Below, one piece after another: positions 1-64,000 of a DNA stretch of 64,000 bases. Position 1 is the first letter of the stretch; each line of letters opens with the position of its first letter. The translations under genes and the position numbers were made by a program. The notes below the pieces were generated by a model. That model worked only from the letters and a program-made list of their open reading frames with translations, made no database searches and was not told where the DNA came from. Origin of the DNA: Accumulibacter sp. (GTDB taxonomy: Bacteria; Pseudomonadota; Gammaproteobacteria; Burkholderiales; Rhodocyclaceae); the NCBI GenBank assembly GCA_024235715.1, contig JACKLW010000006.1:420739-484738 (forward strand), in the 5' to 3' direction.

Positions 1-624
1 GCGAAGACCGGTACCAACGAGCTGGTGTCGACCAGCGAGGAAGTCCAGAATCGCTTTCTCAAGCTGCTGGTGACGCAGCTGAAAAACCAGGATCCACTCA
101 ACCCGCTCGACAACGCAGCGGTAACGACGCAGATCTCGCAGATCAATACGGTCACCGGCATCGAACGGCTGAATGCGACGCTGGAGACCTTGCTGAGTAC
201 CTACAGCGATGGGCAGGCCGTACAGGCCGCGGCGCTGATCGGCAAGAGCGTGCTGGTCGGTGGTTCAGGGCTGAGCCTGCTCAATGGCGTGGCGAACGGC
301 GGCGTCAAGCTCGCCGAGCCGGCCGACAACGTGACCCTGAGCATTCTCGGTGCCAGCGGCAACGTGCTGCAGAGCGAGCAGCTCGGGGCACGCGAAGCGG
401 GCAGCTTTGCATTCACCTGGGACGGCAAGACCTCCGCAGGGACCGATGCGCCTCCGGGCAGCTACGGCTTCGTGGTCAATGCCGTGCGCGGCAGCGAACA
501 GGTGCCCGCAGAAACGCTGCAGATTGGCACGGTCAATGCGTTGGTCAGAGACAAGGGCGGTTTCCAGCTCGATCTCGGCGGACTCGGTCGGGTGGATTTC
601 AGCAAGGTTCAGCAGATTCTCTAG
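1..624 (+). CDS. flgD: Flagellar hook assembly scaffold FlgD (5' end outside window)
   Basis: FlgD caps the growing hook and is needed for FlgE polymerisation outside the cell. The reading frame is open to base 1, so the start lies upstream; a GTG at 25 is only an internal codon that could be mistaken for a start. The family signature FLKLLVTQLKNQDPLNPLDN is near the visible N-terminus, and the C-terminal half looks like the FlgD Ig/tudor-like region (FTWDGKTSAGTDAPPGSYGF). It is followed 15 bases later by flgE, as in most flg operons. Family assignment is secure; length cannot be judged. Confidence 0.95.
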   Translation, partial: AKTGTNELVSTSEEVQNRFLKLLVTQLKNQDPLNPLDNAAVTTQISQINTVTGIERLNATLETLLSTYSDGQAVQAAALIGKSVLVGGSGLSLLNGVANGGVKLAEPADNVTLSILGASGNVLQSEQLGAREAGSFAFTWDGKTSAGTDAPPGSYGFVVNAVRGSEQVPAETLQIGTVNALVRDKGGFQLDLGGLGRVDFSKVQQIL

Positions 625-639
625 GAGCAGGGGGCAGGA

Positions 640-1893
640 ATGAGCTTTCAACAGGGTTTGAGTGGTCTCGACGCGGCGTCTGTAGCACTCGACGTGATCG
701 GCAACAATGTCGCCAACTCGAGTACCGTCGGTTTCAAGGGTGCGACCGCCAACTTCGCTGACGTCTATGCAGCCTCGCTGGGCATCGTCGGCGCATCGCA
801 GATCGGTATCGGTGTCGGCATCTCGGCGATCCAGCAGCAGTTTACGCAGGGCAATCTGACGACGACCAACAATCCCCTCGATCTGGCGATCAATGGCGGC
901 GGTTTTTTCCGCATGAGCCAGGGCGGGGCAGTCAGCTACACGCGCAACGGCCAGTTCCACATCGACAACGAGGGTTACATCATCAATGACCAAACCCTGC
1001 GCCTGACCGGTTATCCGGTCACCACCAGTGGCCAGATCTCGCCGTCGAACCCGGTCGAACTGCAGCTGAGCGCCAGCCAGATTCCGCCGCGTGCGACCAG
1101 CGACCCGCTGTCGGGAGACCTGACGGCGGTACTGAATCTCGACTCGCGCGACTCGGTTCCGGCGCTGAGTCCTTTCGACTACGCCAATCCGGCCACCTAC
1201 AATTTCTCGACTGCCCTGACGGTCTTCGACACCCTGGGCGTGGTGCACAACCTGGCCACGTACTACGTTCTCAACGCGCCAAGCGCTCCGGCCGGTGGTG
1301 AATGGACCGTGCACGCGACGCTCGATGGTGCCGACCCGCAACTGGTCGCTGGCGGCAATCTTGTCTTTGACACCTCGGGTACGCTCAGCCCGGCCTCGGC
1401 ACTGCATACGCTGCCTACCTGGAACCTGAGCAGCGGTGCTGCTTCGCCGTGGTCGCCGGGGACCATGAACTTCACTGGCACGACGCAGTACGGCAGTGAT
1501 TCGAGCGTCGACAGCCTGACGCAGGGAGGTTTCGCTTCCGGCAGCCTGGTCGGCGTCGGTGTCAACAACGACGGTATCGTGCAGGGGCGCTACAGCAACG
1601 GCCAGACGCGCAACATGGGGCAGGTCGTGCTGGCCAGCTTTGCCGACCCGAATGGGCTGCTGAATCTCGGCAACAACCAGTGGCGGTCGACGTCGGTATC
1701 CGGTCCCGAATTGATCGGTGCGCCGGCGTCGGGGAGTCGTGGCGTCATCCAGTCGGCTGCGGTCGAGGATTCGAACGTCGATCTGACCAACGAACTGGTG
1801 GCGATGATCACCGCGCAGCGCAATTACCAGGCCAACGCACAGACGATCAAGACCCAGGACCAGGTACTGCAAACGCTGGTCAACCTGCGCTGA
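640..1893 (+). CDS. flgE: Flagellar hook protein FlgE
   Basis: Structural subunit of the hook, exported through the flagellar type III apparatus. The 417-residue product has the N-terminal rod/hook signature (GLSGLDAASVALDVIGNNVANS) and the C-terminal D0 helix (ELVAMITAQRNYQANAQTIK) that form the coiled-coil core. Length is close to the enterobacterial protein (about 400). The start ATG follows a GGAGCAGGGGGCAGGA purine-rich stretch. It lies between flgD and flgF in the classical order. Confidence 0.96.
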   Translation: MSFQQGLSGLDAASVALDVIGNNVANSSTVGFKGATANFADVYAASLGIVGASQIGIGVGISAIQQQFTQGNLTTTNNPLDLAINGGGFFRMSQGGAVSYTRNGQFHIDNEGYIINDQTLRLTGYPVTTSGQISPSNPVELQLSASQIPPRATSDPLSGDLTAVLNLDSRDSVPALSPFDYANPATYNFSTALTVFDTLGVVHNLATYYVLNAPSAPAGGEWTVHATLDGADPQLVAGGNLVFDTSGTLSPASALHTLPTWNLSSGAASPWSPGTMNFTGTTQYGSDSSVDSLTQGGFASGSLVGVGVNNDGIVQGRYSNGQTRNMGQVVLASFADPNGLLNLGNNQWRSTSVSGPELIGAPASGSRGVIQSAAVEDSNVDLTNELVAMITAQRNYQANAQTIKTQDQVLQTLVNLR

Positions 1894-1933
1894 TGACTGA
1901 CCCGGGCGCAACCAACATGAGTGCGGTGTGGCG

Positions 1934-2683
1934 ATGGATCGCCTGATCTACACGGCAATGAGCGGCGCCAAGCAGGTCTTCCTGCAGCAGGCCGGCGTCG
2001 CCCAGAACCTGGCCAATGCCACGACTACGGGCTACCGCGCGATGGAGCACCGCTTCCGCGCGGTGCCGGTGCTCGGACCGGGAGAGCCGACACGCGCGTT
2101 CGCGGCCGACGCCTCGGTGGCCAATGTCTTCGAGCAGGGGCCGCTGACGGTCACCGGCCGGCCGCTCGATGTCGCGGTCAATGGCGCCGGCTGGATCGCC
2201 GTGCAGGGGGGGGATGGTCGCGAAGCCTTCACCCGTGCCGGCAACCTCAAGACCGATGCCAACGGTGTGCTGCAGACCAGCGACGGCTTCAACGTGCTCG
2301 GCGAGGGCGGCCCGATCGCACTGCCGCCGGACAACAACATCGTGATCGCCGTCGACGGGACCGTGTCGAGCATTGCGCGCGTCGGTGCCGGGGCGATCAA
2401 CAACACCAACGTGGTTGGCCGCATCAAGCTGGTCAATCCGCCGGAGAACGAACTGGTGCGTGGTGATGACGGCCTGTTCAGGACGGCCAACGGTCTGCCG
2501 GTTCTCGCCGATGAGAACGTCAAGCTGACGCCCGAGGCGCTCGAGGGAAGCAACGCCAACGCGGTCGACGCGATGGTCAGAATGATCAGTCTGGCGCGCC
2601 AGTTCGAGATGCAGATCAAGATGTTGCAGACGGCCGACGCCAACGCACGAACGGCCAGCCAGATTCTAACCATCAACCGCTGA
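1934..2683 (+). CDS. flgF: Flagellar basal-body proximal rod protein FlgF
   Basis: A rod subunit of the axial family. The 249-residue product begins MDRLIYTAMSGAKQVFLQQA and contains the NLANATTTGYRAMEHRF rod signature; the C-terminus ends with the conserved amphipathic helix (MVRMISLARQFEMQIKMLQT). I chose ATG 1934 because it gives the canonical M-D-R-x-I-Y start. A GTG six bases upstream is in frame, and no strong ribosome site separates the two. It is followed by flgG after 15 bases. Confidence 0.94.
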   Translation: MDRLIYTAMSGAKQVFLQQAGVAQNLANATTTGYRAMEHRFRAVPVLGPGEPTRAFAADASVANVFEQGPLTVTGRPLDVAVNGAGWIAVQGGDGREAFTRAGNLKTDANGVLQTSDGFNVLGEGGPIALPPDNNIVIAVDGTVSSIARVGAGAINNTNVVGRIKLVNPPENELVRGDDGLFRTANGLPVLADENVKLTPEALEGSNANAVDAMVRMISLARQFEMQIKMLQTADANARTASQILTINR

Positions 2684-2698
2684 TAGGATGACTGCACG

Positions 2699-3481
2699 AT
2701 GATCCGCTCACTGTGGACTGCCAGCACCGGTCTCAACGCCCAACAGGTACAGATCGACATCATCGCCAACAACCTGGCGAACGTCAGCACCAATGGTTTC
2801 AAGCAGGCGCGCGGCATCTTCGCCGATCTGCTCTATCAAACGCTGCGTCAGCCGGGCGCCCAGTCATCCCAGACGACGCAGATTCCCGACGGTCTGCAAA
2901 TCGGCCTCGGGGTGACGCCGGTGTCCACCGGACGGATCTTCACGCAGGGATCTCTGCAGCAGACCGGCAACAGCCTGGACATGGCCATCGACGGCGCGGG
3001 CTTCTTTCAAGTCCTGCTGCCCGACGGGACTACCGCCTATACCCGTGACGGCTCGTTCCAGAAAGACAACCAGGGGCAGATCGTCACGACCAGCGGTTAC
3101 CCCCTGCAGCCGGCGATCACCATTCCCCAGGATGCGCTGAGCATTACCGTCGGCACCGATGGCGTGGTCAGCATCACCCAGCCAGCCAATGCGGCGACGG
3201 TGCAGATCGGCACCATCCAGGTCGCCACCTTCATCAACAACGGTGGCCTGCTGGCCGTTGGCGACAACCTCTACCTGGAGACCGCGTCGAGCGGCACGCC
3301 GACGCCCAATACGCCGGGAACGAACGGTTCCGGACTCGTCGTGCAGAACTATGTCGAGGCGTCCAACGTGAACGTCGCGCAGGAACTGGTGAACATGATC
3401 CAGACACAACGTGCCTACGAGCTGAACTCGAAGGTGGTGTCGACTTCGGACCAGATGCTGGCGCGTCTGACCCAGTTGTAG
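2699..3481 (+). CDS. flgG: Flagellar basal-body distal rod protein FlgG
   Basis: Distal rod subunit that passes through the P and L rings. The 260-residue product matches the family's usual length and starts [20 protein letters not shown], followed by [24 protein letters not shown], which is the FlgG-specific form of the rod signature. The C-terminal helix [20 protein letters not shown] is typical. It sits directly before the L-ring gene flgH in the operon. Confidence 0.97.
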
Positions 3482-3490
3482 GCACTGGCC

Positions 3491-4186
3491 ATGGCCGCCA
3501 ATCGCCTGCCGCTCATCAAGTACCTGGCGCTGCTTCCGGGGCTGCTCCTGATGGCTGCCTGCACGACGGTTCCGCCGACCAACATCCATCAGCCGATGAC
3601 CGCCCGCCCGCAGCATCGCACCGACGCCCTGGCGGCAAATCTTGCGGCAACCGGCAGCATCTACCAGGCAGGGTCGTCGAGGACGCTGTTCGAAGACCGG
3701 CGCGCGCGTTACGTCGGCGATACGATCACGGTGACGATTACCGAGAACACCTCCGCAGCGACCAAATCGAACAACAACGTCAGCCGGACCGGCAGCATCA
3801 GTGCCTCGGCCGGGCCCTTCGTCGGGTCTCCGGCCAACTGGTTCAGGCCAGCGGAATTGAGTGCCAGCAGCAGCAATGTCGCTGCCGGAAAGGGCGACGC
3901 TGCTGCCAACAACGTTTTCACCGGGACCATCACGGTGACGGTCATCGAGGTGCTGCCGAACGGGAATCTGGTCGTCTCGGGTGAAAAGCAGGTGGCGATT
4001 GGTCAGGGACAGGAATACATCCGCCTTTCGGGAATCGTCAATCCGTATTTCGTCAACGCCGCCAATACCATCCCGTCGTCACAGATTGCCGATGCACGGA
4101 TCGAATACAAGGAAAGCGGTGCAATCAGCGAAGCGCAGGTAATGGGCTGGCTGGCACGGTTCTTTCTTACGGTAATGCCATTCTAA
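3491..4186 (+). CDS. flgH: Flagellar L-ring lipoprotein FlgH
   Basis: Outer-membrane lipoprotein forming the L ring bushing around the rod. The 231-residue precursor has a lipobox (LLMAAC, Cys24) after a hydrophobic segment, so signal peptidase II cleavage before Cys24 is expected. The family core is visible (SRTLFEDRRARYVGDTITVT, GNLVVSGEKQVAIGQGQEYI, the end GWLARFFLTVMPF). The stop is followed by an AAGGAGA site serving flgI. Confidence 0.96.
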   Translation: MAANRLPLIKYLALLPGLLLMAACTTVPPTNIHQPMTARPQHRTDALAANLAATGSIYQAGSSRTLFEDRRARYVGDTITVTITENTSAATKSNNNVSRTGSISASAGPFVGSPANWFRPAELSASSSNVAAGKGDAAANNVFTGTITVTVIEVLPNGNLVVSGEKQVAIGQGQEYIRLSGIVNPYFVNAANTIPSSQIADARIEYKESGAISEAQVMGWLARFFLTVMPF

Positions 4187-4198
4187 GGAGAACGGAAC

Positions 4199-5335
4199 GT
4201 GGCCCCGAACATCAGCAAGCGAGTCAGCGGCGTTCTCTGCCGTACGGCGATTCTTGCCGCTCTGGCGATGGCCCTGCTGACGTCGCCGGCGGCGGCGGAA
4301 CGAATCAAGGATCTGGCCTCGGTCCAGGGGGTACGCAGCAACCAGCTGGTCGGCTACGGCCTGGTGGTCGGCCTGGACGGTACTGGCGACCAGACCACGC
4401 AGACGCCGTTTACCACCCAGAGCATCATCAACATGCTGGCGCAACTCGGCACGACCCTGCCGACGACCCAGTCACTGCAGCTCAAGAATGTCGCCGCGGT
4501 CATGGTCACCGCCAACCTGCCGGCGTTTGCCAGAATCGGGCAGGTGATCGACATCACCGTCTCGTCGATGGGCAATGCCAAGAGCCTGCGTGGTGGCACG
4601 CTGGTGATGACCCCGCTGAAGGGCTCCGACGGGCAGATCTACGCGCAGGCGCAGGGTAACGTGCTGGTTCCGGGCGCCGGTGCGGCAGCCGCGGGCAGCA
4701 GGGTGACGGTCAACCACCTGCTTGCCGGCCGGATCGTCGGCGGGGCCACGGTCGAGCGCGAGGTTCCGACAGCGCTCGGGCAGGGGCCGTTCGTTCATTA
4801 TGAAATGCGCAGCACTGACTTCAGCACCACGCAGCGGGTGGTCGAGGTGATCAATCGCGAGATCGGCCCCGGGATTGCACAGGCAATCGACGGCAGGCGT
4901 ATCCAGGTCGTCGCCCCCGAGGATGCGAACAGCCGGGTGGCCTTCCTGGGGCGCCTGGAGAGCCTTGAAGTTCGCCCGGCCAAGGGCATCGCCAAGGTGA
5001 TCATCAACCCGCGTACCGGTTCGGTGGTCATGAACCAGACGGTGACCATCGAATCCTGCGCGGTTGCGCATGGCAATCTCTCGGTGGTGATCAATACCGA
5101 ACAGAAGGTCAGTCAGCCGAATGCGCTGGCTGCGGGACAGACGGTGACCACCACACAAAGTGAGATCGAGATCAAACAGGGCGGCGGTTCCTTGATGTCG
5201 GTGACAGCCGGCGCCAATCTCGCGGAGGTGGTCAAGGCGATCAATGCGCTTGGCGCCGGGCCGCAGGACCTGTTGTCCATCCTGCAATCGATGAAAGCGG
5301 CGGGCGCCTTGCGCGCCGAGCTCGAGATCATCTAG
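4199..5335 (+). CDS. flgI: Flagellar P-ring protein FlgI
   Basis: Periplasmic P-ring subunit assembling in the peptidoglycan layer. The start is GTG, 6 bases after AAGGAGA, which decides it. An N-terminal Sec signal ([17 protein letters not shown]) precedes the mature N-terminus [20 protein letters not shown]. The 378-residue length matches the family. The end carries the conserved FlgI terminal motif ([20 protein letters not shown]). Operon position after flgH fits. Confidence 0.97.
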
Positions 5336-5380
5336 GCATCGTTCGCGACGCACGTAAACACAAGCAGCCGAAACAAAGCC

Positions 5381-6310
5381 ATGAATTCGATCGATCTGTC
5401 CACTACCCGCCTTGTCGTCGACCCCGCTGCGGCGGCCGATTTGCGCGCCACGCTGGGCAAGGATGCGCAGGGCGGCCTGAAGCAGGTGGCGCAACAGTTC
5501 GAAGGCATGCTCCTGCACCTGATGCTGAAGAGCATGCGCGACGCCAGTGGCAGCAGCGGATTGCTGGACAGCGACCAGAGTCGTTTCTTTACCGCCATCG
5601 GCGACCAGCAGATGGCCTTGAATCTTGCGTCCCAGATGCCCATTGGCCTGGCCGGGCTGATCGCGCAGCAGGCGGGGCGACAGGGGGAAGGCACTGCCGT
5701 TTCGCCGCTTGTCGCCCTGCAGCAGTCCTTGCGCGCGCAGAATGCGGCGACTGCTGCCGCGGCACAGTATTCCGCCGTCGGCGCCAGGCGCAACACGGCC
5801 AGTCCCGCCATTGGCTGGGCCAGTGCGGAAGCGTCGGCGATCGCTCCGCGTGACTTTGTCGAGCAGGTCTGGCCGCACGCCGTCGAGGCGGCCGCGACGA
5901 CCGGCGTGCCGCCGCATTTTCTGGTCGCGCAGTCGGCCCTGGAAACGGGCTGGGGCAAACACGAAATCAGAAACCCCGATGGCTCGCAGAGTTTCAACCT
6001 TTTTGGCATCAAGGCCGGGCGAAGTTGGTCGGGACCGACGGTCGAGGTGCGAACCAGCGAATTCGTCGATGGCGTGGCGCAGGCCGAGCGCGCCCGATTC
6101 CGTGTCTACGCTTCCTATGCGGAAGCCTTCCGCGACTATGCGAAGCTGCTGAGCAGCAAGGCGCGCTTTTCCGGCGTCATCGGCCAGCAGGATCCGGCGC
6201 AGTTCGCGCGCTCGCTGCAGGAAGCCGGCTACGCCACCGATCCGATGTACGCCGACAAGATCACGCGCATCATCAGCGGCGAAACACTGCGGCAGGCGCT
6301 GTCCGGCTAG
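5381..6310 (+). CDS. flgJ: Rod-assembly protein and peptidoglycan hydrolase FlgJ
   Basis: Two-domain FlgJ: an N-terminal rod-binding/capping domain (about residues 20-100, with QFEGMLLHLMLKSMRDAS) and a C-terminal glucosaminidase-type domain (about 155-309) that opens the peptidoglycan for rod passage. Glu188 in the SALETGWG motif is the probable catalytic acid. The 309-residue length is that of the two-domain form found in beta- and gammaproteobacteria. It is the last gene before the flgK promoter. Confidence 0.96.
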   Translation: MNSIDLSTTRLVVDPAAAADLRATLGKDAQGGLKQVAQQFEGMLLHLMLKSMRDASGSSGLLDSDQSRFFTAIGDQQMALNLASQMPIGLAGLIAQQAGRQGEGTAVSPLVALQQSLRAQNAATAAAAQYSAVGARRNTASPAIGWASAEASAIAPRDFVEQVWPHAVEAAATTGVPPHFLVAQSALETGWGKHEIRNPDGSQSFNLFGIKAGRSWSGPTVEVRTSEFVDGVAQAERARFRVYASYAEAFRDYAKLLSSKARFSGVIGQQDPAQFARSLQEAGYATDPMYADKITRIISGETLRQALSG

Positions 6311-6338
6311 TTGCGCGGCAACTCGCCAGTGCAGCGGC

Positions 6339-6365
6339 TAAACTTTTTGGCCATACTGCCGTTTA
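6339..6365 (+). promoter_or_regulatory. Sigma-28 (FliA)-type promoter for flgKL
   Basis: TAAACTTT, 11 bases, then GCCGTTTA; this is TAAA-N15-GCCGTTTA against the FliA consensus TAAAGTTT-N11-GCCGATAA. It lies in the 82-base flgJ-flgK gap, 27 bases before the flgK ATG. A FliA promoter before flgKL is known in enterobacteria. Matches are by eye only. Confidence 0.65.
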
Positions 6366-6392
6366 CGGGACAGTTGAACAGAGGCTTGGCAC

Positions 6393-8438
6393 ATGAGCTC
6401 AGGAATCATAAGTACCAGCGTCACGGGTTTGCAGGCGGCTCAGCTTGGTTTGCTGACCACCGAGCACAACATCGCCAACGCCAACACCCCCGGTTTTTCG
6501 CGGCAGCGGACCATCCAGGCGACCAACCCGGCCGTGCTCACCGGTGCCGGTTTCATTGGTCTGGGCACGCACGTGGCGACGATCGAACGTATGTACAGTC
6601 GCTTCCTGACCGAGCAGGTCGATCGCTCGCAGGCCAGCGTCAGTGCACTCGACGCCTACCACGCGCAAATCAGTCAGATAGACAACCTGCTGGCCGATCC
6701 GGCGACCGGGCTGTCGCCGGCGCTACAGGATTTCTTCGCCAGCGTTCAGCAGGTCGCCACCGATCCGTCGCAGTTGCCCAGTCGCGAGGCCATGATCTCC
6801 ACGGCACAGTCGCTCAGCGCGCGCTATCAGGCGCTGGGCGGTCAGCTCGCCGAGATGTATGACAGCATCAACGGCGAAATCAGCGCAGCGGTGGCCGGGA
6901 TCAATGCCTTCGGCGAGGAGATCGCCTCGCTCAACGACCGTATCGCTGTCGCGCAGGCTTCCACCGGCCAGCCGGCGAATGACCTGCTCGACAGCCGTGA
7001 CCTGCTGGTCTTCGAGCTGAACAAGCTGATCAAGGCCAAGACAACGACCAACAGCGATGGCAGCTACAACGTCTTTGTCGGCAGTGGCCAGCAACTGGTC
7101 GTCGGCTCGCAGGCGGTCGGCTTTGCCGTGACGCCGTCTGCCGCCGACCCTTCTCGCCTGACGGTCGGCCTGCAGACCGCAGCCGGGGTTCGGGAGATGC
7201 CGGAATCGCTGCTTTCCGGTGGCAGCCTGGGCGGCCTGCTGGCGTTCCGCAGCGAATCGCTCGATCGGGCGAGCAATGACATCGGGCGCAATGCGGCATC
7301 GCTGGCGCTGACCTTCAACGCCCAGCATGCGCTCGGTCAGGATCTTCTCGGGCAATCCCTGCTTTCGTCGCCGCCGACGAGCTTCGCGCCGAACTTCTTT
7401 GCGCTCCCTTCGCCGACGGTGATCGCGAATACCCAGAATCCGGCTGCCAGTCCGACCGTCAGCGCCGCTTTCGTCAATCCGCCGCCCTTCGATGGCAACT
7501 TCTACACCGATCTGGGCAGCAGCGACTATCGACTGACGGCCGACGCGGCAGGCGTCACCCTGAGCCGCCTTTCCGACGACAGGCAATGGACAGGAGCAGA
7601 CCTGGCGGCGGTGAATGCCCTGTTGGCCACTGACGCGCAGGGATTCACCCTGGCTTCCTCCGCGCCATTGGTGGCCGGTTCGAGCTATCTCATCGAGCCT
7701 GTCCGTGGCGCCGCGCAGAACATCACGGTGAATTCGGCGCTGGTCGCCGACCCACGCCTGATCGCCGCCGCTGGTCCGCTGCGCACCGCCGTCGGGGCGG
7801 GCAATACCGGAGCGGCGACGGTCTCGCCGGGCAGTGCCGGACCGGGCTATCCGGGTGCCCTTGCCGCGCTGCCGATCAGCTTGAGCTATCAGGGCGGTGG
7901 GCTGACCAACTTTCCGGCGGGTACGATCGTGTCGGTCGCTGGCGGCGCGCCAGTGCTGATCGCTGCGCCGACCGACAGTGTCGCCTATAGCAGCGGGGCC
8001 GATATCACCCTGCTTGACTCGCTGAGCAGCGCTCCTCCCTCCGGCTTCACTTTCGCGATCACCGGTCTGCCGAACAATGGCGACACATTTTCGATTGTCA
8101 GCAACAGTGGCGCCACAGCGGACGGGCGCAACGCACTGTCTCTCGGGCTGCTGCAGACGCAGGACACCATGTCCGGGGGTACCGCCTCATACCAGGAAAC
8201 CTATGCGCAGCTGGTCGGCCAGGTCGGCAACAGGACGCGCCAGGTGGAGGTCAGCTCGCAGGCTCAGCAGGGACTGCTGGCCCAGGCGGAGGCCAGCCGG
8301 GACTCGCTTTCGGGGGTCAACCTCGACGAGGAGGCGGCGAACCTGATCCGCTATCAGCAGGCGTATCAGGCGTCGGCCAGGGCCCTGGAGATCGGCGCCA
8401 CTCTGTTCGATACCATTCTCGCCATAGCGGCGGGCTAA
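6393..8438 (+). CDS. flgK: Hook-filament junction protein FlgK (HAP1)
   Basis: First hook-associated protein, joining hook and filament. The N-terminus (GIISTSVTGLQAAQLGLLTTEHNIAN..NTPGFSRQR) and the C-terminus (SGVNLDEEAANLIRYQQAYQASARALEIGATLFDTILAI) are the conserved coiled-coil ends. At 681 residues it is longer than the enterobacterial protein (about 550); the extra length is in the variable surface-exposed middle, which is Ala/Gly/Ser/Pro-rich. It is followed by flgL after 10 bases with an AAGGAGAG site. Confidence 0.96.
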   Translation: MSSGIISTSVTGLQAAQLGLLTTEHNIANANTPGFSRQRTIQATNPAVLTGAGFIGLGTHVATIERMYSRFLTEQVDRSQASVSALDAYHAQISQIDNLLADPATGLSPALQDFFASVQQVATDPSQLPSREAMISTAQSLSARYQALGGQLAEMYDSINGEISAAVAGINAFGEEIASLNDRIAVAQASTGQPANDLLDSRDLLVFELNKLIKAKTTTNSDGSYNVFVGSGQQLVVGSQAVGFAVTPSAADPSRLTVGLQTAAGVREMPESLLSGGSLGGLLAFRSESLDRASNDIGRNAASLALTFNAQHALGQDLLGQSLLSSPPTSFAPNFFALPSPTVIANTQNPAASPTVSAAFVNPPPFDGNFYTDLGSSDYRLTADAAGVTLSRLSDDRQWTGADLAAVNALLATDAQGFTLASSAPLVAGSSYLIEPVRGAAQNITVNSALVADPRLIAAAGPLRTAVGAGNTGAATVSPGSAGPGYPGALAALPISLSYQGGGLTNFPAGTIVSVAGGAPVLIAAPTDSVAYSSGADITLLDSLSSAPPSGFTFAITGLPNNGDTFSIVSNSGATADGRNALSLGLLQTQDTMSGGTASYQETYAQLVGQVGNRTRQVEVSSQAQQGLLAQAEASRDSLSGVNLDEEAANLIRYQQAYQASARALEIGATLFDTILAIAAG

Positions 8439-8448
8439 GGAGAGGCAC

Positions 8449-9789
8449 ATGCGTGTCAGTACGGGTCAAATCTACGATGCTGCCGTGCTTGGCATGGAGC
8501 GCAACCAGAGTCAGCTGGTCAAGCTGCAGAATCAGATTTCCAGTGGGCGTCGGATGCTCACGCCAGCCGACGATCCGGTCGCCGCGGCGCGTGCCCTGGC
8601 TATCACCCAGAGCCGGGAAGTGGCCGCCCAGTACGCGCAGAATCAGGGCGCCGCGAGCGATCGTCTGGGCCTGGTCGACAGCCAGTTGAGCGCCTTGACC
8701 GATCTCCTGCAGAGTGTGCGCAGCCGCGTCGTGCAGGCAGGCAATACGGTGCTCGGCGACAGCGACCGTCAGGCGATAGCCGTCGAACTCGAGGAGCGCT
8801 TCAATGAACTGCTCGGGATTGCCAATAGCCGGACCGCCGAGGGCGACTATCTGTTTTCGGGCTATCAGAGCGAAACGAAGCCGTTTGCGCTCGCCGCAGC
8901 GCCGGCAGCAAGCGGCTCGGTGAGCTATTCCGGCGACGACGGCGAACGCTTGCTGCAGGTGGGCGCAGCACAGCAGATGGCGGCCAGCGTCGCCGGCAGC
9001 GAACTGTTCATGAACATCCGCGAGGGCAACGGGACCTTCACCACGGCGGCCGGCGGTGGCGGGACGGCGAACCAGGGGAGCGGGATTATCGACACTGGCT
9101 CGGTGCTCGATCAGCAGAAGTGGCAAAGTGCCCTGAACAGTGGTTTCCCGTGGCAGGGAACGAGCAATCGCAGTCTGCAGATCGTCTTTTCGTCTCCCGG
9201 TGGGGTCAGCAGTTACCAGCTGTTCGATGCCTCCACGCCGCCACCGCCTGCCGCCGCGGCGCCTCCGCAGGCGGTCAGCGATGTGACGCCGTTCGTCGCG
9301 GGACAGGCGATCCCGCTGCTCACCAAGGCGCAGCCGCCGGCCGCGCCGCTGACCACCGACTTTGGCGCGCAGGTGGTGATCGAAGGCACACCGGCTGCCG
9401 GCGACCGCTTCAGCATCGCTCCCGGTGGCAACAAGAGCGTCTTCCAGACGATGCAGGAAGTGATCGGCCTGTTGCGTTCGCCGCTCGATTCCAGCGCCGC
9501 CAGAACGGTGTTTTCCGGGGAACTGGCGGGGCATCTGCGCAACTTCGACCAGGTGCAGGCGAATGTCAGTCGCGTGCAGGCATCGGTTGGCGCGCGTCTG
9601 CAGGCACTGGACGGCCTGAGCGACAACTCGGCGGCAGTCGATGTCAAGTATCAGCAGACCCTCTCCGATCTCCAGGATCTGGACTATGCGAAAGCAATAT
9701 CCGACTTCACCCGCCAGCAGATCAGTCTCGAAGCGGCGCAGAAATCCTTCGTCACGGTCAGCGGCCTGAGCCTTTTCAACTACCTCTGA
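8449..9789 (+). CDS. flgL: Hook-filament junction protein FlgL (HAP3)
   Basis: Second junction protein, related to flagellin at both ends. The N-terminus has RVSTGQIYDAAVLGMERNQS and the family signature LQNQISSGRRMLTPADDPVA; the C-terminus has the flagellin-like YQQTLSDLQDLDYAKAISDF. At 446 residues it exceeds the enterobacterial FlgL (about 320), with an insert in the central domain that includes a Pro/Ala run (TPPPPAAAAPP) near residue 265. It directly follows flgK. Confidence 0.95.
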   Translation: MRVSTGQIYDAAVLGMERNQSQLVKLQNQISSGRRMLTPADDPVAAARALAITQSREVAAQYAQNQGAASDRLGLVDSQLSALTDLLQSVRSRVVQAGNTVLGDSDRQAIAVELEERFNELLGIANSRTAEGDYLFSGYQSETKPFALAAAPAASGSVSYSGDDGERLLQVGAAQQMAASVAGSELFMNIREGNGTFTTAAGGGGTANQGSGIIDTGSVLDQQKWQSALNSGFPWQGTSNRSLQIVFSSPGGVSSYQLFDASTPPPPAAAAPPQAVSDVTPFVAGQAIPLLTKAQPPAAPLTTDFGAQVVIEGTPAAGDRFSIAPGGNKSVFQTMQEVIGLLRSPLDSSAARTVFSGELAGHLRNFDQVQANVSRVQASVGARLQALDGLSDNSAAVDVKYQQTLSDLQDLDYAKAISDFTRQQISLEAAQKSFVTVSGLSLFNYL

Positions 9790-9792
9790 TCG

Positions 9793-10338
9793 ATGAGCAT
9801 CGCCCTGCGTTCGCTTGCCGTCTTTCCGCTGGCAGCCCTGCTGACCGCCTGCGGCGGCGTCGACTGGCAGGCGCCGCCGCGCGTGGACACCGCCGAGGTC
9901 GATCGCGGTTTCACGCAGTCGCCGGATCCGACCGTCAACATCGAGCCCGTCAAGGCCATTGCTCTGGTCGGGGCGACGGGCTATGCCGCTTCCCACTACA
10001 CCGGCCCGGCGGCGAACCTGGGCCTGGCCGCTGCCGCCGCGGTCGTCGCCTACGTGGTCTACGATCCGCTGGCGCCCAACTGGACGATCGAGGAGTGGGT
10101 TGTCGACGGCGACACCTACCGGCTTTCAATGCGTGCCAAGGGCTTCCGTACGGGCGGCGATGGCGAGTCCGGACTGATTCTCAATCGGCGGGCACGGCAG
10201 TTGCAGCGCAAGCGAGGCTATCTGGGTTACCGGATTCTCGATTACTCGGAGGGCATCGAATCGAGCACGCCCATCACGCACCGCTACGCCGAAGGCACGT
10301 TCCAGCTGGTGCACAGCGTTTCAGATGGGGCGCATTAG
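9793..10338 (+). CDS. Putative outer-membrane lipoprotein of unknown function
   Basis: A 181-residue product starting 3 bases after flgL, so probably co-transcribed with it. The N-terminal signal ends in a lipobox LLTAC (Cys20). A hydrophobic, Ala/Gly-rich stretch (about residues 55-95) could be a second membrane-associated segment. The rest (NWTIEEWVVDGDTYRLSMRAKGF, later GYRILDYSEGIESSTP) resembles conserved hypothetical lipoproteins but I do not recognise a named family. It overlaps the convergent fliR by 4 bases. A role in flagellar anchoring is only suggested by position. Confidence 0.7.
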   Translation: MSIALRSLAVFPLAALLTACGGVDWQAPPRVDTAEVDRGFTQSPDPTVNIEPVKAIALVGATGYAASHYTGPAANLGLAAAAAVVAYVVYDPLAPNWTIEEWVVDGDTYRLSMRAKGFRTGGDGESGLILNRRARQLQRKRGYLGYRILDYSEGIESSTPITHRYAEGTFQLVHSVSDGAH

Positions 10339-11120
10339 CGCGTCGCAGGCGCAAAATTCCCGAGCATCGACTGCAGCCCGTACTCGAACAGCTGTTGCAG
10401 AGGCTGGCTCAGATAGGCGAGACCGAACATCAGGCCGGCCAGCCCCAGGGTGATGGTCAGCGGAAAGCCGATCACGATAAGATTGAGTTGCGGCGCTGCG
10501 CGGCTAAGGATGGCCAGGGCCAGGTTGGTGATCAGCAGCGCGACGATAATCGGCAGTGCGAGCAGCAGCCCCGACGAGAAAACGACTGCGCCCGAGCTTG
10601 CCAGGTTCCACCAGCTTTCCCCCGTCAGCTGTGCTGCGCCGACCGGCAGGGCGCTGAAGCTGCGGGTCAGGGTGGCGAGTACCATCAGGTGGCCGTTGAT
10701 GGCCATGAAAACGAGCAGCGCCAGCAAGCCGAGGAACTCGGCGATGACGCCGGTCTGACCGGCGGTCAGTGGGTCGTAGGAACTGGCGAAGCCGAGCCCC
10801 ATCTGCAGACTGATGACGCTGCCGGCCAGGTCGACCGCGGCCAGGACGAGGCGGATGGCGAAGCCCATGGCCAGGCCGATGATCATTTGTTGGGCGAGAA
10901 TCAGCAGGCCGGCCGCCGACGCCGGGTCTACCGCCGGCATCGCTGGCAGGGCGGGAGCGATGGCCGCGGTGATGGCCAGGCCGAGAATCAGCCGGACGCG
11001 TGTGCTCAGGGCCGGGTTGTTGAATGGCGGTGCGGCGACCAGAATGGCCAGTACGCGTGCCAGCGGGAAGAAGAAAGCCACCACCCAGGCATTGATCTCC
11101 GCCGCCGTGACGCTGATCAT
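10335..11120 (-). CDS. fliR: Flagellar export gate protein FliR
   Basis: Inner-membrane subunit of the FliPQR export gate. The 261-residue product is hydrophobic with about six membrane segments; the opening NAWVVAFFFPLARVLAILVA and the segment VISLQMGLGFASSYDPLTAG are typical FliR. It is the last gene of the fliK-R run and lies 6 bases after fliQ. It converges on and overlaps the lipoprotein gene at 9793-10338 by 4 bases, with no room for a terminator between them. Confidence 0.95.
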   Translation of the reverse strand: MISVTAAEINAWVVAFFFPLARVLAILVAAPPFNNPALSTRVRLILGLAITAAIAPALPAMPAVDPASAAGLLILAQQMIIGLAMGFAIRLVLAAVDLAGSVISLQMGLGFASSYDPLTAGQTGVIAEFLGLLALLVFMAINGHLMVLATLTRSFSALPVGAAQLTGESWWNLASSGAVVFSSGLLLALPIIVALLITNLALAILSRAAPQLNLIVIGFPLTITLGLAGLMFGLAYLSQPLQQLFEYGLQSMLGNFAPATR

Positions 11121-11126
11121 CGCTGC

Positions 11127-11396
11127 TCAGCCGACCAGCAGTGGAATGCTCTCGAACAGTCGGCGGACGTAGTCGACCATCATCTGCAGCATCCACGGGC
11201 CGGCCAGGAGAAGGGTCAGGAACACGCCCACCAGCTTGGGGATGAACGACAGTGTCTGCTCGTTGATCTGGGTCGCCGCCTGAAAGACGCTGACGATCAG
11301 GCCGATCAGCAGTGCGGCCAGCAGCAGTGGCGCGGCCAGCAGCAAGGTCACCTCGACCGCCTGGCGCCCGATGTCCATGACCAGTTCCGGCGTCAT
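11127..11396 (-). CDS. fliQ: Flagellar export gate protein FliQ
   Basis: Small export-gate subunit of 89 residues with two hydrophobic hairpin helices ([20 protein letters not shown] and [20 protein letters not shown]). The motif [20 protein letters not shown] is diagnostic of FliQ. It overlaps the end of fliP by 4 bases, implying translational coupling, and is followed closely by fliR. Confidence 0.96.
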
Positions 11397-12148
11397 CCGC
11401 CGAAGCTCGCGACCAGCGAGCCAAGGATCAGGTGCCAGCCATCGACGAGCACGAAAAGCATCAGCTTGAAGGGCAGGGCGATCATTACCGGTGACATCAT
11501 CATCATGCCCATCGACATCAGCACACTGGCCACGACCATGTCGACGATCAGGAAGGGGATGAAGATGATGAAGCCGATCTGGAAAGCCGTCTTCAGCTCG
11601 CTGGTGACGAAAGCCGGGATCAGCAAACGCATTGGAATGTCATCGGCCGAGTGGAAGCGGGGCGCATCCGCCATGCGCGCAAACAGTGCAATGTCGGACT
11701 CGCGCGTCTGTTTGAGCATGAACTTGCGTAGTGGCACCGCACCACGTTCCATCGCCTGGATATAGGTGATCCTGTTTTCCGACAAGGGCAGGTAGGCTTC
11801 GCTGTACACCTGGTCGAGCACGGGCGACATGATGAAAAAGGTCAGGAACAGCGACAGCCCGAGCAGCACCTGATTGGGCGGCGAGGTCTGCGTGCCCAGC
11901 GCGTGCCTGAGCAGCGAAAGAACGATGATGATCCGCGTGAAGCTGGTCATCATCAGCAGGGCCGCCGGAATGAAGCTCAGTGCCGTCAGCGTCAGCAGCG
12001 TCTGGATGGAGAGGGTGTAGGTCTGGCTGCCCCCGGCGCCGGGCGTGCTGGTCAGCGCCGGCAGGCCGCCGGCCTGTGCCCAGGCCGCCAGCGGCGCCAG
12101 CAGAATGCCGAGCAGAACGCCGCAGCGGGCGAGCCTAGCGCTCTTCAT
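11393..12148 (-). CDS. fliP: Flagellar export gate protein FliP
   Basis: Core export-gate subunit, 251 residues, with a cleavable N-terminal signal ([15 protein letters not shown]) as is usual for FliP. Conserved stretches include [20 protein letters not shown] and [20 protein letters not shown]. It overlaps the end of fliO by 14 bases, which supports the chosen ATG at 12148. Confidence 0.96.
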
Positions 12149-12587
12149 GCCTGCGCTCGGCGATCTGCTTCAGCCACTGGGCAAAGGGTTTCTCGCCGTC
12201 GCCGGCCGTCGCGAGTTCGCCCTTCGGCAGCGTATGCAAGGTGCGGATCTGGCCGGGCACGAGGCCGACAACGAGCCAGGTATCGCCAATTTCGACGAGC
12301 ACGATGCGTTCCCTGGTGCCGATCATCAGGCCGCCGACAACGCGCATCGGGCCGTTGCTGCCGAAGCCGCGTCCGCCGTTCAGCCTGCGCAGCAGGTAGG
12401 CGGCCAGAAACAGGACGCCGATGACTGCGGCCAGTCCGAACAGCGTTTGCAGCATCGTGGTCAGTGACACACCGGGTGGCTCTGGCATGGCGGACTGTGC
12501 CATGGCGCCACGCGAAAGCAGGGCGAACAACAGCTGGCACGCGCTGCGCGCCGGGCGGCAGAAAGTCGATTTGCGGTGTCGAAGCAA
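12135..12587 (-). CDS. fliO: Flagellar biosynthesis protein FliO
   Basis: FliO is a small membrane protein that helps assemble FliP. The 150-residue reading frame has one strong membrane segment ([21 protein letters not shown]) followed by the FliO cytoplasmic fold ([20 protein letters not shown]). The start used here is TTG at 12587, giving a weak signal-like N-terminus. It is uncertain because a repeat element begins just upstream and separates fliO from fliN by about 220 bases in an otherwise tight operon. The true start could be an internal ATG. Confidence 0.85.
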
Positions 12588-12606
12588 AAGGGTCGGCCAG
12601 CTTAGC

Positions 12607-12690
12607 GTGCGAGTCGCGTTCGCGACTCACGAATCCCCTTCTCCCCGCAGCGGGAGGAAGGGTCGGGAATGAGGGAAAGGGTCATGATCG
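12607..12690. repeat. Dispersed palindromic repeat, family 2, copy 1
   Basis: Contains an 8-base inverted repeat GAGTCGCG-TT-CGCGACTC (12611-12628), then a second hairpin CCCTTCTCCCC / CGGGAGGAAGGG (about 12636-12662) and a GGTCATGATC end. The same CCTTCTCCC-GGGAGAAGG core recurs at 24995-25017 and 61776-61801. It sits inside the fliN-fliO gap. No transposase is attached. Confidence 0.7.
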
Positions 12691-12800
12691 GCGGTTGCTT
12701 CACAGCGCATGACCGTCTGCTTGCTGGTCGCTATCTTAAAGCAAGCGGCGGCAAGAGCAAACGCCGCGAGCCAGGCCGCCTGCACCCGCCAGGGCGGCAT
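12627..12800 (-). CDS. Small ORF with hydrophobic N-terminus between fliN and fliO
   Basis: A 57-codon frame whose ATG (12800) lies 6 bases after the fliN stop. The product begins MPPWRVQAAWLAAFALAAAC, which looks like a signal or membrane segment, but its second half reads through the family 2 repeat. It could be the remnant of an original fliO start cut off by repeat insertion, or chance. The ribosome site is weak. I would not call it a functional gene without comparison. Confidence 0.25.
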   Translation of the reverse strand: MPPWRVQAAWLAAFALAAACFKIATSKQTVMRCEATADHDPFPHSRPFLPLRGEGDS

Positions 12801-12806
12801 GGACGC

Positions 12807-13265
12807 TCAGTGTCCGATCTTGCGGGCGCGTTCCGAGGGGGTGACGATATCGGTCAGACGGATCCCGAACTTGTCGTTGACCACCACCACCTCGCCCTGG
12901 GCGATCAGCGTGCCATTGACGAAGACACTCATCGGTTCGCCAGCCATGGCATCCAGTTCGACGACCGAGCCGTGCGCCAGTTGCAGGAGATTCTTGATGG
13001 TGATCCTGGTACGCCCGAGTTCGACGGCGATCTGGACCGGTATATCCAGGATCATGTCGAGTTCGTTCATCAGGGAGGCCTTGTTCCCCGGTTCATCGAA
13101 ACTCGGGAAGATGTTCGCCGCCTGGGCGTTGCCGGCGGGTGGCGCTTCGGCCGCAGACTGCTCGGCCATTGCCGCGGCCCAGTCGTCGTCAGCGCTACTG
13201 TCGGCAGAAGCACCGTCGTCGGCGCCGAGCAGGCTCTCGAAATCGTCCGTTTCGTCTTTATCCAT
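12807..13265 (-). CDS. fliN: Flagellar motor switch protein FliN
   Basis: C-ring switch component. The 152-residue product (start ATG 13265, preceded by GGAGAAAGCA) has an acidic, Ala/Ser-rich N-terminal extension, then the SpoA-type C-terminal domain (MILDIPVQIAVELGRTRITI, LAHGSVVELDAMAGEPMSVF, FGIRLTDIVTPSERARKI). A longer in-frame start upstream is rejected because it lies inside fliM without a ribosome site. It overlaps the fliM stop by 8 bases. Confidence 0.95.
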   Translation of the reverse strand: MDKDETDDFESLLGADDGASADSSADDDWAAAMAEQSAAEAPPAGNAQAANIFPSFDEPGNKASLMNELDMILDIPVQIAVELGRTRITIKNLLQLAHGSVVELDAMAGEPMSVFVNGTLIAQGEVVVVNDKFGIRLTDIVTPSERARKIGH

Positions 13266-14262
13266 TGCTTTCTCCGGCGGGGGCTTCCTCGTTGTCGGCG
13301 GCCATGAAGCGTTCGACCTTGAGTGCGTATTGCCCATCCTGCTGCCCGTAGCGGCACTCCATCACGGGCACGTCGTCGACCAGCGCGACGATCTTCTCGG
13401 GGATGTCGAGCGGGATGACATCGCCAACCTTCATGGTCAGAATCTGGCGCAGCGCGACGCTGGTCGTCGCCAGTCTGGCGGTGATCTCCACCTCGGCGTT
13501 CTTCAACTGCTTGCGCAACATGATGATCCAGCGGCGGTCCGTCGACAGCTGGTCGCTCTGCATCGCGCTGTACAGCAGGTCGCGGATCGGTTCGAGCATC
13601 GAGTACGGGAAACAGATGTGCATGTCGGCGCTGGAGCCACCGAATTCGAGCGAGAAGGTCGTCGAGATGACGATCTCCGAAGGTGTGGCGATGTTCGCGA
13701 ACTGCGAATTCATCTCCGAGCGGATGTACTCGAAAGTCATATCGTATACCGGCTTCCAGGAACGCGAATACTCGGTGAATACGACCGCCAGCAGTCCCTG
13801 GATGATGCGTTGCTCGGTGGCCGTGAAGTCGCGGCCTTCGACGCGGGTGTGGAAGCGGCCATCGCCGCCGAACATGTTGTCGACCACCAGAAAGACCAGG
13901 CTCGGGTCGAAGATGAACAGGGCGGTTCCGCGCAGGGCCTTGGCGGTGACCAGATTCAGGTTGGTGGGCACCACCAGGTTGCGGGTGAACTCGCTGTATT
14001 TCTGTACCCGAATCGAGCCCACCGAGATTTCCGTGCTGCGATGCATGTAGTTGAAGAGGCCGATGCGCAGGTAGCGCGCAAAGCGTTCATTGACCAGTTC
14101 GAGCGTGGGCATCCGCCCGCGGACGATTCGCTCCTGCGTGCCGAGATTGTAGGGGCGCGCACCGCCGCCTGCTTCGGCGACCTCCTCCGGCTCGTCGGCT
14201 TCGCCGCTGACGCCCTTGAGCAGGGCATCGACTTCATCCTGAGAGAGGAAATCGGCGCTCAT
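13258..14262 (-). CDS. fliM: Flagellar motor switch protein FliM
   Basis: C-ring protein that binds phospho-CheY and sets rotation direction. The 334-residue product starts with MSADFLSQDEVDALLKGVSG, which contains the CheY-binding N-terminal peptide (LSQDEVDALL). The middle domain (LELVNERFARYLRIGLFNYM) and the C-terminal SpoA domain are present. It lies between fliL and fliN in the usual order. Confidence 0.97.
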   Translation of the reverse strand: MSADFLSQDEVDALLKGVSGEADEPEEVAEAGGGARPYNLGTQERIVRGRMPTLELVNERFARYLRIGLFNYMHRSTEISVGSIRVQKYSEFTRNLVVPTNLNLVTAKALRGTALFIFDPSLVFLVVDNMFGGDGRFHTRVEGRDFTATEQRIIQGLLAVVFTEYSRSWKPVYDMTFEYIRSEMNSQFANIATPSEIVISTTFSLEFGGSSADMHICFPYSMLEPIRDLLYSAMQSDQLSTDRRWIIMLRKQLKNAEVEITARLATTSVALRQILTMKVGDVIPLDIPEKIVALVDDVPVMECRYGQQDGQYALKVERFMAADNEEAPAGESNG

Positions 14263-14268
14263 TGCGAC

Positions 14269-14817
14269 TCACTGAATGATGAACGAAGTGAACAGCACTT
14301 CCCTGATTGGCCAATCGCGGTTCTTTCCCTTGCCGGCCGGGTCGAGCACGCCGTTTATCTTCTCCTTGATCTCGGCGGCCAGGCCCTGCTTGCCTTCCGT
14401 GGTCATCAGTTCGGACGCCTTCTTGCTCGACAGCAGCAGGGTCAGGTCGTTACGCAGCTTGGGCATGAACTGCTTCAGCTGCTCGTCGACTTCCGCGCTT
14501 TCGACCTCGACCGACAGAATCAGCTGCAGATACTGGTCACCGTCTTCCGGTACGAGATTGACGGTGAAGGCATCCATGGCCACGTAGATTGGCGCTGCGT
14601 TGTGGTCGGCCTTCTTCCTCCGGACCGGCTTGGCTCGTTCACGGCTGGCGTCGGCGTACTCGTCGTCGTATTCAGGCGCCGGCTTCAAGAGAATGTAGGC
14701 GCCGACGCCGCCGAGGCCGAGCACCAGTACCAGTAGCACGACGATGATGATCAGCAGCTTCTTGCCGCTCTTTGCCGGCGCGGCGCCGTCAGCTTCGGGC
14801 TTTGCATCCTTGGCCAT
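14269..14817 (-). CDS. fliL: Flagellar basal-body-associated protein FliL
   Basis: Inner-membrane protein around the stator. The 182-residue product has a short Lys-rich cytosolic N-terminus, one membrane segment (KLLIIIVVLLVLVLGLGGVG) and a periplasmic FliL domain (YVAMDAFTVNLVPEDGDQYL..LRNDLTLLLSSKKASELMT). It ends REVLFTSFIIQ, a family feature. A 6-base gap separates it from fliM. Confidence 0.95.
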   Translation of the reverse strand: MAKDAKPEADGAAPAKSGKKLLIIIVVLLVLVLGLGGVGAYILLKPAPEYDDEYADASRERAKPVRRKKADHNAAPIYVAMDAFTVNLVPEDGDQYLQLILSVEVESAEVDEQLKQFMPKLRNDLTLLLSSKKASELMTTEGKQGLAAEIKEKINGVLDPAGKGKNRDWPIREVLFTSFIIQ

Positions 14818-14906
14818 TCAGCGGTTGTCTCCCTGGTTCCGTGTTCGCTTGGTGTCGGTTCTCGTATTCAATGCGGGCAGGCCTCTGCTTGGCCGGGCAG
14901 CATCTG

Positions 14907-15986
14907 CTAGGCAAAAGTGTCGACCAGGCTGCTGCCAGCGTGCGTGGCGCCGGTCGGAGCGACGAGGCTGCCCGCCGAAGCAACGCCAAGTATAGCCTTA
15001 TCGCCCATCTCGCGGGGCGAGCCCGACTGCTCCTGGCGACCGTCAGCCTGCTGCCGAAAGGATTCGCTGCCAACGCTGACCTGTCCCAATTCGATTCCCG
15101 CCGTGGCGAACATTTCGCGCAGTCTCGGCAGTGCCGTTTCAATGGCCCCACGAACATCGGCGTTTGCCGAGACGAAGTGTGCATTGGCGCCGTCCTTGTC
15201 CAGCTTCAGGGTGATCTCGAGCGAGCCCAGTTGCGGTGGATTGAGCGTCAGTTGCGCGAGCTGCTTGTCGTGGCCGACGAACCACAGCAGTTTCTGGCCC
15301 AGCTCGCTGGCCCAGGAGGGGTCACGGAGCGCTGTCTGGAGGTTGAGCGAAGTCTCCAGGGCGTGGGCTGCCTGGGCAGCCGGAAACTGGTTGCCGGCTG
15401 CCAGGGTCGCCAGGCTGCTTGCCGGCGACAATGGCTGCCGGGAGGTCTTGGCATCGCTGCGCCCGGCCGTCTGAACGGCGACGTCGGCGACGGCAACGGC
15501 AAATTTTGCCGCTTTGCCGTCCGCCGTCTGTGCCGTCAGCGCAGACGGCCAGCGCTCGTCGCGGCTTGACCTGGCCGCCGCCTCGGCGGGCTCCGTCGTC
15601 GAGCCGGCTTTCGTCGGGCCAGACGGTTGCGAAGCGCGCAGTGCAGCGCTACTGGCTGGCAGCGAGATGCTGGCTTGCGCGCTCCCTTCGGCGAGCGCAA
15701 TGGCGGTTGCCGGAACGGGTTGCGTCGGTCCGAGTGTCGCCAGGAACTGCGCGGTGGCGAGAGGCGGGTCGGCTTCGCCGAGGGTGCTCCCGGCCTCGGC
15801 GTCGGCATCGCCCTGGTCGCCGACTGGCGGTGCCGCGGCAGCGGGCGGCAGCCCGAGCAGCACGCTCGCGAAGTCGAGGTCGGCACCGGTCGTCGCATCG
15901 ACCGCCCGGGAGTCGGCGGTGCCATCTCCCGGGGAGGGGGGTGGCAGCATCGGTTTGGCGAAGCTTGAAACGACGGTAATGCTCAT
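14907..15986 (-). CDS. fliK: Hook-length control protein FliK
   Basis: FliK is the secreted molecular ruler that switches export from hook to filament. The 359-residue product is low-complexity (Ala/Ser/Pro/Thr-rich) for about 220 residues, then carries the C-terminal Flg_hook domain (LTLNPPQLGSLEITLKLDKD..VRGAIETALPRLREMFATAG). An 89-base gap precedes fliL. The N-terminal part is not conserved, so only the C-terminal domain supports the call. Confidence 0.92.
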   Translation of the reverse strand: MSITVVSSFAKPMLPPPSPGDGTADSRAVDATTGADLDFASVLLGLPPAAAAPPVGDQGDADAEAGSTLGEADPPLATAQFLATLGPTQPVPATAIALAEGSAQASISLPASSAALRASQPSGPTKAGSTTEPAEAAARSSRDERWPSALTAQTADGKAAKFAVAVADVAVQTAGRSDAKTSRQPLSPASSLATLAAGNQFPAAQAAHALETSLNLQTALRDPSWASELGQKLLWFVGHDKQLAQLTLNPPQLGSLEITLKLDKDGANAHFVSANADVRGAIETALPRLREMFATAGIELGQVSVGSESFRQQADGRQEQSGSPREMGDKAILGVASAGSLVAPTGATHAGSSLVDTFA

Positions 15987-16046
15987 GGACGGATCCTTTC
16001 CGGCAGGCGCTGTTGCGTTTCAAGCAATTGTTGTGCCATGTTGCCG

Positions 16047-16493
16047 TCAGCCACCTGTCTCGTCGTCCCTCCGGCGCGCAGCAAACTCATCCTGCGCCTT
16101 CTGTTCGAGGCGGAGTTCGAGCTTTGCCTCACTGGCACGATGGCGCTCGAAGAGCGCGTCGAAGGCCTGCAGCCGGGTCCGCTGCCGCTGCCAGTCGGTC
16201 TGCCCGGCGGCGGTGTGCTCCTGCTGCAGGCTGACCACCTGCGATTGCTGGGTGATGGCCTCGTCGAGGCGGTTGAGGAATTCCTGGTAGTTGCGCCATT
16301 CGGGTTGCCCCAGCCCTTTCCTGGCGGCTTGCCGGAAACGCTCGGCGTAGTCATCCCGGTACTGTTCGAGCATGCCAAGTCTGCTTTGCGCGTCGCGTTC
16401 CGTGGCAATCAGGCGTGCCAGGCGTTGCGTGGCCTCGTCGCTGCGCGTCTGCATCAGGTCGAGCACGGCTTGCAGGGAGAAAGGTCTGGGCAC
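16047..16493 (-). CDS. fliJ: Flagellar export chaperone FliJ
   Basis: A 148-residue, highly charged protein predicted to be almost entirely coiled coil (FSLQAVLDLMQTRSDEATQR..RTRLQAFDALFERHRASEAK..ELRLEQKAQDEFAARR), typical of FliJ, the stalk-like partner of the FliI ATPase. It lies between fliI and fliK, in the expected place. Confidence 0.92.
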   Translation of the reverse strand: MPRPFSLQAVLDLMQTRSDEATQRLARLIATERDAQSRLGMLEQYRDDYAERFRQAARKGLGQPEWRNYQEFLNRLDEAITQQSQVVSLQQEHTAAGQTDWQRQRTRLQAFDALFERHRASEAKLELRLEQKAQDEFAARRRDDETGG

Positions 16494-16554
16494 GGGTGTC
16501 TTGGCTGACTAAATCATTGGAGCCGCGGCGCACAGCATCGCGGCGTGGTCCCGG

Positions 16555-17973
16555 TCAGGGGTTGGCGGCAAACAGGGCTTGCAGTTGCGCGATGCTGCCG
16601 TCGAAGTCCGCTCGTTGGGCGAGGCTCTGTTGCAACAATACCTCGAATTTCGGATAGATGGCGATGGCCTGGTCCAGCTGCAGGTCGGAGCCGGCGGCGT
16701 AGGCGCCGACGCTGATCAGGTCGCGCGAACGCTGGTAGCGCGCAAAGAGGTTCTTGAAACGGCGAATCAGTTCCAGGTGCGCCGGGCTGGCCAGGTTGAC
16801 CATCGCGCGCGAGATCGATTGCTCGATGTCTATCGCCGGATAGTGTCCGGCATCGGCGAGCGTTCGTGAAAGCACGATATGGCCGTCAAGGATTGCGCGT
16901 GCGGAATCGGCGATCGGGTCCTGCTGATCGTCGCCTTCTGCAAGCACGGTGTAGAAGCCGGTGATCGAACCGCCGCCGTCGGGGCCGTTGCCGGCGCGTT
17001 CGACCAGCTGCGGCAGGCGAGCGAAGACGGAGGGTGGATAACCACGGGTGACCGGCGGCTCGCCGATGGCCAGCGCAATCTCGCGCTGTGCCATGGCGTA
17101 GCGCGTCAGGGAATCCATGATCAGCAGGACGTGCCGGCCCCGGTCGCGGAAATATTCGGCGATGCTGGTTGCGTAGGCAGCCCCCTGCAGGCGCATCAGC
17201 GGGCTGACGTCAGCCGGCGCGGCGATGACCACCGACCGGCGCAGACCTTCCTCACCAAGAATCTGCTCGATGAACTCCTTGACCTCCCGGCCACGTTCGC
17301 CGATCAATCCGACGACAATCACGTCAGCCTCGGTATAGCGGGCCATCATGCCGAGCAAGACGCTCTTGCCGACGCCGGAACCGGCGAACAGGCCCATGCG
17401 TTGTCCACGGCCGACGCAGAGCAGGGCATTGATGGCCCGCACGCCGACGTCGAGCGGCTGTTCGATCGCTGCTCTCGACATCGGGTTTACCGGCCGGCTT
17501 TGCAGTGGGCGCAGTGATCGCGCGTCGAGCGGGCCCAGCTTGTCGAGTGGTCGTCCCGCACCATCGAGGACCCGGCCCAGCAGTGACTCGCCGACCGGAA
17601 CCAGCTTGGCGCGGTCAATCGAGCGTCGTCGTGCCGGCGGGGGGCGCCCGACTCGCGGTGGCTGTCTCGGTGCCTCGAGGGCGACGACGCGGGCCCCCGG
17701 GGGAAGGCCATAGACATCTTCGGAGGGCATCAGAAAAAGCCGCTCGCCGTTGAACCCGACAACTTCTGCCTCGATCGGCGAGCCGCCCGGCGGCATGATG
17801 CGGCACGAGCTGCCCAGCGGCAGTCTGAGTCCGGTGGCCTCCATCACCAGGCCGTTGATGCGCGTCAGATGACCGCTCGGCAGCAGCGAATTGACCTGCC
17901 CTGCCGCCTGTCCACAACCGGCGAGGAAGCGGCACCAGTCGGCGAGGTGCCGATTGTCGGGGAAGTCGCTCAT
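16555..17973 (-). CDS. fliI: Flagellum-specific ATPase FliI
   Basis: Hexameric ATPase of the export apparatus, related to F1-beta. The 472-residue product (start ATG 17973, overlapping the fliH stop as ATGA) carries Walker A GSGVGKS at 198-204 and the following [17 protein letters not shown]. An unusual Pro/Arg-rich stretch (about 101-122: [17 protein letters not shown]) lies between the N-terminal barrel and the catalytic domain; most FliI are shorter there. A longer upstream start inside fliH is rejected. Confidence 0.96.
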
Positions 17974-18731
17974 CGCGGATTCGGCTTGCTTTCTGAATCC
18001 CCGGTCTCGAGCCACTTCTCGCTGATGCCAATGCCTTCAACGACGCGGCGCCAGCGTGTCTCCAGGGTGGCGTCAACTTCGCTGCCAGCGAGTTCGACCC
18101 GGCAGCCGCCAGGTGTCAGCGTCGTGTCTTCGACGAGGCGCCAATTGACGTGCGTCAGTTGATCGCCGAGATGGCTGCGCACCAGCGCCGCGTCGCCCGG
18201 GTGAACGAAGAGCAATGGCTGGCCGTGATGGGGGTGCAGGGTGGTCACCGCTTCCCTGACGACTGGCAACAGCAGCTCCGGTCGTATCTGCAGGCTCTGC
18301 CGCAGGACCTGGCTTGCCACCTCGATGGCCAGCGCCAGCAGTTGGTCGGCGACATCCTGGTCGATGCCGGCCATCGCCTGCTGCAGGTTGTCCATCAAGG
18401 TCGCCATGGCTGTCGCCGAGGCCTGTGCAGCCGCGACACCTTCCTGATAGCCAGCAGCATAGCCGGCCTCGTGCGCCTCGTGATGCATGCGCTCGATGTC
18501 TTCGGCGGTTGGCAGGACCAGCGGTGGAGCCGCCGTCTGATCGTCCCCATCGTCGCGTGGTGCCTGGTCGGCACGCGTGTCCGCTAGCTGCTCCGAATCC
18601 TCGTCTGCGGCTTTCTCGACTGGCGGCTCGGCCGCTGGCGGCGCTTCGGCGGCCCGCTCTTCCTCGTCGAAGGCGGCCACTTCCCAGCGCTGGTAGGCGG
18701 TCAGCTTCTCTTTCGGGATCCAGTTGCTCAT
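17970..18731 (-). CDS. fliH: Flagellar assembly protein FliH
   Basis: Negative regulator and stator-like partner of FliI. The product (253 residues from ATG 18731, beginning [20 protein letters not shown]) has an acidic Ala/Glu/Pro-rich N-terminal third, a helical middle ([20 protein letters not shown] with Gly-x-x-x-Gly spacing) and a C-terminal FliH domain. An alternative ATG at 18740 adds three residues. The start follows the fliG stop by 16 bases. Confidence 0.93.
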
Positions 18732-18747
18732 GACGGCCATTGCCTGT

Positions 18748-19746
18748 TCAGACCATTGCCTCGCCACCAGCGCCGCCGAGCACGATCTGGCCTTCGTCGG
18801 CCAGGCGGCGGACGATCTTGAGGATCTCCTTCTGCTCGGCCTCGACTTCAGAGAGCCGCACCGGTCCGCGCGAATCGAGATCTTCGCGGAGCATCTCCGA
18901 CGCCCGCTGCGACATGTTCTTGAAGATCTTCTCGCGCAGCGATTCGGTCGCTCCCTTCATGGCCAGGATCAGTGACTCGGACTGGATTTCGCGCAGCAGG
19001 AGCTGGATCGCACGGTCATCGAGATCCATGAGGTTTTCGAAGACGAACATCTCGTCGAGGATCTTCTGCGCCAGATCGGGATCGTATTCGCGAATCGAGT
19101 CGACCACCGAGGTTTCGTTGGCGGTGCCCATGAAGTTGAGGATTTCGGCGACCGTCCGTACCCCGCCCATCGCCGACTGCTTGACGCTGGCGGAGCCCGA
19201 AAGCAGGCGCAGCATGACGTCGTTCAGCTCCTTCAGGGCTTCGGGTTGGATCCCTTCGAGCGTGGCGATCCGCAAGACCACGTCGTTGCGCAGACGTTCG
19301 GTAAACTGGTTCAGGATGTCGCTGGTGTGGTCATGGGCGAGGTGCACGAGAATCGTGGCGATGATCTGCGGATGCTCGTTCTTGATCAGGTCGGCGACCG
19401 TCGGCGCATCCATCCACTTCAGCCCTTCGATACCATTGGTGTCGCCCGGCTGCAGGATTCGCGAGATGAGGTTCGACGCCTTGTCGTCGCCCAGCGCCTT
19501 GGTGAGCACCGAGCGGACGTAGGCATCGGTATCGACGTTCACCGCGGCGGACTCCGCGGCGGTCGTCTGGAACTCCTTGAGAACCTCTTCAACGCGCGTG
19601 CGCGGTACCGATCGCAAGGCCGCCATCGCTTGTCCCAGCTTTTGTACTTCCTTCGGGCCCAGATGCTTGAGCACCTCGGAGGCATGGTCTTCGCCAAGCG
19701 CGATGAGCAGAATCGCGCTCTTCTCGATACCCTCGTCAGCTGGCAT
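18748..19746 (-). CDS. fliG: Flagellar motor switch protein FliG
   Basis: Rotor protein that contacts both FliF and the stator. The 332-residue product begins MPADEGIEKSAILLIALGED and shows the armadillo-like middle domain and the C-terminal torque helix region (DDRAIQLLLREIQSESLILA, MSQRASEMLREDLDSRGPVR). The family's EHPQ motif is present (NEHPQIIATILVHL). I chose ATG 19746, 11 bases inside fliF; a longer frame upstream is basic nonsense read out of fliF. Confidence 0.97.
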   Translation of the reverse strand: MPADEGIEKSAILLIALGEDHASEVLKHLGPKEVQKLGQAMAALRSVPRTRVEEVLKEFQTTAAESAAVNVDTDAYVRSVLTKALGDDKASNLISRILQPGDTNGIEGLKWMDAPTVADLIKNEHPQIIATILVHLAHDHTSDILNQFTERLRNDVVLRIATLEGIQPEALKELNDVMLRLLSGSASVKQSAMGGVRTVAEILNFMGTANETSVVDSIREYDPDLAQKILDEMFVFENLMDLDDRAIQLLLREIQSESLILAMKGATESLREKIFKNMSQRASEMLREDLDSRGPVRLSEVEAEQKEILKIVRRLADEGQIVLGGAGGEAMV

Positions 19747-21475
19747 TGGCGCCGGTCCATTCCCTGATGATGTTGGCGACCGCCTTCGGGTCCTGCTCCG
19801 CCAGCGCGCGCGCCGCGGCAAGCGCGGTCTCGAGTTGCATGGCTGCGGTCGGCGCCTTTTCCTTGTCTTCCTCTTCGCCTTCCTCGCCCGCCAGAATATC
19901 GATCGTGCCACCGACCCCCGGCTCGCTGCCAGCTTCTCCTTGCAGGACGGTCTTCAGCAAGGGGCGAACGACCCCGAGCAGCAGATAGGCGACGATGCCG
20001 GCGAGTGCGACGTACTTGATCAGCTCCATGGCCAGCGAAATCATCTCCGGGTCACGCCACAGCGGCAGTTCGTCGCCCTTTTCGGGCACCGTGAATGGCG
20101 CGTTGGCGACTGAAATGGTGTCTCCGCGATCTTCGTTGAAGCCCATCGCCTCCTTGACGAGATCTCTGATCTGCTGCAGCTGTGCGTCCGGCATTGCCTT
20201 GCTGACGGCCTTGCCGTCCTTGCCGATTTCCTGGCGCTGGTTGACCACCACCGCCGCAGACAGGCGCTTGATCGTCCCGACCGCCTGCTTGACGTGGCGG
20301 ATGGTCTTGTCGACCTCATAGTTGATTGTCGAGTTCTTGCTGGTGTTCAGCGGTTGGCCGACGCTGCCGATTGATGCCTGCACCCCGGCCGCATCGATCG
20401 TTCCCGCAAGGGGCGGCTGGTTCGCGGCGGCGCCCGGCCCGGCGCCGGCGACGGCTGGCCGCGTCAGCGGCGCGGTCGCCGGGACCGGCGGCTGGTTGGT
20501 GAGTGCGCCGGGAATCCCCTGCGCGGTCGGGTTGGTGCTTGCCGTCTCGCTGGTCTGCTGGCTGCGAATGCTGATGTCCGGCGGCGTGCTGTTGGGCCGA
20601 TGCGTTTCAGCCGTCTGTTCGCTCTGCGAAAAGTCGATGTCGGCGGCGATCTGGACGCGCGCATTGTCGGGCCCGACGATCGGCGCCAGGATGTCTTCAA
20701 CGCGCTTGATGATGCTCGCTTCCACCTGCTGAACGTACTTGACCTGCGTTGGGTCGAGGCCGGCCGCCATCAGCTTGCTGGCCATCTTCGAGAGCAGGGC
20801 GCCGCTCTGGTCGAGCAGCGTGACGCTGGCAGCCGCCAGATGCGGGACGCTGGCGGCGATCAGGTTCTGGATGCCGGCGATCTGTGCCGGATCCAGCGAA
20901 CGTCCGGGATAGAGATTGAGCAGAACCGACGCCGACGGTCGCTGTTCCTCGCGCATGAATACGCTCGGCTTGGGAATCGCCAGGTGCACGCGCGCCGCCT
21001 GGACCGCGCCAATCGACTGGATGGTTCGTGACAGTTCGCCTTCCAGGGCACGCTGATAGTTGACCTGCTCGGCAAACTGACTGACGCCGAACTTCTGGCC
21101 TTCCATCAACTCGAAACCGACCGCGCCGCCTCGCGGCAGTCCCTGCGAGGCGAGACGCAGGCGCACGTCATGGACCCTGCTGCCGGGAACCAGGATGGCG
21201 CTGCCCGAGTCGCTGAACTGGTAGGGAACGTTCATCTGTTCCAGCGCCGCGATTATGGCGCCGCCGTCGCGCTCGGAAATGTTGGAGAAGAGTATCCTGT
21301 AGTCACTCTGCCGGAGCCAGCTGCCGGCAACGACGAGCAGGGCGAACACGGCGGCGATGGAAACCATCAGCACCACTTTCTGCCTGTCGGTCAAACGCGC
21401 CAGCGCCTCGCGAGCGCGATCCAGCGGTTTGCCCGCAACTGCTGTCTCTGTGGTTTCGGTTACGGCTGCGGCCAT
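19736..21475 (-). CDS. fliF: Flagellar MS-ring protein FliF
   Basis: Inner-membrane ring on which the flagellum is built. The 579-residue product has two membrane segments (about 37-55, VVLMVSIAAVFALLVVAGSW, and near 470, YVALAGIVAYLLLGVVRPLL), two ring-building motifs between them (QMNVPYQFSDSGSAILVPGS; RVHLAIPKPSVFMREEQRPS) and a C-terminal FliG-binding end (AVANIIREWTGANAS). It is the first gene of the - strand operon, divergent from fleS. Confidence 0.97.
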   Translation of the reverse strand: MAAAVTETTETAVAGKPLDRAREALARLTDRQKVVLMVSIAAVFALLVVAGSWLRQSDYRILFSNISERDGGAIIAALEQMNVPYQFSDSGSAILVPGSRVHDVRLRLASQGLPRGGAVGFELMEGQKFGVSQFAEQVNYQRALEGELSRTIQSIGAVQAARVHLAIPKPSVFMREEQRPSASVLLNLYPGRSLDPAQIAGIQNLIAASVPHLAAASVTLLDQSGALLSKMASKLMAAGLDPTQVKYVQQVEASIIKRVEDILAPIVGPDNARVQIAADIDFSQSEQTAETHRPNSTPPDISIRSQQTSETASTNPTAQGIPGALTNQPPVPATAPLTRPAVAGAGPGAAANQPPLAGTIDAAGVQASIGSVGQPLNTSKNSTINYEVDKTIRHVKQAVGTIKRLSAAVVVNQRQEIGKDGKAVSKAMPDAQLQQIRDLVKEAMGFNEDRGDTISVANAPFTVPEKGDELPLWRDPEMISLAMELIKYVALAGIVAYLLLGVVRPLLKTVLQGEAGSEPGVGGTIDILAGEEGEEEDKEKAPTAAMQLETALAAARALAEQDPKAVANIIREWTGANAS

Positions 21476-21579
21476 GCGCCTGATACGCTGAAAAGCCTGC
21501 GAGAAAGCAGGCGGAACGCAAAAAAAGATGACAATTACTCTGCTATTGTAGCTGTTAACTGCACGGGACTTTCCATCGG

Positions 21580-22767
21580 ATGAGCCAAGTCGTACAAATG
21601 CCGGACCAGTCGGGACACGAACTCAAGGCGCAGGAATTGCAACGAGCCTTCGACGCCTTCAACCAGGTTTCTCTTGCGCTGACGCAGTCGTACCAGGGAC
21701 TGCAGGGCCGGGTCGAGTCGCTGACCGCCGAACTTGCGGTCGCCAATGGGGAGTTGCGTCGGCAGTACGAGGAAAAGGAGGCGCTTTCCGAGCGCCTGTC
21801 CCTGCTGCTCAACGCCCTGCCGGCCGGCGTGGTTGTGCTCGACAGCACGGCCACCGTCAGCGAGGCCAACCCGGCGGCGGCCGCGATGTTCGATCGGGCG
21901 ATCGTCGGCGAAGCCTGGCCGACGCTGGCGCAGGCGAGGCTGGTCGCGCTCGAGGCCCCGGGTGAGTGGCAGCTTGGCGCGCGCCGCCTGGCAATCGTCG
22001 AAAGTCCACTCGATTCGGCAGGCGGGCGCATTCTACTGATTCACGACGTCACTGCAGCGCACGGTCTCAAGGCGGAACTGGAACGTAACCAGCGGCTGGT
22101 GGCCATGGGAGAAATGGCCGCTTCTCTGGCGCACCAGTTGCGAACGCCGCTGGCGACAGCGCTGCTCTACAGTGCCAATCTTGCCCAGGAGGTGCTTTCC
22201 GATGCCGCGCGCGTCCGTTTTGCGGAAAAGACGACCGCCCAGTTGAGACGCCTCGAGCGGCTGATACAGGAAGTCCTGCTCTTTGCGCGCGGCGAAAGTA
22301 TCGGCCGGGACAGCACGCCCGCCCGGCAGCTGCTCGCCGAAGCAGCCCAGATCGTCGAGCCCCTGTTCCTCGAGAAGGGCGTCGCTTTCCGGCTCGTCGG
22401 CGACGCCGGCGGAACCCTCGTCACCGGAAGCCGCAAGGCGCTGGTTGGCGCGCTCGTCGATCTGCTCGAGAACGCCTTGCAGGCTTGCACGACTGCTGGT
22501 GAAGTGAGCCTCGGCGCCGAGCTCGTCGACGGCCAGCTGCGCATCCGCGTGTGCGATACCGGCGCCGGGATAGCACCGGAAATCCAGGCGCGCGTATTCG
22601 AACCTTTCTTCACGACCAGAGGGCAGGGGACCGGGCTGGGCCTGGCCATCGCGCTGGGCGTGGCGCGTGCCCACGGTGGGTCGATGACGGTGCACTCGGT
22701 TCCCGGTGAGGGGTCGGAGTTCGTGATCACGCTGCCGCTTGCATCGGCGGCAGAGCCGCTTCTCTGA
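21580..22767 (+). CDS. fleS: Sensor histidine kinase, FleS/FlrB type
   Basis: Soluble sensor kinase of 395 residues. It has no membrane segment, a coiled-coil N-terminus (about 15-75), a PAS-like domain (about 75-160) and a HisKA domain with the phospho-acceptor His185 (SLAHQLRTPLATALLYSANL). The HATPase domain shows the N box (LVDLLENALQAC), G1 (VCDTGAGIAPEIQARVFEPF) and G2 (GQGTGLGLAIALG). It lies 15 bases before fleR and divergent from fliF. In vibrios and pseudomonads this pair activates middle flagellar genes; that role is inferred here. Confidence 0.9.
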   Translation: MSQVVQMPDQSGHELKAQELQRAFDAFNQVSLALTQSYQGLQGRVESLTAELAVANGELRRQYEEKEALSERLSLLLNALPAGVVVLDSTATVSEANPAAAAMFDRAIVGEAWPTLAQARLVALEAPGEWQLGARRLAIVESPLDSAGGRILLIHDVTAAHGLKAELERNQRLVAMGEMAASLAHQLRTPLATALLYSANLAQEVLSDAARVRFAEKTTAQLRRLERLIQEVLLFARGESIGRDSTPARQLLAEAAQIVEPLFLEKGVAFRLVGDAGGTLVTGSRKALVGALVDLLENALQACTTAGEVSLGAELVDGQLRIRVCDTGAGIAPEIQARVFEPFFTTRGQGTGLGLAIALGVARAHGGSMTVHSVPGEGSEFVITLPLASAAEPLL

Positions 22768-22782
22768 GGGAACGTCGATCCC

Positions 22783-24156
22783 ATGGTGCCGCGTTTGCCG
22801 ATACTGGTGGTTGAAGACGACGCAGCCTTGCGCGAAGCGGTCTGCGATACGCTCGAACTGGCCGGGCAGGCAGTCGTCTCGGCCGCCGGCGGCGACGAGG
22901 CGCTGACGCTGCTCGCCGGACGTTCCGTCTCGCTGGTGGTCAGCGATGTGCGCATGCTGCCGATCGATGGCATCACCTTGCTCAGGGAAATCCGCAGCCG
23001 TCATCCCTACCTTCCGGTGGTCCTGATGACCGCCTTTGCGGACGTCGACCGCGCCGTCGAAGCGATGCGCGCGGGCGCTTGTGACTTCCTGCTGAAACCC
23101 TTCGAACCGAAGGCGCTGCTTGATCATGTCATGCGCTATCGCCTGCCGGAAACGCACGACGACGAGCGGGCCATCGCCATCGATGCGGTGAGCGTCAACC
23201 TCTTCGCGCTTGCCAGGCGGGTTGCGCAGAGCGATAGCACCGTCCTGCTGAGCGGCGAGAGCGGTGTCGGGAAGGAGGTCGTGGCGCGTTTCATTCACCA
23301 GCACTCGGCGCGCCGCAAGGGACCGTTCGTGGCCATCAATTGTGCGGCGATTCCGGACAGCCTGCTCGAGGCGACGCTTTTCGGCTATGAGAAGGGCGCC
23401 TTCAGCGGCGCCCAGCATGCGCAGGCGGGCAAGTTCGAGCAGGCGCAGCACGGCACCCTGTTGCTCGACGAGGTGACCGAAATGCCGCTCGGTCTGCAGG
23501 CCAAGCTGCTGCGCGTGCTGCAGGAACGGGAAGTGGAAAGGGTCGGCGGCAAGCAGCCCGTGCTCCTCGATATCCGGGTCATCGCCACGTCCAATCGGGA
23601 CATGGCCGATGCCGTCGCCACCGGCCACCTGCGCGAGGATCTCTTCTACCGTCTGAATGTCTTCCCGCTGCTGATCCCGGCGCTGCGCCAGCGCGGCGAG
23701 GATATCGTTCCCCTGGCGCGCCATTTCCTCGCCGAACACGGCGCGCGCGCCGGTCGTCCGGGCCTGCGCCTGTCTGTGGCTGCCGAGGAGGCTCTGCGTC
23801 GGCACGCCTGGCCAGGCAACGTCCGCGAAATGGAAAACGTCATGCAGCGTGCGGTCATTCTGGCTGCGGGCGATGTCGTCGAACCGGCCGCCCTGCATCT
23901 GGCAGCGGCAGCGCCGGTTGCGCCAACGGGCGGGCGGCAGCCGGAAATGGCGGCGTCGGCGCCCGCTGCTGCGCAGTCGCCGCCGCCGGTTCGGACGACC
24001 AACAAGATGCGGGAAGTCGAGCGCGAGCATATTCTCGAGACGCTGGCGGCGGTTGGTGGGTCACGGACGCTGGCAGGGCAGCGCCTCGGGATGTCCGAGA
24101 GAACCCTGCGTCACAAGTTGCGACAGTATCGCCTGGAAGGTTTTCTGAAGGCTTGA
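22783..24156 (+). CDS. fleR: Sigma-54-dependent response regulator, FleR/FlrC type
   Basis: 457-residue NtrC-family activator: receiver domain with Asp55 (SLVVSDVRMLP), AAA+ domain with Walker A GESGVGKEVVA and the sigma-54-contacting loop GAFSGA (the common Ser variant of GAFTGA), and a C-terminal Fis-type helix-turn-helix (LGMSERTLRHKLRQYRLEG). It is paired with the kinase upstream and followed by a sigma-54 promoter and fliE, which is a likely direct target. Confidence 0.93.
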   Translation: MVPRLPILVVEDDAALREAVCDTLELAGQAVVSAAGGDEALTLLAGRSVSLVVSDVRMLPIDGITLLREIRSRHPYLPVVLMTAFADVDRAVEAMRAGACDFLLKPFEPKALLDHVMRYRLPETHDDERAIAIDAVSVNLFALARRVAQSDSTVLLSGESGVGKEVVARFIHQHSARRKGPFVAINCAAIPDSLLEATLFGYEKGAFSGAQHAQAGKFEQAQHGTLLLDEVTEMPLGLQAKLLRVLQEREVERVGGKQPVLLDIRVIATSNRDMADAVATGHLREDLFYRLNVFPLLIPALRQRGEDIVPLARHFLAEHGARAGRPGLRLSVAAEEALRRHAWPGNVREMENVMQRAVILAAGDVVEPAALHLAAAAPVAPTGGRQPEMAASAPAAAQSPPPVRTTNKMREVEREHILETLAAVGGSRTLAGQRLGMSERTLRHKLRQYRLEGFLKA

Positions 24157-24182
24157 TCGTCTGATCGCCGGGGCCGGCGAGC

Positions 24183-24198
24183 TGGCGCGAGTCTTGCT
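24183..24198 (+). promoter_or_regulatory. Sigma-54 promoter of fliE
   Basis: TGGCGCGAGTCTTGCT matches the RpoN -24/-12 consensus TGGCACR-N4-TTGCW, with exactly 10 bases between GG (24184-24185) and GC (24196-24197). It lies 32 bases before the fliE ATG and just after fleR, whose product is an RpoN activator. Confidence 0.85.
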
Positions 24199-24229
24199 TC
24201 GTAAAGCGTGGCAGTATTTGGAGACGAAA

Positions 24230-24553
24230 ATGGACAGCAAGGGGATTGAGCAGGTGTTGAGCGTGTTGCAGGCGACATCGGCCGCCGCTGGCGGTCGTGT
24301 TGCCGAGGCGAAGAGCACGCCTGCAGCAGGGACGGACTTTGCCCAGGTGCTGCAGAATTCGATCGCACAGGTCAGTCAGACGCAGCAACAGGCGGAAGCC
24401 ATGGCGGCAAATTTTGCCGCCGGCAACAGCAGCGAGAACCTGCACGACGTGATGATCGCCCTGCAAACGGCCAATCTCTCGTTCCAGGAGATGATCCAGG
24501 TGCGCAACAAGCTCGTCTCCGCTTACCAGGACGTGATGAACATGCAGGTCTAG
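24230..24553 (+). CDS. fliE: Flagellar hook-basal body protein FliE
   Basis: Links the MS ring to the rod. The 107-residue product starts at ATG 24230 behind GGAGACGAAA and ends with the conserved FliE helix (ALQTANLSFQEMIQVRNKLVSAYQDVMNMQV region). It is separated from the fliF operon, lying on the other strand behind fleSR, with its own RpoN promoter. Confidence 0.95.
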   Translation: MDSKGIEQVLSVLQATSAAAGGRVAEAKSTPAAGTDFAQVLQNSIAQVSQTQQQAEAMAANFAAGNSSENLHDVMIALQTANLSFQEMIQVRNKLVSAYQDVMNMQV

Positions 24554-24639
24554 CCGCCTGACCTGCATGACCGCCCGCCGCGTCGGAGAATGGTCATTCG
24601 TGAGCAGTCGTTCCAGGGCCTTGAATTCGCGCATCAGAG

Positions 24640-24906
24640 CGCCCATAATGCTTCGCATGGTCGTAATTCCGGCAAACCGGAAGCGTTCTGGACGCGGGTT
24701 CGATTCCCGCCACCTCCACCACTGCGGGGGTGCACCGGTTTCGACAGGGTGACAGATGGCGAGCAGGCGGCCCGAGAGGCGACGGACGTAATCCGCGCAA
24801 AACCACAAACGCCAACGATGAGCGTTTCGCAATGGCCGCTTAAGGCCTGCTGAGGACATAGCCGTCCGATAAACAGAATGGCTATCGGTGGGGGCTTCGG
24901 CCCCCA
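24640..24906 (+). ncRNA. ssrA: tmRNA (ssrA), circularly permuted two-piece form
   Basis: The acceptor half is encoded before the coding half. Acceptor half: T arm GCGGG-TTCGATT-CCCGC (24694-24710), acceptor strand CACCTCC (24711-24717), discriminator A and encoded CCA (24719-24721). After only four bases (CTGC) comes the partner strand GGGGGTG (24726-24732; seven pairs with one G-U), the D-like loop GTTTCGACAGGG, and the tag frame at 24811-24843: A-N-D-E-R-F-A-M-A-A-stop. A hairpin TTCCGG-CAAA-CCGGAA lies at 24667-24682. Permuted two-piece tmRNA is known in a subset of betaproteobacteria. The 5' end is not determined. Confidence 0.9.
24889..24906 (+). terminator. Terminator-like hairpin at the end of ssrA
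   Basis: TGGGGGC-TTCG-GCCCCCA, a 7-base-pair stem with a UUCG tetraloop at the 3' side of the coding half. No U tract follows (TCGTCATTTC), so it may be a structural or processing element rather than an intrinsic terminator. Confidence 0.5.
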
Positions 24907-24960
24907 TCGTCATTTCTGGCGGTGCTGCCCAGCCCTGGTCGATGGCCAGGGCGGCGCATG

Positions 24961-25060
24961 AATGTGAAAGTCGCGTGCGCGATCCGCGAAGTCGCCTTCT
25001 CCCCGTGCGGGAGAAGGGTTGGGGAAGAGCGTGGGCGGTCATGACCGCCATGATCCGGCG
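24961..25060. repeat. Dispersed palindromic repeat, family 2, copy 2
   Basis: Core hairpin CCTTCTCCC (24995-25003), loop CGTGC, GGGAGAAGG (25009-25017), nine perfect pairs, flanked by GTGAAAGTCGC on the left and GGTCATGACCGCCATGATC on the right. It is related to the copies near 12640 and 61780. It lies in the ssrA to sulP intergenic stretch (24907-25211), which otherwise shows only a weak promoter-like TATATT at 25172. Confidence 0.7.
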
Positions 25061-25211
25061 TGCCCCGACATGTCATGGCCGTCGGGCAGCAGCAATCTTC
25101 CGGATGCTGCGCGCATCCCCCGTGCCGCGCTGCGCCCGGTCAACACTTGCCGGATAGCCGACAAATCACGGTATATTGTGGTTCCATTTATTCCTTCCTG
25201 GAGCCTCACAC

Positions 25212-26945
25212 ATGAAAGCTGGCGCTCTATTCGGGTTCCTGGGATCCGGTCTGCCCTTGATCGCGACGCTGCGCGGCTACCGCCTGGCATGGCTCGGCAA
25301 GGATTCCATCGCCGGGCTTTCGGCGTGCATCGTCTCGATTCCGTCGGTGATTGCCTATGCCGAGCTGGTGCACCTGCCGGCGATTACCGGCTTGTACGCG
25401 GCGCTGGCTGCGGCCATCGGCTACGCGCTGTTCTCCAGTTCACGGCATGTCATCGCCGGACCGGATGCGGCGATCGGACTGCTGGCCGGATCGGCGATCC
25501 TGCCGCTGTCCGGAGGGGACCCGGCGCGCATCGTCGTGCTGGCGGCGATACTCAGCATCCTCTCGGGGGTGGTGCTGCTGCTCGCCGCGCGGCTGAAGCT
25601 GGGCGTGATTGCCGATCTGCTGTCCCGGCCGGTGCTGATCGGCTATCTGAACGGTGCCTCGCTGGTTCTGATCGCCACGCAGCTCGGCAAGATGTTCGGG
25701 ATCAAGACCGAGGGCGAGGAATTCTTCCATATCGTGTTCACGGTGTTCCAGAAGTTGCCCCAGACGCATCTGGCGACCTTCTTCTTCGGTGTGCTGCTGG
25801 TTGTCCTGCTGTTCGCCCTGGCGCACTGGCTGCCACGCGTGCCGGGCGCACTGGCGGTCTGTGCGGTGGCGATCGCCGCCACTTTCGTTCTCGACCTGGG
25901 CAGCTACGGTGTCGCCCTGGTCGGCGAGGTGCCCTCGGGCTTTCCGCATCTGACGATTCCTGCGGTTCACTGGGCAGACCTCGCGGCACTTGCCCCGGCT
26001 GCCGTGGCCATCGCCTTCCTGGCGTTTTCAGACGGCATTCTTCTCGCACAGACCTTCGCCGAGAAGAACGGCTACGAAGTCAGTCCGAACCGCGAACTCG
26101 TTGCCCTCGGCTCGGCGAACATACTGGCCGGGCTGTGGCAGGGCTTTCCCGTTTCGGCCAGCCAGTCACGCACCTCGATCGTCGATTCGGCGGGTGGCAG
26201 GACGCAGCTTGCCCAGCTGATTCTGGCCGTCGGCCTGCTGCTGTTCCTGTTCTTCCTCACCGGTCTGATCGCGCTGTTGCCGAAGGTGGCCCTGGGTGCG
26301 ATCCTGATCGTCACCGCCATCGGGATGCTCGAGGTGGCATCGCTCAAGGGTCTGTACAAGATCGATCGCGTCGAGTGCGGCATTGCCCTGGGCGTGACTG
26401 CTGCAATACTGCTGGCCGGCGTGGTGCCTGGCATCATCCTCGGTCTGTTGCTGTCGCTGACGACGGTGCTTGTCGAGGTTTCGCGTCCCGACGACGCGGT
26501 GCTTCGCCGCTTGCGCAGCGACGGCAAGTTTCACGACTGCCTCGATGACGAGGAAGCGGAGAGTGTTCCCGGCCTGCTGGTCTATCGCCTCTACGCGCCG
26601 CTGATCTTTGCCAACGCAAGGCACGTCGTGACCCGCCTGCGGACGCTGGTCGACCAGGCGCAGCCGCCCGTCAAGTGGCTGGTCATCGATGCCCAGGCGA
26701 TTCACGACATGGACGTTACCGCCGCGCAGCGCTTTGCCGAACTTCATCGCGAACTGGTCGCCAGGGGCGTTGATGTCAAGATCGCCGACGCGCCGCGCCC
26801 CTTCCGCGAGGAGCTCGCCAAGGTCGGACTCTCCGAGGAGATCGGTGGGGCGGACTTCTATGTGTCCGTGAAACAGGCGACCCAGGCCTACGCGCGGCAG
26901 TTCGATGTTGCACCGCTCCCGGAATCGGCTCCGCCCGTGCCCTGA
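25212..26945 (+). CDS. SulP-family anion transporter with STAS domain
   Basis: 577-residue inner-membrane transporter of the SLC26/SulP family, which carries sulfate, bicarbonate or other anions. The start ATG 25212 follows a GGAG site. The first 430 residues are hydrophobic with the family start (KDSIAGLSACIVSIPSVIAYAELV) and the inverted-repeat fold; the C-terminal 130 residues are a cytoplasmic STAS domain (YRLYAPLIFANARHVVTRL..WLVIDAQAIHDMDVTAAQRF). The substrate cannot be read from the sequence. It stands alone, convergent with the DAHP synthase gene. Confidence 0.9.
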   Translation: MKAGALFGFLGSGLPLIATLRGYRLAWLGKDSIAGLSACIVSIPSVIAYAELVHLPAITGLYAALAAAIGYALFSSSRHVIAGPDAAIGLLAGSAILPLSGGDPARIVVLAAILSILSGVVLLLAARLKLGVIADLLSRPVLIGYLNGASLVLIATQLGKMFGIKTEGEEFFHIVFTVFQKLPQTHLATFFFGVLLVVLLFALAHWLPRVPGALAVCAVAIAATFVLDLGSYGVALVGEVPSGFPHLTIPAVHWADLAALAPAAVAIAFLAFSDGILLAQTFAEKNGYEVSPNRELVALGSANILAGLWQGFPVSASQSRTSIVDSAGGRTQLAQLILAVGLLLFLFFLTGLIALLPKVALGAILIVTAIGMLEVASLKGLYKIDRVECGIALGVTAAILLAGVVPGIILGLLLSLTTVLVEVSRPDDAVLRRLRSDGKFHDCLDDEEAESVPGLLVYRLYAPLIFANARHVVTRLRTLVDQAQPPVKWLVIDAQAIHDMDVTAAQRFAELHRELVARGVDVKIADAPRPFREELAKVGLSEEIGGADFYVSVKQATQAYARQFDVAPLPESAPPVP

Positions 26946-26958
26946 GCCAGGCGCTGCT

Positions 26959-26989
26959 GACCGGCAGTGACCGCGCGCTGCTGCCGGTC
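26959..26989. terminator. Inverted repeat between convergent genes
   Basis: GACCGGCAG (26959-26967) and CTGCCGGTC (26981-26989), nine perfect pairs with a 13-base loop, in the 49 bases between the convergent sulP-type and DAHP synthase genes. No T tract on either side, so it is at most a weak bidirectional terminator. Confidence 0.4.
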
Positions 26990-26994
26990 GTCGG

Positions 26995-28068
26995 TCAGCG
27001 GGCGCGCGTCGGCAGTACCGTGCGCAGGAGCCGGGCGGCGTCGCGAATCATTTCTTCGGTGCTCTGCCAGTCGACACAGGCGTCGGTGACCGAGCAGCCG
27101 TACTTCAGCTGCGAGAGATCCTCGGGAATCGGCTGGTTGCCGGCGACCAGATTGGACTCGACCATCATGCCGACCAGCGACTGGTTCCCCAGGCGTACCT
27201 GGTTGACCACGTCGGCCATCACCAACGGCTGCAACTCGGGCTTCTTGTAGCTGTTGGCATGCGAACAGTCGATCACGATGTTGCATGGCAGAGCGGCCTT
27301 GCGCAGCGCCTGTTCAGCCATCTGCACGCTGACCGTGTCGTAGTTGGGGCGGCCGTCGCCGCCACGCAGTACCAGGTGACCGTAGCGGTTGCCGCGGGTA
27401 CGGACGATCGCCGTGCGTCCCTGGCCGTTGATTCCGAGGAAGCTGTGCGGCCGTGATGCTGAAAGGATGGCGTTGATGGCAATGGCGACGTCGCCGTTGG
27501 TGCCGTTCTTGAAGCCCACCGGGGTGGACAGGCCGGACGAGATCTCGCGATGCGTCTGCGACTCGGTGGTGCGCGCGCCGATCGCTGTCCACGAAATGAG
27601 GTCGCCCAGGTATTGCGGCGCGATCGGGTCGAGCGCCTCGGTGCCGGCCGGCAGGCCGAGTTCGGCGAGCTCGAGCAGGAACTCGCGTGCCTGTTGCATG
27701 CCCCGGTCGACGCGGAAGGAATCGTCCATGTCCGGGTCGTTGATATAGCCTTTCCAGCCGGTGGTGGTGCGCGGCTTTTCGAAGTAGACGCGCATCACCA
27801 GGTAAAGCGTGTCGCCGACCTCGTCAGCGAGCGCTTTCAGGCGACGCGCGTAGTCGAGTCCGGCGACCGGATCGTGGATCGAGCAGGGGCCGACGACAAC
27901 GAACAGACGCTGGTCGCTGCGGTCGAGGATGTTGCGCAGGATCTCGCGGCCGCATTTCACGAGGTTCACGGCGCGTGGCGAAAGCGGCAGGCGGGCCTGG
28001 ATTTCCTCGGGCGAGGGCATGGCGTCGAAGGCGCTGACGTTGATGTTGTCGATGTCGAGAGTGGTCAT
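26995..28068 (-). CDS. aroG: 3-deoxy-7-phosphoheptulonate (DAHP) synthase, class I
   Basis: First enzyme of the shikimate pathway, joining phosphoenolpyruvate and erythrose 4-phosphate. The 357-residue product matches the AroF/G/H type: FVVVGPCSIHDPVAGLDYAR, VMRVYFEKPRTTTGWKG, SGLSTPVGFKNGTNGD, IVIDCSHANS and the C-terminal YGCSVTDACVDW. Which amino acid inhibits it cannot be told with confidence. Its ATG overlaps the mfd stop (ATGA), so the two are probably translated from one message. Confidence 0.95.
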   Translation of the reverse strand: MTTLDIDNINVSAFDAMPSPEEIQARLPLSPRAVNLVKCGREILRNILDRSDQRLFVVVGPCSIHDPVAGLDYARRLKALADEVGDTLYLVMRVYFEKPRTTTGWKGYINDPDMDDSFRVDRGMQQAREFLLELAELGLPAGTEALDPIAPQYLGDLISWTAIGARTTESQTHREISSGLSTPVGFKNGTNGDVAIAINAILSASRPHSFLGINGQGRTAIVRTRGNRYGHLVLRGGDGRPNYDTVSVQMAEQALRKAALPCNIVIDCSHANSYKKPELQPLVMADVVNQVRLGNQSLVGMMVESNLVAGNQPIPEDLSQLKYGCSVTDACVDWQSTEEMIRDAARLLRTVLPTRAR

Positions 28069-31000
28069 GGTTTGGGCTGCCGGCTCAGTTGATGAATAAG
28101 GTCTTTTACCGCGGCAACGCGGTCGGAAAGCGTTGCGCAGTGACGTTTGAGAACCAACCTGTCCGGTCCGGACAGCCGGTAGTTGCGGTCCTTCTGAATC
28201 AGGTCGATGACGCGCGTCGGGTCTATTTGGGGATCCGCTTCGAACTGCACGCTGACCTGTTCGGCGGTGGCATCGAGCTTGCTTACCCCGAGAGGCTTGC
28301 AGAGCAGTCGCAGCCGGTGACTGTCGAGCAGGGCGCGGGCCTGTGGCGGCAGTTCGCCAAAACGATCGACCAGTTCCTCCTGCAGATCGGAAATTTCGTC
28401 GCTCAGGGCGCAGTTGGCCAGGCGCTTGTAGAGTGCCAGCCTTTCGTGGACATCGGGCGCGTAGTCGTCCGGCAGCAGCGCGGGGGTATGCAGGTTGATC
28501 TCGGTGCTTATCGCCAGCGGCTGCGACAGGTCGGGTTCCTTGCCCTGTTTCAGCGCCGCGACGGCGCGGTTGAGCATCTCGGTGAACATGTTGAAGCCGA
28601 CTTCCTGCATTTCGCCGGACTGGCTGTCGCCGAGGACTTCGCCAGCGCCACGGATTTCCAGGTCGTGCATGGCGAGATAGAAGCCGGCTCCCAGCTCATC
28701 CATCATCTGGATCGCTTCAAGGCGCTGTTTCGCCTGCTTGTTGGGCGCCGCATCGTCCTGCGTGAGCAGGTAGGCATAGGCCTGATGGTGCGAGCGTCCG
28801 ACCCGGCCGCGCAGCTGATGGAGTTGCGCCAGGCCGAACTTCTCGGCACGGTTGATGACGATCGTGTTGGCGTGCGGGTTGTCGATGCCGGTCTCGATGA
28901 TCGTCGTGCACAGCAGGACGTTGGCCCGCTGTTGCGTGAAGTCGCGCATCACGCGCTCCAGGTCGCGCTCCTTCATCTGGCCATGGCCGACGACGATGCG
29001 CGCCTCGGGCAAGAGCTTGCCGAGCCTGTCGCACATGTTCTCGATGGTGTTGACCTCGTTGTGCAGGAAGTACACCTGCCCACCGCGTTTGAATTCGCGC
29101 AGCAGCGCTTCGCGGATGATACCGTCCGAGAAGCGGGTGACGAAGGTCTTGATCGCCAGGCGTTTCTGAGGGGCGGTGGCGATGACCGAGAAGTCTCGCA
29201 GCCCTTCCAGCGACATGGCGAGTGTGCGCGGGATCGGCGTGGCGGTCAGTGTCAGCACGTCGACTTCGGCACGCAGAGCCTTCAGGGCCTCTTTCTGGCG
29301 CACGCCAAAGCGGTGCTCCTCGTCGATGACCACCAGGCCGAGACGGCTGAACTTGACGTCTTTTTGCAACAAGCGGTGTGTTCCGATGACGATGTCGAGC
29401 TTCCCCTCGGCCAGCTCGCGCAGGGCATGCGTGACTTCCGCGCCGGTCTTGAAGCGGGACAACTCGGCGATGCGCACGGGCCAGTCGGCGAAACGGTCGT
29501 TGAAGGTCTGGAAGTGCTGCTCGCAGAGCAGCGTGGTCGGGCAGAGAACCGCCGCCTGCCGGCCACCGGCCACGGCGCAGAAAACGGCGCGCAGGGCCAC
29601 CTCGGTCTTGCCGAAGCCGACGTCGCCGCAGACCAGACGGTCCATCGGTCGGCCGGATTTCATGTCTTCGATCACTGCCGAGATCGCGGCCGCCTGGTCG
29701 GCCGTTTCCTCAAAACCGAAGCCGTCGGCAAAAGCGTCGTGGTCATGGGCCTTGAACTCGCAGGCGTGACCCTGGCGTGCGGCGCGCAGGGCATACAGCG
29801 CCAGCAACTCGGCGGCAGTGTCGCGGGCCTGCAGCGCGGCGCGGCGTTTTGCCTTCTCCCATTGCTGCGAGCCGAGCGTATGCAGGGGCGCCGCGTCCGG
29901 ATCCGCGCCCGAGTAGCGCGCGATGACGTGCAGTTGCGACACCGGTACGTAGAGCTTGGCGTTGCCGGCGTAGTGCAGCTCGAGGAACTCCATCTCGCCC
30001 TCACCCAGGTCCAGGTGAATCAGACCCTGATAGCGGGCGATGCCGTGCTGCTCATGAACCACCGGCGAACCGATCTTCAGTTCCGTGAGGTCGCGCAACC
30101 AGTTATCGACCGATGCCTTGCGCTGTGCCGTGTGTCGCGCGCGGCGCGACGGGCTGTCGGCGTACAGCTCGGCTTCGGTGATGATCGCCAGTTGCGCGAG
30201 CTGGAAGCCGTCGTGCAGCGGGGCAATGCTCAGCGAGAGCCGGCTGCCGGACTCCAGGAATTCCGAAAAACCGCTGCTGGCGGCCGGCGCCAGCCCGTAT
30301 TCCGAGAAGAGTTCGCTCAGCGTTTCGCGGCGTCCGGCCGTTTCGGCGAGCAGCAGCACCCGCCCCTGGAAGGTGTCGACGAAGCCTTTCAGAGCGTGCA
30401 GCGGATCCTGGGCGCGGCGGTCCACGGCCAGCGATGGCAGGGGCCGCGCAGGTCCGTCGTCGCCGGCGGCCAGGTTCAGCCGGGCATACGACTTGGCAGC
30501 GACGAAGAAGGGCTCCTCGGCCAGAAAGAGTTCCGCAGGCCGCAGCAGGGGGTGGCTGCGGTCACCGGAGAGCATGTCATAGCGCGACTGCGCGTCGCGC
30601 CAGAAAGCGCGAATCGCTTCCGGTACGTTGTTGTGCAGGCAGAGGACGGTTTCATTCGGCAGATAGTCGAAAAGGCTGGCCGTTTCCTCGAAGAACAGCG
30701 GCAGCCAGTACTCGATGCCGGCCGCGGCAACGCCATTCGACACGTCCTTGTAGATCCGCGACCGGCCCGGATCACCCTCGAAGATTTCACGGAAGCGCTG
30801 TCGGAAACGCGCGCGCCCTTTCTCGTCGAGCGGAAACTCGCGCGCTGGCAGCAGGCGAATCTCGGGTACCGGATAAAGCGTGCGCTGGCTATCGACGTCG
30901 AAAGTCTTGATCGTTTCGATCTCGTCGTCGAAGAGGTCGAGCCGGTACGGCAGTTGCGATCCCATCGGGAAGAGGTCGACGATGCCGCCGCGGATCGAGT

Positions 31001-31502
31001 ACTCGCCCGGTGCCACGACCTGTGTGACGTGCGCGTAGCCGGCCAGGGTCAGCTGCGTTCTGAACTGGCCGGCGTCGAGTTGCTCGCCCTGCTTGAGAAA
31101 GAAGGTATAGGCGGCCAGATACGCCGGCGGTGCCAGGCGGTAGACGGCCGTGCCGGCGGGAACCAGCAGGACGTCGCAATCGTTGCGCATGACCGCGTAG
31201 AGCGTTGCCAGGCGCTCGGAGACCAGGTCGTGATGCGGCGAGAAACTGTCGTAGGGTAGTGTTTCCCAGTCCGGCAGCAGGCGGATGCGCAGATCGGCGG
31301 CGAACCAGGGGATTTCCTCGAGCAGGCGCTGCGCGTCGGCGGCGCTGGCAGTCAGTACGGCGAGCATGCGCCGTCGCTTGCCCGTATTGGCCTCGCTCGC
31401 CGCCTGGGCGATCAGCAGCGCGTCGGCCGAGCCGGCAAACGGGGGGAGTTGGCGCTTTTCGCCGATTTCTGGCAACGGCGATCGGGGAAGCGGAAATGAC
31501 AA
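28065..31502 (-). CDS. mfd: Transcription-repair coupling factor Mfd
   Basis: Translocase that removes stalled RNA polymerase and recruits UvrA. At 1145 residues it has family length: UvrB-homology N-terminus (LLPDWETLPYDSFSPHHDLV), the RNA polymerase interaction domain (LEFLELHYAGNAKLYVPVSQ), helicase motifs (MDRLVCGDVGFGKTEVALRA; DEEHRFGVRQKE; LTLTATPIPRTLAMSL) and the TRCF C-terminal domain. No ATG lies between the upstream stop and this point; a TTG at 31502 is the best start by alignment with known N-termini. Confidence 0.96.
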   Translation of the reverse strand: MSFPLPRSPLPEIGEKRQLPPFAGSADALLIAQAASEANTGKRRRMLAVLTASAADAQRLLEEIPWFAADLRIRLLPDWETLPYDSFSPHHDLVSERLATLYAVMRNDCDVLLVPAGTAVYRLAPPAYLAAYTFFLKQGEQLDAGQFRTQLTLAGYAHVTQVVAPGEYSIRGGIVDLFPMGSQLPYRLDLFDDEIETIKTFDVDSQRTLYPVPEIRLLPAREFPLDEKGRARFRQRFREIFEGDPGRSRIYKDVSNGVAAAGIEYWLPLFFEETASLFDYLPNETVLCLHNNVPEAIRAFWRDAQSRYDMLSGDRSHPLLRPAELFLAEEPFFVAAKSYARLNLAAGDDGPARPLPSLAVDRRAQDPLHALKGFVDTFQGRVLLLAETAGRRETLSELFSEYGLAPAASSGFSEFLESGSRLSLSIAPLHDGFQLAQLAIITEAELYADSPSRRARHTAQRKASVDNWLRDLTELKIGSPVVHEQHGIARYQGLIHLDLGEGEMEFLELHYAGNAKLYVPVSQLHVIARYSGADPDAAPLHTLGSQQWEKAKRRAALQARDTAAELLALYALRAARQGHACEFKAHDHDAFADGFGFEETADQAAAISAVIEDMKSGRPMDRLVCGDVGFGKTEVALRAVFCAVAGGRQAAVLCPTTLLCEQHFQTFNDRFADWPVRIAELSRFKTGAEVTHALRELAEGKLDIVIGTHRLLQKDVKFSRLGLVVIDEEHRFGVRQKEALKALRAEVDVLTLTATPIPRTLAMSLEGLRDFSVIATAPQKRLAIKTFVTRFSDGIIREALLREFKRGGQVYFLHNEVNTIENMCDRLGKLLPEARIVVGHGQMKERDLERVMRDFTQQRANVLLCTTIIETGIDNPHANTIVINRAEKFGLAQLHQLRGRVGRSHHQAYAYLLTQDDAAPNKQAKQRLEAIQMMDELGAGFYLAMHDLEIRGAGEVLGDSQSGEMQEVGFNMFTEMLNRAVAALKQGKEPDLSQPLAISTEINLHTPALLPDDYAPDVHERLALYKRLANCALSDEISDLQEELVDRFGELPPQARALLDSHRLRLLCKPLGVSKLDATAEQVSVQFEADPQIDPTRVIDLIQKDRNYRLSGPDRLVLKRHCATLSDRVAAVKDLIHQLSRQPKP

Positions 31503-31648
31503 TGAATGCGACTCGCGACTCGACTTCTAGAACGGGACGATCTGCGCGAGCCGGTCTCGGCAAGGCAGCGAAAGGGCGGCATTATAGCCGATCGGGCGGC
31601 GTCGCCCGTCCTCGCCTGTGCCCGGACGAGTGCTCGGCGCGGCGTGCT

Positions 31649-32404
31649 TCAGGCCTGTGTTGCCTCGAGTCGGGTGCTCAGCGCGCCGAAGAACTGGGAA
31701 GCGCCACCGCGAATCGAAAAATCCGCGACTTTTGAGAGCGGCGTCGGGTGCGGATTGACTTCCACCACCGTGGCGCCGGCGCGCTTTGCCCACACCGGCA
31801 ACAGCGCGGCGGGTTGCACCGTGAACGAGGTGCCGACGCAGAAGAACAGGTCCGCCGTCAGGCTGCGCATTTCGGCGGCACCAAAAACCGCTTCATCGAG
31901 CATTTCTCCAAAAAGAACCAGATCGGGCCGCACCGGTGCGCCGCAACCCGGGCAGGAAAAGGGTTCCAGAGCGTCTTCCTGCCAGGCGGCGGCGAAGCCG
32001 CAATGGTGGTGGCAGCGGACGCGATGAATGGTGCCATGAACCTCGAGCACCTGCGTGTTTCCGGCACGTGTGTGGTAGCCGTCGATATTCTGGGTGATCA
32101 CGGCCAACTGCTTGCCGCGGCAGGTCTTCTCCAGTCGCGCAAGCGCTTCGTGACCCGCGTTGGGTGCCTTTTCGTCGACCAGCTTCTTTAATTGCAGGAG
32201 CCAGTTCCAGACCCGGCCCGGATTGCGCATGAAGCCTTCGATACTGGCTACTTCGTCGGGGTCGACCTTGTTCCAAAGCCCGGTCGCACCATCGCGGAAG
32301 GTGGGGATGCCGCTGTCGGCTGACAGACCTGCGCCCGAGAAAACGACGATTTCCCTCGCCTCGCGCACCATGGCAGCGATCGATTCCAGTTGCTCTGCCT
32401 GCAT
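31649..32404 (-). CDS. Sir2-family NAD-dependent protein deacylase
   Basis: 251-residue sirtuin removing acyl groups from lysine with NAD. The start ATG 32404 follows AGGAGG. Motifs: GAGLSADSGIPTFR (24-37), TQNIDGYHTRAG (104-115), catalytic His123 in EVHG, and four zinc cysteines (131, 135, 151, 154). The Tyr-x-x-Arg motif of CobB/SIRT5-type desuccinylases is not evident (the region reads NWLLQLKKL), so plain deacetylation is likelier. A much longer frame upstream is antisense to the ompA-like gene and is rejected. Confidence 0.92.
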   Translation of the reverse strand: MQAEQLESIAAMVREAREIVVFSGAGLSADSGIPTFRDGATGLWNKVDPDEVASIEGFMRNPGRVWNWLLQLKKLVDEKAPNAGHEALARLEKTCRGKQLAVITQNIDGYHTRAGNTQVLEVHGTIHRVRCHHHCGFAAAWQEDALEPFSCPGCGAPVRPDLVLFGEMLDEAVFGAAEMRSLTADLFFCVGTSFTVQPAALLPVWAKRAGATVVEVNPHPTPLSKVADFSIRGGASQFFGALSTRLEATQA

Positions 32405-32685
32405 CTCGTCCTCCTTTGCCTGGCCTGTCGCCGACGGTGCCCGGCTGCCCCCACGGGCAGCCAGCGGACGAATCCCAATCAGCGGAGTCGATTGTCGCAT
32501 GCCTTGGAAGCGCCTGCAGGGTCTTGCCGATGGCGCTTCAACGCATCTGCGCAGTTGGCGATGCTGCTCGCCAAGAAGCTTTTTGCGGGAGCGAAGTCGG
32601 GCCGTCGTGCGTGTCCCGGCGACGGTCAGGCAGTGCCGGCGGAGGTGTTTCGTTGCATAAAAGCAACACAATGCCAAACCAATGC

Positions 32686-32715
32686 TTGAAGCCGCCGAAG
32701 TTTGTATGCTTAAAT
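32686..32715 (+). promoter_or_regulatory. Putative sigma-70 promoter of the first ompA-like gene
   Basis: TTGAAG (32686-32691), an 18-base spacer, and TGC-TTAAAT (extended -10; hexamer 32710-32715). It lies 74 bases before the start codon in the 384-base gap between the divergent sirtuin and ompA-like genes. The rest of that gap holds an 8-base-pair hairpin (GGCTGCCC-CCAC-GGGCAGCC, 32443-32462) in the likely 5' leader of the sirtuin gene. Confidence 0.4.
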
Positions 32716-32788
32716 CCGCCGACTGCGCAAAAATCGCATCGCGTGACACGCATTCGGACCTAACAGAGATTAATCGAGGAGGAATATC

Positions 32789-33439
32789 TTGAAATCGAAA
32801 ATCATTACTACCCTGCTGGCCTCTATCGGCCTTTTTGCAGCAGTCGGTGCCGCACAAGCCCAAACTGCCGCTGACCGCGTCTATGTAATCGACGCACGCG
32901 GCGAAGTCGCAATGAGCGGTACCGGCCTGTGCTGGCGGACTGGCTTCTGGACGCCGGCTGGCGCCGCCAAAGACCCGGCGGGCTGCCAGTGCGACAAGGA
33001 TCTGCTGCCCAAGGAGGTCTGCGAGCCGCCGATGGCCAAGGAAGCGACGCCGAAGCCGTCGGGTGACAAGGTGACCGTCGCTGCCGACGCGCTGTTCGAC
33101 TTCAACAAGGCAACCCTGCGTCCGGCCGGCATGGCCAAGCTCGACGAAGTCGTCGCCATGTCCAAGCAGATCAAGCTGGAAGTGATCATCGCCGTTGGCC
33201 ACACCGACCGCTTCGGTTCCGACGCCTACAACCAGAAGCTGTCCGAGCGGCGCGCCGCCTCGGTCAAGAGCTATCTGGTCAGCAAGGGTGTCGAAGCCAA
33301 CCGCGTCTACACCGAAGGCAAGGGCGAGAAGCAGCCGGTTACCCAGCCTGGCCAGTGCCCGGGCGGCCCGACCAAGAAGGTCATCGCCTGCCTGCAGCCT
33401 GACCGTCGTGTCGATATCGAACTCATCGGCACCAAGTAA
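32789..33439 (+). CDS. OmpA-like peptidoglycan-binding protein, copy 1
   Basis: 216-residue secreted protein: signal peptide (LLASIGLFAAVGAAQAQ), a short Cys-containing N-terminal part (GLCWRTGFWTP, later CQCDKDLLPKEVCEPP), and a C-terminal OmpA-like domain binding peptidoglycan (GHTDRFGSDAYNQKLSERRA, DRRVDIELIG). It lacks room for an eight-strand barrel and resembles RmpM/class 4 type proteins. The start is TTG, set by GAGGAGG seven bases upstream. A close paralogue lies at 34913-35581, with an identical 137-base 3' end. A strong terminator follows. Confidence 0.92.
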   Translation: MKSKIITTLLASIGLFAAVGAAQAQTAADRVYVIDARGEVAMSGTGLCWRTGFWTPAGAAKDPAGCQCDKDLLPKEVCEPPMAKEATPKPSGDKVTVAADALFDFNKATLRPAGMAKLDEVVAMSKQIKLEVIIAVGHTDRFGSDAYNQKLSERRAASVKSYLVSKGVEANRVYTEGKGEKQPVTQPGQCPGGPTKKVIACLQPDRRVDIELIGTK

Positions 33440-33460
33440 TCCAGGCAACGCGTAACAAGA

Positions 33461-33484
33461 CCCCGCTCAGGCGGGGTTTTTTTT
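33461..33484 (+). terminator. Rho-independent terminator after ompA-like copy 1
   Basis: CCCCGC-TCAG-GCGGGG stem followed by eight T residues (33477-33484). A clear intrinsic terminator that separates this gene from mtaD. Confidence 0.92.
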
Positions 33485-33506
33485 CAGGCTTTGCATTGTT
33501 GTTTTC

Positions 33507-34835
33507 GTGAGCAATATGCCCATGCAACCTGTCGACCTGATTGTCGAGGCGCGCTGGACAGTCCCGGTTGATCCCGCCGATGTGGTTCTCGACAACCACG
33601 CGGTGGTGGTCAACGACGGCCGGATCGTCGCCGTCTTGCCGCACAGCGAGGCGGCTGTCCGTTTTTCGGCACGCAGTCACAAGCATCTGGAGCAGCATGT
33701 CCTGATTCCGGGACTGGTCAATCTGCACACGCACGCGGCCATGAGTCTGCTGCGCGGTCTTGCCGACGACCTGCCGCTGATGGAGTGGCTACAGCAGCAC
33801 ATCTGGCCGGCCGAGGCGCAGCACGTGTCCGAGCAATTCGTCCATGACGGCACGCTGCTCGCCTGCGCGGAGATGTTGCGCGGTGGCATCACCTGCTTCA
33901 ACGATATGTACTTCTTTCCCGGTGCCGCCGCGGATGCCGCGCTGGCCTCCGGAATCCGCGCTGCGATCGGGCTGATCACGGTCGATTTTCCGAGCAGCTA
34001 CGCGACCGACGCGGACGATTATCTTGCCAAGGGACTTGCTGCGCGCGACCAGCGCCTGGACGAGCCGCTGCTGTCCTTCTGTCTGGCGCCGCATGCCCCG
34101 TACACGGTCAGTGACGCCGGCTTTGGCAGGGTGCTGACGCTTGCCGAGCAGATCGAGCTGCCGATTCATCTGCATCTCCATGAAACGCGTCAGGAAATCG
34201 ACGACAGCCTGCAGCGCTTCGGGATGCGCCCGATCGAGCGCCTGCGTCGCCTGGGCTTGCTGAGTCCGGCATTGATCGCCGTGCACGCGGTGCACCTCGA
34301 AGCGCACGAGATCGGGTTGCTGGCCGAGTATGGCTGCTCTGTCGCGCACTGTCCGAGCTCCAATCTCAAGCTCGCCAGCGGCATTTCTCCGGTCAGCGAG
34401 CTGTCGGCAAGGGGGATAAACGTCGGCCTCGGGACCGACGGTGCGGCCAGCAACAACCGCCTCGACCTCCTGCAGGAGATGCGCCTGGCAGCGCTGCTGG
34501 CCAAGGAGCAAAGCGGCCGCGCCGACGCGATCAACGCCCATCGCGTGCTGCGCATGGCAACCCTGGGCGGCGCCAGGGCGCTGGGGCTCGAGGCGAGCAT
34601 CGGCTCGATTAGCGTTGGCAAGGCCGCCGACCTGTGCGCCGTGAGTCTCGACGACCTTGCTCTTGCGCCCTGCTACGATCCCGTGTCGCAGCTTGCCTAC
34701 AGCGTAGGCCGTGAGCATGTTTCTGCCGTGTGGGTGGCGGGGCGTATGCGGGTCGAGAACGGGCAACTGCTTGAATGCAACGAAACCGGATTGATTAAGC
34801 TTGCGCTCTTGTGGCAGAATAAAATCCGTCCGTGA
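33507..34835 (+). CDS. mtaD: TRZ/ATZ-family amidohydrolase, probable MTA/SAH deaminase
   Basis: 442-residue metal-dependent deaminase of the amidohydrolase superfamily; relatives deaminate 5'-methylthioadenosine or S-adenosylhomocysteine. Metal ligands are visible in HTHAAMSLLRG, HLHETRQE, AVHAVHL and GTDGAASNN. GTG 33507 is used; ATG codons at 33516 and 33522 are equally possible and no strong ribosome site decides. The mtaD, ubiG, gph order is conserved in pseudomonads and betaproteobacteria, here interrupted by the second ompA-like gene. Confidence 0.88.
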   Translation: MSNMPMQPVDLIVEARWTVPVDPADVVLDNHAVVVNDGRIVAVLPHSEAAVRFSARSHKHLEQHVLIPGLVNLHTHAAMSLLRGLADDLPLMEWLQQHIWPAEAQHVSEQFVHDGTLLACAEMLRGGITCFNDMYFFPGAAADAALASGIRAAIGLITVDFPSSYATDADDYLAKGLAARDQRLDEPLLSFCLAPHAPYTVSDAGFGRVLTLAEQIELPIHLHLHETRQEIDDSLQRFGMRPIERLRRLGLLSPALIAVHAVHLEAHEIGLLAEYGCSVAHCPSSNLKLASGISPVSELSARGINVGLGTDGAASNNRLDLLQEMRLAALLAKEQSGRADAINAHRVLRMATLGGARALGLEASIGSISVGKAADLCAVSLDDLALAPCYDPVSQLAYSVGREHVSAVWVAGRMRVENGQLLECNETGLIKLALLWQNKIRP

Positions 34836-34912
34836 CGAGTTCAGTGAATAATGAGGCATAACAGGGCATGTGGAGCGATTCCGCAGGCCTCAAATTAACG
34901 AGGGAAACCTAG

Positions 34913-35581
34913 ATGAAAAGAATTGCAAGAACAAGTTCCATCGTGGCCGCGCTCGCTGCTGCTGCTTTCGGCTTCGGCGCCTCGCTGGCTCAGGCACAGA
35001 CTTCAATTCCTCTCGATCGCGTTTACGTGATTGACGCAAGCGGTGAGGTCGTCATGAGCGGTGCCGGCCTCTGCTGGCGGACCGGCTTCTGGACGCCGGC
35101 GGCAGCTGCCAACGACCCGGCTGGCTGCAAGTGCGACAAGGACCTGCTGCCCAAGGAGGTCTGCGAGCCGCCGATGGCCAAGGCTGCGACGCCGAAACCG
35201 TCGGGTGACAAGGTTACCGTCGCTGCCGATGCGCTGTTCGACTTCAACAAGGCAACCCTGCGTCCGGCCGGCAAGGCCAAGCTCGACGAAGTCGCCGCCA
35301 TGGCCCAGCAGATCAAGCTGGAAGTGATCATCGCCGTCGGTCATACCGACCGCTTCGGTTCCGACGCCTACAACCAGAAGCTGTCCGAGCGGCGCGCCGC
35401 ATCGGTCAAGACCTATCTGGTCAGCAAGGGCATCGAAGCCAACCGTGTCTACACCGAAGGCAAGGGCGAGAAGCAGCCGGTTACCCAGCCTGGCCAGTGC
35501 CCGGGCGGCCCGACCAAGAAGGTCATCGCCTGCCTGCAGCCTGACCGTCGTGTCGATATCGAACTCATCGGCACCAAGTAA
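34913..35581 (+). CDS. OmpA-like peptidoglycan-binding protein, copy 2
   Basis: 222-residue paralogue of the gene at 32789: different signal peptide (IVAALAAAAFGFGASLAQAQ), then almost the same protein, with the OmpA-like domain (GHTDRFGSDAYNQKLSERRA) unchanged. The last 137 bases, through the stop (35447-35583), are identical to copy 1. The ATG follows GAGGGAAAC. It sits between mtaD and ubiG and ends in its own terminator. Probably an abundant envelope protein linking outer membrane and peptidoglycan. Confidence 0.92.
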   Translation: MKRIARTSSIVAALAAAAFGFGASLAQAQTSIPLDRVYVIDASGEVVMSGAGLCWRTGFWTPAAAANDPAGCKCDKDLLPKEVCEPPMAKAATPKPSGDKVTVAADALFDFNKATLRPAGKAKLDEVAAMAQQIKLEVIIAVGHTDRFGSDAYNQKLSERRAASVKTYLVSKGIEANRVYTEGKGEKQPVTQPGQCPGGPTKKVIACLQPDRRVDIELIGTK

Positions 35582-35601
35582 TCTGCTGCTGTTGGGGGAG
35601 G

Positions 35602-35626
35602 AGCCCTGCTTCGGCAGGGCTTTTTC
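35602..35626 (+). terminator. Rho-independent terminator after ompA-like copy 2
   Basis: AGCCCTGC-TTCG-GCAGGGCT followed by TTTTC. Eight-pair stem with a UUCG loop, 20 bases after the stop codon. Clear intrinsic terminator. Confidence 0.9.
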
Positions 35627-35713
35627 GTTGCGGCGCCCGGCAAGCGCGCACTCACTTCTACGGGCCGGGAAGATGACCTGCTGCCCGTCACCTGTCACGG
35701 AAACCGTCGCCTG

Positions 35714-36412
35714 ATGATCAACGCCGACCAGAACGAACTCGAGAAATTCAGCCAGCTTGCGCATCGCTGGTGGGACCCGAACAGCGACTTCAAGCCGCTG
35801 CATGACATCAATCCCTTGCGCCTCGACTGGATAGACCAGCACTGTGGACTTGCCGGCAAGCACGTGCTCGACGTTGGTTGTGGCGGCGGTCTGCTGTCGG
35901 AAGGGATGTGCGACAGGGGCGCGGCCGTGACCGGTATCGACCTTTCCGAAAAGGCCTTGAGCGTTGCCCGCCTGCACCTGCTCGAAAGTGGGCGGCGGGT
36001 CGACTATCGACAGATCTCAACCGAAGATCTGGCGGCTGGCCAGCCTGGCAGCTATGACGTGGTGACCTGTATGGAAATGCTCGAGCATGTTCCCGATCCG
36101 GCCAGTACGGTCGTCGCCTGTGCGACGCTGGTAAAGCCCGGCGGGCATGTCTTCTTCTCGACCATCAACCGCAACCCGAAAGCCTACCTGTTGGCCGTGA
36201 TTGGTGCAGAGTATGTCTTGCGGATGCTGCCGCGCGGCACCCACGAATATGCCCGCTTCATCAAGCCATCAGAGCTTTCGCGCTGGGCGAGAAGCGCCGG
36301 TCTTGATCCCGACGAACTGCGCGGGATGAGTTACAACCCCTTGACGGGGCGCTACGCGCTCGGCCATGACACGGACGTCAACTATCTGATGCATGCGATG
36401 AAGGATGTTTGA
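35714..36412 (+). CDS. ubiG: Ubiquinone biosynthesis O-methyltransferase UbiG
   Basis: SAM-dependent methyltransferase performing both O-methylations of ubiquinone synthesis. The 232-residue product begins [20 protein letters not shown], the UbiG signature, followed by the SAM motif [16 protein letters not shown] and the family block [15 protein letters not shown]. The stop overlaps gph by 8 bases. Confidence 0.96.
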
Positions 36413-37061
36413 AGCGGTACTGTTCGACCTCGACGGCACCTTCGCCGACACCGCCCCCGATCTGGCCGCCGCGCTCAACCGTCTGCGCGCCGATCTGGGC
36501 CTGCCGCCGGTGCCGCCGCGGCAACTGCGCGCCCTGACCTCACAGGGCGTACGCGGCATGCTCAAGGGCGGGCTCGACCTGCGCCCGGGCGATGCACATT
36601 ATGCCGAGTTCTACGACCGTTTCCTGCGTTATTACAGCCAGGACATCTGTGTCGAGACGACAGTGTTTCCCGGCATCGATCCGCTCGTCGACGCTCTCGA
36701 TGAATGCTGTTCCCCGTGGGGGATAGTCACCAACAAGGCGCAACGCTTCACCTTGCCGCTGCTGGCCCGGCTCGGCTACGCCAAGCGTGCTGCCTGCGTC
36801 GTCAGTGGCGACTCTGCGCGACGCGCGAAGCCGGCACCACAACCGATGCGGCTGGCATGCATGCTGATCGCCAGGCACCCCGGGCGTTGCCTCTACGTTG
36901 GCGACGACCTGCGCGATATCCAGGCCGGCCGCGCTGCCGGCATGGTGACCGTGGCGGTGCGTTACGGCTATCTCGGCGATGGTGAACCGATAGAGGCCTG
37001 GGGTGCCGATCATGTCGTCGATCACGCGCAGGAAATTTCCGCCCTGGCCGGTATCCACTGA
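36405..37061 (+). CDS. gph: HAD-family phosphatase (phosphoglycolate phosphatase or MupP type)
   Basis: 218-residue HAD hydrolase: motif [11 protein letters not shown] (nucleophile Asp8), motif II in IVTNKA, motif [17 protein letters not shown]. Translationally coupled to ubiG. In Pseudomonas the gene in this position is MupP, the N-acetylmuramate 6-phosphate phosphatase of cell-wall recycling, often labelled Gph. Substrate cannot be decided from the sequence; the neighbourhood mildly favours MupP. Confidence 0.88.
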
Positions 37062-37100
37062 GCGCCCGTGACCCGCAGCACCTTCTCTGGAAGCAGACCC

Positions 37101-37475
37101 ATGCCACAGACAGCCCTGATCCTCTTTGCCCATGGCGCCCGTGACCCCGATTGGGCCGATCCGATGCGCCGCGTCTGTGCGTCCCTGCGCGAGCAGGCTC
37201 CCGGCCAGCGTGTCGAACTCGCGTTCCTGGAATTCATGAAGCCGGAGTTGCGCGAGTGTGCCGAATCGCTGGTCAACGAGGGATTCGAACGTATCATCGT
37301 GCTGCCGATGTTTGTCGCCCGGGGAGGACATCTGAAACGCGATGTGCCCCTGCTGCTCGACGAGTTGCGGCAGCGCCATCGACTGACCCGCTTCGAACTG
37401 GCTGGCGCGGTCGGTGAAGCCGAGAGCGTCGTGCAGGCAATGGCCGGGCACGCGCTGGCGCTGATCGGCGGCTAG
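37101..37475 (+). CDS. cbiX: CbiX/SirB-type sirohydrochlorin chelatase-like protein
   Basis: Short (124-residue) CbiX-type chelatase, the kind that inserts metal into sirohydrochlorin as a homodimer. The opening TALILFAHGARDPDWADPMRRV contains the catalytic His of the LxxHGSRD motif, and a second His is in FVARGGHLKRDVPLLL. Start ATG 37101 gives the canonical N-terminus; an in-frame codon at 37068 is rejected. Its exact metal (cobalt, iron or nickel) is open. Confidence 0.85.
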   Translation: MPQTALILFAHGARDPDWADPMRRVCASLREQAPGQRVELAFLEFMKPELRECAESLVNEGFERIIVLPMFVARGGHLKRDVPLLLDELRQRHRLTRFELAGAVGEAESVVQAMAGHALALIGG

Positions 37476-37568
37476 CAGAAATCATGGCCAGCGCCGCCGG
37501 CAGACGCGGGGTTGGTGTCGCCGGAGCGCTGTTTCTGCTGCCCCCGGCTCTCGATATACAGCGTGCCA

Positions 37569-38282
37569 ATGCCTGAAATGGCTTTTTTTTCACCGATCGG
37601 ATTTCTGGCGACGCCTTTTGGTGATCGCTTCGGCATTCCACGGCAGCCGCTGTTGGCGCCGCATGCCCGTGGGCAGTTGCGCCTGTTGCCACCGTACGAT
37701 CGGGAAGAAGCGGTGCGCGGGCTGGACGCCTTCTCACACGTCTGGCTGACCTTCATCTTCCACCGCAGCGTCGGCCAGTGGCATCCGACGGTTCGTCCGC
37801 CGCGCCTCGGCGGCAATGCGCGCGTCGGTGTTTTTGCCAGCCGCAGCCCGTTTCGCCCGAATCCACTGGGCCTGTCACTGGTCGAGTTGCTGGCCGTCGA
37901 CAGCAGTGACGGCGTGCTGCTGACGTTCGGCGGCGTCGATCTGCTCGACGGTACCCCGGTGCTCGACATCAAACCGTATCTTCCCTTCATCGAAAGCCAG
38001 CCTCTTGCCAGCGGCGGTTTCGTCGATGGTCCTCCCCGGCAGCTAAGCGTCGAGTTCAGCGTGCAGGCGGCCGGTCAGCTGAGAAAACATGAACAGCGTT
38101 GGCCCGATCTCGCCGCCTTGCTGCGCGAGGTGCTGGCACAGGATCCGCGTCCGGCCTACGCCGACGATCCGCTGCGCCAATACGGTTTTCGTCTTTATGA
38201 CCTGGAAATCAGGTGGCGGTGCTCGGCGACGCGGGCCGTCGTCGAGGCAGTTCTCGGACCGTCGGCCGAAGGCGCCTGCTGA
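37569..38282 (+). CDS. trmO: tRNA (adenine(37)-N6)-methyltransferase TrmO
   Basis: TrmO (TsaA/YaeB family) methylates m6t6A37 of tRNA-Thr. About 237 residues; family blocks are FSPIGFLATPFGDRFGIPRQ, FSHVWLTFIFHRSVG, VGVFASRSPFRPNPLGLSLV, and DLLDGTPVLDIKPYLPF. Starts at 37569 and 37578 are both possible; an earlier in-frame GTG/ATG region lacks homology. Confidence 0.92.
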   Translation: MPEMAFFSPIGFLATPFGDRFGIPRQPLLAPHARGQLRLLPPYDREEAVRGLDAFSHVWLTFIFHRSVGQWHPTVRPPRLGGNARVGVFASRSPFRPNPLGLSLVELLAVDSSDGVLLTFGGVDLLDGTPVLDIKPYLPFIESQPLASGGFVDGPPRQLSVEFSVQAAGQLRKHEQRWPDLAALLREVLAQDPRPAYADDPLRQYGFRLYDLEIRWRCSATRAVVEAVLGPSAEGAC

Positions 38283-38463
38283 TCCGAAAGACGGTGAGGG
38301 TAGCCAGGCGTGTCAGCCGCGCCGGGCTTGCTGCGTTAGTATGGAGTCATCGTCAGGAGTCAGGAGCCGCCTTTCCTCAAGGAGGGCGTCGCCAGCCGGC
38401 CGGAACGCAATCCTGCGACTGCCGGCCGTGGCTCCGGGCACTCATCATATCGGAGACGATTCC

Positions 38464-38922
38464 ATGAAAACCTTGATCGGGGCGCTACTGCTGCTGGCCT
38501 TCGTCCAGCCGAACGCCGCCCTCGCGGATGGCCGCGGGCGCGGCGGCACGCAGGTTTCCGGCGCGGTGGTCGTCGGCGGCGGTTACGGGCCACGGGGAGG
38601 CTACTACGGGCCGCGGGGCGGCTATGGCGGTCCGCGCTGGGGCTACAGGGGCGGTCCGGCCGTGGGAGTCTATTACGGCGCCCCCCTCGGCTGGGGCTGG
38701 CCGTGGGGGCCGCCGGTCTACTATCCGCAGCCCGTCTATCCGCCCGTCGTCACCGTACCGCCACCGGTGGTCTACGTCGAACGAGACCCGGTGCCAGCGG
38801 TGCGGAGCGGCCAGGCCCTCGAACCCGGCTATTGGTACTACTGCCGGGAACTCGCCGGCTACTACCCGGCCGTGATGCAGTGTCCCGGCGCCTGGGAGCC
38901 GGTCGCGCCGCGCGCCGACTAG
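38464..38922 (+). CDS. Secreted Gly/Pro/Tyr-rich protein of unknown function
   Basis: 152-residue product with signal peptide (TLIGALLLLAFVQPNAALA), a Gly/Tyr/Arg-rich central repeat-like part (YGPRGGYYGPRGGYGGPRWG), a Pro/Tyr/Val stretch, and a conserved C-terminal block GYWYYCRELAGYYPAVMQCP. That last block recurs in many small proteobacterial envelope proteins of unknown role. ATG 38464 follows GGAGACGATTCC. Upstream 38283-38463 holds no gene I can see. Confidence 0.75.
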   Translation: MKTLIGALLLLAFVQPNAALADGRGRGGTQVSGAVVVGGGYGPRGGYYGPRGGYGGPRWGYRGGPAVGVYYGAPLGWGWPWGPPVYYPQPVYPPVVTVPPPVVYVERDPVPAVRSGQALEPGYWYYCRELAGYYPAVMQCPGAWEPVAPRAD

Positions 38923-39004
38923 GGCCGCGAGCCGAGGCGCCGCGATACCTGGCGGCACGCTGTTGCCGGCCACTGCTGGTCGCCGGCCTTCCAGCCGGCA
39001 GCAC

Positions 39005-39643
39005 TCACGGCGCGAGCCGCTCGCGAATCCATTGCCGATCGCTGCCGAGGCGATAGCGCAGGCGATCGTGCAGGCGGCTCTTGCGCCCCTGCCAGAATTC
39101 CCAGCAATCCGGGTGCAGGCGGTAGCCACCCCAATGCGGGGGGCGCGGCGGGTGCAGCAGGAACCTGGCGCCATAGCGAGCGGCATTGGCGACCAGTACG
39201 GCGCGGCTGGCAATGACCTGGCTTTGCGGGCTGGCCCAGGCGCCAATTCTTGAATCCAGCGGGCGGCTGGCGAAATAGGCGTCGCTTTCTGCGTCGCTGA
39301 CCTTGTCGACGCGGCCTTCGATGCGTACCACCCGTTCCAGCTCGACCCAGTGGAACTGCAGCGCCGCCCAGGGGTTCGCGGCCAGTTCCCGGCCCTTGCG
39401 GCTGTCATGGTTGGTGAACCAGGTGATGCCTTGCTCGTCGCAGCCCTTGATGAGCACGACCCGAGTGGAAGGGCGCAGGCTGCTATCGACGGTGGCCAGG
39501 GTCATCGCGTTCGGCTCGGGCACCTGCGCGGCAATCGCTTCGCCCAGCCATTGCGCAAACTGCTGCAAGGGGTCGGCGTGCGAGGCGTCCTCGCTGAGTT
39601 CGGCGCGCTCATAGCTTTTTCGGAGGTCGGCGAGACGGGTCAT
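39005..39643 (-). CDS. pdxH: Pyridoxamine 5'-phosphate oxidase PdxH
   Basis: FMN enzyme making pyridoxal 5'-phosphate. 212 residues from ATG 39643: [20 protein letters not shown] at the start, FMN-binding [20 protein letters not shown], and the C-terminal signature [26 protein letters not shown]. The family length confirms the start; a longer frame upstream is spurious. The gap 39644-39841 shows no feature. Confidence 0.96.
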
Positions 39644-39841
39644 CACGGGTCCGGGCGAGGAAAAGGGTTTGAAGGAAGCTGACCAGCCGCGTTCAGGGCG
39701 CCTCGGCAGACAAGCAGCGATTATCCTGGAAAGCGAACCCGGGCGTGTCGGCGAGCGATGTCTTGTTCGCCGCGCCGGGCACAGCACCGGTGTTCTGCGA
39801 CGGCAATAGCTTCCGCGGGCAGCACAAACCGTCCACGGCCG

Positions 39842-41629
39842 CTATTCCTGCAGCCAGCCCTTGCGGAGCGCATTGTCTGCCTGTTTCAGGACAAGTTTGT
39901 GTCGGTCTCTGGGCGCTGCGCCAAGTCGGACCGCGAATTCCATCAGCTCGTCCCGGCGGAAAGCGTGAACGCTGATTGCATCTCCGGCCTTCCGCCGGCA
40001 CAGCAGGCGCTCCAGTGCAGACGGCGTGACCCGCAAACCGTCAATCGCCAGCAGCACGTCGCCCGCTGACAGGCCGGCAGCTTGCGCCGGGCTGCCATCG
40101 TAGACGGTGGTCAGGCGAAGCTCGCTGCCTTCGCTGCCGGTCTTGACCCCGAGCGTCGGTGTGCTCGACGCCTTGCGGCGCTGCAGACGGATACCGAACG
40201 GTTTGAGCAGTTTCGCCAGCGCAAGTTTCGCTGTGCCGTGAACGGCCGTGGCGAAGAATCGCTCCAGGTCGAGGCCCGACAGCTCCTCGGCGAGCCGCTG
40301 GATGTCGTCATCACCGACGCCGGTGCCGGCATGGCCATCGCGCTCGCCGTGCCGCAGCCAGAGCGCACGCATCACGTCGTCAAGTGAAACACGGTTCTCT
40401 GTCCCGGTACGCAGGCTGCAGTCCAGGGCCAATGCGACCAGGGCGCCCTTGGCGTAGTAGCTGACCACCGCGTTGGGCGTATTCTCGTCCGGCCGGTAGT
40501 ACTTGATCCAGGCGTCGAAGCTCGACTCGGCCAGCGTCTGCCGCCGCTGACCGGGATCGCGGTGCACCCTGTCGATGTTGCCGGCAATCAAGCCCAGCCA
40601 GTCCTGCAGCTTGATCAGGCCGCAGCGCAGCAGCGTCAGATCGTCGTAGTACGAGGTGAATCCCTCGAAGGCCCAGAGCAGCGTGGTGTAGTTCTCGCCG
40701 TCGAGATTGCCGGCGGCGAAGGCGGCGGGTCTGATGCGCTTGACGTTCCAGCTGTGGAAATACTCGTGGCTGCACAGACCCAGCAAGGTCCGATAGCGCT
40801 CTGGGGTTCCCTTCATGCCGGCGTAGGGCAGATCGTCGCGGGCGCAGAGCAGGGCCGTCGAGGCGCGGTGCTCGAGGCCCCCGTAGCCATCGCCGACGGC
40901 GGTAAGCAGGAACAGGTAGCGGGGCATTGGCGCGGGCTCGCCGAAGAACCGTATCTGCCACTCACAGATGCGCTGCAGGTCGCCGGTGAGGCGCGCCAGG
41001 TCGCAGTCATGGCGACCGCTGATGGCGATTTCGTGTGGCACACCGCAGGCGCTGAAAGCAGCCAGCGTGAAGCGGCCCATTTCGACCGGATGATCGATGA
41101 GTTCCGCGTAATTGGCCGCGTAGTAGACGCCGAAAGCGTGCGCTTGGGCACCGCCCTTCCCGCCTGCGGCGGGAGAGAGTGCAGTGGCGACGCGCCAGTC
41201 GCGATAGCGCTTGCCGGTCGGACGCTGGATATCGACCAGGCAGGGTGTCTGTTCCTGACCATGGGGGCGCAGGAATACGCTGCTACCGTTGAAGAAAGCA
41301 TGTGTCTGGTCGAGGTGTGCACCGCGCACCGAGAGATCGAAGGCGTAGACCTCGCAAATTACCGTCAGTGACACGCTCTTGCCGACCGCGGCCGCCTGCC
41401 AGGTGTGCTTGTCAATCTTGTCGAGACGAACCGGCTTGCCAGCGGCTTCGGCGCGAATCGCGACGACATGACGCGCGAAGTCGCGAATCAGGTAGCTGCC
41501 CGGGATCCAGGCAGGCATGGAAAAGCGCTGGCCTTTCGGATCGGTCGCGGCAAGCGTGCAGCGAACCTTGAAAATGTGCGCCTCGGGATGGCTTGGGCGA
41601 ATGCTGTAGTGAATGCTCGCGGCTTTCAT
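39842..41629 (-). CDS. M61-family glycyl aminopeptidase with PDZ domain
   Basis: 595-residue zinc peptidase of family M61. N-terminal beta domain (FSMPAWIPGSYLIRDFARHV), central catalytic domain with HEYFHSWNVKRIRP (HExxH zinc site) and downstream AFEGFTSYYDDLTLL, and a C-terminal PDZ domain (LTTVYDGSPAQAAGLSAGDV). No signal peptide is obvious, so it may be cytoplasmic. No operon partner is seen. Confidence 0.92.
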   Translation of the reverse strand: MKAASIHYSIRPSHPEAHIFKVRCTLAATDPKGQRFSMPAWIPGSYLIRDFARHVVAIRAEAAGKPVRLDKIDKHTWQAAAVGKSVSLTVICEVYAFDLSVRGAHLDQTHAFFNGSSVFLRPHGQEQTPCLVDIQRPTGKRYRDWRVATALSPAAGGKGGAQAHAFGVYYAANYAELIDHPVEMGRFTLAAFSACGVPHEIAISGRHDCDLARLTGDLQRICEWQIRFFGEPAPMPRYLFLLTAVGDGYGGLEHRASTALLCARDDLPYAGMKGTPERYRTLLGLCSHEYFHSWNVKRIRPAAFAAGNLDGENYTTLLWAFEGFTSYYDDLTLLRCGLIKLQDWLGLIAGNIDRVHRDPGQRRQTLAESSFDAWIKYYRPDENTPNAVVSYYAKGALVALALDCSLRTGTENRVSLDDVMRALWLRHGERDGHAGTGVGDDDIQRLAEELSGLDLERFFATAVHGTAKLALAKLLKPFGIRLQRRKASSTPTLGVKTGSEGSELRLTTVYDGSPAQAAGLSAGDVLLAIDGLRVTPSALERLLCRRKAGDAISVHAFRRDELMEFAVRLGAAPRDRHKLVLKQADNALRKGWLQE

Positions 41630-41888
41630 CGGGCGCTCCCGGCAGTCGTTTGTTGGCGTCGCCCGAATTGTACGTCCTCTTCACCCCCCGCCAGATGGCG
41701 CTCGCCTCCGGCGTCGGCGCGTACCGGATATGGGCACCGATTCCTGATCTCGAGTTCGTCAGGCGGCGGACGCCCGATGACCCGATCATCATTAGGATCC
41801 CGACGCAAGTCGTGCCACAATGATTTCATCGGGAATGGGCCCGGAAAGATATTGATTCGGCTGAAGAGAAAGGAGACCTGGACGAGAC

Positions 41889-42857
41889 ATGAAGGTGATT
41901 GGAATTTCATGGCGCCTGTTGTTCACGGCAACCCTGGCGACTGCATTACTGTCATCCCCAACCTTGGCCAAGGCGAAGAGCAAGGCCAAGGCCGAGAGCA
42001 AAGCCAGCAAGGCGGCGCCCGCTCCCGTTGAGCTGACCGGGACGCTGAAGAAGATCAAGGACAGCGGCGTGATCACGGTGGGGCACCGGGAGGAGTCCAT
42101 CCCCTTCTCGTACTACGACGACAAGCGACAGGTGATCGGTTATTCACAGGATCTGGTGGAGATTGTCATTGAAGCGATCAAGGCCGATCTGCAGATGGCC
42201 GAGATCAACGTCAAGATGGTGCCCGTCACCTCGGCGAACCGCATTGAACTGGTCGAGGAGGGCACGGTTGATATCGAATGCGGTTCGACGACGAACAACC
42301 GCGAACGCCAGAAAAAGGTCAGCTTCTCGAATACCATCTTCATAATTAGCACGCGCCTGCTGACCAAGGCCGACTCCGGGGTTACGGATTTTTCTGACCT
42401 GTCGGGCAAGAACGTGGTCACCACCAAGGGAACCACCTCGGAGCGCCTGTTGCGCCAGATGAACAAGGACAAGAAGCTGAACATGAGCATCATCGCCGCC
42501 AAGGATCACGGCGAGGCCTTCCTGCTTCTCGAAACGCGGCGCGCAGTGGCTTTCATGATGGACGATGCCCTGCTCTACGGGGAAATGGCCAACGCCAGGC
42601 ATCCGGAAGCATGGCGGGTGGTCGGTACGCCACAGTCGTTCGAGGCCTACGGTTGCATACTTCCCAAGTACGACTCGCCGTTCAAGAAAGTCGTCGACGA
42701 GGCGCTGGCCACGGCGATGACCTCGGGAGAGGCAGAGGCCATCTACAGCAAGTGGTTCCTGCAGCCTATTCCGCCAAAGGGCCTGAACCTCAATTTCCCG
42801 CTGTCCGACGCCATGAAAGCGTTGTACAAGGCTCCGAACGACAAGCCCTACGAGTAG
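41889..42857 (+). CDS. ABC transporter substrate-binding protein, glutamate/aspartate type
   Basis: 322-residue periplasmic binding protein of the GltI/SBP_bac_3 group. A signal peptide (LLFTATLATALLSSPTLA) is followed by an odd Lys/Ala linker (KAKSKAKAESKASKAAPAP) before the binding domain (GTLKKIKDSGVITVGHREES, GSTTNNRERQKKVSFSNTIF, GYSQDLVEIVIEAIK). An AAGGAGACC site precedes the start. No permease or ATPase gene is beside it, so its transporter must be elsewhere. It precedes the glutamate dehydrogenase gene, which fits glutamate use. Confidence 0.88.
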   Translation: MKVIGISWRLLFTATLATALLSSPTLAKAKSKAKAESKASKAAPAPVELTGTLKKIKDSGVITVGHREESIPFSYYDDKRQVIGYSQDLVEIVIEAIKADLQMAEINVKMVPVTSANRIELVEEGTVDIECGSTTNNRERQKKVSFSNTIFIISTRLLTKADSGVTDFSDLSGKNVVTTKGTTSERLLRQMNKDKKLNMSIIAAKDHGEAFLLLETRRAVAFMMDDALLYGEMANARHPEAWRVVGTPQSFEAYGCILPKYDSPFKKVVDEALATAMTSGEAEAIYSKWFLQPIPPKGLNLNFPLSDAMKALYKAPNDKPYE

Positions 42858-42864
42858 ATTGCCG

Positions 42865-42885
42865 TCCCGGGAGTGGGCCCCGGGA
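42865..42885 (+). terminator. GC hairpin after the substrate-binding protein gene
   Basis: TCCCGGG-AGTGGGC-CCCGGGA, seven pairs, 7 bases after the stop. No T tract follows, so termination would be weak or Rho-dependent. Confidence 0.35.
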
Positions 42886-42997
42886 ACCGCACAAGAGAAT
42901 ATAGGCCTTCCCAGGGAGGTCAAGCTACCGTCGGCACAGGCGGAAACCATTGGCGTGGCACGACGGCACGGCATGGAACGACAAAGAGGAGAGCAGC

Positions 42998-45900
42998 ATG
43001 GCAATGATAAGTGAATCCACCCTCAACCTGCTCCGCAATCTGCGCGAAATTGCCGAGCAACAGAATCTGCCCGCGCGGGTCGACGAGTATCTCGAATGCT
43101 ATTTCGGCGACGGCGAACTGAGTGACGCCAGCGACGCCAGCCCGGAGGAGCTTCTTGGCGCTGCCGTCCAGCACTTCCGCCTTGGCGACCGGCGGCCGCC
43201 CGGAAATGCCGCCGTCGCACTTTACACCCCGGACTTCGACCGGCACGGCTGGCATTCGCCGCACACGGTGATCGATGTCGTGACCGACGACATGCCCTTC
43301 CTCGTCGATTCCCTGACCATGGTCGTGTACCGCCATGGCCTGGCCATCCATCACTTGTTGCATCCCCTCCTGGCAACCGAGAGAAACAGCGAGGGCAACC
43401 TGCAGCGCACCTTGCCGCGCGGCACCGCCGGTAGCCAGCCGGAATCGTGGATTCACCTCGAGATCGACCGCGTCGGGGATGCCGAACTGCTGGCGCAACT
43501 TCGCCGGGAGATCGACGGCGTTCTCGCCGACGTACGCGCGGCAGTCGAGGACGTCACGGCCACGCAGCGCTGCATGCAGCAAGCGTACGACGAAATGATC
43601 AACGTGCCAGGTCCAGACTGCGATGAAGCGGCAGCGTTCCTGCGCTGGATCGGCGTCAACAATTTCGTCTTTCTCGGTTACGCCGACTACCTCGTCACTT
43701 CCGACGGCGACGCCCTTGCCCGCGTCGCCGACAGCGGACTCGGCATCCTCCGCCATGCCGATCACCCCGGCTTTGGCCATTGCCTGGCGGGATTCCAGGG
43801 CGCCGTGGCCGAACTGAACAGGGATCCGTCGCCGCTGATCCTGGTGAAAACCGATGCGCGCTCGACCGTCCATCGCTCCGCCTACCTCGACTTCATCGGC
43901 GTCAAGCGTTACGACGCGGCTGGCAGGGTCGTCGGTCTGCGCGCGCTGGTCGGGCTGTACACGGCGCACGTCTATCACGTGGCGGCAACGGATATTCCGA
44001 TCCTGCGGCGCAAGATTGCCGCCGTCAGGGAGGCGATCGGCTTCGTCGCGCGCAGTCATCGCGACAAGACACTGATCAATGTGCTCGAAACCTATCCGCG
44101 CGACGAGTTGATCGAAATCGCGCAGGACGACCTGATGGCTACCGCGCGCGGCATCGTTTCGCTGCACGAACGCGAGCAGGTCCGCGTCTTCATGCGCAAC
44201 GACGCCTGGGGACGCTACGTTTCGGCGATGGTCTATATGCCGCGCGACCATTTCGATACCAGGCTGCGCAAGCGGATCTCGGCCCTGCTGAACGAAACAC
44301 TCGACGCCGAGCACGTCGACTTCTTCATCATGCTCGGCGAATCGCGCCTGGCACGCATCCATTTCATCGTCCACACGCCGGTCGGAACCACCTACCACTA
44401 CGATGCCGAGGCGATCGAAAGGCAGGTCGCGCGCATCGTTCGCGGCTGGGCCGACGAGCTGAAACACAATCTCGTCGGGCATTTCGGCGAGGAGCGCGGC
44501 AACGCTCTCCTGCGTCGCTACGCTGCCGAGTTGCCACAGTTCTATCAGGAGCGCGTGACGCCCGCCTCGGCGGTGTCGGACCTCGAACGTCTGGAGGCGG
44601 CGGAGCTCAGCGGGCGGGTCGAAGTGAAACTCAGCGCCCCCCAGGGCGACGACGGCTCCCACCAGCACCTGAAGCTCTTCCGCCGCGGCCGTCCCCGGCC
44701 GCTTTCGGCGATCCTGCCGATTCTCGAGAATCTGGGCCTGACCGTGCTCTCGGAGCAGCCGTTCAACCTGCCGCAGAGCGATCTGCATGTCGCGGATTTC
44801 GCCGTGCAGTTGCCGGACCCGGCGGCGCTTGACGACGACGGCACCCGGCGGGCATTCGTCGAGTTGCTCGAAAGACTGCTCCGCGATGAGGCCGAGAACG
44901 ACGGCTTCAACCGACTGGTCCTGCTCGCCGGCCTTGACGGGCGGCAGATCGGCATCCTGCGCGCCTACCGCCGCTACCTGCGTCAGGCCGGCCTGCCTTT
45001 CAGCCAGGCCTACATCGAGCAATGCCTGGCGACGCATTTCAGCATTACCCGCAGCCTGGTCGAACTGTTCGAGGCGCTTTTCTCCCCGACCGCCGACGAT
45101 GCGCGTGCGGCAGCCATCTCCGGGGAACTCACCGCCGCCCTGCTGCAGGTCAGCAATCCCAATGATGACCGCATCCTTGCCGCCCTGCAGACGGTCATCG
45201 AAGCAACCCTGCGGACCAATGCCTATCAATCGGCCAGTGACGGAAAAGCACGCGACTACCTGTCGCTCAAGCTGTCGTCGAGAGACATCCCGTTCCTGCC
45301 CGAGCCGGCGCCACTGTACGAGATCTTCGTCTACAGCGATCGTGTCGAAGGCGTGCACCTGCGCGGCGCACGCGTCGCCCGTGGCGGGCTGCGCTGGTCC
45401 GACCGCATGGAGGACTTCCGTACCGAGGTGCTCGGCCTGGTCAAAGCGCAGATGGTCAAGAACGCGGTGATCGTGCCGCTGGGTTCGAAAGGCGGCTTCG
45501 TCTGCAAGCGGCCGCCTCCCGTTGCCGAGCGCGAGGCATTTCAGGCCGAGGGCATTGCCTGCTATACGACGTTCATCCGCGGCCTGCTCGATCTGACCGA
45601 CAACCTGGTCGATGGCGAGGTGGTTCCGCCGCGCGGCGTCCGTCGCCGTGATGCCGACGACCCCTACCTGGTGGTCGCTGCCGACAAGGGAACGGCGACC
45701 TTCTCGGACCTCGCCAACGGCATCGCCATCGAATATGGCTTCTGGCTCGGCGATGCCTTCGCCTCGGGTGGTTCGGTCGGTTACGACCACAAGAAGATGG
45801 GGATCACCGCCAGGGGTGCCTGGGAAGCGGTCAAGCGGCATTTCCGCGAATTGGGACTGGATACGCAGACGCAGCCGTTCACCGTCGTCGGTATCGGCGA

Positions 45901-47671
45901 CATGTCGGGCGACGTCTTTGGCAACGGCATGTTGCTTTCGCCGACGATCAAATTGCTTGCCGCCTTCGATCACCGGCACCTGTTCCTCGATCCGAACCCG
46001 GATCCGGCGCGCAGCTTTGCCGAGCGTCAGCGCCTGTTCGCACTGCCGCGCTCGTCCTGGGCGGACTACGACCCGACCCTGATTTCCAGCGGCGGCGGTG
46101 TCTGGTCGCGTAGCGCCAAGGTCATCCCCCTGTCGCCCGAGGTACGCTCCTGGCTGGGCACCACCGCCATCCAGCTGCCGCCCCATGAACTGATCAAGAT
46201 TCTTCTGCAGGCGCCGGTCGATCTGCTCTACAACGGCGGTATCGGGACCTATGTCAAGGCCAGCAGCGAGAGTCATCAGGAAGCGAATGACCGTGGCAAC
46301 GACGTCCTGCGGGTTGATGCCACGCAGTTGCAGGCGCGGGTGATCGGTGAAGGCGGCAATCTGGGGCTCACCCAGCACGGCCGTATCGAGTTCGCGCTGC
46401 ATGGCGGGCGTATATTTACCGACGCCATCGACAACTCCGCCGGGGTGGACTGCTCCGATCACGAAGTCAACATCAAAATCCTGCTGACCGGCCTGATCAG
46501 GCGTGGCGATGTGACCGGCAAGCAACGCGATGCGCTGCTCGCTTCGATGACCGACGAGGTCGGGCGTCTGGTGCTGGCCGACAACTATCAGCAAACGCAG
46601 GCGATTTCACTTGAAGCAGCCGCCGGTGTCGAACTGATAGAAGGGCATGCCCGTTTCATCCGCAGCCTCGAGGCCAGTGGCGCCCTGCGCCGCGGCCTGG
46701 AAGCGCTGCCCAACGACAAGCGTCTTGCCGAGCGTGCGCAGCAGGGACGCGGCCTCACTGCCCCGGAGCTGTCGGTTCTCCTGGCCTATGCCAAGATCAC
46801 GCTGAAGGAAGCCATTCTGGCATCGGATCTGCCCGACAGCGAAGACGTCTACGAACTGCTGGTGAACTACTTCCCTGCCGCACTGCTCGAGAAGTGCAGC
46901 GAGCTGTTGCCGGCCCACCCGTTGAAGCGCGACATCATCACCACCCAGCTGGTCAATCGCCTGGTCAACCGGATGGGGACGATCTTCGTCATGGAGGTCA
47001 GCGATGAAACCGGCGCCTCGCCGGCACAGGTCGCCGGCGCGTGGTACGCCGCCACCAGCGTGCTCGACGCCGAAGCGCTTTGGCGCGACATCGAGTCGCT
47101 GGACCTGGTAATCGATGCCGCCGCGCAAATGGCCTTGATGGTCGATCTGCGCGCCATGACGGGCGCAGCGACACGCCTGTTGCTGGCACAGCATGTCGGT
47201 GGCGCCTCCATCGGCCAGATGGTCGCCGAATACCGTCCGTCGGTGCTCGAGTGCATGGATCGCATTCGTGGCGGCGACGGCGGCGCGCAGGTGATCAGAC
47301 CGTTGATCCAAGCGCGTGCGCAGATCATTGCCGCGTTCGAGCTGGTGAATCTTGCCCGCGCCTGTGCTCACCCGCTGAACGAGGTGGCGGGCGCGCTCGA
47401 CAGCCTCGCGGCACAGCTCGATCTCGACTGGCTGGGCGCTGCAATCAATCGGCTGCCGGCCGGTAATCGCTGGCAGGCGAGGGCGCGCGCGCAGCTCTCG
47501 GCGGAACTGACGGCGCTTCGCCAGCAGCTCCTGCAGCAGGTGCTCGGCGGAAGCTTGCCGCCCACCGAGGGCGCCAGTGCCGTATTCGATGAACTGAAGA
47601 GCAATGTGCCGCAGGACCTGGCCATGCTCTCGGCGGGACTGGCCGAGGCCAGGCGCCTGCTGGCCGCCTGA
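42998..47671 (+). CDS. Large NAD-specific glutamate dehydrogenase (L-GDH family)
   Basis: 1557-residue enzyme of the ~180 kDa bacterial NAD-GDH family, converting glutamate to 2-oxoglutarate and ammonium for catabolism. Long N-terminal regulatory part with ACT-like segments, then the dehydrogenase core: [40 protein letters not shown] (substrate lysines), [38 protein letters not shown], and a helical C-terminal domain. ATG 42998 follows AGAGGAGA; an in-frame start 48 bases upstream is rejected. Large antisense frames exist but are shadows. Confidence 0.96.
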   Translation: [1557 protein letters not shown]

Positions 47672-47866
47672 AACCGCTGACGAGCGGCGCTTCCGTCTGA
47701 CAGGGCGGGAGCGCCGGCGCGGATGTCGACTGGCCGGCAGGTGGCCAGCCGCCCGCTGCGGCGGCCATAATTATGCATTTCGCCGAGAACTGCGCGGCGT
47801 TTTGGTGTAGAATTGCAGGCCAGCTGCGAAGCCTTGATGGGCTCGCAAATCCCCCCAGGATCCTTG

Positions 47867-48418
47867 ATGCCGCTGCCCTCACCCACTGCCGAACGCACCC
47901 GCATGCATATCCGCAGCGTGCAGCTCGACGGCTACAAGCGCAGTGACGGTTGCTGGGACATCGAAGCGCGGCTGGTTGACGCCAAGGATCATGACTATCC
48001 CCTGTCATCCGGGCTGCGCAAGCGGGGTGAGGCGGTGCACGACATGTGGGTGCGGGTGACAATCGATGCCCGGATGAACATCCTCGATGCGGTCGCCTGC
48101 GTGGACGCCATGCCGTATGTCGGCTTCTGCGACCGGATAGCACCGGATTACAGGCAGCTTGTCGGCCTCAATCTTTTTCACGGTTTCCGGACTGCCGTCA
48201 GGAATCTGTTCCGTAGTACGCGCGGCTGCTCGCATGTCAGCGAGCTGGTGACTTTCCTGCCAACCGCGGCGCTGCAAACCTTCGCCAGTGATGTGCGCGA
48301 CAACGACGATAGCGGGCAAAAGCCCTATCAGCTCGACCGTTGCCACGCGCTGGAGTCGCACTCGGAAGCGGTTCGGCGCTATTACCCGCGCTGGTATCGC
48401 GGCCAGAAGCCCGAGTAG
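47867..48418 (+). CDS. DUF2889 domain protein
   Basis: 183-residue conserved protein of unknown function. The start ATG 47867 follows AGGATCC; the start gives MPLPSPTAERTRMHIRSVQL, then GYKRSDGCWDIEARLVDAKD, and ends near HALESHSEAVRRYYPRWYRG, all typical of DUF2889. It lies 71 bases before sucC; I recall it next to sucCD in related genomes, but a link to the TCA cycle has no direct support here. Confidence 0.85.
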   Translation: MPLPSPTAERTRMHIRSVQLDGYKRSDGCWDIEARLVDAKDHDYPLSSGLRKRGEAVHDMWVRVTIDARMNILDAVACVDAMPYVGFCDRIAPDYRQLVGLNLFHGFRTAVRNLFRSTRGCSHVSELVTFLPTAALQTFASDVRDNDDSGQKPYQLDRCHALESHSEAVRRYYPRWYRGQKPE

Positions 48419-48489
48419 GAAATTCTGCCCGTGCTTCGTTACTCGTTACTTGTTACATTTCGCAACCTTAACTCAAGCAAGGAAAGCGC

Positions 48490-49650
48490 ATGAAAATTCA
48501 CGAATATCAGGGTAAGCAACTCCTGAAGAAATTCGGCGTTGCCGTTCCGCGCGGGGTCTTCTGCCAATCCGTCGATGAGGCGGTCAAGGCAGCCGAATCC
48601 CTGGGGGGCAATCTCTGGGTCGTCAAAGCCCAGATTCACGCTGGCGGTCGTGGCAAGGGCGGTGGTGTCAAGGTCGCCAAGTCGCTGGACGAAGTCCGCG
48701 AGTTTGCCGGCCAGATTCTCGGCATGCAACTGGTCACCCACCAGACCGGTCCGGTCGGCCAGAAAGTACGTCGACTGCTGATCGAAGAGGGCGCCGACAT
48801 CCGCAAGGAATACTACGTTGCCGCGCTGACCGATCGCACCACGCAGACGGTGGCGATGATGGCCTCTTCCGAGGGCGGCATGGATATCGAGAAGGTCGCG
48901 CACGATACTCCCGAGAAAATCCTCAAGGTCTTCGTCGATCCCGAGGAAGGTCTGAGTGCCAAGCAGGCGGCTGAACTCGCCACCGGCATTGGCGTCCCCG
49001 CCGCATCGGTCGACAGCGCCGTTGCCGCACTGCAGGGCCTCTTCAAGTGCTACATGGAAACCGATGCTTCGCTGGCCGAGATCAACCCGCTGATTCTCGA
49101 AGGCAATGGCAACATCAAGGCCATCGACGCCAAGTTCAACTTCGACTCCAATGCCCTCTATCGCCAGCCCGAGATCATGGCATTCCGTGATCTCGACGAA
49201 GAGGACCCCGACGAACTCGAAGCCTCCAAGCACGACCTTTCGTACATTTCGCTCGACGGCAACATCGGCTGCCTGGTCAACGGCGCCGGCCTGGCAATGG
49301 CGACCATGGATACCATCAAGTATTTCGGCGCCGAGCCGGCCAACTTCCTCGACGTCGGCGGTGGCGCGACCACCGAGAAGGTGACTTCGGCCTTCCAGAT
49401 CATGCTCAAGAATCCCAAGGTCAAGGGCATCCTGGTCAACATCTTCGGCGGCATCATGCGCTGCGACACGATCGCCACCGGCGTCGTTGCCGCGGCCAGG
49501 GAAACGCACCTCTCCGTCCCGCTGGTGGTCCGCATGAAAGGGACCAACGAAGACATCGGCAAGAAGATCCTGAGCGATTCGGGTCTGCCGATCATCACCG
49601 CGGATTCAATGGCTGATGCCGCCACCAAGATCGTTGCTGCGGTCAAGTAA
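48490..49650 (+). CDS. sucC: Succinyl-CoA synthetase beta subunit
   Basis: 386-residue ATP-grasp subunit of succinate-CoA ligase (TCA cycle). The start [20 protein letters not shown] and the blocks [33 protein letters not shown] and [20 protein letters not shown] are diagnostic. AAGGAAAGCGC precedes the ATG. sucD follows after 9 bases. Confidence 0.98.
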
Positions 49651-49659
49651 GGAGCCAAC

Positions 49660-50553
49660 ATGTCGATTCTGATTAACAAAGACACCAAGATCATCACCCA
49701 GGGCATGACCGGCAAGACCGGGCAGTTCCACACCGAGAAATGCCAGGAGTACGCCAACGGCAAGAATTGCTTCGTGGCCGGTGTGAACCCCAAGAAAGCC
49801 GGCGAAAGCCTGCTGGGCATCCCGATCTTCGGCTCGGTCAAGGACGCTGCTGCCGAGACCGGCGCCACCGTTTCGGTGATCTACGTGCCGCCGCCAGGTG
49901 CGGCTGCAGCGATCTGGGAAGCCGTCGAGGCCGATCTCGACCTGGTGGTCTGCATTACCGAAGGGATACCGGTTCGCGACATGCTGGTCGTTCGCAACCG
50001 GATGAAGAAGCGCGAAGCCGCCGGCGGCAAGAAGACCCTGCTGCTCGGCCCGAACTGCCCCGGCCTGATCACCCCGGATGAAGTGAAGATCGGCATCATG
50101 CCCGGTCACATCCACCGCAAGGGGCGCATCGGCGTCGTTTCGCGTTCCGGCACGCTGACCTATGAAGCCGTCGGTCAGCTGACCGAAATCGGTCTCGGCC
50201 AATCGACCGCCGTCGGTACCGGTGGCGACCCGATCAACGGACTGAAGCACATCGACATCATGCGTCTGTTCAACGACGACCCGGATACCGATGCCGTGAT
50301 CATGATCGGTGAGATCGGTGGCCCCGACGAGGCCGACGCTGCGGTGTGGTGCAAGGCCAACATGAAGAAGCCGATCGTCGGCTTCATCGCCGGTGTTACC
50401 GCACCGGCCGGCAAGCGCATGGGTCACGCGGGCGCGCTGATCTCGGGCGGGGCCGATACCGCCGATGCCAAGCTCGCGATCATGGAAGAGTGCGGCTTCA
50501 CGGTGACGCGCGATCCATCGGAAATGGGCAAACTGATCAAGAAACTGATCTAG
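49660..50553 (+). CDS. sucD: Succinyl-CoA synthetase alpha subunit
   Basis: 297-residue CoA-binding subunit. Contains [18 protein letters not shown] (CoA site), [20 protein letters not shown], and the active-site loop [14 protein letters not shown] whose His is transiently phosphorylated. It closes the operon before a clear terminator. Confidence 0.98.
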
Positions 50554-50575
50554 GCGCAGTCGCTGGTGTCCATGG

Positions 50576-50602
50576 AAAGGCAGACTGCGGTCTGCCTTTT
50601 TT
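50576..50602 (+). terminator. Rho-independent terminator of sucCD
   Basis: AAAGGCAGAC-TGCG-GTCTGCCTTT, ten pairs, continuing into a T run (50597-50602), 22 bases after the sucD stop. Confidence 0.93.
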
Positions 50603-50737
50603 CTTGGCAATGGCCGTGCAGCGATTGGCGCAGGCTATTTCCCGGTAGAATCGGCAATATTGCCCGGAGGCGGGTAATTGCTGCGCCAAGGGTGGGCTCT
50701 GACGCATCTCGTCTGATTGAGGAGGTCAAGCAGAAAG

Positions 50738-51697
50738 ATGGCACTGTTTCTGAATGAAAAGGATGTTGAACAACTGTTGACCATGCCGCTGGCGCTGGAG
50801 GCCGTCGAGGACGCGCACCGCCAGCTTTCGGGCTCCCAGGCCAGCGACATACCGCGGCAGCGGACGCGCCAGCCGCAGACGACGCTGCACATTCTGCAGG
50901 GAGCCTTGCCGCAGCTCGACGCCATCGGTTACAAGGCCTATACCAGCAACCGTTCCGGCGTGCGCTTCCTGGTGCACCTGTTCGCGGCCTCGAGCGGCCG
51001 TTTACGGGCGGTAATCGAGGCCGACCGCCTGGGCATGATGCGTACCGGCGCGGCGGCCGGTGTCGCCACGCGCTGGCTGGCCAGACCGGACGCCACGGTT
51101 GCCGGTGTCTTTGGTGCCGGCTGGCAGGCAGAAGGTCATATTGCAGCGATCGCTGCCGTGCGCCCGCTGCAACTGGTGAAGGTGCATGCGCGGCGTGCCG
51201 ATCGGCTGGCGGCATTCTGCACGCGGATGTCTCAGCGTCTGGAAATCGAGGTGCGACCGGTCGACTCGCCCGAGGAGGTGGTTCGCGACAGCGATATCGT
51301 CGGCACCGTCACCACGGCATCGACGCCGCTGTTCAGCGGCGAGTGGTTGTCACCCGGCACGCATGTCAATGGCGCCGGTTCCAATTCGCTGATTCGCCGC
51401 GAACTCGGCGAGGACGTTCTGAAGCGTTGCTCGCCGATCGTCGTTGACAGTGTCGAAACGGCGCTTCGCGAAGCCGGCGACCTGCTGCCGCTGCTCGAAA
51501 AGGGACGCTTGCAGGCGCGCGCCTTGATCGAGTTGGGCGATGTCATCTGCGGTCGTCGGGCGGGGCGTTCGACGGCCGACGAAATTACCCTGTTCGAGTC
51601 ACAGGGCATGGCGGTACAGGATCTGGCCGTCGCCGTGCGCCTCGAGGCGCTGGCGCGCGAGCGTGGCCTGGGTGTCGAATTGCCTTACGGCGGCTAG
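50738..51697 (+). CDS. Ornithine cyclodeaminase / mu-crystallin family protein
   Basis: 319-residue NAD(P)-binding protein of the OCD family, whose members include ornithine cyclodeaminase, alanine dehydrogenase and ketimine reductases. Start MALFLNEKDVEQLL with GAGGAGG 12 bases upstream; conserved Lys in GYKAYT; Rossmann motif GVFGAGWQAEGHIAAIAAV; VVVDSVETALREAGDLL-like block present. The real substrate is unknown: many family members do not act on ornithine. Confidence 0.85.
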   Translation: MALFLNEKDVEQLLTMPLALEAVEDAHRQLSGSQASDIPRQRTRQPQTTLHILQGALPQLDAIGYKAYTSNRSGVRFLVHLFAASSGRLRAVIEADRLGMMRTGAAAGVATRWLARPDATVAGVFGAGWQAEGHIAAIAAVRPLQLVKVHARRADRLAAFCTRMSQRLEIEVRPVDSPEEVVRDSDIVGTVTTASTPLFSGEWLSPGTHVNGAGSNSLIRRELGEDVLKRCSPIVVDSVETALREAGDLLPLLEKGRLQARALIELGDVICGRRAGRSTADEITLFESQGMAVQDLAVAVRLEALARERGLGVELPYGG

Positions 51698-51810
51698 CGT
51701 TGGCACAATAAGAAATTGGCGACTGCGCGCTCGCGCCGGTGTCGTCGTTGGTGAAGGCCGGCCTGAGGCCTGGCCGCTTCGGCTGGGCGACCAGTCAAGT
51801 GGGAGAAGAC

Positions 51811-52641
51811 GTGACAAACAGTCTCTTGGGCGCACTGGAAATTGCCATGCGTACCGACCCCGGACTGGTGCGGGGACAGAACGAGGATTCGGTATATGCC
51901 GACTGCGATCATGGCCTGGCGATCCTCGCTGACGGAATGGGCGGCTATCAGGCTGGTGAGGTGGCCAGCAATATGGCGACGACGCTTCTCTCGAGCCGCC
52001 TGGAGGACGCATTCAAGGCGGGTGCCATGCAGTTGGCCAACCGCAGCAGTGAACAAGCGCTTGCACAACAAACGCTGATCGAGGCGATCGCCACAGTGAA
52101 TTCGGCGATCTATCATGCTGCAGCGGATCAGTCGCGCTTTGGCGGCATGGGAACGACCCTCGTCGCGGCGGTATTCTGCGACGATCAGCTGCTTGTTGCG
52201 CACATTGGGGATTCACGGCTGTATCGTTTGCGTGGCGAGGCCTTCGTCGTCCTGACCCACGATCACTCGCTGCTGCAGGAGCAGATCGACAGCGGGGAAA
52301 TCTCGGCGGAAGAAGCACGCTACTCGGTCAACAGGAACCTGGTGACGCGAGCCGTTGGCGTCGACCCGGATGTCGAGGCGGAGGTTCACATACACCCGGT
52401 CCGCCCGGGCGATGTCTATCTGTTGTGCTCGGACGGCCTCTACGACATGCTCGAAGAGGGGGAGATACAACACGTGCTGGAGATGTTCGGCGCCAATCTT
52501 GACCTCGCTGCAGCGCAGCTCATACAGCGGGCCAACGACAATGGCGGCGAGGACAATGTTTCGGTAGTGGTGGTCAAGGTCTTGCGCGAGTTTCCGGTCG
52601 CCTCGGGGCGATGGGCAAAACTCTGGTCATGGTTCAGATAA
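51811..52641 (+). CDS. PP2C-type serine/threonine protein phosphatase
   Basis: 276-residue metal-dependent phosphatase. The GTG start at 51811 is set by GGGAGAAGAC; upstream in-frame starts lack a site. Metal-binding motifs RTDPGLVRGQNEDSVYAD, LADGMGGYQAGEVASN, and GDSRLYRLRGEAFVVLTHDH are intact, as is the late GGEDNVSVVVV block. No membrane segment. It precedes the FHA gene by 14 bases, so the two probably act in one Ser/Thr phosphorylation pathway; no kinase gene is in the window. Confidence 0.93.
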   Translation: MTNSLLGALEIAMRTDPGLVRGQNEDSVYADCDHGLAILADGMGGYQAGEVASNMATTLLSSRLEDAFKAGAMQLANRSSEQALAQQTLIEAIATVNSAIYHAAADQSRFGGMGTTLVAAVFCDDQLLVAHIGDSRLYRLRGEAFVVLTHDHSLLQEQIDSGEISAEEARYSVNRNLVTRAVGVDPDVEAEVHIHPVRPGDVYLLCSDGLYDMLEEGEIQHVLEMFGANLDLAAAQLIQRANDNGGEDNVSVVVVKVLREFPVASGRWAKLWSWFR

Positions 52642-52655
52642 GGAAGGTTAAGGCG

Positions 52656-53339
52656 ATGGCAAAGCTCATACTCAGCATGGATGGTCTGGTCCTCAAGGAA
52701 ATCCCGCTGCTCAAGGAGCGCATGAGTATCGGCCGCAAGGCACACAACGACATCCAGATCGACAACATGGCGATCAGCGGTGAACATGCGGCAGTGGTGA
52801 CCATTCTCAATGACTCCTTCCTCGAGGATCTGAACAGCACCAACGGAACGCTGGTCAACGGTCAGTCGGTCAAGAAGCATTTTCTCAAGGACGGCGATGT
52901 CATCGAGCTCGGCAAGTACAAGATGAAGTATCTGGCCGTGCCGACGGCACCCGGCGAGACCGCCGACTACGATAAAAGCATGCTGTTCCAGTCCGGCCCG
53001 CTGCCCGATGTGGCCACGCTCGGCGATCCGATGCTGGCGACCACGCCGCAGGCGGCGGCCGGCACCGCGGCGCCGCCGGCCGCCGCCATCCAGTTGCTCA
53101 CCGGCTCGAACGCCGGTCGCGAACTGCTGCTTACCAAGACGCTGACCACTCTCGGCAAGCCTGGTACGCAAGTGGCGGTGATCGCCAGGCGGCCGCACGG
53201 TTACTTCCTGACGCACGTCGAGGGAGCCAAGTTCCCGACGGTGAATGGCAAGCTGCTCGGTGCGCAGGCGCATTGCCTTGTCGATCATGACGTCATCGAA
53301 ATTGCCGGAGTGAAGATGGAATTCTTCGTCAAGAGCTGA
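52656..53339 (+). CDS. FHA-domain protein
   Basis: 227-residue protein with an N-terminal FHA domain that reads phosphothreonine (MSIGRKAHNDIQIDNMAISG EHA, then LEDLNSTNGTLVNGQSV). A Pro/Ala linker (about 125-155) leads to a C-terminal half that resembles a second degenerate FHA fold (LLLTKTLTTLGKPGTQVAVI). It follows the PP2C gene closely. The ATG at 52656 is chosen over an upstream in-frame codon at 52611 lying inside the phosphatase. Confidence 0.9.
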   Translation: MAKLILSMDGLVLKEIPLLKERMSIGRKAHNDIQIDNMAISGEHAAVVTILNDSFLEDLNSTNGTLVNGQSVKKHFLKDGDVIELGKYKMKYLAVPTAPGETADYDKSMLFQSGPLPDVATLGDPMLATTPQAAAGTAAPPAAAIQLLTGSNAGRELLLTKTLTTLGKPGTQVAVIARRPHGYFLTHVEGAKFPTVNGKLLGAQAHCLVDHDVIEIAGVKMEFFVKS

Positions 53340-53430
53340 TGATCGATCATCAGCAGTCCAGGCGGCGCGAGCACGGCCGCCGTTTGCGCCGCGGGCGCCT
53401 TCAACGAGCGGAGGCGCTGGCGCAGCGGTC

Positions 53431-54207
53431 ATGAAAGTCAGGGTCCTGGGCTGCAGTGGCGGGATCGGCGGGATCGGCGGGCACCGTCTGCGCACCACGT
53501 CGATGCTGGTTGACGACGACATCCTCGTCGATGCGGGAACCGGTGTCGCCGATCTGTCGCGCGAGCAACTGGCGCGCATCGATCACGTCTTCCTGACCCA
53601 TTCCCATCTCGATCACATCGCCTCGCTGCCGCTGCTCATCGATTCGGTGAGCGACCTGCGCGAGAAGCCGCTGACGGTCTACGCGACGGAGGCGACGCTG
53701 GCGATCATCGCCAGGCACATCTTCAACTGGACCATCTGGCCCGATTTCAGCGTCATCCCGAGTCGCGAGAAGGCGCTCATGCGCTACCAGGCGATCGATC
53801 TCGGGTGCTCGCTTCGCCTGGGGTCGCGAACGATCACCGCACTGCCCGCCGAGCATACCGTCCCGGCCGTCGGCTACCAGCTCGACTCGGGGGCCGGCAG
53901 CCTGGTCTTTACCGGTGACACGACGGTCAATGACGCTTTCTGGCCGTTGCTCAACCGCATCGGCAATCTGCGCTATCTGTTGATCGAAACCGCCTTCGCC
54001 AACCGCGAACAGCGGCTCGCCGAAATCTCCAAGCACCTCTGCCCGAACATGCTGGCCAGCGAGTTGCGAAAGCTGACGATTACCGCCGAGATCTACATCA
54101 GCCACCTGAAACCCGGACAGGCCGAGTTGACCATGGCCGAAATTCGGGCCTGTGCCGGTGACCTCGATCCGAAGATGCTGCAGAACGGCCAGATCTTCGA
54201 GTTCTGA
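53431..54207 (+). CDS. Metallo-beta-lactamase fold hydrolase, possible class II cyclic-nucleotide phosphodiesterase
   Basis: 258-residue MBL-fold protein. Zinc motif THSHLDHIAS, a second His in PAEHTVPAVG, Asp in FTGDTTVND, and late HLKPG. The layout fits cAMP phosphodiesterase class II or RNase Z-like groups. It follows the PP2C and FHA genes after 91 bases and may share their transcript. The cyclic-nucleotide role is only suggested by resemblance. Confidence 0.75.
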   Translation: MKVRVLGCSGGIGGIGGHRLRTTSMLVDDDILVDAGTGVADLSREQLARIDHVFLTHSHLDHIASLPLLIDSVSDLREKPLTVYATEATLAIIARHIFNWTIWPDFSVIPSREKALMRYQAIDLGCSLRLGSRTITALPAEHTVPAVGYQLDSGAGSLVFTGDTTVNDAFWPLLNRIGNLRYLLIETAFANREQRLAEISKHLCPNMLASELRKLTITAEIYISHLKPGQAELTMAEIRACAGDLDPKMLQNGQIFEF

Positions 54208-54259
54208 GCAGAGCCGATCGAGGGCTCCCACCCAGGCCGGGGGAGGGGGCGTACGGCCC

Positions 54260-54802
54260 TCAGGGATAGGCTTCCGCCAGGCGCAGCGGTATCCCTGCCC
54301 GGTCCTTGGCAGACAGCGTCGGTTCTCCGTCCAGTGGCCAGTCGATGCCGATCTCCGGGTCGTTCCACTGCACGCAGCGCTCGTGTTCCGGCGCGTAATA
54401 CTCGGTGGTCTTGTAAAGAAAATCGGCGCTTTCGGAAAGCACCAGGAAGCCGTGCGCGAAACCCGGCGGCACCCACAGCATGCGCTGATTATCGTCGGAA
54501 AGCTCGACGCCGCTCCAGCGCCCGAAGTGCGGCGACGAGCGGCGCAGGTCGACGGCGACATCGAAGACCGCGCCGCTGGTCACCCGCACCAGCTTGCCCT
54601 GCGGATGCAGCAGCTGATAGTGCAGGCCGCGCAGGACGCCCTTGCGCGAGCGGGAGTGGTTGTCCTGCACGAAATCGGCGTTCAGTCCCAGAGCCGCGAA
54701 CGCCTTGCGGTTCCAGCTTTCCAGGAAGAAACCGCGGGCGTCGCCGAAGACTGTCGGTTCGACGATCAGGACGTCGGGGTGTCGGGTCGGAGTGAGTTTC
54801 AT
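54260..54802 (-). CDS. rfbC: dTDP-4-dehydrorhamnose 3,5-epimerase
   Basis: 180-residue cupin epimerase of dTDP-L-rhamnose synthesis. Blocks: LIVEPTVFGDARGFFLESWN, FVQDNHSRSRKGVLRGLHYQ, GKLVRVTSGAVFDVAVDLRR and WVPPGFAHGFLVLSESADFL, all typical RfbC. It is second to rfbA on the - strand with a 97-base gap. Confidence 0.96.
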   Translation of the reverse strand: MKLTPTRHPDVLIVEPTVFGDARGFFLESWNRKAFAALGLNADFVQDNHSRSRKGVLRGLHYQLLHPQGKLVRVTSGAVFDVAVDLRRSSPHFGRWSGVELSDDNQRMLWVPPGFAHGFLVLSESADFLYKTTEYYAPEHERCVQWNDPEIGIDWPLDGEPTLSAKDRAGIPLRLAEAYP

Positions 54803-54899
54803 TGCTCAATCGCTTGAAGGGTGGGGAAGCGGGATGGCAGACGGCAGCCCGCGACAAACCGCGCTGTTGCAGCGAAGAACGTCGTGGCCAGCACCAGCG

Positions 54900-55814
54900 C
54901 TACTCATTGAGCAGCCCCAGCAGGTACTGCCCGTAAAGGTTCTTTTTCATGGGCTCGGCGAGCGCTTCGAGTTGCTCTGCCGTGATGCATCCCTCGCTAA
55001 AGGCAATCTCCTCCGGGCACGCGATCTTCAGGCCCTGCCGCTTCTCGATCGTCTCGATGAACATGCTTGCCTCGAGCAGTGATTCGTGGGTGCCGGTATC
55101 GAGCCACGCATGGCCGCGTCCCATCATCGAAACGCCGAGTTCTCCCCATTCGAGGTACTGGCGGTTTACGTCAGTGATTTCCAGCTCACCGCGTGCCGAA
55201 GGCTTCAGATTCCTGGCGATCTCGACCACTCTGTGATCATAGAAATACAGCCCGGTGACCGCGTAATGCGATCTGGGTCGCGCGGGCTTTTCCTCGAGGC
55301 TGATGGCGCGGCCGTTCTTGTCGAACTCCACCACCCCGTAACGTTCGGGATCATGGACGCGGTAGGCGAACACCGTCGCGCCCCTCTGTACGGCGCTGGC
55401 TGCCTGCAAGTCAGCGCCCAGTTCATGTCCGTAGAAGATGTTGTCGCCCAGCACCAGCGCCGAAGGCCCGTTGCCGACAAAGTCGGCGCCGATGATGAAT
55501 GCCTGCGCCAGACCATCCGGACTGGCTTGTACCGCGTACTCGATAGTCAGTCCCCACTGCCGGCCATCGCCGAGCAAGTGCTGGAAGCGCGGCGTATCCA
55601 TCGGCGTCGAGATGATCAGGAAGTCGCGGATCCCCGCCAGCATCAGCGTCGTCAGCGGGTAATAGATCATCGGCTTGTCGTAGATCGGCAGGAGTTGCTT
55701 CGAAACAGCCAGCGTGGCCGGGTACAAGCGGGTGCCGGAGCCGCCGGCAAGGATGATCCCCTTGCGGGGCAGTGGCGTACCGCCGAGTGACGATTGGCTG
55801 TGAGCTGCTGTCAT
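54900..55814 (-). CDS. rfbA: Glucose-1-phosphate thymidylyltransferase
   Basis: 304-residue nucleotidyltransferase starting the dTDP-rhamnose pathway. Signature [20 protein letters not shown], then [20 protein letters not shown] and the [19 protein letters not shown] block. The 15-residue N-terminal tail before the signature is slightly long. A terminator-like hairpin with a T run ends 14 bases before its ATG. rfbB and rfbD are not in the window. Confidence 0.96.
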
Positions 55815-55828
55815 TTCATGGCCCTGCT

Positions 55829-55854
55829 AAAAAAAGACCAGGGGACATCCCTGG
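55829..55854 (-). terminator. Intrinsic terminator in the rfbA leader (possible attenuator)
   Basis: On the - strand: CCAGGG-ATGTC-CCCTGG, TC, then seven T residues (55835-55829), ending 14 bases before the rfbA ATG. No gene is evident upstream on this strand, so it lies in the rfbA leader. A 20-codon frame (M-R-L-F-H-A...) runs through it and stops (TGA) one base before the rfbA start. Confidence 0.6.
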
Positions 55855-56250
55855 AGTTGTGGCGTGAAACAGTCGCATGGGGCCGCTTCGTCGGCAGTTT
55901 CCCGTCCGCGCGATCGGGCGATGGAGCCCAAGACATTCGCTGGCGCCTCGATGCCTCGCGCATAGCCAGCTGGAGGTGTCGACCGTGCTTCCGCCAGTCG
56001 AGGTGCAGCCGGCACCGTATGACATTCTAGCCGAAACACACCCGAAAGGCACTGCGGCGAGGCGCCAGCCGTCGGGCCAGGACGGTGCTCGTGGTGGTGC
56101 CGCCCGCCAAACCCTCTCCCGGCTGGGAGCGTTTCCCCGCACCTTGTTGACGATCAACAGCAGATCCGGAGATACTCGTCAGGCGACTTGCCGTTCCCTC
56201 CCATCCTGCCGCTGCCGTACCTTCGGCGCGGCCCAGCCACCATACTCCCA

Positions 56251-56772
56251 GTGCCCGCCCACTCGCCCCCAGAAAAACCGTGGTACGTCTGCCTCTGCAA
56301 GCCGCGGCGTGAGGCGCTGGCGGTGCGCAAGCTCGAGGAACAGGGCTACGAGGTTTACCTGCCGATGCTGACGCAATGGCAAAAGACCCGGGAGGGCTGG
56401 ACGAAGAAAAAGCCGCAGGTGATGTTTCCACGCTACAGCTTCGTGCGCTGCGCTCGCCTCGAGCAGAGTATCGCGCCGATTCGCAGCACGCCCGGCGTCA
56501 CCGGACTCGTAACTTTTGGCACGATTCCCGCCACCCTGGATGAGGCGACGCTGGCGGCGATACGCGCACTGGTGGAAAGCCGGGCGAGGGCAATGGACGA
56601 GCAGAGGGCCCCTTTCCAGCCCGGTGACAGCGTCCAGATCGCCGCTGGCCCACTCAAAGGCATGTCCGGCATCGTTTCCGCGGTCGCTGACGAGCGGGTC
56701 AGCGTGCTGCTCAGCCTGCTCGGCCGCGAGAAGTCGGTCGCCGTACCGACCGCGCACCTGACGCTGGCGTGA
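56251..56772 (+). CDS. rfaH: RfaH-like NusG paralogue (transcription antiterminator)
   Basis: About 173-residue NusG-family protein: NGN domain (WYVCLCKPRREALAVRKLEE, GYEVYLPML, FPRYSFVRCA) that binds RNA polymerase, then a KOW domain (FQPGDSVQIAAGPLKGMSGI). RfaH-type paralogues raise expression of long polysaccharide operons by binding ops sites. The GTG start is uncertain: a TTG at 56188 is in frame and no good ribosome site is seen. Its place beside rfbAC and an EPS-type MarR gene supports the role. The gap 55855-56250 holds no other recognised feature. Confidence 0.85.
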   Translation: MPAHSPPEKPWYVCLCKPRREALAVRKLEEQGYEVYLPMLTQWQKTREGWTKKKPQVMFPRYSFVRCARLEQSIAPIRSTPGVTGLVTFGTIPATLDEATLAAIRALVESRARAMDEQRAPFQPGDSVQIAAGPLKGMSGIVSAVADERVSVLLSLLGREKSVAVPTAHLTLA

Positions 56773-56799
56773 TGCCGCGCGCGACGACCAGGTCTTGTC

Positions 56800-56887
56800 G
56801 CCCGAGTCATCGGGCGAGGACCATGTGCCGTGCTGTCGAAGCCGTCCGAGATCACCCGAGACGCCCATTGCCCGCTACAGCGGGCGC
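56800..56887. repeat. REP-like palindromic element, family 1, degenerate copy
   Basis: GCCCGA-GTCA-TCGGGC (56800-56815), an internal part with CCGTCCGAGATCACCC shared with the copy at 61146, then GCCCGC-TACA-GCGGGC (56870-56885). It is a diverged member of the family seen intact at 60439-60535. Confidence 0.6.
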
Positions 56888-56969
56888 CCGCATGCCGGCC
56901 GATGCGTTGTCGAACGCCGACGAACGCCGTCATTGCCCGATTTGCCAGGCAACAACCCGATAACGACCG

Positions 56970-58370
56970 ATGCCCGTCAGCAGGATCATCCACCACGGCG
57001 CCGTCGACGGCGTTACCGGCTCCTGCCACCAGCTCAGCCTGCCCGATGGCCAGTCCGTACTGATCGACTGTGGCCTCTTCCAGGGCGCAGAGACCTCCGG
57101 CGAGGGAGCGGGCGCCGAGCAACTGGCCGTCAGTTTCCCGTTGGACGGCGTCCGCGCGCTGGTCGTCACCCACGTTCATATCGACCATGTCGGCCGCATC
57201 CCCTACCTGCTGGCAGCTGGTTTCCGCGGGCCGATCATCTGCAGCCAGGCCTCCGCCGCGCTGCTGCCCCTGGTTCTCCAGGACGCCCTCAAGATCGGCT
57301 TCACCCGCAACCAGACGCTGATCGATCGCTTTCTCGCGCAGATTCACCAACAGCTCGTCGCCTTGCCCTACAAGCACTGGCACAGCATCATCACCGGCCA
57401 GTCGGGGCTGCGCGTCAAGCTCTCGCCGGCCGGTCACATCCTCGGTTCGGCCTACGTCGAGTTCGAAGTCGCGCAGGGCAGCGACAAGCAGCGCATCGTC
57501 TTCTCCGGCGACCTCGGCGCCCCCTACACCCCATTGCTGCCTGCGCCCCGATCACCCTATGGCGCCGACATCGTCGTCCTCGAAAGCACCTACGGCGACC
57601 GCAGGCACGAAAGCCGCAAGGATCGCCGCCAGCGCCTGCAGGCGCTCTGCGAGCACGCTTTCGGCAACAAGGGCAGCGTGCTCATCCCGGCCTTCAGCAT
57701 CGGTCGCACGCAGGAACTGCTCTACGAACTCGAGGAAATCATCCACCGCAACCGCCAGCGCCCCGCCGCACCCGGCATCGCCTGGGACGATCTCGACATC
57801 ATCGTCGACTCGCCTCTGGCAGCCGACTTCACCGCCGGCTACGCGCAACTGCGCGAGCACTGGGACAAGGAAGCGCGCCGCAAGCTGGCCAGCGGCCGCC
57901 ACCCGCTGGCCTTCGAACAACTCACCACCATCGACGACCATGCCACCCACCTGCGCACCGTCGACTACCTGGCACGCACCGCCCGACCGGCCGTCGTCAT
58001 CGCCGCCAGCGGCATGTGCAGCGGCGGCCGCATCGTCAACTACCTCAAGGCCATGCTCGGCGACCCGCGCCACGACGTCCTCTTCGTCGGCTACCAGGCG
58101 AGCGGCACGCCGGGCAGGGACATCCAGCGCTACGGTCCCAAGGGCGGTTACGCCGTCCTCGATGGCCAACGCTACCCGATCCGCGCCGGCATCCACAGCC
58201 TCGGCGGCTACTCCGCGCACGCCGACCAGAAAGACCTCCTCAACTTCATCGGCCGCATGCGTCGCCAGCCACGGCAAGTCCGCCTCGTGCACGGCGACGC
58301 TGGCGCCAAGCAAGCCCTGGCCGCCGCCATCCGGCAGTGCCACCCGGCGATCGAGGTATCCATTCCCTGA
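56970..58370 (+). CDS. Beta-CASP metallo-beta-lactamase RNA hydrolase
   Basis: 466-residue protein with MBL, beta-CASP and RMMBL parts, as in CPSF73-like RNA nucleases. Motifs: THVHIDHVGRIPYLL (zinc), SPAGHILGSAYVEFEV, FSGDLGAPYTPLLP, beta-CASP DSPLAADFTAGY, ASGMCSGGRIVNYLKAML, and late HSLGGYSAHADQKDLL. Bacterial members are probably RNA endo- or exonucleases; the substrate is unknown. It lies alone between two REP-like repeats. Confidence 0.92.
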   Translation: MPVSRIIHHGAVDGVTGSCHQLSLPDGQSVLIDCGLFQGAETSGEGAGAEQLAVSFPLDGVRALVVTHVHIDHVGRIPYLLAAGFRGPIICSQASAALLPLVLQDALKIGFTRNQTLIDRFLAQIHQQLVALPYKHWHSIITGQSGLRVKLSPAGHILGSAYVEFEVAQGSDKQRIVFSGDLGAPYTPLLPAPRSPYGADIVVLESTYGDRRHESRKDRRQRLQALCEHAFGNKGSVLIPAFSIGRTQELLYELEEIIHRNRQRPAAPGIAWDDLDIIVDSPLAADFTAGYAQLREHWDKEARRKLASGRHPLAFEQLTTIDDHATHLRTVDYLARTARPAVVIAASGMCSGGRIVNYLKAMLGDPRHDVLFVGYQASGTPGRDIQRYGPKGGYAVLDGQRYPIRAGIHSLGGYSAHADQKDLLNFIGRMRRQPRQVRLVHGDAGAKQALAAAIRQCHPAIEVSIP

Positions 58371-58385
58371 CCGCACGAGCACACG

Positions 58386-58451
58386 TCACGCCCGACCCGC
58401 CGGGCGATGAATCTCCACCAACCTCCCCTGTGCGAGCCCGATTCATCGGGC
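58386..58451. repeat. REP-like palindromic element, family 1, partial copy
   Basis: Two hairpins: GCCCG-ACCCG-CGGGC (about 58390-58405) and GCCCGAT-TC-ATCGGGC (58436-58451), preceded by CCTCCCCTGTGCGA. This 66-base stretch is similar to 60397-60461, including the ATCTCCACCAACCTC part. The right half of the element is absent. It lies in the gap before the first Rpn gene. Confidence 0.7.
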
Positions 58452-58569
58452 GAAGAAAATCGTTGAGCTCCGAGGACAAACACCGCATCATCGCCATGTT
58501 TGCAACGAATAGAACGCCTGGCTATTCCAAAAGCATTACGGTGATCGTTTTTGTGTCGAGCAGCCACCG

Positions 58570-59568
58570 ATGGACAACGAGGCACCAGCGAGCGACGACT
58601 ACGACAGCCCGTGGAAAGACGCGATCACGCGCTACTTCCCCGAGTTCATGGCCTTCTATTTTCCGCTCGCCCACGGCGAAATAGACTGGCAGCAACCATA
58701 CGCCTTCCTCGATCAGGAACTCGCCCAGATCGTGCAAGATGCCGAACTCGGCAAGCGTTTGGTGGACCGCCTCGTACAGGTAAGTACTCGGGACGGGGGC
58801 GAGCAGTGGGTCTACATTCACGTCGAGGTGCAGGGACAGCACGACGCCAACTTCCCTGAGCGCCTGTTTACCTACAACTACCGGCTCTACGACCGCTACC
58901 GCCGCCCGGTCGCCAGCCTCGCCGTGCTGGCAGACGATGGCGAAAACTGGAAACCGACTCACTTCGTCTACCAGCTGTTCGGCTGCGAAATGGGGATCCG
59001 CTTTCCGACCGTAAAGCTCCTCGATTACGCGGACCAGATCGAAGCTCTCCTGGCCGATACCAATCCCTTTGCCCTGGTTACCGCCGCGCACCTATTCACC
59101 CGCAAGACCAAAGGTGATCCCGAGGAACGTTATGCGGCAAAATGGCGGCTGGCCAAGCTGCTCTACGAACGCAGCTGGGACAAGCAGCGCATCATCGACC
59201 TCTTCAGCGTCATCGACTGGCTGATGCGCTTGCCGACCGAACTTGAGAAGCGGTTGATGGACGAAGTCTACACATTGGAAAGGAACGTCACGATGCCTTA
59301 CGTCACCTCTGCCGAACGCTTCGGAATGGAAAAGGGCTTGCAACAAGGATTGCAACAAGGATTGCAACAAGGATTGCAACAAGGCCGCCAGGAAGGCCGC
59401 CAGGAGGGCGAGGCCGCGCTCTTGCAGAGCCTTCTCGCCCGTCGCTTTGGCGCACTGCCTGATGATGTCCGCGCCCGCCTGGACAAGGCCACCGTCGAGC
59501 AGCTCGAAAGCTGGGCCATCAACGTGCTCGATGCGCGATCGCTGGACGACGTTTTTGATCAGGCTTGA
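58570..59568 (+). CDS. Rpn-family PD-(D/E)XK protein with C-terminal DUF4351
   Basis: 332-residue protein of the recombination-promoting nuclease group. N-terminal block DDYDSPWKDAITRYFPEFMA and the nuclease core (IHVEVQGQ, the E-x-Q form of PD-(D/E)XK) are followed by FTYNYRLYDRYRRPVASLAV. A GLQQ-type repeat near residue 256-279 leads to the DUF4351 end (LLQSLLARRFGALPDDVRAR..SLDDVFDQA). A paralogue follows at 62236. Family members promote recA-independent recombination and are linked to mobile DNA; the role here is inferred. Confidence 0.85.
   Translation: MDNEAPASDDYDSPWKDAITRYFPEFMAFYFPLAHGEIDWQQPYAFLDQELAQIVQDAELGKRLVDRLVQVSTRDGGEQWVYIHVEVQGQHDANFPERLFTYNYRLYDRYRRPVASLAVLADDGENWKPTHFVYQLFGCEMGIRFPTVKLLDYADQIEALLADTNPFALVTAAHLFTRKTKGDPEERYAAKWRLAKLLYERSWDKQRIIDLFSVIDWLMRLPTELEKRLMDEVYTLERNVTMPYVTSAERFGMEKGLQQGLQQGLQQGLQQGRQEGRQEGEAALLQSLLARRFGALPDDVRARLDKATVEQLESWAINVLDARSLDDVFDQA
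59335..59406 (+). repeat. In-frame 12-base tandem repeat inside the first Rpn gene
   Basis: Four units of GG(C/A)TTGCAACAA (59335-59382; three identical) then two units of GGCCGCCAGGA(A/G) (59383-59406), encoding GLQQ x4 and GRQE x2. Length change by slippage would keep the reading frame. Confidence 0.95.
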
Positions 59569-59586
59569 AGGCAGAAGCCGCTCTCC

Positions 59587-59886
59587 ATGCGCCTGACCGC
59601 CGATCAGATTGAAGCGATCCAGAAGCTCGCCGTGCAAGTGGCCGGCGAGGCGGTTCGCACCCGCGTCTTTGGCTCCAGGCTCGATGACACCGCACGCGGT
59701 GGCGACCTCGATCTCATGATCGAACTGAACGACCCCGTGACCAACCCCGCGCTTCTGGCGGCCCGGCTCTCCGCAAGAGTGTCGCGCACGCTGCACGGCC
59801 GCAAGGTTGACGTCTTGGTCAGTGCCCCCAACCTCAGGCGCCTGCCCATCCATGACGTCGCCTACCGGGATGGTGTCCTGCTTTGA
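59587..59886 (+). CDS. mntA: MntA-type minimal nucleotidyltransferase (antitoxin)
   Basis: 99-residue NTP_transf_2 protein with GS at 29-30 and D-L-D at 40-42 (GSRLDDTARGGDLDLMIE), plus a third Asp in GRKVDVLVS. In MntA/HepT pairs the MntA enzyme AMPylates and silences HepT. The spacing of GS to DxD is nine rather than the usual ten. The stop overlaps the start of hepT by 4 bases. Confidence 0.88.
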   Translation: MRLTADQIEAIQKLAVQVAGEAVRTRVFGSRLDDTARGGDLDLMIELNDPVTNPALLAARLSARVSRTLHGRKVDVLVSAPNLRRLPIHDVAYRDGVLL

Positions 59887-60362
59887 CCCTGGACCACAAA
59901 CTGGCCGAACGCATGCAGTTTCTGATCAGGGTCGTGCGCAAGGAATGCAGGCGCCTGCAGATAACAGACCAGCGCCTTTTTGCCGTCCCATTCACGTCAG
60001 GTACTGCCGCGCAGCTTGATTCAGACCCAGACCTGGCCGAGCGCGTCGATGCCTTCGCCAGCAGGTATGCCCGCCTTCAGGACACCGTCGGAGACAAGCT
60101 CCTACCGCTGTTCCTGCGTGCTCTCGGTGAAAATCCGGGTGCGGTGATAGACAACCTCGACCACGCCGAGCGCCTGGGCGTACTCGACTCGGCCGATGAA
60201 TGGCTGGCCATGCGCAAGATCAGGAATCAGATGGTTCATGAGTACATTGAAGACCTCGACGTACTGACCAGTGCCTTGCTGACGGGGCACGCCTATGTTC
60301 CCGTACTGATCGCCACGGCCGATGCGCTGCTTGCAGAAGCGGAGCGACGCGGCTGGGTCTGA
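59883..60362 (+). CDS. hepT: HepT-like ribonuclease toxin
   Basis: 159-residue HEPN-family protein; RNQMVHEY at 114-121 is the Rx4-6H HEPN catalytic motif with the AMPylatable Tyr. The start appears to be TTG at 59883 inside the mntA stop (TTGA overlap), with an internal ATG 30 bases further as an alternative. With mntA it forms a typical type VII-like toxin-antitoxin pair. Confidence 0.87.
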   Translation: MTLDHKLAERMQFLIRVVRKECRRLQITDQRLFAVPFTSGTAAQLDSDPDLAERVDAFASRYARLQDTVGDKLLPLFLRALGENPGAVIDNLDHAERLGVLDSADEWLAMRKIRNQMVHEYIEDLDVLTSALLTGHAYVPVLIATADALLAEAERRGWV

Positions 60363-60396
60363 CCTGCCGCTGTCTCGATAGCCAAACATCACCGCC

Positions 60397-60535
60397 ATCG
60401 CCCGACCCACCAGGTGATAACCGCCACGAACCTCACCCTGTAGGAGCCCGATCCATCGGGCAATGACGGCCTGCCGCACCGTCGAAGACACACGAGACCA
60501 CCCACGCCAATCGCCCCATAAATCGGGCTCCTACA
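60397..60535. repeat. REP-like palindromic element, family 1, most complete copy
   Basis: Left part: GCCCGACCCACCAGGTGAT (near 60400) related to the copy at 58386. Main element: TGTAGGAGCCCGAT (60439-60452) and its inverse ATCGGGCTCCTACA (60522-60535), with the inner hairpin GCCCGAT-CC-ATCGGGC (60446-60461). The 97-base unit has inverted ends, like paired REPs (BIMEs) of pseudomonads. No RAYT transposase is in the window. Confidence 0.8.
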
Positions 60536-60675
60536 CGTTGGCAGGCGCGTTGCCGAGCACGCATCGCACACCACAAGCTTCGCGGCTTGGGTTGAGCAAC
60601 CAGCTGCGCTTGCTCCACTCCCGTCGGAAGCTTGGCGTAGAATCCAAGCCTTGGCTAGCGTTGAAAGGAGACGAC

Positions 60676-61110
60676 GTGAGAACCAGTTACGAAACAGATG
60701 TCGTGGCCTGGGCGAGCGAACAGGCCGGGCTGCTTCGTGCAGGGCAGTTCGAATTGCTCGACCGAGAGCATATAGCTGAGGAGATCGAGGATGTGGGCAA
60801 GAGCGAACAGCGCGAACTCGCGAGCAGGATGGCGGTGCTGCTCGCTCACTTGCTCAAGTGGCGGTATCAGCCGGAAAGAAGGGGAGCCAGCTGGGAAAAG
60901 ACGATTCTGGCGCAGCGTAAGGAAATCGCCTACGGATTGCAGGACACACCCAGCCTGGCCCGCAAGCTTCGTGAAGCTAAATGGCTTGAGATGGTGTGGG
61001 CCAAGGCCGTTGCCCAGGCCGTCGGCGAATCCGGACTCGACTGTTTTCCTGACGCGTGCCCTTGGGCAATCGACGAGGAAGTCCTGAACGATCGCTGGCT
61101 CCCCACGTGA
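60676..61110 (+). CDS. DUF29 family protein
   Basis: 144-residue protein. GTG 60676 follows AAAGGAG by five bases and gives the DUF29 start TSYETDVVAWASEQAGLLRA; EEIEDVGKSEQRELASRMAV, HLLKWRYQPERRGASWEKTI and the end FPDACPWAIDEEVLNDRWLP are typical. DUF29 is a helical domain of unknown function common in cyanobacteria and in mobile-rich regions. The sequence upstream is REP-like. Confidence 0.85.
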   Translation: MRTSYETDVVAWASEQAGLLRAGQFELLDREHIAEEIEDVGKSEQRELASRMAVLLAHLLKWRYQPERRGASWEKTILAQRKEIAYGLQDTPSLARKLREAKWLEMVWAKAVAQAVGESGLDCFPDACPWAIDEEVLNDRWLPT

Positions 61111-61145
61111 CGGTGGGACATTGATGGCTGCTCGACCTTACCCGG

Positions 61146-61242
61146 TCGGAGCCCGATTTATCGGGCGAGCACGACGATCCTCGTCGCCGACCACGTCCGA
61201 GATCACCCACCCGCCAATCGCGCGTTAAATCGGGCTCCTACA
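61146..61242. repeat. REP-like palindromic element, family 1, second full-length copy
   Basis: GGAGCCCGAT (61148-61157), inner hairpin GCCCGAT-TT-ATCGGGC (61151-61166), and right end ATCGGGCTCCTACA (61229-61242). The interior (CGAGATCACCCACCCGCCAATCGC) is closely related to the interior of the copy at 60439-60535. The left end is slightly degenerate. Confidence 0.8.
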
Positions 61243-61374
61243 TGTGGGCACGCGTGTTGCCGAAGGCCAACAGACCCCGCGTTGCACCCACGTTACACTC
61301 GCCATGACAATCGCGCCCTTGCCCGTTCCGCCAACATGTCTTAATATCCGCGTTCAATAATTGAACAACCAGAC

Positions 61375-61728
61375 ATGACCCCGGCCGAGCAAGTGCACCT
61401 GCGCATCCTCCGAATCGTCGAGGAAGAGCCACAGATCAGCCAGCGGCAGCTTGCTGAACGGCTTGGCGCCAGCCTGGGCAAGACCAATTACCTGCTCAAG
61501 GCGCTGCTCGACAGGGGTTATATCAAGGCTGGCAACTTTCTTCGCGCCCAAAACAAACTGAAATACGCGTACCTCCTGACTCCCGAGGGCATTCGCGCCA
61601 GGCTGCGGCTGACGCGCGACTACCTCGCCCGGAAGGAAGAGGAGTACGTCGCGATGAAAGTGGAAATCGAAGGTATGCGAGCCGAACTGGCCACGCAGGA
61701 CGACCGGGGGAAACAACCAGAGAACTGA
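61375..61728 (+). CDS. MarR-family EPS-associated transcriptional regulator
   Basis: 117-residue winged-helix protein: VHLRILRIVEEEPQISQRQL then AERLGASLGKTNYLLKALLD (recognition helix) and GYIKAGNFLRAQNKLKYAYL, followed by a helical end. This matches the MarR group found in exopolysaccharide loci of betaproteobacteria. No EPS glycosyltransferase is within the window, so its target operon would be beyond the right edge or lost. The ATG has no strong ribosome site. Confidence 0.85.
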   Translation: MTPAEQVHLRILRIVEEEPQISQRQLAERLGASLGKTNYLLKALLDRGYIKAGNFLRAQNKLKYAYLLTPEGIRARLRLTRDYLARKEEEYVAMKVEIEGMRAELATQDDRGKQPEN

Positions 61729-61745
61729 AAATAGGCGCCGTTACC

Positions 61746-61801
61746 GTGAAAGCCGCCTCCCCAACTCACGAATCTCCCTTCTCCCCTGTGCAGGAGAAGG
61801 G
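61746..61801. repeat. Dispersed palindromic repeat, family 2, copy 3
   Basis: GTGAAAGCCGCC, CAACTCACGAATCTCCC and the core CCCTTCTCC (61776-61784) / GGAGAAGGG (61793-61801). Left flank matches copy 2, ACTCACGAATC matches copy 1. It starts the 507-base gene-free stretch 61729-62235. Confidence 0.7.
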
Positions 61802-62061
61802 CCGACGACTGACCAGGGGTATTCACGGAGCAAACTCCCTGCCCGTCGAACGATTTCCGCGCACAAGCGGGACGAATGCACACTGCAGGTGACGTAAGCG
61901 GTCATGGCTTTCATGGTCGGGGTTGTCTCGATAGTTCATGACCGTCGGGCTGCCCAAAAAAGCAAGCAGCGCCAACGCGCAAAGAACCACCGCTTCGGCC
62001 AAGCGCCAAATCGGTCGAACCGGGGAGGGCAGTGCCCACCTCGGCAGGCGCACCACATGCT

Positions 62062-62096
62062 GAATGCCTAAGCATTCCGGTATGGCGGTAGCGTGC
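62062..62096 (+). promoter_or_regulatory. Hairpin and ops-like element
   Basis: GAATGC-CTAA-GCATTC (62062-62077) followed after six bases by GGCGGTAGCGTGC (62084-62096). The latter equals, as I recall it, the ops sequence at which RfaH is recruited in enterobacteria. It lies 140 bases before the second Rpn gene. An RfaH-like gene is 6 kb upstream. Confidence 0.5.
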
Positions 62097-62235
62097 CCGG
62101 ATAACACGCAGCCCCGCAAACCCGACGGCCCTCGCGCAAGCTTATGGACAGCGCACACCTTGATGCTCCTGGCTGGAATGCCAGGATTGGGCTGGAAGAA
62201 CGGCTGTGGCTGGTCTAGGACGATTCTTTGCTGCC

Positions 62236-63225
62236 ATGACCCAAATCCCAGCCGACGACTACGACAGCCCCTGGAAAGACGTACTCGAACACGCCTTTCC
62301 CGAGTTCATGGCCTTCTACTTTCCCCAGGCCCACGCCCAGATCGACTGGAACCAGGGGCATGAATTCAAACCCACCGAACTACGCCAGGTGGTGCGCGAT
62401 GCCGAGCTGGGCAAACGCTTTGCCGACACCCTCGTCCAGGTCACCCTCCAGGACGGCCAGCGCCGCTGGATCTACATCCATATCGAAATTCAGGGCCAGC
62501 GAGACAGCGATTTTGCCCATCGCATGTTCACCTACAACTACCGGCTCTATGATCGCTTCGCCACCCCCATCGCCAGCCTGGCCGTCCTGGCCGACGAAAG
62601 CGAAGGCTGGAAACCCGACCGCTATGGTTTTGAAGTCCTCGGCTGTCGCCACAGCCTGGAGTTCCCTGTGGTCAAATTGCTCGAATACGCCGAGCGCGTT
62701 GATCAGCTTGAAAGCGACCACAACCCCTTCGCCCTGGTCACCGCCGCCCACCTGCGCAACCGGCAAACCAAACACGACCCCGAAGCCCGCTACCAGGCCA
62801 AACGTACCCTCGTCCGGCTGCTCTACCGCCAGGGCTGGGAGCGCCAGCGTATCCTCGACCTCTTTGCCGTGCTCGACTGGATGATGCGCCTGCCGGAAGG
62901 CCTGGAAGATAAGCTGTGGCAAGATATCGAACAAATTGAAGGAGAGCGCAAAATGCCCTACGTCACCAGCGTCGAACGTCGTGCCACCGAACGCGGTATC
63001 CAGAAAGGCATGCAACAAGGCGAAGAAAAGGTACTCGAACGGCTACTTGCCCGCCGCTTTGGCCCCCTCAGCCAAACTACCCGGCAGCGTCTCAAGAACG
63101 CCACGCCTACGGCATGTACGCCTTCAACGGCATCCTTTTCAACCACGAAAGCCTGGTCCGCGGCGAAACTTCCGCTACCTGCTCAAGGAAATGCTTCTTG
63201 CCGACTACAGTTCGGCCAAGCGTGA
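62236..63225 (+). pseudogene. Second Rpn-family gene, 3' end replaced
   Basis: N-terminal 285 or so residues match the first Rpn protein (DDYDSPWKDVLEHAFPEFMA, IHIEIQGQ, FTYNYRLYDRFATPIASLAV, LLARRFGPLSQTTRQRLKNA). At about 63104, where the DUF4351 end should continue as AT-LEQLE..., the frame runs into unrelated residues (TPTACTPSTASFSTTK) read out of frame through a gmd remnant. So the gene lacks its normal C-terminus. The nuclease core is intact, so partial function is possible. Confidence 0.75.
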
Positions 63226-63334
63226 CGCGCTCGTCAAATCGGCCGGCGTCAGAATGTTCGACCACCACGAATAGGCAAGCGATGAGCAAACCGAAAATCT
63301 ACGCCGCCGGCCACCGGGCTCGGCAGGGAGCTTA
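63102..63334 (+). pseudogene. Decayed gmd-fcl (GDP-fucose pathway) remnant
   Basis: Three pieces. AYGMYAFNGILFNHESLVRG (63105 on) is the conserved YxxxK-following block of GDP-mannose 4,6-dehydratase. In another frame from 63170, FRYLLKEMLLADYSSAKRDA..RMFDHHE-stop (63272-63274) looks like its C-terminus. Seven bases on, ATG 63282 opens MSKPKIYAAGHR, the start of GDP-L-fucose synthase, which then breaks (ARQGA-stop). The middle of gmd and almost all of fcl are gone. Suggests deletion within a former exopolysaccharide operon. Confidence 0.75.
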
Positions 63335-63347
63335 AGGAGAACCGTTC

Positions 63348-63518
63348 ATGCTAAAGAGCTATGAAGCGATCTATGACCATGGGACGATCAGGTGGTTGGC
63401 CGACAAACCCCACGTGGACGAGGCTCGTGTCATCATCACCATGCTTCCTCCGCAAGCTAATCTGAAGTTCCGACCGCTCGCAACCGCGATTGCGGCGACA
63501 AGCCTCTGTTTTTTCTAA
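63348..63518 (+). CDS. Truncated antitoxin-like small protein
   Basis: 56 codons from ATG 63348, which has AAGGAG eight bases upstream. The start MLKSYEAIYDHGTIRWLADK and DEARVIITMLPP resemble small antitoxins encoded before VapC-like toxins. After about residue 36 the sequence (ANLKFRPLATAIAATSLCFF) is probably IS DNA, so the gene was cut by insertion. No toxin is visible. Identification is tentative. Confidence 0.55.
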   Translation: MLKSYEAIYDHGTIRWLADKPHVDEARVIITMLPPQANLKFRPLATAIAATSLCFF

Positions 63519-63603
63519 GTAAGTCGTTCGAGAAGCAGGTTTTCTGGCTTCTTTTTGTAGTCACTAATTCGTATTGACATGCGCTGTTATTTGTTTTATA
63601 TTT

Positions 63604-64000
63604 ATGAGCATGCCTGCTCGCACTGGAACCGCTCACGTCGTCACTACGACCCGCAAGTACAAGGATCGGGTCTATCACACGCACCTGCTGCGTCGCAGTT
63701 ATCGCGAAGGCGGCTCGGTCAAGAACGAGACGCTGGGCAATCTCTCGCATCTGCCCGATGCGCTGGTCGATGTCATCCGCCGATCGCTGCAGGGCGAAAC
63801 CTTTGTGCCGCTGGCAAAGGCCTTCGAGATCGAGCGCTCGCGCGCGCATGGGCAGGTGCAGGCCGTGTCAATGGCCATGCAGCGCCTGGGATTCGCGTCG
63901 TTGATTGCCAGCAAGCCGTGCCGCGAGCGTGATCTGGTGCTGGCGATGATCGCTTCGCGTATCGTGGCGCCGCAAACGAAGCTGGCCACGACCCGCTGGT
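63604..64000 (+). mobile_element. IS1634-type transposase, 5' part (runs off window)
   Basis: An open frame from ATG 63604 (MSMPARTGTAHVVTTTRKYK) to the window end, 132 codons. TTTRKYKDRVYHTHLLRRSY and GGSVKNETLGNLSHLPDALV, then LQGETFVPLAKAFEIERSRA are typical of IS1634/IS4-like transposases. The catalytic DDE part lies beyond the edge. The AT-rich leader (63505-63603) and the point where the antitoxin homology stops (about 63455-63465) suggest the left end is nearby. Confidence 0.82.

Follow-up and report, generated by a model that had tools for sequence, protein, structure and literature searches.

A circularly permuted betaproteobacterial tmRNA gene with a four-nucleotide spacer, and the two junction designs of its relatives

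The window, the whole stretch of 64,000 nucleotides of Accumulibacter sp. DNA that was analyzed, holds a circularly permuted betaproteobacterial tmRNA gene at 24655-24912 on the forward strand (Table 1). The original prediction had described a permuted, two-piece-type tmRNA with a four-base spacer, and on this point direct reading of the sequence, ARAGORN and Rfam were in agreement. The covariance search with the permuted betaproteobacterial model, which had been proposed as the check, matched RF01850 (beta_tmRNA) over its whole model length at 24607-24912 (+), with 234 bits (E = 2e-74, gathering score = 84). RF04321 (tmRNA_permuted) matched 24659-24843 with 157.5 bits, and the two scores exclude a chance match. 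ARAGORN, run on the whole window, called the permuted tmRNA with the tag ANDERFAMAA as the sole tRNA or tmRNA gene; no tRNA with an anticodon was called by ARAGORN at the locus, where the tag reading frame is found instead. The bounds proposed earlier, 24640..24906, located the gene correctly, but the start at 24640 falls within the promoter and the terminator hairpin continues to about 24909.

Table 1. Features of the permuted tmRNA locus, in positions of the window.
Feature	Position	Strand	Basis
Putative sigma-70-type promoter (TTGAAT 24621-24626, CATAAT 24644-24649, 17-bp spacing)	24621..24649	+	Read by eye; inside RF01850 match
Acceptor piece, encoded first, 3' end = encoded CCA	24655..24721	+	RF01850 alignment; 5' end predicted from promoter
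T arm, GCGGG-TTCGATT-CCCGC	24694..24710	+	Sequence, fold
Acceptor stem 3' strand, CACCTCC	24711..24717	+	Sequence, RF01850
Discriminator A	24718	+	Sequence
Encoded CCA	24719-24721	+	Sequence
Intervening segment CTGC, N(-4) to N(-1) ahead of coding piece	24722..24725	+	Sequence, relatives
Acceptor stem 5' strand, GGGGGTG, 5' end of coding piece	24726..24732	+	Sequence, RF01850
Tag frame ANDERFAMAA (GCC...GCT)	24811-24840	+	Sequence, ARAGORN
Stop TAA of tag frame	24841-24843	+	Sequence, ARAGORN
H-type pseudoknot	24854..24885	+	Pair counts in relatives
Pseudoknot stem 1, GGAC / GTCC	24854-24857 / 24864-24867	+	
Pseudoknot stem 2, ATAGCC / GGCTAT	24858-24863 / 24880-24885	+	
A-rich pseudoknot loop	24868-24879	+	
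Terminator hairpin, G+C-rich, TTCG loop, to ~24909	24886..24912	+	RF01850 alignment, fold -20.9 kcal/mol

The acceptor half lies before the coding half, and the two halves pair as a 7-bp acceptor stem whose third pair is G.U (G3.U70). A G.U at the third acceptor pair is the alanine identity pair. The order of the parts, their pairing, the CCA and the tag were read directly from the DNA, as were the pseudoknot and the conservation of the spacer described below. Given the position of the promoter, the RNA should start near 24655, and by analogy with the family it would physically be in two pieces.

The genome from which the window was taken (4.14 Mb, 25 contigs) is 90.5% complete. RF01850 matched this locus alone across the genome, and a search for standard ssrA with RF00023 gave 12 weak matches, none above the cut-off, the best of which (30.9 bits) overlaps the permuted locus. 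A standard ssrA elsewhere, which the original prediction had named as evidence against itself, was thus not seen with either model, and at 90.5% completeness this absence is not final. SmpB is encoded at G000:C21:12132-12560 (PF01668, 193 bits). The tmRNA gene is flanked by fliE (PF02049) upstream and by a SulP-type sulfate permease gene (PF00916) downstream, and its closest rows in the tmRNA tree are named Candidatus Accumulibacter. The CCA is encoded in 31 of the 33 distinct tRNA genes that ARAGORN found in the loci examined (loci for 30 of the genome's 43 tRNA matches, with L003-L009 added). Permuted and standard tmRNA genes alternate among species of the same genus; all 12 of the non-permuted genomes tested, from nine such genera, carry a standard gene (196-212 bits).

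Within the same family RF01850 scored above its cut-off in 75 of 199 genomes, and the spacer of these was 4 nt in 23, 23-48 nt in 51 and unreadable in one (G025, locus L116), where the acceptor part is missing from the assembly. The survey thereby confirmed the short spacer as real and as conserved in a group of relatives. An order-wide pattern (399 genomes, 0-30 nt) matched the window tmRNA together with L064 and L065, which yielded no tmRNA junction, and a looser class-wide pattern (369 genomes, 0-12 nt) matched only the window's own tmRNA. A scan of genome contigs (84,980 species by description, 0-10 nt allowed) gave 29 loci, 28 at 4 nt and one (L067) at 3 nt, in Accumulibacter, other Rhodocyclaceae, a Sulfuritalea MAG, Dechloromonas sp. 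H13, an Azonexaceae isolate and betaproteobacterial bins; since the scan patterns fix a CCTCC or CTCC acceptor end and the CCA, these counts leave aside genes with other acceptor sequences or lacking CCA. The 4-nt spacer is a trait common to a group of related bacteria, not a one-off.

Junctions were read in 119 sequences (118 loci and the window). L001, L002 and L015 were excluded from classification as copies of the window locus, and 13 loci had no junction: L003-L009 (weak RF00023 matches), L018, L064 and L065 (pattern matches, taken for tRNAs), L116 (acceptor part missing), L117 (a fragment) and L118 (SmpB). The 103 classified loci, some of which are the same organism under two names, comprised 52 short (51 at 4 nt, 1 at 3 nt) and 51 long. 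All 52 short-class loci encode the CCA. The 4-nt host spacers begin with C (position -4) in 51 of 51 cases, reading CTGC in 15, CTGG in 11, CTGA in 10, CAGG in 10, CTAC in 3, CGAC in 1 and CTAT in 1, and the sole 3-nt spacer reads TGC. In the long class, 27-52 nt separate the acceptor strands, the CCA is not encoded in 48 of 51 loci (ACCC, ACCT, ACCG or ACAG stands in its place), and the acceptor stem is extended by 10-14 pairs in 49 of 51 (two mismatches allowed). By this measure the extended helix is absent from two loci, both of which encode the CCA: L032, with a 24-nt spacer, and L061, where by eye the helix is offset by one base. L102 has both an encoded CCA and the helix. Covariation of the long helix was assessed over its first 12 positions in 47 distinct sequences, a set without L032 and L061. 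Of these positions 11.2 pair, whereas shuffling the two sides among the sequences 500 times gave 9.7 on average and 10.1 at most. Folding gave 19-20 continuous pairs in three long-class junctions and 7 pairs with an 8-nt loop in the window, and three short junctions ending in GG folded as 7 pairs plus two extra G-C pairs. The CCA position is described as "not always encoding CCA" in the accessible text of the tmRNA database paper (PMC11915505). One long-class group (L040, L043, L058) has ACAG after the acceptor strand and does not encode even CC, and its helix still continues.

Downstream of the tag, ATAGCC/GGCTAT and CCGATA/TATCGG had been proposed to pair in mutually exclusive ways, as a pseudoknot or a switch. 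The former pairing was upheld, at coordinates corrected by one base, as the second stem of an H-type pseudoknot, in which two pairs of stem 1 are compensated. In 18 relatives (16 distinct), 99.4% of 160 cells were paired, and 9 of 500 shuffles were as high; in the same relatives two pairs of stem 1 were changed on both sides and stem 2 was kept, the rows having been hand-picked from 28 distinct same-type sequences (26 plus L021 and L084) with variants preferred, which favours finding changes. A single-sequence fold of the window favours a hairpin of the stem-2 halves and omits stem 1; pseudoknots cannot be drawn by ViennaRNA. The switch did not survive the comparison: CCGATA/TATCGG was paired in 84.4% of cells and showed no compensating change, and its third pair fails in 11 of the 16 distinct relatives, which rules out a switch between the two pairings as a conserved feature. 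A distinct form of the 3' pseudoknot characterizes the largest short clade, and the short genes L026, L010/L070 and those of a Dechloromonas group (L031, L092, L094) share the form found in the long genes. Most bases differ between the pseudoknot of the largest short clade, as in the window, and that of L036 and others, and the layout is similar.

Three viral contigs (L190-L192) carry the same acceptor stem and a 4-nt spacer, and two of them are nearly alike around the gene. RecT is encoded on L191 and L192, a terminase and a portal also on L192, and a phage-type DNA polymerase on L190. A looser viral pattern with encoded CCA gave 56 stretches at 0-12 nt and 108 at 13-43 nt, and the acceptor stem and T arm pairing holds in all 164 junctions. 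Among 102 unique viral junctions the spacer was 3 nt in 1, 4 nt in 10 and 5 nt in 8, and the commonest length was 28 nt (15 junctions). The 18 unique spacers of 4-5 nt have C(-4) in 11 and A(-2) in 14 (hand count). Spacers of 0, 1 or 2 nt, which the patterns allowed, occurred in none of the 29 genome loci or 102 unique viral junctions, a floor that applies to genes with an encoded CCA and a CTCC acceptor end, as the patterns require both. Predicted tags of the viral permuted tmRNAs with 3-5-nt spacers are odd, e.g., ANDSSYLKVA and ADSQESALPMAA. Against phage records the window tmRNA gave 12 partial matches only, and against plasmid records four matches, of which one from Cupriavidus is full-length at 67.5%. 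In another genome (G112, locus L189, C1:4082900-4092700), a roughly 8.8-kb element (8,829 bp from repeat to repeat) lies within the T arm of a permuted tmRNA gene and encodes a tyrosine integrase (PF00589) and a resolvase (PF00239). An exact repeat of 57-58 bases is found at both ends of the element, spanning the RNA start to the T arm; these repeats and the differing promoters before the two copies suggest that the element replaces the first half of the gene.

We regard it as probable, though by no means certain, that the locus is a working permuted tmRNA and that RNase P opens short-class precursors with a single cut in the 8-nt loop, after which the 3' end is trimmed; all steps after transcription are those that we infer. 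A single transcript would be made from the promoter, and CACCTCC would pair with GGGGGTG within it, leaving the 8-nt loop A-CCA-CUGC. RNase P would cut this precursor once, just before GGGGGTG, and so set free the coding piece at its 5' end; the acceptor piece, then ending in ...CCA-CUGC, would lose its four extra bases to 3' exonucleases. By such a cut and trimming, CTGC would not be excised as a segment, and its short length would be no obstacle. The spacer would act as a minimal RNase P leader that ends at N(-4), the farthest position for which the accessible text of PMC9433436 gives a base preference. After maturation the two pieces would remain paired, receive alanine and work in trans-translation together with SmpB. 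Maturation of the genes with long spacers would probably start with some other cut and require that the CCA be added, because their leader pairs with the bases in the CCA place, which should hinder RNase P.

The spacer sequences bear on this route in both directions. According to the parts of PMC9433436 that were available, C(-4) and A(-2) are favoured by E. coli RNase P, leader-RCCA pairing slows it, cutting one leader to 2 nt lowers kcat/Km about 5-fold, and GG was the slowest N(-2)N(-1) pair in the tests. The C(-4) of all 51 four-nucleotide host spacers speaks for an RNase P cut, the sequences being related and so not independent. Against it, A(-2) is present in only 5 of the 51, and 21 of the 51 end in GG, the ending for which the three folded loops had two extra pairs. 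The closed 8-nt loop may also hinder the usual path of the leader along the RNase P protein. A different endonuclease, e.g., of RNase E-type or RNase Z/BN-type, could then nick the CUGC loop first, with RNase P and exonucleases only tidying the ends, and we judge this rather unlikely but worth weighing. The RNase P protein contacts the leader beyond N(-3), a contact perhaps barred by a closed loop (PMC9433436, available parts), and a review, in the portion available, leaves open whether linear ends are required by RNase P and tRNase Z (PMC3978253). Against a different nuclease, host spacers with their C(-4) and viral spacers with their C(-4) and A(-2) bear a partial likeness to the leaders that RNase P prefers. 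RNase Z is usually deterred by an encoded CCA, which counts against a first nick of RNase Z-type.

Two further readings deny either the processing or the function of the locus, and both appear very improbable. The halves could stay joined through the CTGC link and work as one molecule, as the link is just 4 nt, but alanine charging requires a free 3' CCA end. The locus could also be a decayed or unused copy, with a standard ssrA in the missing tenth of the genome. The incomplete assembly in 25 contigs is compatible with a decayed copy, as is the standard gene of other species within several genera of the family (the 12 non-permuted genomes above); however, all functional parts are intact and conserved among relatives, fliE is also found at 20 of 51 other short-class loci (many of these being short stretches), and a standard gene scored above the cut-off in none of five permuted-gene genomes, of which G023, G053 and G137 are one contig each.

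The history of the spacer classes was analyzed on a tmRNA tree built without the spacer. With 98 rows (89 different sequences, full coding piece; five of the 103 classified loci being too short to include), 4 changes between classes were counted, with a long-branch warning for L115. A 93-row tree, from which L115, L025, L110, L051, L032 and the 3' region were omitted, gave 2 changes (2-3 in bootstraps), and a single short clade was rejected (p-AU 0.00026). A single origin of the 4-nt spacer was therefore ruled out on the tmRNA trees; the class switch happened at least twice, and the count depends on the rows. On an RpoB tree of 27 genomes (of 30, G172, G097 and G101 having no RpoB match), with the reading frame fixed by a conserved motif, the classes were scattered, with 8 changes, 5 of them forced by supported branches, and 149-151 of 500 shuffles were as low. 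Mixed bins are possible for some many-contig genomes; G018, G023 and G053 each consist of one contig. The scatter would be explained by spacers having shortened repeatedly, by horizontal exchange or by both.

Horizontal exchange of whole tmRNA genes or junctions, through phages or islands, may even have been the main means by which the spacer class spread, the 4 nt then reflecting descent more than a processing constraint; we consider this possible, with the balance of our judgment against it. It concerns history and is compatible with the RNase P explanation. Consistent with exchange, the large short clade with its own pseudoknot has hosts scattered on the RpoB tree, the short form is present on viral contigs, and at L189 an island has apparently taken the place of the first half of a permuted gene. 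However, the short class is not one clade on either tmRNA tree, and viral acceptor stems differ in sequence, yet 3-5-nt spacers are common to them.

Together with the RNase P route, a broader reading is put forward tentatively, to which we give slightly more credence than to spread mainly by exchange. The classes may represent two interchangeable precursor designs, one a long hairpin in which an incomplete CCA is hidden, the other a minimal 8-nt loop that carries the full CCA. Bacteria and phages would have converged repeatedly on the second, the floor of 3-4 nt would correspond to the smallest leader cleavable by RNase P in a closed loop, and the switch would swap a multi-enzyme route for one cut and trimming. 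The tiny conserved spacer raises the question of how the RNA is cut in two, and the spacer data point to a minimum size for cleavage by RNase P within a closed loop. Natural pairs of long and short spacers in one bacterial family permit a simple in vitro test of the point raised in the available portion of PMC3978253.

The window gene is a member of a described family and is already known as a kind; two-piece tmRNA in some betaproteobacteria is stated in the accessible text of PMC3985003 and PMC11915505. Gene order, acceptor stem, T arm, tag, promoter region, post-tag structure and terminator are like those of the betaproteobacterial permuted tmRNA (RF01850, RF04321). The window gene differs from RF01850 in its 4-nt spacer, where the model has 28 positions, its encoded CCA and its lack of an extended acceptor helix; most long-class relatives, in contrast, have a hairpin spacer and no encoded CCA. 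Alphaproteobacterial permuted tmRNA (e.g., Caulobacter, Pelagibacter) has the permuted order likewise and is cleaved into two pieces (PMC3985003, accessible text), but 75-125 bp lie between its two sections (PMC2704228, accessible text) against 4 nt here. In permuted tRNA genes of algae and Thermofilum the 3' half is also encoded first, and the spacers measure 1-74 bp, with lengths of 1 and 5 among them; splicing and ligation of the other ends yields a continuous tRNA in that case, whereas tmRNA halves are not rejoined (PMC3978253, available portion). Viral permuted tmRNAs share a 3-5-nt spacer and encoded CCA in 19 of 102 unique junctions (e.g., L190-L192), but have other tags and other downstream sequence. 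No description of the spacer classes was found in the accessible parts of the literature searched, and their novelty is provisional, since Sharkady and Williams 2004 and Mao et al. 2009, the primary papers on permuted tmRNA genes, were outside its scope.

The tag of the window gene has Met where Leu is common in relatives, as had been noted in the original prediction, although it is not unique in this: ANDERFAMAA was found in 7 of 52 short-class loci (window included) and ANDERFALAA in 35 of 52. The long-class gene L110 (genome G047) also has the tag ANDERFAMAA, so that Met in the tag probably arose more than once.
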